Origin: Strigomonas culicis
Lineage: Eukaryota; Euglenozoa; Kinetoplastea; Trypanosomatida; Trypanosomatidae
Length of the DNA: 26,894 bases
Assembly (NCBI GenBank): GCA_000482145.1
Contig: AUXH01000229.1
Location: 1 to 26,894 of the forward strand
Direction of reading: 5' to 3'
Shown: positions 1-26,894 of the stretch, piece after piece
How the letters are laid out: the number at the start of each line of letters is the position of its first letter
Numbering within the stretch: position 1 is the stretch's first letter
Position numbers and translations under genes: made by a program
The notes under the pieces: generated by a model
Seen by the model: only the letters and a program-made list of their open reading frames with translations
What the model was told of the DNA's origin: nothing
The model's database searches: none

Positions 1-298
1 AGCCGAAGATGCTGCGGTCGACATCGCTCTCCGCCGCGTCGGCGTCCTCGCCGCCGAAGACGTAAGGCTGCATGGACAGCTTCGGGCTGAGGACGAGAAA
101 GGTCACCGCGCAAAACAGGGCGCGGAGCAGCGCCAACGTCACGAGGTCGAGGACAGCGCTGTTGAGGTAGAAGAAATGCTCAATATCGAACAGCTTCGCG
201 GGAGAGGTGGAGCGGCCGCTGATCACCCACGCGAGGAAGAGCGCATCGGCCACGTCCTTCACCAGTGTGAAGGCAATGGCATACTTTTGGGGAATCAT
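1..298 (-). CDS. Multi-pass membrane protein, N-terminal part (cut by window edge)
   Basis: The frame runs from an ATG at 298 to the window edge and gives about 99 residues. The start is well fixed, because an in-frame TGA lies two codons upstream. The protein opens MIPQKYAIAF and has two hydrophobic stretches, roughly residues 6-26 and 42-70, the second reading FFYLNSAVLDLVTLALLRAL. An acidic stretch follows (GGEDADAAESDVD). This fits the start of a multi-pass membrane protein. The 'hydrophobic-DLxxLALLRA' pattern resembles the N-terminal membrane segments of some ABC-B half transporters, but no ATP-binding domain is in view, so this is only a guess. It is the last gene of the minus-strand array here. 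Codon use is GC-rich like its neighbours. Confidence 0.75.
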   Translation of the reverse strand, partial: MIPQKYAIAFTLVKDVADALFLAWVISGRSTSPAKLFDIEHFFYLNSAVLDLVTLALLRALFCAVTFLVLSPKLSMQPYVFGGEDADAAESDVDRSIFG

Positions 299-385
299 GA
301 TTCACCAAGTACACACTAACAACTGTATTGCGTTCTTTCTTTAATGCTATTTTTAGTGTTTTACTTTATATATACGTGTGTTCTA

Positions 386-423
386 CTTTTAGCAAAAAGA
401 AAAAAAAGGAAAAGAGGTGGAGT
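386..423 (-). promoter_or_regulatory. Candidate trans-splice acceptor for the gene at 1-298
   Basis: On the minus strand a pyrimidine run (about 423 to 395) is followed by the first AG at 387-386, about 88 bases before the ATG at 298. This is the usual arrangement for spliced-leader addition in trypanosomatids. It is inferred from base composition only. Confidence 0.4.
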
Positions 424-707
424 CATATCACCATGGGTGGCAGAGTTAAGCCATCGGGAAACATGAAGTGTAGGGCAGTGGCCATACTTTGTAGATACAC
501 ACATGAGTACCACGTTTTTTTCTCTTTCCCACATGCACGCACATGTACCACATACATACTTCACATTCGAGAAGAATTAAGAAAAAAAAACGCCAACACC
601 GAAAACAAACAACAGCTCTCTTTGTAATTCATGATCGTATCGTAGAGTTAAAAGGAAAACAAAAAACAATGATAAAAAAAAGAAGCATTTAAATGCAAAC
701 AAATAAC

Positions 708-740
708 AGTAATAATAGTATTATTACTACTATTATTATT
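708..740. repeat. AT-rich inverted repeat (hairpin)
   Basis: The arm at 708-720 (core AATAATAGTA) pairs with 728-740 (core TACTATTATT) around a 7-base loop, TTATTAC. One G-T wobble lies in the outer part. It sits in the probable 3' UTR of the gene at 1265-2533. It may be a chance product of local trinucleotide repeats. Confidence 0.5.
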
Positions 741-870
741 CTACAGAAATACATGAGAAAAACAAACAAACAAACAAAAAAAAACACGTGATTAAAAAAC
801 AATTATATGCACAAATGAACTAACAAAAAAAGTAATTTTACATTTAAGCGAACAACTCGAGACGCACATT

Positions 871-896
871 CACACACACACACACACACACACACA
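871..896. repeat. (CA)13 microsatellite
   Basis: Thirteen perfect CA units lie at the AT-rich side of the composition boundary downstream of the gene at 1265-2533. Confidence 0.9.
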
Positions 897-935
897 AAGA
901 GAGGTTCATTTTCATTTTCTTTCCCTTTTTTTTTG

Positions 936-1264
936 CTCAGGACCCCATGCCTTCCAAGGCCTATGAAACGTTGGAGCCACGCCGCCGCAGCGGGTGCGTC
1001 TTGGCTTTGCGACGCGGGCAGCTGCTGCTGCTGCGGCTCCGGCGCCTTCACCAGCGGGGAGGGGAAGGCTGCGCCTGCACGCAGCACGGTGGGGCGCGCG
1101 GCGCCCCACACAGTGGTATCGAGGACGGGTGCGAGCCGGCCGGAGGGCTGCGACCGCTCCCACCGCGGCTCCGTGTACAGGATGCGGTGCGCACCTGCGT
1201 CCTGCTAAGCACCGCCGTGGTGGTAGTGAAAGCTGTTCTTGTGAGCCAGCTCCCGACGGTCGTC
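936..1264 (-). other. Coding-like in-frame extension beyond the TAG of the gene at 1265-2533
   Basis: Directly after the TAG at 1267-1265 the same frame continues DDRRELAHKNSFHYHHGGA, meets a second TAG at 1207-1205, then continues QDAGAHRILYTEPRWERS and onward to about position 940. My hand count over roughly the first 80 codons gives about 84 % G or C at the third position, with the second position clearly lower. That is the pattern of coding DNA in this frame and of the neighbouring genes. After about 940 the frame enters AT-rich and (CA)n sequence and reaches TAA only at 805-803. No ATG occurs in this stretch in this frame, so an independent gene is unlikely. Readthrough, local stop recoding, sequence error and a decaying 3' end are all possible. 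Confidence 0.55.
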
Positions 1265-2533
1265 CTACTCCTCCTCCCCGTACTCGTCCATTTCGTCCTC
1301 CCCTTCATACATGGAGGAGCGCGACGAACCGCTCCATGTGGATGCGGAGCGCGACGTGGATTGGCTCTGCCCATCCGCGTCCCACATCCCTCCCTCGTCC
1401 TGCAGCTGCCGCACGCGCGCCGCGAGGGGCCGCGCGTCGCAGCCGTACACCACCGCCAGCGTCAGGGCCAGCGCGCCCAGTAGCGCCGGCACGGCCACGC
1501 ACGCGCGGATGGGGATGTCGCCGAGCCGCTGCGCGGCGCGGTCGGCGGTCTGGATGAGGCGCTCCACATCCGCCGTGCCAAAGACATCCGCGGCGATGGC
1601 ATCCGCGGTCGCGTTGGACGTGGTGTGGTGCGCGTCGCCGCCGCCGGCGGTCAGGTTGCGGCCCAGCACCGTGAAGCCGCTCCCGTACACCATCGCGCGG
1701 AAGCGCCACGCGCCGTGGCGGTCCATGACCATCTGGTACGTGTCCGTCCACACGGTGGCGCGCGCGCCGGCGGCGCAGGCCGCCGCGTAGTCGCTCGCGC
1801 TGATGTTGGTCACGTAGCCGTTCAGCACGCGGCCGCGGCCGTCCCACAGCAGCAGGCTCGGCGGCACGGCGCCGCTGCGCAGGCCGCCGGGGTACGCCGG
1901 CGTCGCCCAATAGAGCGGGCAGCAGAGGGGGTGCACGCGGGCCTCCACGCACTCCTGCGCCACGGCCACGTTCAGCGGGAGGAAGAGTGCGGTCGTGGCC
2001 GCGGTGCTGTTGTCGGCGTGTGCGAGGCCGTCGCGCCACGCGAGATCCTCGAGCTCGGCGTAGGACAGGCCGAGGCCGAGCGTCGCGACCCAGTCGCGGT
2101 GCAGCGGCAGCGCCGCGGCGAGCACACCGCGATAGAGCCCCGCGTCGGCCGCCGTCATGACCCACACGGACGGCACCTGGTTGGCGGGGTAGCCCATCGC
2201 CGCGCACGCGGCGCCGGCGCGCAGCCCGGCCGGGAAGGCCGCTGGCACGTAGTAGCCCGAGGCGTTCAGGCAGCTGTACGTGGTGCTCGCCGTGCTGGTG
2301 GTCGCCGCAGCGCGGGTCTCGAAGGCGAGGAGAGTGCCGTCCATGTACGTCCCGCGGATGTATGCGCGGGTGCGCGTGGGGTCGTGGTAGCTGAGGGAGG
2401 CGGCCGCGCCGGCGGCGGGGTGCAGCAGGAGGCAAAGGGCCGCAACAAGGAGATGCGCGAGAAGTAACGTGGGAAAGGGACGGCGAGCGTGAGGGGGGCC
2501 GCGGGCGTGCAGCCCATGGGGTGCTCGGGCCAT
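1265..2533 (-). CDS. Type I single-pass membrane glycoprotein, unknown function
   Basis: The first in-frame ATG after an upstream TAA is at 2533; the product up to the first TAG is 422 residues. Residues 1-45 are a basic then hydrophobic leader (core LLLAHLLVAALCLLL), a probable signal peptide with an AxA-like end. The predicted lumenal or extracellular part (46-342) holds five N-glycosylation sequons (N90, N175, N243, N293, N307) and several cysteines, including CC at 204-205. One membrane segment lies at about 343-365, followed by a Ser-rich and then strongly acidic tail (EGEDEMDEYGEEE). I do not recognise the family. A surface or endomembrane protein with a short cytosolic tail is the natural reading. 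The acidic tail runs straight into the TAG and the frame beyond is coding-like, so the true C-terminus is uncertain. The neighbour at 3620-5509 has the same topology. Confidence 0.85.
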   Translation of the reverse strand: MARAPHGLHARGPPHARRPFPTLLLAHLLVAALCLLLHPAAGAAASLSYHDPTRTRAYIRGTYMDGTLLAFETRAAATTSTASTTYSCLNASGYYVPAAFPAGLRAGAACAAMGYPANQVPSVWVMTAADAGLYRGVLAAALPLHRDWVATLGLGLSYAELEDLAWRDGLAHADNSTAATTALFLPLNVAVAQECVEARVHPLCCPLYWATPAYPGGLRSGAVPPSLLLWDGRGRVLNGYVTNISASDYAAACAAGARATVWTDTYQMVMDRHGAWRFRAMVYGSGFTVLGRNLTAGGGDAHHTTSNATADAIAADVFGTADVERLIQTADRAAQRLGDIPIRACVAVPALLGALALTLAVVYGCDARPLAARVRQLQDEGGMWDADGQSQSTSRSASTWSGSSRSSMYEGEDEMDEYGEEE

Positions 2534-3619
2534 CCCACACTCGTACAGGATGGTTGACGTTTTGCGTTTATTTACGAATGTATATGTGAAAGATTAGAAA
2601 AAAAGAAAAGAAAAAAAAGTGACCAAAAAATGTTGTTTTTTTAATAATACGAATAATACATATATGTTATGTATAGGTCAGTGCTTGTTCCAAGAGAGAG
2701 AGAGAGAGAATAAAACCAGATGGAGAGGGAAGTGAAGGAATACACGCTGACACAACAACAAAGTACATTTAAAACAAGGAACAAGCGTTTGTCGGCATAT
2801 ATAGAAAGAACTATTCTCCGTTAAGTTTGATACTAATAACAATAAATAATAACCAAAGAAATATATATGAAAAGTAACAACAAAAAGTACTGTTTTGCTT
2901 CTTCTTCCTGTTTATTGCATAAATGACTATGCATCTATATGTGTATTTTCCAATAATAATAATAATGAAAAACAATACAATTATACACTAATAATATACA
3001 GAAAAAAAATGAATTGAATTATGTTTTGAGGGACTCCGATAGAGAAAAAAAGTGAAACCAAACAAACAAAAAAAGAAAAATACGAACGATTAACATATCT
3101 GAAAAGTGTATTTACAAGCTGCTGGGAATATGTAGTAATACAAGGCAGTAGTAAAGCACCAATACGAACAACAAAATAAACATAGTATTAAAAAAAGAAA
3201 ACAAGGAATATGTATAAAAAACGGTAAATAATGCATATACAAATAATAAAAGCGAATAACAATACAATGTAAAAACAATGACAACAAAAAAGAAAAAAGA
3301 AGTGAAGGTCTGTACATAGAGAGCAATAAGTATACACTACCTACAAACGTGCACTTATTCTCTCGCTTTATTTTTCGTCCTTCTTGTATTGTCACAGATA
3401 CACTGGTTAACGTCAAGCAAACATCACTACCATCATCACCAAGAAGAATAAAAAGCTAAACATAACAACAACGTTTAGGTGAGAATAATCTACAAGAGCT
3501 AAACGACACACACGCGTATATATAAAGGAGACACTAAGGACATGCTCTCTCTCTCTCTCTCTCCTTTTTTTTGTGATGTGGTATACTCAAGAGTAAGCAT
3601 ACACTTGTCTTCTGTAGCG
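2534..3619. other. Long AT-rich intergenic spacer
   Basis: This 1.1-kb spacer holds the 5' UTR and splice signal of the gene at 1265-2533 and the presumed 3' UTR of the gene at 3620-5509. It has (GA)n at 2693-2709, (CT)n at 3545-3563 and many A/T runs. A 108-codon open frame at 3090-3416 on the minus strand is rich in Phe, Leu, Tyr and Cys, as expected from AT-rich non-coding DNA, and is not called. No RNA gene was recognised. Confidence 0.65.
2684..2742 (-). promoter_or_regulatory. Candidate trans-splice acceptor for the gene at 1265-2533
   Basis: A pyrimidine-rich run on the minus strand (2742 to 2692, including a (CT)8 block) is followed by the first AG at 2685-2684. The 5' UTR would be about 150 bases. 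Inferred from composition only. Confidence 0.45.
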
Positions 3620-5509
3620 TTACGATATGTTTTTATTCATTTGCAGGCCAGTGCCATGGGGTGAAGGGGACAGCGGTGGGTCTGACACAGGGGGCGCCTT
3701 TCCACCGGTATTAATACTGTTCTTACTATTATTATTGTGATTGTTATTCTTGCTGTTATCCCCCGTCTTCGAGTCCGCTTTACGGATGCTGTTGGTATTG
3801 TTTTTGTGGTTGGGGGTGGTGTGATTATCACTGCTACTACTAGTAGTAGTTGTTGTTGTTGTGAGTAGATTACTCTTGATTTCTCGCTGCGTGGCGTCAC
3901 CCTGCTGCTGCTGTTGAGGGAGGATGTGCGGGAGAGCGAACGGTTGGAGCGGTGGCGGCGGCGGCGGAATCAGAGTGTAGTCCGCGCTGCGCTCCAAACG
4001 ACTTCGGCCGCCGTGAAGTGACAGCCGCGCGGACGCCCCGCCGCTCTCCTTCGCGTTGTGCTGCTCTTGGCTCCCCCCGCGTCCGCGCGGGCTGGACGAG
4101 ACATTCGAGAGGGTGTGCGCGAGCGACAGCTGCTGCGATGGCGGCGACGGGATCCCGGCGTGGTCCCGGCGGCTCCTCCCGCCGTGAAAAGAGAGCTGTG
4201 TCTGTACGCCGCCCTCCTTCGGCTGCTGCTCCGGGCTCGCCGCGCGGCCGGGGGCGTACCACGACACGTTGGAGGTGGTGTGGCGCGGCGTCAGCCGCTG
4301 GTGCAGCGAGGCATCCGTCATGGACAGGTCGGCGGCGCTGCCGTACGGGTGGGGCCGGTGCAGGCGCCACACAGTCACGCTGCCGCTGCTGCCCGTGCTC
4401 GTTGCATCGTCCAGCATACAGCTGATGCCACGCAGTGACGCGATGGGGCTCGGGTGTCCCGCCGTGACGTTGCTTGTGGTCTGCAGCAAGAGCTGGGAGA
4501 GGTCGCCGCCGGCCGCGGGGCGGGCGACCTGCCGTCGCACGAGGATGGACGTGACCTTATGGCTGCCCTTGCTCTTATGGCTCGTCCTGCTCTCGGCGCT
4601 GTCGCCGTCGCTGTCGGAGCCGGCGTGGTACACGCGCACCCGCATCATCAACTGACGGTCCGTCTTCCCACTTGCGTTGGACATGGGGGAGCCCGGCTGC
4701 GAGCCGTCGGTGGCCAAATTGCTGTCGCTGGTGCTTTCCTCGCTGCTGCTGCCCTCGCTGCCCTCGCTGCTGCCGTCGCTAAAAACACTATAAATGCTCA
4801 CAACCGACGTGCAGTCCTTCGCATACCCCTTCGTGGCGCTGGGATCGCTGTTCAGGAGTGACATGGTGGCATCCAAAGCCGGGGGGCTGTTCAGCAGTGG
4901 CGACACGACGGTCTCGAACACGGACGGCGTGCCGTCGAGCGTGGACTTGGGGTGGTCCAGAGGTGACTTGACGTAATCCAGCGGCGCCTTCGTCTGCTCC
5001 AGGACAAAATTGGTCTCGTCCAGCGTGCTCCGGGGGCAGCCGTGCGGACCGCTCGACGGCGCGGGAAGCGGACCGGTGCCGCCGCTCTGACTTGTCTGCG
5101 TCGGGCCGCAATGATGCTGCTGCTGCTGCTGCTGCTCGGTGTGGTCTGTGTGCGCGGGAGAGTGGACGAGGGCGGCGCCGGTCGGCCGGCCGCACGGGCA
5201 GCAGCGGCGCACCGCGGCGACCCATAGCCGCACGCGCGTGCCGAAGGGCCGACCGCGCCGGTCGCACGCGATGAGGAAAAACAGCAGCAGCCCCAGGAGC
5301 AGCACCGTGCCCACAGCACTGAAGATGATAGGCAGCTGGACCAGCAAGTTGCTCGTGCCCTCCGCCGCGCCCGGCGCATCATCCGCGGAGAAGCTGTTGG
5401 GGTGCACGGTGTCGGGATGGCGGAGCGACGCGGCCGCAATGCTGCTGCTGCACAGCCACAGCAGTAACAGTAAATGAGATGCAAAGAAAACTCTGTTGGG
5501 CGGCTTCAT
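3620..5509 (-). CDS. Type I single-pass membrane protein with long Ser-rich repetitive cytosolic tail
   Basis: The frame opens further upstream, but the ATG at 5509 is preferred. It starts MKPPNRVFFASHLLLLLWLC, a good signal peptide (about 1-27), whereas the 20 residues before it come from A-rich leader sequence. The product is 629 residues. After a short lumenal part (28-56) there is one membrane segment (about 57-81), then a basic, Cys-containing juxtamembrane stretch (RRCCPC, 101-106; possible palmitoylation). The long tail has Gln runs, three tandem KxxLDxx heptads (174-194), a Ser/Glu acidic tract (240-265), a duplicated 42-45-residue unit sharing SNVS and HGGRSR (410-451 and 465-509), poly-Pro, poly-Thr and an Asn/Lys-rich end. 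It is probably largely disordered, with many possible phosphosites. The family is not recognised. It ends in TAA. Confidence 0.82.
   Translation of the reverse strand: MKPPNRVFFASHLLLLLWLCSSSIAAASLRHPDTVHPNSFSADDAPGAAEGTSNLLVQLPIIFSAVGTVLLLGLLLFFLIACDRRGRPFGTRVRLWVAAVRRCCPCGRPTGAALVHSPAHTDHTEQQQQQQHHCGPTQTSQSGGTGPLPAPSSGPHGCPRSTLDETNFVLEQTKAPLDYVKSPLDHPKSTLDGTPSVFETVVSPLLNSPPALDATMSLLNSDPSATKGYAKDCTSVVSIYSVFSDGSSEGSEGSSSEESTSDSNLATDGSQPGSPMSNASGKTDRQLMMRVRVYHAGSDSDGDSAESRTSHKSKGSHKVTSILVRRQVARPAAGGDLSQLLLQTTSNVTAGHPSPIASLRGISCMLDDATSTGSSGSVTVWRLHRPHPYGSAADLSMTDASLHQRLTPRHTTSNVSWYAPGRAASPEQQPKEGGVQTQLSFHGGRSRRDHAGIPSPPSQQLSLAHTLSNVSSSPRGRGGSQEQHNAKESGGASARLSLHGGRSRLERSADYTLIPPPPPPLQPFALPHILPQQQQQGDATQREIKSNLLTTTTTTTSSSSDNHTTPNHKNNTNSIRKADSKTGDNSKNNNHNNNSKNSINTGGKAPPVSDPPLSPSPHGTGLQMNKNIS
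3983..4117 (-). repeat. Protein-level repeat unit B (residues 465-509)
   Basis: This unit runs from HTLSNVS to HGGRSRLERSA in the tail of the protein at 3620-5509. It matches unit A (4157-4282) at both ends and at the central EQ..KE positions, with three extra residues. The two units are 13 residues apart. Confidence 0.7.
4157..4282 (-). repeat. Protein-level repeat unit A (residues 410-451)
   Basis: This unit runs from HTTSNVS to HGGRSRRDHA. A third, partial copy of its start (QTTSNVT) lies at residues 343-349, near 4483-4463. Confidence 0.7.
4928..4990 (-). repeat. Three tandem KxxLDxx heptads (residues 174-194)
   Basis: The translated sequence reads KAPLDYV, KSPLDHP, KSTLDGT in direct succession. 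A related STLD lies just before them at residues 161-164. Confidence 0.7.
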
Positions 5510-6039
5510 GACGCTAAACAGAGTTTTTTGTTTTGTTTTGAAACCTTTTTTTTTATAAAAAGAAAGCAAATCAATACAAAAGATAGAGGAATAATACTGT
5601 ACTTTTTCTTTTCTTCTTTTTTTTTGGTTTGGTTATTAAGAAAAAAAAAAGAAGGCAGGGAAGTGAGAAAAACAAGGCTCTTTCATTTGATGGGTGAATG
5701 TGGTAAGTATAATGGCGAACGCCGTTCTCTCTCCTTTTTTCTTCTCCTTCTTGAAAGATAAAAAGTATAATCCGTGAAATAGCATTGATGCAATCTATTA
5801 TATAGTGATATCTCCCTCATACTTTTTTTTCCACTTATTATTAAAGGAAAAGATATATAGATATATAAAATAAATGAGTAATGTGATTATGATGATTGAT
5901 AAATCGTGGCAAAAAGCAAAAAAAAAATGTACACTTTTTTTTTAGTTGAACGTCGTTTTTTTAGAATCGTTAAGAGAAATGAGCAATACACCACCAACAA
6001 GAGCGATAAAACATCTCCGAGGGACTACGATAGGTATAC
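5510..6039. other. AT-rich intergenic spacer
   Basis: This holds the leader of the gene at 3620-5509 and the presumed 3' UTR of the gene at 6040-7953. There are many A and T runs. Nothing else was recognised. Confidence 0.65.
5597..5680 (-). promoter_or_regulatory. Candidate trans-splice acceptor region for the gene at 3620-5509
   Basis: A pyrimidine run on the minus strand (about 5680 to 5640) is followed by AG at 5617-5616 and a CAG ending at 5597. Either would leave a 5' UTR of roughly 90-110 bases. Which one is used cannot be told. Confidence 0.35.
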
Positions 6040-7953
6040 TTAGCCCGCGACCTTGCGTTCTCCTCTCTCCGCGTCGTCGTCGTCGTCGTCGTTATCGGCA
6101 ACGGCCAGCTGCTGCAGCTTCTCCATCGTCTTGCGCGTGGCCACCTCGGCGACGTGATTCGCCTTGTCCGTGCGGTGGAGGAGGGCCTCCGTGCTGTCCC
6201 GGCACAGCTCACTCGCGCCGTAGGTCTGCCGCAGCTTATTCGCAAGGAAGAGGAATTCCTTGTTGTCCAGGTAAGTGATCATGTACGGGGCCGCCTCGGA
6301 AAAGATGTTGAAGTCCGGCACGAGCTTGCGGCCGAGCCCCTCGCCGACGATGACGGTCAGCACGAGTGAGGCGAAGTTGCCGTCGAGGGATGTGTGGTTC
6401 TCCCGCACGACGCGCAGCACCTGTGCGAGGACGGTGCCGAGCCGCACGTGGCTGAGCTTAAACCCCTCCGTCTTCTTGGGCGACACCATGTCGAACACCA
6501 ACTTCATATCGTCGCGGAACTTATCGCGATCGACCGTCACCGCTGCTGCTGCTGCTGCTGCTGGGCCGCTCGCCTGCTGCTGCTGGTCGGTAGGGAGGCG
6601 GTCGATCATGAGGTCGGCGCCGAGCTCGCCGTCGCCGCACGCGACGGCCGCGAACAGCGTGATAAAGTTGTGGCGCTCATCCTTCGAGAGCGACGTGACG
6701 AGCCCCGCGTCGAGTATGACCAGCTCGCGCGGCGCGCGCTCCTTCCCGTCGCGGTCGTACAGCCGCGCGTAGCGGTTCAGCCGGTGCGCGGCCAGCACGT
6801 CGTCGTTCGTGCGCAGCAGCAGGTTCCCCGGGTGCAGGTCCGAGTGCACAAAGTTGTCCTCGAAGAGCATCTTGAGGAACATGTGGCAGCCGAGGTCGGC
6901 GATGTCGGCGTTGTCCGCCGTGCATGGCACGCGCTGCAGTGGCTCCCCCGCCTCGAACGTCTCGAAGAGAATATCCTCCGTCGACAGCGATGGCAGCGGG
7001 GTCGGAAAGACGATGCCCTTCACGTGGCGGAAGTTGTAGCGGAACTGCTGAAGGTTGTCGCACTCCATGCGGAGGTCCAGCTGCGAGCGCAGCAGCGAGG
7101 AGAACTCGTTGATGCTCTTGTCCACGTTGAAGTAGCGCAGCGTGGGCAGGCACCGCGTGCAGAGCGCGAGGCAGAGGCGCATGGCGCAGAGGTCTGCCGC
7201 GATCTGCTCGCGGATGTGCGGGTGCGTGATCTTCAGCGCCAGCTCCGTGCCGGCCGGCAGCCCATCCACCGCCTCCCGCAGCCGCGCGCGGTGCACCTGG
7301 GCGATGCTCCCGCTGTTGATGGGGCGCTTCTCGATCTCGGAGAGGTAGTAAAGGGCGTTGCGCGGGCCGCCGCCGGTCGCGTCCGCATAGGGCCGGCGCA
7401 GCAGCGCCTCCGTGTGGCGCCACGCGTGGGGCGCTGTGCTGTCGAAGAGCCCTTCCAACGCCTCGCACAGCTCCGCCGGGAAGAAATCCGGCCGCGTCGC
7501 GATCCACTGCCCGAGCTTGATGTAGCTCGGGCCCATATCCGCGAGGAACGCCTTGAACTTGAGATAGAACACACCACGCGCGCAGAGCCGCAGCTGCGTC
7601 AGCAGCCCCCACCAGAGGAGCGGCACGCCGCGCCACCACAGCAGGAGCAGGCGGTAGCCGACGTAGCCGGCGAAGGTCCACCGCCGCAGCCAGGCGGGGC
7701 GGAGGTGCGGAAAGCGCTCGCTCTCCGGCAGGAGGCCGGAGCCGTCCGCGGTGCCGGAGATGTACTGCTGCGTGCGCCGCCGCGGCGCCATCGCGCGCTG
7801 CCTGCGCTGCTCCTCCAACAGCGCCGGCAGCAGCATGGTGCGGTAGTACAGGTAGGCGCCCGCGCCGCCGGCGCCGCAGAGGCCGGCCGTCGCCGCCAGC
7901 AGCTGCCGCGTGCTCACACTGGTGAGGCGCTGGCGGACACTGGACGTGGACAT
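6040..7953 (-). CDS. ABC1/ADCK (UbiB-like) atypical kinase, ADCK2-like, probably mitochondrial
   Basis: The longest frame starts further upstream in (AT)n leader sequence; the ATG at 7953 (MSTSSVRQRL) is chosen because coding composition begins there. The product is 637 residues. The first 20 residues are basic and hydroxylated with no acids, like a mitochondrial presequence, followed by a short hydrophobic segment (about 19-37). ABC1 motifs are clear: KLGQ at 146-149 in GPSYIKLGQW, an SGSIAQVH loop at 214-221, the nucleotide-site Lys241, Glu297, catalytic HSDLHPGN at 370-377 and metal-binding DAG at 415-417. The loop is SGS-type rather than the Ala-rich loop of COQ8, and the surrounding ETFEAGEP and DNFVHSDLHPGN sequences suggest the ADCK2 branch. 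ABC1 kinases act in mitochondrial lipid and coenzyme Q metabolism. A poly-Ala run (near 6541-6566) and an Asp run near the C-terminus are local expansions. Stop is TAA. Confidence 0.93.
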   Translation of the reverse strand: MSTSSVRQRLTSVSTRQLLAATAGLCGAGGAGAYLYYRTMLLPALLEEQRRQRAMAPRRRTQQYISGTADGSGLLPESERFPHLRPAWLRRWTFAGYVGYRLLLLWWRGVPLLWWGLLTQLRLCARGVFYLKFKAFLADMGPSYIKLGQWIATRPDFFPAELCEALEGLFDSTAPHAWRHTEALLRRPYADATGGGPRNALYYLSEIEKRPINSGSIAQVHRARLREAVDGLPAGTELALKITHPHIREQIAADLCAMRLCLALCTRCLPTLRYFNVDKSINEFSSLLRSQLDLRMECDNLQQFRYNFRHVKGIVFPTPLPSLSTEDILFETFEAGEPLQRVPCTADNADIADLGCHMFLKMLFEDNFVHSDLHPGNLLLRTNDDVLAAHRLNRYARLYDRDGKERAPRELVILDAGLVTSLSKDERHNFITLFAAVACGDGELGADLMIDRLPTDQQQQASGPAAAAAAAVTVDRDKFRDDMKLVFDMVSPKKTEGFKLSHVRLGTVLAQVLRVVRENHTSLDGNFASLVLTVIVGEGLGRKLVPDFNIFSEAAPYMITYLDNKEFLFLANKLRQTYGASELCRDSTEALLHRTDKANHVAEVATRKTMEKLQQLAVADNDDDDDDAERGERKVAG

Positions 7954-8040
7954 GTTATTTTTATTATTATTTTTATTACTATTTGCTTTTCCCTTCTTCA
8001 CGCCTATGTTCAAAAATGAAAGGAAAATAGGTATGCGCCG

Positions 8041-8094
8041 ATATATATATATATATATATTTATATGCTTAATATATATATATATATATATATA
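8041..8094. repeat. Two (AT)n tracts in the 5' leader of the ABC1 kinase gene
   Basis: (AT)10 at 8041-8060 and about (AT)11 at 8072-8094 are separated by a short spacer. They lie between the candidate splice acceptor (8108) and the ATG at 7953. They would therefore be in the mature 5' UTR and could pair with each other. Confidence 0.8.
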
Positions 8095-8107
8095 CTTGTT
8101 TCTAGTC

Positions 8108-8172
8108 CTGCGAAGAGAGTACAAGAAGGTAAACAAAGAGAGAGGGAGAGAGAACACCATAAAAAGGAGAGG
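8108..8172 (-). promoter_or_regulatory. Candidate trans-splice acceptor for the ABC1 kinase gene
   Basis: A long pyrimidine-rich tract on the minus strand (about 8172 to 8112) ends in TTCGCAG, with the AG at 8109-8108. The 5' UTR would be about 154 bases and contain both (AT)n tracts. Confidence 0.5.
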
Positions 8173-8477
8173 TGTGCATGCTGGTCTCAACAGCTAGTAA
8201 CAGTGCTACGGAAACAATTCTTCCCATTTTTGTTTCCTTTACAGATGTAGAGATGATATTTCAGAACGTGAGGAAAAAAAGAGAACATTAATTAATCGTA
8301 ACTACTTATAAGGAGTATTATTTAGTCGCTTTATAGTTTTTTTTTTTGTGTACCTTTTTATTTATGTATGTGCAACAATAACAAACGGCAACACACCACC
8401 AGCCCATCGGCGCAAACAGAGATGAACGAAGTAGCGCTTTTTTTTTTAATTCATTATCTTTCACAATTGTACACGCA

Positions 8478-11400
8478 CTAGTTCAGCATGCGGCTATGAT
8501 ACTTCTTCTTATGCCCTTGTATCTTGGAGCGGTCGAAGAAGAGCCGCCGCTCGGCGGTCTCCAGCTGCTCGATGATGAGCTGCAGCCCCGCCGCGTTGAA
8601 CGCGCCGCGCCCGGCGGTCGCGTCGAGCCCCTCGGCGAGGTGCCGCCGCAGCCGCTGCAGCCGCTGCCCGGCGCCAGCGGCCGCGAGGTCGCCGCAGAGC
8701 GCCGCGGTGCGCGCGGCGAGGCCGGCGGCGCCGGCGCCGGCGACCGGCACGACCAGCGTCAGCACCATCTTCGCCGCGGTCTCGATGTTCAGCACCGCGC
8801 CGGCGGCGAACATCTTCTCTAGGTAGGACAGCAGCGCCTCCGTGTGGACGCTGGTGAGGGCGAGGAGTGTGTGGCGCAGCAGCGACGGCTTGATCGTCTC
8901 GATGACGAGCCAGAGATACTCCCACTCCGTTTTGTTCAGGAGGAGCGGGTGCCGCGGGGCGTGGTCGTCAGGGTTGATCTTCTTCTGCAGCTCGACGCTC
9001 ACCAAGTCGAGGGCCTCCATCAGCCGCTCGGCGCCCTCCGCGGTCGCCGCCGTCTGCTGCCCGGCGACGCCGACTTCCGGCGCGCCGGCGGCGTGCGGCG
9101 GCCCGTCCTCCGCCATGCGCTGCAGTGCCGCGCGCCGCGCGGTCTCCTCCTCGACCGCCTCCTGCGCGAGCCGCTCCTCCTCCTCCTGCGGGAAGAGAAT
9201 GTCCTGCGTGCGCAGCAGCAGCCGCACCTGGCGGTCCGCGCCAGCGGTCGCGAGGCACGTCTGGTTGTGCGTCGCCGCGACGGTGCAGACACCGTGGGCG
9301 TGCAGCCGCGTGCTCTGGATCATCGCCCAGTCGTCCCCGTCCCACCGCTTCACAGCGCCGTCGAGGGACGTGGTCAGCACGTGGTGCGTGCCGGCGAGAA
9401 ACACAACCGACGTCACGTAGTCGTCGTGTGCGTGGATCGCCTTGTGGCAGTCGCCGAAGTCGGTGCCCCAGAAGCGCAGCGACTTGTCGAGGCCGACGCT
9501 CGCGAGCAGGGTGCCGTCGTCGCTAAAGGCCAGCCCACTCGCGGGCAGCTTGTGGCCGAAGAGCGCCAGGTACGGCTTCAGGCTGTCGCCGAAGAAGAGC
9601 TGGATGTTGTGGTTCTGCAGCGCCACCGCGACGTAGCGCAGGTCCGCGCTGTACGCGACGCGCAGCGGCACCTCCGTCAGCTCCACCTCCTGCACCGGCA
9701 GCAGCGCCACCGCGCCGCCGGTCGCCGCCACCGCCCCCTCCCCCTTCGCCGCGGCCTTCGTGGCGCCACCGCCCTCCTTGAGGAGGCTCACCGTCCAGAG
9801 CACCATGCGGCGGTCCATGCCGACGCTCAGGAAGCCGCTCTCGTCCGGCTTCAGCACGATATCTTTTGCGCCGCCCTGGTGGCACTGCGGCTCGCAGAAG
9901 AGCAGCAGCGACGACGGCACATCCACGAGGGCGAGCGTGCCGTCGCTGAAGGCGACCGCGACGAGGTTCATGCTCGGTGCCGCCATGGCGACCGCGTCGC
10001 TCGTCAGCGCGAAGCGCTGCGCCGATGCGTCGTCGTCGCTCGCGGCGGTGAGACCCGCGAAGGGGACGCTGGCCGCCACGTTGAGGCGGCCGCGAAAGTA
10101 CGGCCGATACACGTTTGCCTCCTTGTTGTCGTAGAACTCGGACGTGGTGCGGTGGTTCTCGAGGAGCGAGGCGCTCTCGCCGTCGAGCGCGACGGCCCAC
10201 AGCAGCAGCTTCTCCCTGCTCATCGAGAGCAGCATCGTGTCGTTCTCCACGAACTGCACGTGGCGGATGTCGCTCTGGTGCCCGGCGTGGCTGAAGGTGA
10301 ACTTCGTTTTGAGGTCCGTCAGCGTCTGCACAGACGACGCGCCCGTCTCGACGCGCGTGAGGGACGTGCTGTACACCTCCATCGTGTTGCAGTTATACGT
10401 CACCGCGATGTGGAGTGTATTCGCGTCCGCGTCCTCCTCCGCGCCGCCGCGGTGCGGCCGCCTGCGCACGGCCGCCTGCGGCAGGAAGCAGGCACTGCGC
10501 ACCTTCGCGGCCGCGGCCCCGCCGGGGGCGACGAAGAAGGTGCGCAGCAGCTGCAGCTCGTCGGCCGCCGTGCGCACGGCCGCCGGCGCGTCCGCCCAAC
10601 CGCCGGCCCCCCCCGCCTCCACCGCACCGGCGTCGTCGTGGTCTTCCCCCTCCTCCTCCAGCCCCTCCGGCGGCTCCGCGCCGGCGCGCGGCCGCTTGCC
10701 GTCCGTCGGTGCCTGGCGCCGCCGCGCCTTCCGCTGCGCCTTGCGGCGGCTCTCCTCCCGCGTGAGGACGCGGAACACCTCCACCGTTTTGCTCGTGCAG
10801 GCCAACAGGTAGCGCCCGTCGCTCGCAAAGTGGAAGCGCGTGACGGCCTTGTGGTAGCGTCGGTCGAGTTGGCCGTGATCGTGCAGGAATACATCGTCGG
10901 CCGCGGCCTCGCCGCCGTCCGCCTTCTGCTTCTTCTCCGGCGGCGCGGCGCCGTCCGCGGCGGCGGGCGCGGCCGTCGCGTACACCTTGATGAAGTTTTC
11001 GTGGAGACCGCAGTACAGCCGCTTCCCCTGCGGGTCAAGGCACAGCGACACGACTTGGCTGTCCGTCGCGACGAGCGTCTGTAGGCACTGTCGCAGCTGC
11101 ATGTCCCACACCTTCACCAACCCGTCCGCCGCCGCGCTCACCACGAGCGCGCCGCCGCGGTGGGTCGGCGGCCGCGGCAGGAACTCCAGCCCGACGACGC
11201 CGCCGCGGTGGCCGCGCAGGCGGCACAGCGCCTCCTGCGCGGTGACGTCCCACACGGTCAGGTCCGTGTCCTGCCCGCCGCTCACCAAGAGCAGCATCCC
11301 GTCGTGTGCGGCCGTCGAGGAGGACGTGGCGGTGGTGGCCGTTGCCTGCGCCAGCCGCTGCGGGGAGGAGAAAAGACTGTCGTGGTTCATGCACAAGGAC

Positions 11401-11870
11401 AGCACCTGCGTCTCCAACTTGTGGCCGAGGGCGTAGAAGAGACAGACGGGCTGACCGTAGTTGTTGACGCTGTTCTTGTGAAACAGCGCGACGTGCCCAT
11501 TGTTGTAGCCGACAAGCAAGTACCAGCTCCTGTCCTCGCGGCGCGCGGTGGCCGCCGCCGTCGCGGCGATGACGCGCAGGGACGTGACCAGCAGCGGCAG
11601 CTTCGCCTCCGCAGGGGTGAGGCTGTACAGCAGCTCCCCGCTCCTCACCGTGTACACGCGCACTGCCTCCAGTGCCGGCACGAACACGCAGCCAACCTCA
11701 TGCTGCTGCTGCGGTGGCGCCGCGCCGCGGGTGCGTGGGGCGGCGGCCGGCTGCTGCTGTGCGGCGGAGGGGGGCGGCAGCATGAGGGCTTCCATCGTCA
11801 GGGCGGCGGCGCTGACCACGATGCCGCCCTCCGGCCCGCGCACGTAGCGCAGGTAGCTCTTCCCTACCAT
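8478..11870 (-). CDS. UTP12: UTP12 (DIP2/WDR3) WD40 protein of the U3 snoRNP / small-subunit processome
   Basis: The 1130-residue product starts MVGKSYLRYV, very like the conserved N-terminus of this family. It carries WD40 repeats across most of its length, for example TDLTVWD, GLVKVWD, KSLRFWG and GAVKRWD, consistent with tandem beta-propellers. The C-terminal Utp12 domain starts near residue 974 (LLLNKTEWEYLWLVIETIKP) and the end is basic (GHKKKYHSRMLN). UTP12 acts in the nucleolus in the UTP-B part of the processome during early 18S rRNA processing. The protein is longer than the yeast one (943 residues), mainly through Ala/Gly-rich insertions and a basic linker near residues 375-400 (RRKAQRKARRRQ). 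The stop is TAG, with TAA-TGA eight codons on; GC-rich codon use ends there. The family call is secure. Confidence 0.95.
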   Translation of the reverse strand: MVGKSYLRYVRGPEGGIVVSAAALTMEALMLPPPSAAQQQPAAAPRTRGAAPPQQQHEVGCVFVPALEAVRVYTVRSGELLYSLTPAEAKLPLLVTSLRVIAATAAATARREDRSWYLLVGYNNGHVALFHKNSVNNYGQPVCLFYALGHKLETQVLSLCMNHDSLFSSPQRLAQATATTATSSSTAAHDGMLLLVSGGQDTDLTVWDVTAQEALCRLRGHRGGVVGLEFLPRPPTHRGGALVVSAAADGLVKVWDMQLRQCLQTLVATDSQVVSLCLDPQGKRLYCGLHENFIKVYATAAPAAADGAAPPEKKQKADGGEAAADDVFLHDHGQLDRRYHKAVTRFHFASDGRYLLACTSKTVEVFRVLTREESRRKAQRKARRRQAPTDGKRPRAGAEPPEGLEEEGEDHDDAGAVEAGGAGGWADAPAAVRTAADELQLLRTFFVAPGGAAAAKVRSACFLPQAAVRRRPHRGGAEEDADANTLHIAVTYNCNTMEVYSTSLTRVETGASSVQTLTDLKTKFTFSHAGHQSDIRHVQFVENDTMLLSMSREKLLLWAVALDGESASLLENHRTTSEFYDNKEANVYRPYFRGRLNVAASVPFAGLTAASDDDASAQRFALTSDAVAMAAPSMNLVAVAFSDGTLALVDVPSSLLLFCEPQCHQGGAKDIVLKPDESGFLSVGMDRRMVLWTVSLLKEGGGATKAAAKGEGAVAATGGAVALLPVQEVELTEVPLRVAYSADLRYVAVALQNHNIQLFFGDSLKPYLALFGHKLPASGLAFSDDGTLLASVGLDKSLRFWGTDFGDCHKAIHAHDDYVTSVVFLAGTHHVLTTSLDGAVKRWDGDDWAMIQSTRLHAHGVCTVAATHNQTCLATAGADRQVRLLLRTQDILFPQEEEERLAQEAVEEETARRAALQRMAEDGPPHAAGAPEVGVAGQQTAATAEGAERLMEALDLVSVELQKKINPDDHAPRHPLLLNKTEWEYLWLVIETIKPSLLRHTLLALTSVHTEALLSYLEKMFAAGAVLNIETAAKMVLTLVVPVAGAGAAGLAARTAALCGDLAAAGAGQRLQRLRRHLAEGLDATAGRGAFNAAGLQLIIEQLETAERRLFFDRSKIQGHKKKYHSRMLN

Positions 11871-12236
11871 CGCTTCCTTTTTTTTTTGTAAAAAAAATAG
11901 ATATACTATTGTGTTACTCCTTAGAGTATTATTATTATCTTTTCGTCGTGTTATTATTTTCCTTCCTGTATGAAAAAAGAGAAGGAGAGAGAGAGGGTAG
12001 AAAAGGATCCTATTTTTTTTTCTTTTCGAAACGTGAACCAGTGGAGCTCTCGACTAACTAGTGTCCTTCAGCACAAACAAGTCTAAACAAACAAAAACAA
12101 TAATAATTCCAATAACGAAACAACAAACAAACAAAAGAGGAGGAGCATATTATACACTTTGGTGTTACGTCGATTATTATATATATATATATATATATAT
12201 ATATTTAATTATCTTTTGTCTTCTTCTGTGAACTAC
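11871..12236. other. AT-rich intergenic spacer with (AT)12
   Basis: This holds the leader of UTP12 and the 3' UTR of the LYR protein gene. A perfect (AT)12 run lies at 12181-12204, just past the LYR gene stop in the direction of transcription. Several short AAAC and AAC repeats are present. Nothing else was recognised. Confidence 0.65.
11966..12008 (-). promoter_or_regulatory. Candidate trans-splice acceptor for UTP12
   Basis: A pyrimidine tract on the minus strand (12008 to 11972) is followed by ATACAG with the AG at 11967-11966. The 5' UTR would be about 95 bases. Confidence 0.5.
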
Positions 12237-12593
12237 TCAAATAATACCGCCAAGATTGCCGCGCGCCATGGCCCACCCCTTTTCAAACATGATGCCCCTC
12301 ACGCGGCCGCTGGTCTGCCGCGCTGTCACCTCGAACTCCCACCGCACCTTTCGGCGAAAGTAATCCACATCCGTGACGACGAGCTGCGCGTGCCCCTTGC
12401 GCAGCAGCGCACGGTACAACTGCACCGCCTGAGCGGCGGTCGGCTCGATGGGCGGCAGCGGGTAGCGCTGGTGGTGCTCGATGCGCTTCTGCTCCAGCGC
12501 GCTGCGGCGCTGCTGTGCGCGGGTGTAGTTGGGGAGCCCTTCACGCCACCACCGGCGGCCCGTCCGCAGGCACACCACGCTCGCGCGGAACAT
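12237..12593 (-). CDS. LYR-motif (Complex1_LYR-like) small mitochondrial protein
   Basis: The ATG at 12593 gives 118 residues. The longer frame upstream is AT-rich leader sequence lying across the candidate splice site, so it is not used. The protein starts MFRASVVCLRTGRRWWREGL, a basic N-terminus fitting mitochondrial import. The LYR motif is at residues 59-61 (AAQAVQLYRALLRKG), followed by YFRRKVRWEFEVTARQ (79-94), which matches the downstream Phe/Arg-rich helix typical of the family (xxIRxEF). LYR proteins are small helical adaptors that bind acyl-ACP and help assemble respiratory complexes, Fe-S clusters or mitoribosomes. Which member this is cannot be decided from sequence alone. Stop is TGA. 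Confidence 0.8.
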   Translation of the reverse strand: MFRASVVCLRTGRRWWREGLPNYTRAQQRRSALEQKRIEHHQRYPLPPIEPTAAQAVQLYRALLRKGHAQLVVTDVDYFRRKVRWEFEVTARQTSGRVRGIMFEKGWAMARGNLGGII

Positions 12594-12657
12594 GGACGCA
12601 GCAAGAGAAGGGATGGGGGTGACTATTACTACTAATACAAAAGAAAAAAAAAAGAAG

Positions 12658-12690
12658 CTGCAAGAGAAAGAAGGAAAGGAAACAAAAAAG
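12658..12690 (-). promoter_or_regulatory. Candidate trans-splice acceptor for the LYR protein gene
   Basis: A pyrimidine tract on the minus strand (12690 to 12661) ends in CTCTTGCAG, with the AG at 12659-12658. The 5' UTR would be 64 bases. This placement excludes the longer upstream reading frame and supports the ATG at 12593. Confidence 0.55.
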
Positions 12691-12856
12691 TATGTAACTA
12701 CATATACATATGTAATCGAAGCTTGGTAGCACGAGGAGCGGTACAAATCTCTCTCCCCTCTCTCTTTATTATTATCACTCTGTACGTGCATGTGCTGTTG
12801 TGCGTTTTAATATACAAATGCCGTGTAACTGAATAAAAAAAGTATACATTGTACAT

Positions 12857-15800
12857 TTAGAATGTTGGCGCTTCTGCTGTTTCGTCAAGAACCCACTGAA
12901 CGGTTTTCCTTCTCTTATTATTATTAGTATTTTTGGCACTCATGGTCGTGCTGTTGGGATCGATGTTAAACCACTTACCTTTTCTCTTCGCCGTCGCCGT
13001 GTTCGCGTCCGTAGACGACAGTGTCGCGAGCACCTGCGACTGAGCATTATCATCCTTATTATTCTTATTATTGCTGTTCTTTTTCTTGAGATCGAACAGC
13101 AAAAAGTGACGGTCTTTCTGCCCCTTCTCTAAAATGACCTGTTCTCTCGTATGCGCGTCGTCCACGCTTGCAGTTGTCGTGGTCGGAAGGAACGAAATGG
13201 AAACAATGGGGACGTCCTCCTCATCCGCTCCGTTCCGATTCGCACGCGATGGATCGTGTGGCGGCGGCGCAGGGCGACGGTGGCGGGCCGCATCGCGCAG
13301 GATGCGCTGGAACCGCTCGAGCTGGAACTCACTGGCCAGACAGAAGGGCAGCAGGATGCGCTGGAAGCGCTCGCAGATCTCACGCCGCTGAAGAGAGCAA
13401 AACTGCGCGAGCGCGCGGCGCCGGCAGACCTCCTGCCGACAGAGGAAGAAGAGCTGGTAGAGAAGGAGCGTCGCGGCCTGGCTGTCCTTCAGGACCGCCA
13501 GGCGGGTCTGGAACTCGTGTGTCTGCAGGCGGTGGAGGGCCCGCAGCGGCGGCGTGGCGGCGTGGCGGCACACGCCGCCGCGAGGCGCGCGCGCGCGCGG
13601 TGCTCCGCCCGCAGCCACGCCTGCCGCCCGTCCGTCTCCATCGCCGGTACAAAGGCGAGGAGGCCGTCGCAGCGGTCGCGCCGCAGTGTGCTGCGCGCCG
13701 CCGCCTCCGCCGCGAACAGGGCGGCTGCGGCGACTGTGAACGCCTTTGTATTCTTCTCTGTCGGCGGACAACGCTGTGCGGTGCTGTGCGCCTGTAGCCG
13801 CGCGGCGATCTTCTGGCGGACGACGACGCTCGCAGCGTGGCGGGCGCGGCAGTACGCCTGAAGCGTCACGACGTGTGTCCGCACGCGGCGGTTGTTGCAA
13901 TGGACGCTCGAGAAGAGATAAAACACCGCGTGGATATCGGCCAGCTCGACCTCGCTTGTCCTTGTATGATAAAAGAGCCTAGGGCCCTTTTCCGGACTGT
14001 TCGGATCCGTGCTCGGATGTTTGCTCTGCAGAAACGTAGAGAGCAGATCGCTGGTGGTAAAGGAAAACCCCTCGCTGTCGCCCTGCGTCGTCTGAATACC
14101 CACCCCTAGCTTTTGCATGATGAAAACTAATCGTTTGAATAACAACGCATTATTATGAGTATCATTATTCGATTGAAAAAGAACCTGGTAATGCTTTCGA
14201 CAAAAGATGGGGTCCATATACTTCATGAAAGAAGCCAAGGGAACTCGTATCGGATGCTGCGGATGGGCGGTATCTGGTTCCGCTTCTTCTGCTATTGTTT
14301 TCCCCACTGCTCTCACGGACGAGAACAAAAAGACCGGACACCTCAAGAAGAGGCTCGCACTTGAGATTGCGCTCGGCTGCTGCTGCTGCGGATAATGCTG
14401 CGCGAAGCGAAACGCATACAGCAGCGTGTTGGCATCCGTTGTGCCGCACTGAGATGTAAACCATTCGAAAAAGTGAAATAGTCGCGCTGCACAACTCTGC
14501 GACGCGGAGCCAAAGTGTCGCTCGATGAGACACTCCAGATGATGCAGACAGTCCTCCACACTATCTTTATTATTATTATTATTGTGTGGCGATAGAAAAA
14601 GTTCCGCGATACACGCGTTGTATATCTCCACGCTGATTCTCTCTAACGGACATCGACGGTGGAGCCGACTATCTCCTATGGAGAGAAGCTGCGAGCCGTA
14701 CACGTCCGGCTGTGGCGGCGCTGCAAACTGCATCTGTACGCTGAAAGGATGACGCAAGAATAATTCATTACTCTTATTCTTATTAGTGTTATCAAACGAT
14801 GAGAATAATACCAGCGGAAATAGAACGCGCTGAAGGAAAAAGTTCGTTTTGACGGTCAAATAGAAGCGTGTGCTTTCTAGAAACTCCTCAAATAGTAGTT
14901 TTTGCGGTGACGTCCATGAAAAAAGCTCTTCGTAATAAAAAATAGTGTGACCACAGCACATGTAAGTTTCAAGAAAAGACTCTATATTATTATTGTTATT
15001 ACTGTGATTAGTGTCCGTATTCAGAGTAACAAAATGTGTATAATTAAAAAGATAATCAAAAATGAATAAGAGGTATATGTACTGAAACGTAGAATACACC
15101 GTATTATTACTATTATTGTTATTATCATTTATAAAATCACACATATTAAAAGGCGCGCTTTCCAGGTTATGATGATTATGATTATTATGATTTAACACGT
15201 ACTCCATTTCGGTCAATAGTGAGGCGTAACGCGTGATGGTATGCAGGATTAGATTTATGTGGGTCGAATTGGCATGACTATCCGAATCATCCTCCAGGCA
15301 GAGGGATGAAAAGAACATGTCTTGAAAAAAAATTTCCTTTTCCAACAGCCGTTTCTTCGTCTGCAATAGAAACGTGCGCATTTTCATATCGTCGTTTTCT
15401 TGATTCTTATTATTCGCTCCACTATTCTTACTACTATTATTATTCTTATTACTATTCTGTAAGTGCTCCTCCGCTAAGCGAAACCAAAAGTGGGAGAGCA
15501 CATCGATATCCTGCTGATGTGTCCCTTCCCGTAGCTGTATCGATAAGTGATGGATGCCCATGGTCGTGCTGTGGGAGGAAAATAAAACACTGTTATGACT
15601 ATTGGGTGTGCGTAGGAACAATAAAGGCGCATAGATGACAAGCGCCGTGCGTAGGAGGTCTGCCAAACGATGCTGCTGCTGTGACATTCTTACAGTTTCA
15701 TCATTCTCCACATCACGGAGAAGAAAACGAAACAATTCAGCGATGCGACTTATTTTATTATGAGGATGATTATTGGATACAATCAATAAGCTAATTAAGG

Positions 15801-15981
15801 AAGAAAACGAATTTGGCATGTCTAAAAGATCAAAGGTAAAATTATAGTTGATGTATCGTTTTTTTCTATGATGGTGATTTGACGCCTCCTCCGACTCTTG
15901 CGATGGTAACAGCGAACATAAAAATCGCAAGACGTCACGCTGATGGTCATCGTCGTACTCTTCTAGCGGAAGGGTTATCAT
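12857..15981 (-). pseudogene. Large unknown protein gene with an internal frameshift (possibly an intact gene with a sequence error)
   Basis: The gene starts at the ATG at 15981 (MITLPLEEYDDDHQRDVL). Its first frame stays coding-like to about 13600, and a second frame takes over and runs to a TAA at 12859-12857. The switch falls in a 15-base alternating GC run (13585-13599); one GC unit fewer would join the frames into about 1040 residues. The first two thirds are AT-richer than neighbouring genes and hold many short Asn runs. The last third is GC-rich, Ala/Arg-rich and helical. A weak IQ-like stretch (LQAYCRARHAASVVVRQK) lies just before the break. Near the C-terminus KTVQW fits the loose PP1-docking consensus [RK]-x(0,1)-[VI]-x-[FW]. 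I do not recognise the family. Both frames end cleanly at composition boundaries, so this was recently, or still is, one gene. Confidence 0.7.
13585..13599. repeat. (GC)7G run at the frame switch
   Basis: This 15-base perfect GC alternation lies where coding evidence moves from one minus-strand frame to another. Dinucleotide slippage here gives exactly the observed two-base (equivalently minus-one) shift. Confidence 0.85.
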
Positions 15982-16367
15982 GGGCCTCCTTGTCTTCTCT
16001 TCTTTCTTTCTCTATATTTTTATTTCTGTTGCTCTTCTCCTCCGACCTGTCAAGTAAGGATAATAGTAACAATTGTTTCTGTATTCTATAATAAATATAT
16101 ATATATATATATATTGTGTATCTATTTCTAACGGTTTTGAGTCTATAAAAATGTATGTTATGAGTTGTGGCGCTTGTACTTTTGAAAAAAAAACATAGAA
16201 TACAAGAAAGAGAGAGAGAGAGAAATAGATACGCGTTTTTTTTTTTGAATAATTGATAAATCAGAAATAAAAAAACAGCTTTATATACATATACACTCAC
16301 ATTTCAGTTAGATTTATCATTTAGTATACAAAAAGGGTTCAACAAACGCGTTTCCTTTTCCTCTTCC
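15982..16367. other. AT-rich intergenic spacer with (AT)n
   Basis: An (AT)10 run lies at 16095-16114. A pyrimidine tract on the minus strand (about 16235 to 16205) is followed by AG at 16180-16179, a candidate splice acceptor for the gene at 12857-15981. The rest is presumed leader and 3' UTR. Confidence 0.6.
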
Positions 16368-17684
16368 TCAACTTTGCTCACGTACGTTCTTCTCCCCTTC
16401 ACCCCCTTCTCTTTTCCGTTTAGGACGTGTGTCTTTTGCATCCGGTGGGCTCTCCGCCGCCGCCGCCGCTGCTGCTGTCCACTGCAAGTGGTTGTTGCGG
16501 TTTCGCGACGCAAAGACCCGTTCCATATGATCCGTATCATTCTCTTCTTCCTGCTGTTGCTGCTGTCTCAGCAGCTGCTTGCAGCACCGGTCATACAGCA
16601 ACACGTGGATGCAGCAGGCGAGATTGAGGCTCTGTCGTGTCGGAATGTACACCGCGTCCTGGCAGTACTGCGCCACGTACTGCGGTGAGAGCGACCCGTC
16701 CTCCGCGCCGAAGAGATAAATGGTCAGCGTAGGGCCCGCGCCGGGGGGCGGGAAGTGCGCGTAGAAGGGCAGCGACGTGGCCCCTTTGATGAGGTCCACC
16801 CCCACCACATGGATCGCGCGGCGCGGCGCCTTCTGTGCACCTCCTGCCTCCTTATTTTTCTGCTTGACATCGGCAACGACGGTGAGGAGATCGGTGAGTG
16901 TTGTGAGCGGCACTTGCCGGATGTACTGGTACGCGTGATGAGTGTCTGTTTTTTCCTTGATTGCCGTCCGCAGTGCGGTCGCGGCCGCCGCCCCGGCACC
17001 GTCCTGCTGCTGCTGCTGCTGCTGGTACTGCAGCGCCTTTTGGATGCGGTTACCGGAGTAGAGCAGCACCAGCTGGTTGCCGTTCGGCCGCCGCTCGTCC
17101 GTGGCGTAGAAGCAGCTCATCGCGCGCAGGATCATGCCCAAGTTGGATGGTGTCTTGGCGTTCTCGATGGCGATCCAGACCCAATCCTCGTCTGTCTCGG
17201 CCTCCCCGGGCGTGGAGGGGACGAGCATCGCACGCACCTGCGCCTTGGCCTGCTCGCTGTTGCGTCGGACAGTTTCACTGTTGTATCTGTTGTCCGCGTA
17301 GAGCTCGCAGGGAGGCTGCTGGTGCTGCTGCGGACGTGCCTCGTCGTCCTCCTGGTCTGTTTCGTGAAACAGGATGGGACCGCACAAGCACTGGCCTGCT
17401 TCCTCCAAATGCTGAAGGAGAAAGTGAAATTTACTGACACTATTATTATTATTATTGCTTTTATTTTCTACAATCGCCTGGCATCGACTACACCTCCACT
17501 TGGTATCTTTGTTTTCTTCTAGAGCTTTTCTTTCCCTCTTGAGATGCTTCTTGAGTGATTTGGTGGACAGCGTTGCATTCGTAGTGTTGTTAGTGTTGTC
17601 TTCTTCACCTTCCAAGAAGGGCGTAAAAAAGGATTTTGCCCAGAACGTTTTCTGGCCCCACTTTGACTTTCGTTTCAATTCCAT
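16368..17684 (-). CDS. SpoU/TrmH-family (SPOUT) RNA 2'-O-ribose methyltransferase
   Basis: The 438-residue product starts at the ATG at 17684; an in-frame TAG 18 bases upstream overlaps the candidate splice acceptor, so the start is firm. All three SpoU knot motifs are present in order: motif 1 ENAKTPSNLGMILRAMS (174-190; Asn175, Gly183, Arg187), motif 2 YLFGAEDGSLS (323-333) and motif 3 IPTRQSLNLACCIHVLLYD (347-365). These form the trefoil-knot SAM-binding and catalytic site. The N-terminal part is basic and carries CxxC (65-68) and CxC (99-101), a possible zinc site. Gln and Ala homopolymer runs lie between motifs 1 and 2 and near the C-terminus, which is rich in Lys/Arg and Glu. The RNA substrate (tRNA or rRNA) cannot be inferred. 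Stop is TGA. Confidence 0.92.
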   Translation of the reverse strand: MELKRKSKWGQKTFWAKSFFTPFLEGEEDNTNNTTNATLSTKSLKKHLKRERKALEENKDTKWRCSRCQAIVENKSNNNNNSVSKFHFLLQHLEEAGQCLCGPILFHETDQEDDEARPQQHQQPPCELYADNRYNSETVRRNSEQAKAQVRAMLVPSTPGEAETDEDWVWIAIENAKTPSNLGMILRAMSCFYATDERRPNGNQLVLLYSGNRIQKALQYQQQQQQQDGAGAAAATALRTAIKEKTDTHHAYQYIRQVPLTTLTDLLTVVADVKQKNKEAGGAQKAPRRAIHVVGVDLIKGATSLPFYAHFPPPGAGPTLTIYLFGAEDGSLSPQYVAQYCQDAVYIPTRQSLNLACCIHVLLYDRCCKQLLRQQQQQEEENDTDHMERVFASRNRNNHLQWTAAAAAAAESPPDAKDTRPKRKREGGEGEKNVREQS

Positions 17685-17702
17685 TTTAAGCAGTAAAGAC
17701 CA

Positions 17703-17703
17703 C

Positions 17704-17742
<39 letters not shown>
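17703..17742 (-). promoter_or_regulatory. Trans-splice acceptor with (CT)17 tract for the SpoU gene
   Basis: On the minus strand a perfect (CT)17 run (17742 to 17709) leads straight into TTTTAG, with the AG at 17704-17703. Only 18 bases separate the AG from the ATG, so the 5' UTR would be very short. This is the clearest splice signal in the window. Confidence 0.65.
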
Positions 17743-17744
<2 letters not shown>

Positions 17745-17949
17745 CCATAAACACAATATAATAAAGTGCATTTTCTTTTCTTGTACTCCTCTATCTACAT
17801 ATATAGAGTGCATTCGACAGAGAGAGTGTGAGAGAGAGAGAGCTTCAAATCACAAATAAGCGTTGAATGGGTCGTATCTGTAAACAGTATGATTCTCATT
17901 TTTATTACGATTATTATGACGTCCTGTTGGTGCACAAACCCCGCAACGG

Positions 17950-19335
17950 CTAGAGGCGGCGCCCCTCCACGTAGGGCTTCTGTATCGGCATGTTTTGCAT
18001 CGAGCCACGCCCAAGGTCGCGCAGCTCGCCGGCCGCCTTGCGGGTCTTTCGTGTCTTCCGCCGCGCCCCGCGCTTTGCCGCCCGCTCCCCACCTCTCCGC
18101 GTCGTGGGCATGCCGTCGTCCTCCGCCTCCTCCGCCTCCTCCACCGCCGCGTTGTTGTCCTCGTCGTCGTCCGCGTCGACGAAGCTGTCGAGGAGGACGC
18201 GGTCGCGCGCCGTGACGACGCGGCGCTGGTGCAGCCGCGCGATGTCGTAGAGCAGATCCGGCGCATAGAGGTAGCGGTCGAGACAGAGGTGCTGCAGCGC
18301 GGCTGCGCGCTCCGCCTCCACCGTCTCCTCGACCATCGTGACGCGCTGCTGCGCGGTGTCGAAGATGGTGAAGCCGCGGACGGCCGCCCCGCCCTCCCCC
18401 GCCTCCGCCGTGCGCAGCTGCTCCACGATGGCGCGGAGCTGCGCGATGTGAAACAACCGCTCCGCCGCGTCGTCGGCGATCGCGGAGAAATAAATGCGAT
18501 GGCGGTAATCCGACTCCGGCACGCCCAGCGCGTTCACGTACTCCCCGTCCGCGTTCATCGCCACGGGCGGTCGCGCGCTCTCGTCGGCGTCACCGTCACC
18601 GCCGCGGTCCGCCGGCGCGGATGCGACGAGGAAGTGGAAGAGGGCCTCCGACGTGAGGAGCAGCGCCGGCTCGCCGTAGACCAGCCCGGTGCGGCGGCCG
18701 TACGGCAGCACGATCCGCGGGACGTGGGCGAGCCGCCGCCGCTCCTCCGCCTCCCCGTCGCGGCGGAGGTTGTCGTAGTAGTTCTGCAGCATCCGCTCCG
18801 CCTCGGCCGGCGGTGCGACGCCGGCGTACGCCGCGAGCTGCGCCACGAACTCGTTGATCTCGTCGAAGAGCCAGTTCTTCGGCAGATTGTGCAGCCGCAC
18901 GGCGCGGAGGGTGGCGCGGGAGGCGGCGTCGCCGTCCGCGCGTCGCGGGTCATCCGCCGCGGCACCCCCCTCCCCCTTCTCCTGTTCATGGCCGCTCGTG
19001 CCACTGGTAGCGGCAGTTGAGGAGGGAGGAGGGGGTGGGGGTGCGTCCGCCAGGTGAGGCTGTAGGAGGTCTGCGAGGATATCGACGTCGTCGTCACCGC
19101 CCTCCGTCCCGTTTTTGGGTTCTTCTCCGCTTCCCTGATTCACGCCAGTTCCCGTGAAGACAGAGCGAGTCACTGCGCTATTCGGAAAGCGCAGGACGGT
19201 CCGACCGGGGGCCGCGCGGCGCCGCCACACAGACAACGACAGAGACGAAGGGTCGGTGCTGTAAATGGCCCCAGAGTGCACGAGGCGGTGGTGGAGGCCC
19301 AACGCGACTAGGGCTAGTCGACTTTTGGAGAGCAT
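17950..19335 (-). CDS. Probable mitochondrial protein, possible RNA-binding segment
   Basis: The ATG at 19335 gives 461 residues; the frame extends 12 codons upstream through a (GA)n run but begins there with GTG, so it is not used. The N-terminus MLSKSRLALVALGLHHRLVH is basic and amphipathic, fitting a mitochondrial presequence. A low-complexity acidic and Pro-rich region follows. The segment RAVRLHNLPKNWLFDEINEFV resembles the start of an RNA-recognition fold, but no second RNP motif is obvious. The middle part (FHIAQLRAIVEQLR, FTIFDTAQQRVTMVEETVEAE) looks folded. The end has an acidic run followed by a strongly basic stretch (AAKRGARRKTRKTRKAAGE). A mitoribosome or mitochondrial RNA-processing role is plausible but unproven. 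The stop is TAG, with TAATAA 12 codons on. Confidence 0.8.
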   Translation of the reverse strand: MLSKSRLALVALGLHHRLVHSGAIYSTDPSSLSLSVWRRRAAPGRTVLRFPNSAVTRSVFTGTGVNQGSGEEPKNGTEGGDDDVDILADLLQPHLADAPPPPPPSSTAATSGTSGHEQEKGEGGAAADDPRRADGDAASRATLRAVRLHNLPKNWLFDEINEFVAQLAAYAGVAPPAEAERMLQNYYDNLRRDGEAEERRRLAHVPRIVLPYGRRTGLVYGEPALLLTSEALFHFLVASAPADRGGDGDADESARPPVAMNADGEYVNALGVPESDYRHRIYFSAIADDAAERLFHIAQLRAIVEQLRTAEAGEGGAAVRGFTIFDTAQQRVTMVEETVEAERAAALQHLCLDRYLYAPDLLYDIARLHQRRVVTARDRVLLDSFVDADDDEDNNAAVEEAEEAEDDGMPTTRRGGERAAKRGARRKTRKTRKAAGELRDLGRGSMQNMPIQKPYVEGRRL

Positions 19336-19817
19336 CCTAATGACTTCTCTCTCTCTCTCTCTCTCTCTCACTACCTATGTTTCCTTGTAGAAATGGGAGG
19401 AGGAAGATCGTAAAGTGGCCTTTTGAAAAGCAACAAAAAACATACACCAGTGGTACCATGAAAAAACAAGAACGCCAACAAAACAAAAACCAACCAAAAT
19501 CTCTTCTTTTTTCTTTTCGTTTCTGTGTTATTTATTCGACCAACATTTTTATGAATATAGCAAAAAAAAAAAAACATGCGATAACGCAATGCTTACATCA
19601 TACATTAATGATGGAGGTGGCAAAAGCAAACGCACACACACACACACACATATTAGTTTATATATATATATATAAATACAAAAAAGCAAAAAGAGAATAT
19701 ATATTTAAAGTTGATACATTTGCAGAGCAAAAAAAAAAAAGAGCGAAAGAAAAAGGAGCCGTACTGGGCGCACATAACCACTGTTGCTGCCCACAAGGAA
19801 GGGCATCGCGTGATTCC
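19336..19817. other. Intergenic spacer with A-, CA- and TA-repeats
   Basis: This holds the short leader of the gene at 17950-19335 and the presumed 3' UTR of the gene at 19818-21350. It has a (CA)n run near 19630-19649, a (TA)n run near 19660-19674 and poly-A runs. About 70 bases next to the stop at 19818 are less AT-rich than usual for a spacer here. Confidence 0.6.
19346..19369. repeat. (TC)12 run just upstream of a start codon
   Basis: On the coding (minus) strand this is (GA)12, about 10 bases before the ATG at 19335. It is purine-rich on that strand and so cannot be the polypyrimidine tract. A candidate tract with AG at 19385-19384 lies just upstream, which places the GA run inside the 5' UTR. 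Confidence 0.75.
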
Positions 19818-21350
19818 CTACAAGGCATCCAACAACTCCGCGGCTGTCGCTGGCGCCTCATCCGGATAGTGCGGATGATTCTTTTGATTATCAGTGATCG
19901 AGAAGGCGCCGGCGCGTGGCACGCTACTGGGTGCTCCCTTGCCCGGTGAATGCTTCTTCTTGTGATGGTGATCCTGGTCCCCTTCTTCTAACCGTGACAG
20001 CTGACCCTCCTCCAGCTGCTGCTGCATCTGCGACGTCAGCTGCCGCAGCTTGTGCGTCATCTCGTCCGAGAAGAGCAGCTGCGCGCGCAGCGCGGCGCCC
20101 TCGTGGGAGAAGGTGTCCGGCGGCGGCGCCGCAATGGCCGACGCGTCCAGCGACGACCCATCCGCCGCGCCACCGCTCCGCCGCTTCGAGGGGTGCGCCA
20201 CCGCGGCCGTGCTCGGCGGCGGTGGGCTGCGCAGCCGTGGCGGGGTGATGAAGAAGGGTTTCACCTGTGTGTTCTCGTTGCGGAAGGTGCTGAAGTCGCG
20301 GAGGTGGGTCAGCTTTGCCTCCTCTTCCCGCTGTGGCAGCTCCCGCAGCTCCGTGCCGCGCCGCACGCGCTCGACGAAGGTGTCAAACCCACTGACCCGC
20401 TCGTGGCTCCCTGTTCGTGGTCGCTCCGACGGGCGAGACGACAGTGTCGTCTTTCGTGGATGGTGGCTGCTGTTGGTGGTGGGTGCGAAGGTGCATGCCT
20501 CCTCCTCTGCGAGGAGCGCCTCGTAGAGGTGCTGGATGCGCTTCGCCTCCTTTTTCTCCTGCCACAGCTGAAACCGCTGCAGTTGCAGTTGTACATCCTC
20601 GTGCCGGCACATGGTGCGGCCGCCGGCCGCCGCCGCCACACCTGTGGGGGTGGCGGCATCGTAGTGGTAGTTTCGCAGACGACTCGGGGTGGAGGGGGAG
20701 GAGGCAGGCGCCACCATGCCGCTTGTCGCGGCGCGCGGCGCGCTGCCCTCTGGATACCGCATCATGTACGCCCGCCCGGCGCCAGACGCACCCTCAGTGT
20801 AGGGCGAATAATGCGGCTGCGCATCCGCCGGGCGGCTACTCGTTGTCGCCTTCGTTTGTGTGGTGGTGGTGGTGGCGTTCGCGAAGGTCCGACCCTCTAG
20901 TATTTGCTGGACGATGGATTCGATATCGTCGTCCGCCTCTTGTGGCGTCTTCGATGGTGTTCTCGTCATCACGCTAACCTCTGGCGCCGCACGCGTGGCC
21001 GGCGCGGCGGCAGATGGCGTGCCACCCCCTAAAGATCCTAGGAGAAACTCAACCGAGTCGTCGTTTTGCGGCTCCGTCGTTGTCTTCCGACTCGCCTCTG
21101 TTGTCACCGTCGCATGTGTCTGCGCGTCCGCCACCGGCGCGCTACGCGGCGGTGGCGGTGTTTCGCACTGAGGTGGACTAGAGTATGGAATGTTGTTCAT
21201 CGTAGTGGCAGTGTTAGTAGGAGTAGTGGTGGTGGCTGTGCGCGTAACTGCTACCGTCGCCGTCTGATGATGGGTGGTATATACCGTTTCGGACTTGTGG
21301 AGCATGCTGTCCACCATCGCATCTATTTCGTCATAATCGTCGGCGTTCAT
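19818..21350 (-). CDS. Mostly disordered protein with a CTFxP-type segment, probably cytoskeletal
   Basis: The 510-residue product starts MNADDYDEIDAMVDSMLHKS, a short acidic helix. The first half is Thr/Ser/Pro-rich and probably disordered, with a second acidic helix (ADDDIESIVQQILEG) echoing the N-terminal one. The middle has a charged helical stretch (LQLQRFQLWQEKKEAKRIQHL) leading into EEEACTFAPTTNSS, then GFDTFVERVRRG. A CTF-x-P-x-x-N segment followed by a F-x-x-F-V-x-R motif recurs, as far as I know, in kinetoplastid cytoskeletal and flagellar proteins, so that role is likely but not shown. A C-terminal coiled-coil-like stretch (MTHKLRQLTSQMQQQLEEGQ) precedes a low-complexity end. Stop is TAG. 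Confidence 0.8.
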   Translation of the reverse strand: MNADDYDEIDAMVDSMLHKSETVYTTHHQTATVAVTRTATTTTPTNTATTMNNIPYSSPPQCETPPPPRSAPVADAQTHATVTTEASRKTTTEPQNDDSVEFLLGSLGGGTPSAAAPATRAAPEVSVMTRTPSKTPQEADDDIESIVQQILEGRTFANATTTTTQTKATTSSRPADAQPHYSPYTEGASGAGRAYMMRYPEGSAPRAATSGMVAPASSPSTPSRLRNYHYDAATPTGVAAAAGGRTMCRHEDVQLQLQRFQLWQEKKEAKRIQHLYEALLAEEEACTFAPTTNSSHHPRKTTLSSRPSERPRTGSHERVSGFDTFVERVRRGTELRELPQREEEAKLTHLRDFSTFRNENTQVKPFFITPPRLRSPPPPSTAAVAHPSKRRSGGAADGSSLDASAIAAPPPDTFSHEGAALRAQLLFSDEMTHKLRQLTSQMQQQLEEGQLSRLEEGDQDHHHKKKHSPGKGAPSSVPRAGAFSITDNQKNHPHYPDEAPATAAELLDAL

Positions 21351-21896
21351 TGTTTTTTGTTGTTTATGTTAACGAGTATTTTTTTTTTTAAATAACAACA
21401 ACCACAAAAAGAAACAAACAATCTGTTCTTTCCAACAAATAAATACGGAAAAAAAAGAAAGGTGTAGAAAAAAGAACGAGAGAAGATGTACGAAAGCATT
21501 AAAACAAAAGGAACCACAAAAAAACAATGACAGTGCAGAATGCTCTTTGTTTCTACTCTTATTCAGCATTCTTTTCGTTCACGGTTCTGTAGGTAACTAA
21601 TCACAAAAAAGCAAAGATCAAAATGAAAACAAAAAAAGGAAAACACACACACACACGAAAGAAAAAAAAAGAATGCAACGAGTATAGTATGAAGGTATTT
21701 GTATGTATGTAGCGTATACGTATAATACATATTGATGAAGCGAAAAATATATATATTCAAAAGCATGGAAACAACACAGAGCCAAGAATCTACCGCTCCC
21801 CTCCTCTTCGGGTTCTGTTTCTTAGCATGCAGCACAACCAAACAAAAGAGGGAACCAAAAAACAACAACAACAACAACAACAACATGACAAACCCC
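21351..21896. other. AT-rich intergenic spacer
   Basis: A pyrimidine tract on the minus strand (about 21500 to 21450) is followed by AG at 21429-21428 and CAG ending at 21423, candidate splice acceptors for the gene at 19818-21350. The remainder is presumed 3' UTR of the zinc-finger gene and includes a (CA)n run near 21643-21657. Frames here are Phe-, Cys- and Leu-rich and look non-coding. Confidence 0.6.
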
Positions 21897-22691
21897 TTAC
21901 AAGATACGCGTTGCGATCATAACAGTGGTCGTTTTTCCGCGCTCCTCCGTCCCTTTATCCTTGTTTCGCTCCGCACTATCCTCGTCTTCGACCTCCGCGT
22001 TGGGGATCGTACTCTGTTGCTTCGTTGGCGGTTGCGTCGGATCCTCGTCGTTCGCAAACACCGCGATCGACTGGTCTGGGTTCATGGGCGATGCCATGTA
22101 GGGGCTGCCGGTGGCGGGAGACAACTGTTTCGGCCCGCAGTCCACCTCCGGGTGGTGCTTCTTGAGGAGCTTCTCCCGCTCTTTCCGCTCCAGCTCGCGT
22201 CGGCGCTCCTCCGCCTTCTTCTCCTCCGCGACGGCCTTCTCATCCCGCTGCTTGCGCGCGACCGGCATCGACACGTACATGGTCTTGTGCTTGATTTTCT
22301 TGCGCGGCATGATGTCATTGTCACTCGCGGCGTCGCCCTCCGTGGCGACGGACGAGGCCTCCCCCCGGCGGCGCGGCGGCGTCCGCGCGCTACTGGCGCC
22401 GTCGTCGCTGTCCCCCTCCTCGTCCTCCTCCTCTTCGTCGTGCAGCACGACCCGATCGTCGAGCGGCGGCAGCAGCTCCTCCGGGATGTCCGTCACTGTG
22501 GCACAGCAGGGGCAGAGGCACGTGAGTGTGTTCACCGGCAGCACCAGCCGCGTCGCGCAGTGGGGGCACGGTAGGTAGAGGTGCTGCGCGGGGTTGACCG
22601 CGCTGCAGTGCCGGCAGCGGCAGCTGATGCTGCCGAGGGGGTAGGTCAGGATCTTGTGGCAGTCGGAGCAGACGAGTTGGTTGAACAACAT
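21897..22691 (-). CDS. LSD1-type zinc-finger protein with charged helical tail
   Basis: The 264-residue product starts at the ATG at 22691. Two zinc-finger units lie at the N-terminus: C8-x2-C11 with C26-x2-C29, enclosing CHKILTYPLGS, which matches the LSD1 zinc-finger consensus (CxxCRxxLxYPxGA); and C42-x2-C45 with C60-x2-C63. An acidic run follows (DEEEEDEEGDSDD), then a basic cluster PRKKIKHK that could act as a nuclear localisation signal, and a long Glu/Lys/Arg helix (EKAVAEEKKAEERRRELERK). The C-terminus is polar and disordered. LSD1-type fingers bind DNA or protein partners in plants; their role in kinetoplastids is not known to me. Stop is TAA. Confidence 0.85.
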   Translation of the reverse strand: MLFNQLVCSDCHKILTYPLGSISCRCRHCSAVNPAQHLYLPCPHCATRLVLPVNTLTCLCPCCATVTDIPEELLPPLDDRVVLHDEEEEDEEGDSDDGASSARTPPRRRGEASSVATEGDAASDNDIMPRKKIKHKTMYVSMPVARKQRDEKAVAEEKKAEERRRELERKEREKLLKKHHPEVDCGPKQLSPATGSPYMASPMNPDQSIAVFANDEDPTQPPTKQQSTIPNAEVEDEDSAERNKDKGTEERGKTTTVMIATRIL

Positions 22692-23326
22692 CGTTGCCTT
22701 GGGTCTTACTTCTTTTGTTTCCTTTTTTTTTTATCAGACATACAGAGAGAGAGAAAGAAGTGTCGATAATGCGTGTGCATACGTATGCGTATTTGTAAGT
22801 GAACAGCTACAAAAGAAAAAAGCGCTCGCGCGCGCTCTCCCTCTCATACATACCTATTTCTCTTTTCGAATATTTAACTAGCGCTCCTTTATAAACGTCT
22901 TTTGTTTCTTTAATTATTAAGAGAGAAATCAAAAGTTAAATGCTAAGCGTTTATAGAAGGATCGTGAAAACTCAGTTTATTATACTTATTATGATTATGC
23001 TTTTTTGTTTTTCACAATCGCTTACAAAATGGAAAAAAAAAGAGTATATTAAAAAAGGAAATAAATAAATGTTTTTTTTTATAGCAAAAAAAGTAAAAAA
23101 AAGAAGAGAAAAAACATAGTGGTGACAAAAGGAAATATGAAAACTAAAAAAAAAAAGAAAAAGAAAAAAAGAAAACAACAACAACAACAACGATACAAAA
23201 AAGCGGATGACCTTTTCATATTGTTCCATTGGTTGATTCTCTCTTCTCATTGTTCTATAATTCTAAATAGTTTTCTTTCTCTCTTACACCCATTTTTCTA
23301 TTTTGTTTTTAGTCTTTTTTTTTTAC

Positions 23327-23365
<39 letters not shown>

Positions 23366-23518
23366 TTTTGTTTTTGTTTTCTCTGTCTGCTGGTGCTCAC
23401 GTCTGAAAGCCTCTGATGTACATCGACTTTTTAAAAATCCTTTACTTCTATTTGATAAGGTGGCTAAGTCCCTTTTGTTCTTTAATATATTTTATTTTTT
23501 ATTTTTACTTCTCCTCGC
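22692..23518. other. AT-rich intergenic spacer with (TTA)n
   Basis: On the minus strand a pyrimidine tract (about 22762 to 22740) followed by AG at 22723-22722 is a candidate splice acceptor for the zinc-finger gene. The rest is presumed 3' UTR of the elongase at 23519-24382 and contains about 12 TTA units at 23327-23364 and long A and T runs. No other gene was recognised. Confidence 0.6.
23327..23364. repeat. (TTA)12 microsatellite
   Basis: This is a perfect trinucleotide run of about 38 bases in the 3' region of the elongase gene at 23519-24382. Confidence 0.85.
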
Positions 23519-24382
23519 TTATGCGCTCTTCTTCTTCTCCGCACCGGCGGCCGGCTTCTCTGCGCGCTTGGGCGGGGGCAGGATGTAGGACTTCACGAAC
23601 ATCTCCGAGAAGAGGTAGAAGTTGAAGATGTAGACCAGCAGCTGCGTGCGGGAGACGGTGATGTCGGTGCCGGGGCAGCCAGGCGCGCTGGGGTCGAACA
23701 CCTTCCTGTAGTTATGGTAGACGGAGTAGCCAGTAAAGAAGAGCCCGCCGACCATCTGCGTGATCTGCAACGCGGTGATGTAAATACCGAAGGGCTTGAC
23801 AACGTTCTTGAGACCCGCCTCGGCGAGGGCGAAGTAGAAGTACATGATGGTGTGCACAAAGTAGTTCATCGCGGCGGCATAGATGAAGATGGAGCTGCCC
23901 ATCTGGTAGCTCATCCACGCGAAGAGGTAGGTCGTCACGTGGTGAAACCACTGGAGGAAGGGAAGTGACTTCTTGCCTGTCATCAGCAGGAAGAAGGTGT
24001 CACCGAACTCGGGCAGCTTCGAGATCGCGAAGAGGCCAACCGCGAAGCCGGTCTTTGTCGTGTAGAACTCCTCCGGATGGAAGATGCAGATGTTTTCGTA
24101 CATCGTGTTCTTCTGAAACTTCTCCAGCACGACGGGCACAATGCGGATCACGCCGTAGAGGGAAAAGATGGAGAGACCAAAGTTCCACAGCATCCACGCC
24201 TTCTTGATGAGACCCACCGGCTGCTTGCCCTTGAAGAGCTTCTCAATGTAGTGGGGCCCCGCAAAGACGAAGGTCAGGTACACACCGGCGATGTACACAC
24301 TGATGTCCACGTTGTCCTCCAGCCACTGGCGGAGCACGAGGCCGTTGTACACGTTTTCACCGTAATTGTTAAGAGCCTCCAT
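23519..24382 (-). CDS. ELO: ELO-family fatty-acid elongase (3-ketoacyl-CoA synthase), copy 2 of tandem pair
   Basis: The 287-residue multi-pass protein has the full ELO signature set: KLPEFGDT (122-129), the histidine box QWFHH (144-148), NYFVHTIMYFYF (173-184) and ITALQITQM (202-210). About seven hydrophobic segments are visible. ELO proteins condense malonyl-CoA with acyl-CoA in the ER, the first step of chain extension; trypanosomatids use several ELOs with different chain-length ranges for bulk fatty-acid synthesis. The first His of the usual HxxHH box is Gln here. The C-terminus is Lys-rich (AEKKKSA), as in ER-resident membrane proteins. The paralogue at 25725-26582 lies just upstream in the same unit. 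Substrate range cannot be read from the sequence. Stop is TAA. Confidence 0.96.
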   Translation of the reverse strand: MEALNNYGENVYNGLVLRQWLEDNVDISVYIAGVYLTFVFAGPHYIEKLFKGKQPVGLIKKAWMLWNFGLSIFSLYGVIRIVPVVLEKFQKNTMYENICIFHPEEFYTTKTGFAVGLFAISKLPEFGDTFFLLMTGKKSLPFLQWFHHVTTYLFAWMSYQMGSSIFIYAAAMNYFVHTIMYFYFALAEAGLKNVVKPFGIYITALQITQMVGGLFFTGYSVYHNYRKVFDPSAPGCPGTDITVSRTQLLVYIFNFYLFSEMFVKSYILPPPKRAEKPAAGAEKKKSA

Positions 24383-24484
24383 GTTTTTTTTTTGATTTCT
24401 TAATTCGTATTCTTTTGTTATTCTTTCTTTATTAGGATTGAATAGAACGAGAGCGAGAGAGCTAAATAAATGATTTATTTATTT

Positions 24485-24540
24485 CTAAGAAAGCGAGAGT
24501 AATGGGAGAGGGCGAGAGAAAGAGTTAGAGGCGGATATGA
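24485..24540 (-). promoter_or_regulatory. Candidate trans-splice acceptor for the elongase at 23519-24382
   Basis: A pyrimidine-rich tract on the minus strand (24540 to 24488) ends in TTCTTAG, with the AG at 24486-24485. A second, shorter tract at about 24468-24447 could also serve. The 5' UTR from the first would be about 100 bases. Confidence 0.5.
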
Positions 24541-24990
24541 CTTCAGTTTTTTCTTTTTTTTTGTGTGGAGGAAATAAGGGTGCACACGGCACCAAACACA
24601 TAGCGCATTTATTATTATTATTATTTTTTTTAGTGTTGATATTATGAGAAAATTGTTTTTCTTTATATATTTTTTTTCTTTTAAATTGTAATCTGTTTTT
24701 TTTTTCCTCTTTATCCTCTTCTCTTCCCTCAACATCTGTTTCTTACAGGTATAACTTCTTTCTCTAACAAAAAACAAAGAGTTATAATAGGTAAAAAAAC
24801 ACAAGAAAAAGAAACAGATAACAACAACCAAAAAAAAGTACTATTTTTCTTCTTCATGCTTGAAACGAAAAAAAACAAAAACATGTTTTCTATAATTTAT
24901 TATTAATTTGGTTATTATAATTACAACAAAAAAAATAAAGAGAGTGTCTTTTTTTTTTCTTTCGTGTGGATATTTTTCCCTCTAGTGATT

Positions 24991-25021
24991 CTTTTTAAAA
25001 ATGAAGTACATTTTTAAAAAG
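24991..25021. repeat. Perfect 13-bp inverted repeat (hairpin)
   Basis: CTTTTTAAAAATG at 24991-25003 is exactly complementary to CATTTTTAAAAAG at 25009-25021, around the 5-base loop AAGTA. A second A/T arm pair (25036-25045 with 25047-25056) follows directly. It lies in the 3' region of the upstream elongase gene. Confidence 0.7.
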
Positions 25022-25724
25022 TGCAAAGACAAAAGAAAGAAAAAAGTTTTTTCTTTTTTTTTTGTTTCACTATTTTAACGACAAAAAAAACTGAAAAAAT
25101 TTAAAACAAACAAACAAACAAAATAAAAAAGAAATTAGTGTAGGGAAGGGGGTAAGTTTTTCTATTTTTTTTTTAAGTGAACTAAAAAAAAAATACATAT
25201 ATCTTTTGGCACTGAGAAAAAAAGCAAAAACAAAACCCAAAAAAACTTGTATAATTATCAGACAAAGAAGAAAGTGATGTAGGGATGGATGCGAAACAAA
25301 AAATAGACAAAAAGAAAAAAAACATATCCTCTGATAGTATCAAGCCATTACCCATAATATAACAATAAACAAGCAAAAAAAGAAAAAGAAAAAGAAAAAA
25401 ATCAAGCAAATAATCACTTGCCGTTCTTTTTTACTGTATTCTCCTCTTTTCTATAACCTTTTCTGCTTCCTCTCGTTTTATTGTTATCGTTTGGTTGGTG
25501 TCGCTATCTTCTATAGAGGTGTTTTTTTCATTTTTTTTTGCTCTTCTATCATCGCTCCCAGTTACCATCACTTTGTTTCTTTTCTCTACTATTTGTTTGG
25601 CTTTCTTTATACACCGTTTTTTTTCTTTTAGTTTCTATTTTTTTTTGATCAATATATATATATTTTAGTTTTATTACGATTACTACTCTACCACTACCTT
25701 TTTTTTTTCATTATTCTCCACTTT

Positions 25725-26582
25725 TTAACGGCGGGTCTTCTTGAAGACGTAGTTCTTGAAGAACATCTCACCAAAGAGGTACAGGAAGAAGGTGTAGATG
25801 CAGAACTGCAGGCGCGCGTTGTAAAGAGACGTGCCGGGGCAAGCGCCGACGCCGTAGGCATCGTGCGCCACACCGTTCGGCAGGTCGACGAAGTACTTCT
25901 GGTAGATGACGTAGCTGGAGGACCACATGACGCCCATCATCTGAATGAGCTGGAGAGCCGTGATGTACATGGCGAGGGGCTTGACCTCCTCCTTGAAACC
26001 CGCCTCCGCGAGGGCGAAGTACATGTACATGATGGTGTGCACAAAGTAGTTGTACGCCGCCGCGGTGATGAAGATGGAGCTGCCCTGCTCGTAGGCGAAC
26101 CAGACAAAGAGGAACATGCTGGTGTGGTGGAAGAACTGGAGAAATGGCAGCTTCTTGCCGAGGAGCAGCAGGAAGACGGTGTCGCCGAACTCGGGCAGCT
26201 TCGACATGGTGAAGAGGCCCAGCGCCGTGCCGATCTCCGTCGTGTAGAACTCCTCCGGGCGGAAAGTGCAGAAGGTGTCGTGGATGCCGTACTTCATGAA
26301 GTTCTTGATCAGAGGCGGGAACACGCGGGTCGTGCCGTAGAAGGCAAAGGCGGAGAGGAACAGGTTCCAGACGACCCACACCTTCTTCACCTTCTCCTGC
26401 ATAATCTTGTTCTTCTCGGTCCCGGCCTCGCCCATGAAGCGGGGGATGTAGCGCGGCGCGTAGAAGACAAACATTAGGTACAGGAAGGAGATGCTGAGCG
26501 CAACATCCTTGTTGTTCGACAGCCAGGTCTTGAAGCCGTAGCCGCTGTAGCTGGTCTCGCCCCACTGGTCAACGAACTGCAT
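25725..26582 (-). CDS. ELO: ELO-family fatty-acid elongase (3-ketoacyl-CoA synthase), copy 1 of tandem pair
   Basis: The 285-residue protein shows the same ELO motifs as its neighbour: KLPEFGDT (128-135), histidine box QFFHH (149-153), NYFVHTIMYMYF (178-189) and ITALQLIQM (207-215). The first residue of the box is again Gln in place of His. It is clearly a paralogue, but the N-terminal 60 residues, the loop after the membrane core (VDLPNGVAHDAYG) and the C-terminus (VFKKTRR) have diverged, so the two probably act on different acyl chain lengths. It is an ER multi-pass enzyme for malonyl-CoA-dependent chain extension. It is the first complete gene of the array in the direction of transcription here. 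Stop is TAA. Confidence 0.96.
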   Translation of the reverse strand: MQFVDQWGETSYSGYGFKTWLSNNKDVALSISFLYLMFVFYAPRYIPRFMGEAGTEKNKIMQEKVKKVWVVWNLFLSAFAFYGTTRVFPPLIKNFMKYGIHDTFCTFRPEEFYTTEIGTALGLFTMSKLPEFGDTVFLLLLGKKLPFLQFFHHTSMFLFVWFAYEQGSSIFITAAAYNYFVHTIMYMYFALAEAGFKEEVKPLAMYITALQLIQMMGVMWSSSYVIYQKYFVDLPNGVAHDAYGVGACPGTSLYNARLQFCIYTFFLYLFGEMFFKNYVFKKTRR

Positions 26583-26894
26583 TATCTTTTTTTTTTAAAG
26601 GAGATTTTTTTTTTGATTAAAAAGATTTAGTTATTATTCACTGTCACCTTGAGTAGCTCGTGGTAATGATAGTTTATATATGATGATGATGGAGATTAAA
26701 ACGAATACACGTAATAAAACTGCATGTTGGGAATGATAAAGAAAAAGAGAGAAGAAGAGAGAAGCGAGAAGAAGAAAAAACGGTTGAATGGCGATCCGTC
26801 AGGAGACATGAACATCTTTTTTCTTCTCTTCTTTTACATACTTGTTAGTGTTTTCTTTTTTGAATTCGTTTATAGAAATATATATATATATATA
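26583..26894. other. AT-rich 5' flank of the array within this window
   Basis: This has the leader and splice signal of the first elongase gene and an (AT)n run reaching the window edge (26879-26894). No coding region was seen on either strand. Confidence 0.6.
26720..26785 (-). promoter_or_regulatory. Candidate trans-splice acceptor for the elongase at 25725-26582
   Basis: A long pyrimidine-rich tract on the minus strand (26785 to 26737) is followed by ATGCAG with the AG at 26721-26720. The 5' UTR would be about 137 bases. Confidence 0.5.

What the first reader, a model, noticed from the sequence alone, without database searches (positions are those of the whole stretch)
936..1267. Coding frame continues through two in-frame TAG codons at the 3' end of a membrane-protein gene
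Every other gene here ends close to the point where GC-rich coding DNA turns AT-rich. The gene at 1265-2533 does not: its TAG (1267-1265) lies about 330 bases inside the GC-rich block. The same frame beyond it has about 84 % GC at third positions by hand count, with lower GC at second positions, and reads as normal protein, crossing a second TAG at 1207-1205. The first TAG sits inside an acidic run (GEDEMDEYGEEE, then DD), where a GAG-to-TAG change is one base. The second is followed by CAG, matching the start of the leaky UAG-CAR context but not its YYA part. No ATG lies in the extension. Options are regulated readthrough giving a longer cytosolic tail, local recoding of UAG (UAG is read as Glu in Blastocrithidia), sequence error, or a recently decayed 3' end. 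Genome-wide reassignment is unlikely, because about 5,700 codons in the other genes have no internal TAG.
Basis: partly seen in the sequence, partly recalled or inferred. Interest (0 to 1): 0.75.

Follow-up and report, generated by a model that had tools for sequence, protein, structure and literature searches.

The report
Decayed former end of a gene
In an insect-dwelling single-celled parasite, a gene for an unknown membrane protein seems to have lost its last hundred or so codons to new stop signals, and the old coding sequence is still visible behind the present end; nothing yet shows that the cell reads through those stops.

Summary
The 422-aa ORF (1265-2533, minus) ends at TAG 1267-1265, and GC-rich DNA with codon structure continues in the same frame to about 973, across a second TAG (1207-1205). 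A coding HMM trained without this gene runs through both TAGs. Of 58 sampled ORFs, one other has a GC-rich run of 200 nt or more behind its stop, and that one is spurious.

Special decoding is not supported. The frame is not kept open: two stops seen, 2.04 expected from composition. Where GC-rich DNA ends there is no in-frame stop; the frame runs on to TAA 805-803, while a TAG at the edge (963-961) lies in the +1 frame. RNA folds after the stops are unremarkable. TAG ends 26 of 58 sampled ORFs, and no CUA-anticodon tRNA was found. Simulated neutral decay of a coding 3' end gives the stop count, codon score and third-position GC together.

The DNA is Strigomonas culicis or very close. No orthologue of the gene was found, so selection is untested. 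Best reading: a shortened gene with a decaying former 3' end. Sequence error is the main rival; readthrough is unlikely but not excluded.

The parts
1265..2533 (-). ORF of 422 aa, by eye a signal peptide, an ectodomain, one transmembrane segment and a short acidic cytosolic tail; family unknown
   Evidence: no Pfam match, no homologue found, no PDB match at E <= 1, single match in the assembly. Signal peptide and membrane segment judged by eye only.
1265..1267 (-). first TAG, present end of the ORF
1205..1207 (-). second in-frame TAG, followed by CAG GAC
973..1264 (-). GC-rich stretch with coding-like composition in the gene's frame: proposed relic of a longer 3' end
   Evidence: HMM coding state reaches 973; +8.6 bits in frame over 936-1264
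961..963 (-). TAG in the +1 frame at the edge of the GC-rich block; possibly the former stop, if an indel has occurred (inference)
803..805 (-). next stop (TAA) in the gene's own frame, well inside AT-rich DNA
947..1483 (+). overlapping antisense ORF in the mirror frame; thought to be a by-product of codon structure, not a gene
   Evidence: plus-strand frame over 936-1264 scores -1.2 bits

Best explanation
The gene once ran on for about 100 codons past the present TAG. Nonsense mutations, and probably an indel near the far end, cut that tail off. Translation now ends at TAG 1267-1265, in the cytosolic tail beyond the membrane segment, so the ectodomain and anchor are untouched. The stretch from 1264 to about 973 is now 3' UTR and is drifting from GC-rich coding composition towards the AT-rich composition of this genome's spacers. 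Shown: the in-frame coding signature, the two stops, no in-frame stop at the GC edge, and the rarity of the case. Inferred: loss of constraint, the order of events, the indel, and that the stretch is transcribed as 3' UTR.
For: In-frame coding signature across both TAGs with a model that never saw this gene. Stop count equals that expected from composition, 2 against 2.04. Mutating windows of this gene at 20-30 % of sites gives 1.5-2.3 stops, 24 to 8 bits and GC3 0.82-0.75; tails of other genes at 10-20 % give 1.1-2.1 stops, 23 to 5 bits and GC3 0.77-0.72; observed 2, 8.6 and 0.79. No in-frame stop at the GC edge but a +1-frame TAG there, while 44 of 58 sampled ORFs have no GC-rich run behind the stop at all.
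Against: No orthologue, so a longer ancestral form is not seen. The gene's last 120-nt windows before the TAG score no better than those behind it, so there is no visible step at the stop. Undecayed gene tails vary widely (mean 41, sd 30 bits), so the extension's score alone does not show decay. The equilibrium GC of 0.30 in the simulation is an assumption.
Confidence: 0.55

Rival explanations
1. Sequence or assembly error: the gene is intact and longer, and the TAGs (and a frame change near the end) are errors in a difficult GC-rich stretch.
For: The window's ORF 13489-15981 changes frame near 13574, and the HMM shows frame changes in three other loci (L042, L046, L051) among 109 segments; these may be errors. 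Another S. culicis record differs from the window in UTP12 by what looks like a pair of compensating indels.
Against: Two separate stop-making substitutions 60 bases apart would be needed. Internal stops are rare: 1 of 264 domain matches. In UTP12 the window agrees with six orthologues and the other record does not. The frame has no stop at the GC edge, so at least one further error would be needed.
Confidence: 0.2
2. The GC-rich stretch never belonged to this gene: a GC-rich 3' UTR, or part of an antisense coding sequence on the plus strand, whose mirror frame happens to be in phase.
For: Stop count as in composition. One antisense frame of true coding windows reaches the score in 37.6 % of cases. 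A plus-strand ORF 947-1483 exists.
Against: The minus frame in phase with the gene scores about 10 bits better than the best plus frame. No other real gene of the 58 sampled has a GC-rich 3' flank of 200 nt or more. The large ORFs of the window that I take as genes are all on the minus strand.
Confidence: 0.14
3. Programmed readthrough of one or both TAGs makes a protein with a longer cytosolic tail.
For: Coding-like composition on both sides of both TAGs with no visible step; the second TAG is followed by CAG.
Against: Two stops must be passed. Contexts are TAG GAC and TAG CAG GAC; the second meets CAR but not YYA, and PMC4132726 (passages) reports all six bases of CARYYA as important in the context tested. 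RNA folds after the stops are unremarkable, z -1.41 and -0.43. Stops are not depleted. The frame then runs 44 codons into AT-rich repeat DNA.
Confidence: 0.08
4. UAG is recoded as an amino acid such as glutamate, locally or genome-wide, as in Blastocrithidia.
For: Acidic context of the first TAG. S. culicis was once named Blastocrithidia culicis (passage of PMC3616161), though the name says nothing about the code.
Against: TAG is the commonest stop in the sample, 26 of 58, whereas Blastocrithidia uses UAA as the only stop and has tRNAs cognate to UAR (PMC12153298, abstract and passages). No CTA anticodon in 30 tRNA loci or 55 unique tRNAs; 0 pattern matches. 1 TAG in 264 domain matches.
Confidence: 0.01

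Closest known systems
Genes shortened by a 3' nonsense mutation, with relic coding sequence behind the stop (general class; recalled, no call)
   Same: Intact upstream ORF, in-phase coding-like sequence behind the stop, stops and probably a frame change in it
   Different: No intact relative seen, so the former longer form is inferred from composition only
Programmed stop-codon readthrough genes, such as those in PMC4132726 (passages)
   Same: Coding-like in-frame sequence behind the stop
   Different: No complete known motif, no unusual RNA fold, two stops, no conservation shown, stops not depleted
Blastocrithidia stop-codon reassignment, PMC12153298 (abstract and passages)
   Same: Trypanosomatid; in-frame TAG in an acidic run
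   Different: TAG is a regular stop here, internal TAGs elsewhere are rare, no CUA-anticodon tRNA was found

Membership tests
Gene with a decayed former 3' coding end | In-phase coding signature behind the stop | tested here: met
Gene with a decayed former 3' coding end | Stops present at the density expected without constraint | tested here: met
   2 seen, 2.04 expected
Gene with a decayed former 3' coding end | A longer intact form in relatives | tested here: inconclusive
   no homologue found
Programmed readthrough | Known leaky stop context | tested here: not met
   TAG GAC and TAG CAG GAC; CARYYA only half met
Programmed readthrough | Stimulatory RNA structure behind the stop | tested here: inconclusive
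   z -1.41 and -0.43; no Rfam match in the window at gathering scores
Programmed readthrough | Extension conserved as protein in relatives | not testable with these tools
   no relative of the gene found
Programmed readthrough | Extended product seen | not testable with these tools
   needs ribosome profiling or mass spectrometry
UAG reassignment (Blastocrithidia type) | UAG no longer used as a stop | tested here: not met
   TAG ends 26 of 58 sampled ORFs
UAG reassignment (Blastocrithidia type) | In-frame UAG in many genes | tested here: not met
   1 of 264 domain matches; this gene alone of 109 HMM segments has stops deep inside
UAG reassignment (Blastocrithidia type) | tRNA with CUA anticodon | tested here: inconclusive
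   none found, but only 63 of 208 candidates were scored and the pattern form catches 34 of 55 tRNAs
UAG reassignment (Blastocrithidia type) | eRF1 substitution Ser74Gly (associated with UGA readthrough) | not tested
   eRF1 was not examined

The most novel reading that the evidence does not exclude
A trypanosomatid nuclear gene whose two UAG codons are passed at a low, regulated rate, adding a cytosolic tail of about 110-150 residues to a membrane protein, in a lineage that otherwise uses the standard code.
Probability: 0.07. Interest if true: 0.6.

Novelty: new member of a known kind. Interest (0 to 1): 0.17.

Why it matters
As a decayed 3' end it is an ordinary but clean example: the sharp contrast between GC-rich genes and AT-rich spacers in this genome makes lost coding sequence visible, and gene shortening could be looked for that way. 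If it were readthrough, it would be a case in a trypanosomatid with the standard code, of interest because the genus Blastocrithidia has reassigned all three stops.

Tried and rejected
Orthologues: the 422-aa protein gave none at E <= 0.001 among 7996 scored candidates. The last 134 codons including the extension, X at each TAG, gave none at E <= 10 among 82 candidates. By the tool's length rule these cover only proteins of about 232-738 and 74-235 aa, and only relatives sharing exact 5-residue words. The database does hold an S. culicis protein and other trypanosomatids, so the gene may be missing or unannotated there.

Second copies: the gene, 401 bases across the extension and the 89-residue piece behind the second TAG each match only themselves in the assembly.

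Frame change instead of nonsense: in sliding 120-nt windows no other frame takes over behind the first TAG until windows reaching below about 940, where the +1 frame scores better.

Known RNA elements: no Rfam match in the window at gathering scores. Known family or fold: no Pfam match at E <= 0.1, no PDB match at E <= 1. No structure prediction was run.

Literature: six searches. In their listings I saw no title reporting programmed readthrough in Strigomonas. Of papers, I saw the outline and passages of PMC12153298 and passages of PMC3616161, PMC4132726 and PMC8472099; the rest only as listings.

Full report
What the window is. The neighbouring gene 8481-11870 (minus) encodes UTP12; its best match is a Strigomonas culicis protein, 97 % identical. 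The alignment is identical except for one stretch near residues 1055-1080. There the window agrees with six orthologues, while the other record looks like a pair of compensating frameshifts. The window is therefore S. culicis or a near-identical strain; it is contig C229 of an assembly of 17.7 Mb in 670 contigs. PMC3616161 (passages) describes S. culicis data by 454 pyrosequencing; that the discordant record stems from those data is an inference.

The observation. The minus-strand ORF 2533-1265 (422 aa) ends with TAG 1267-1265. Reading on in frame gives 19 codons, TAG 1207-1205, then no stop until TAA 805-803. Over 936-1264 GC by codon position is 0.77/0.54/0.79, against 0.70/0.58/0.91 in the gene. 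By 33-codon blocks GC3 goes from 0.91 (codons 363-396) to 0.79, 0.82, 0.82 and 0.73. The stop count is no argument for an open frame: 5000 mononucleotide shuffles give 2.04 stops on average, and two are seen.

Is it coding-like? I took 20 stretches of 10 kb from the assembly plus the window, called ORFs of 200 codons or more with a codon model, and left this gene out of the codon counts. ORFs scoring 0.1 or less were dropped, among them the window's 13489-15981. Of 58 ORFs with 327 nt downstream, two have a GC-rich run of 200 nt or more behind the stop: this one (285 nt) and L046:9069-9704. The latter lies antisense in a stretch where a plus-strand frame carries the coding signal, so it is spurious. 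In this gene the next 300 nt score +0.08 bits per codon in frame; in the 30 of 58 rows printed, the other in-frame scores are -0.71 or lower except the spurious L046 (-0.12). A three-periodic HMM, also trained without this gene, keeps the coding state in frame to 973 through both TAGs; among 109 coding segments one other has an internal stop, 15 codons before the end of a segment in L043, which looks like overshoot. In a direct test 936-1264 scores +8.6 bits in frame, -30.8 and -84.0 in the other minus frames, and -32.8, -77.4 and -1.2 on the plus strand. None of 2000 shuffles, and none of 282 coding windows read in either wrong sense frame, reach 8.6. It lies at the 10.8 % point of 279 true coding windows and the 15.5 % point of 58 gene tails; those windows were also the training set, which makes the comparison hard on the extension.

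Results against my reading. One antisense frame of true coding windows reaches the extension's score in 37.6 % of cases, so an antisense origin is disfavoured, not excluded. The last 120-nt windows of the gene before the TAG score no better than those behind it, so there is no visible step at the stop. No relative was found, so selection is untested.

Why decay fits best. When windows of this gene are mutated by an AT-biased neutral process, 20-30 % replaced sites give 1.5-2.3 stops, 24 to 8 bits and GC3 0.82-0.75; tails of other genes at 10-20 % give 1.1-2.1 stops, 23 to 5 bits and GC3 0.77-0.72. Observed values are 2, 8.6 and 0.79 (simulation). The equilibrium GC of 0.30 is my assumption from the AT-rich spacers. 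Undecayed tails vary widely (sd 30 bits), so it is the three measures together, not the score, that speak for decay. Further, the gene's frame has no stop where the GC-rich block ends, although 44 of 58 sampled ORFs have no GC-rich run at all behind their stop. A TAG at 963-961 stands at that edge in the +1 frame, as expected if an indel has also occurred; the indel is inference.

Why not special decoding. TAG ends 26 of the 58 sampled ORFs, this gene and one spurious ORF being among the 58. Domain scans of the assembly show stops inside 0 of 139 Pkinase, 1 of 72 Helicase_C (one TAG) and 0 of 53 Kinesin matches; in the Pkinase search 121 of 185 candidates were scored. ARAGORN found no CTA anticodon in 30 tRNA loci or among 55 unique tRNAs of the fetched DNA. 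Two CTA-anticodon patterns had 0 matches in the assembly, but their generic form matches only 34 of 55 tRNAs, and the tRNA family search scored 63 of 208 candidates, so the tRNA evidence is incomplete. In Blastocrithidia, by contrast, UAA is the only stop and tRNAs cognate to UAR exist (PMC12153298, abstract and passages). The contexts here are TAG GAC and TAG CAG GAC; PMC4132726 (passages) reports that all six bases of CARYYA matter in the context tested. RNA behind the stops folds with z -1.41 and -0.43; a control stretch inside the gene gave +1.78.

Sequence error remains the main rival. The window's ORF 13489-15981 changes frame near 13574, and three other loci show a change of frame in the HMM. 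Against it: two separate stop-making substitutions would be needed, internal stops are rare elsewhere (above), and the one place where the window could be held against relatives, in UTP12, is sound.

Verdict. The anomaly is real and rare in this sample of the genome. It is most simply a shortened gene with a decaying former 3' end.

Noticed in passing
13489-15981 (minus), frame change near 13574, coding signal on to about 12935: This ORF ends inside a GC-rich block because the coding frame changes; the stretch after it reads as protein in another minus frame. Assembly indel or broken gene, not decided.
   Followed up: partly
8481-11870 (minus), near residues 1055-1080 of UTP12: Another S. culicis record differs from the window by what looks like a pair of compensating indels; the window agrees with six orthologues.
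   Followed up: yes
G000:C205:24475-24795 (+): A Helicase_C domain match with one in-frame TAG, the only one of 72.
   Followed up: no
L042 near 1019, L046 at 855, L051 near 2015: The HMM changes coding frame at these places: possible assembly indels or broken genes.
   Followed up: partly
23519-24382 and 25725-26582 (minus): Two adjacent genes that look like fatty-acid elongases; recognised by eye from recalled motifs, not scanned against a library.
   Followed up: no
whole window: Very sharp contrast between GC-rich genes (about 70 % GC) and AT-rich spacers (about 25-35 % GC), which makes lost coding sequence easy to see.
   Followed up: partly
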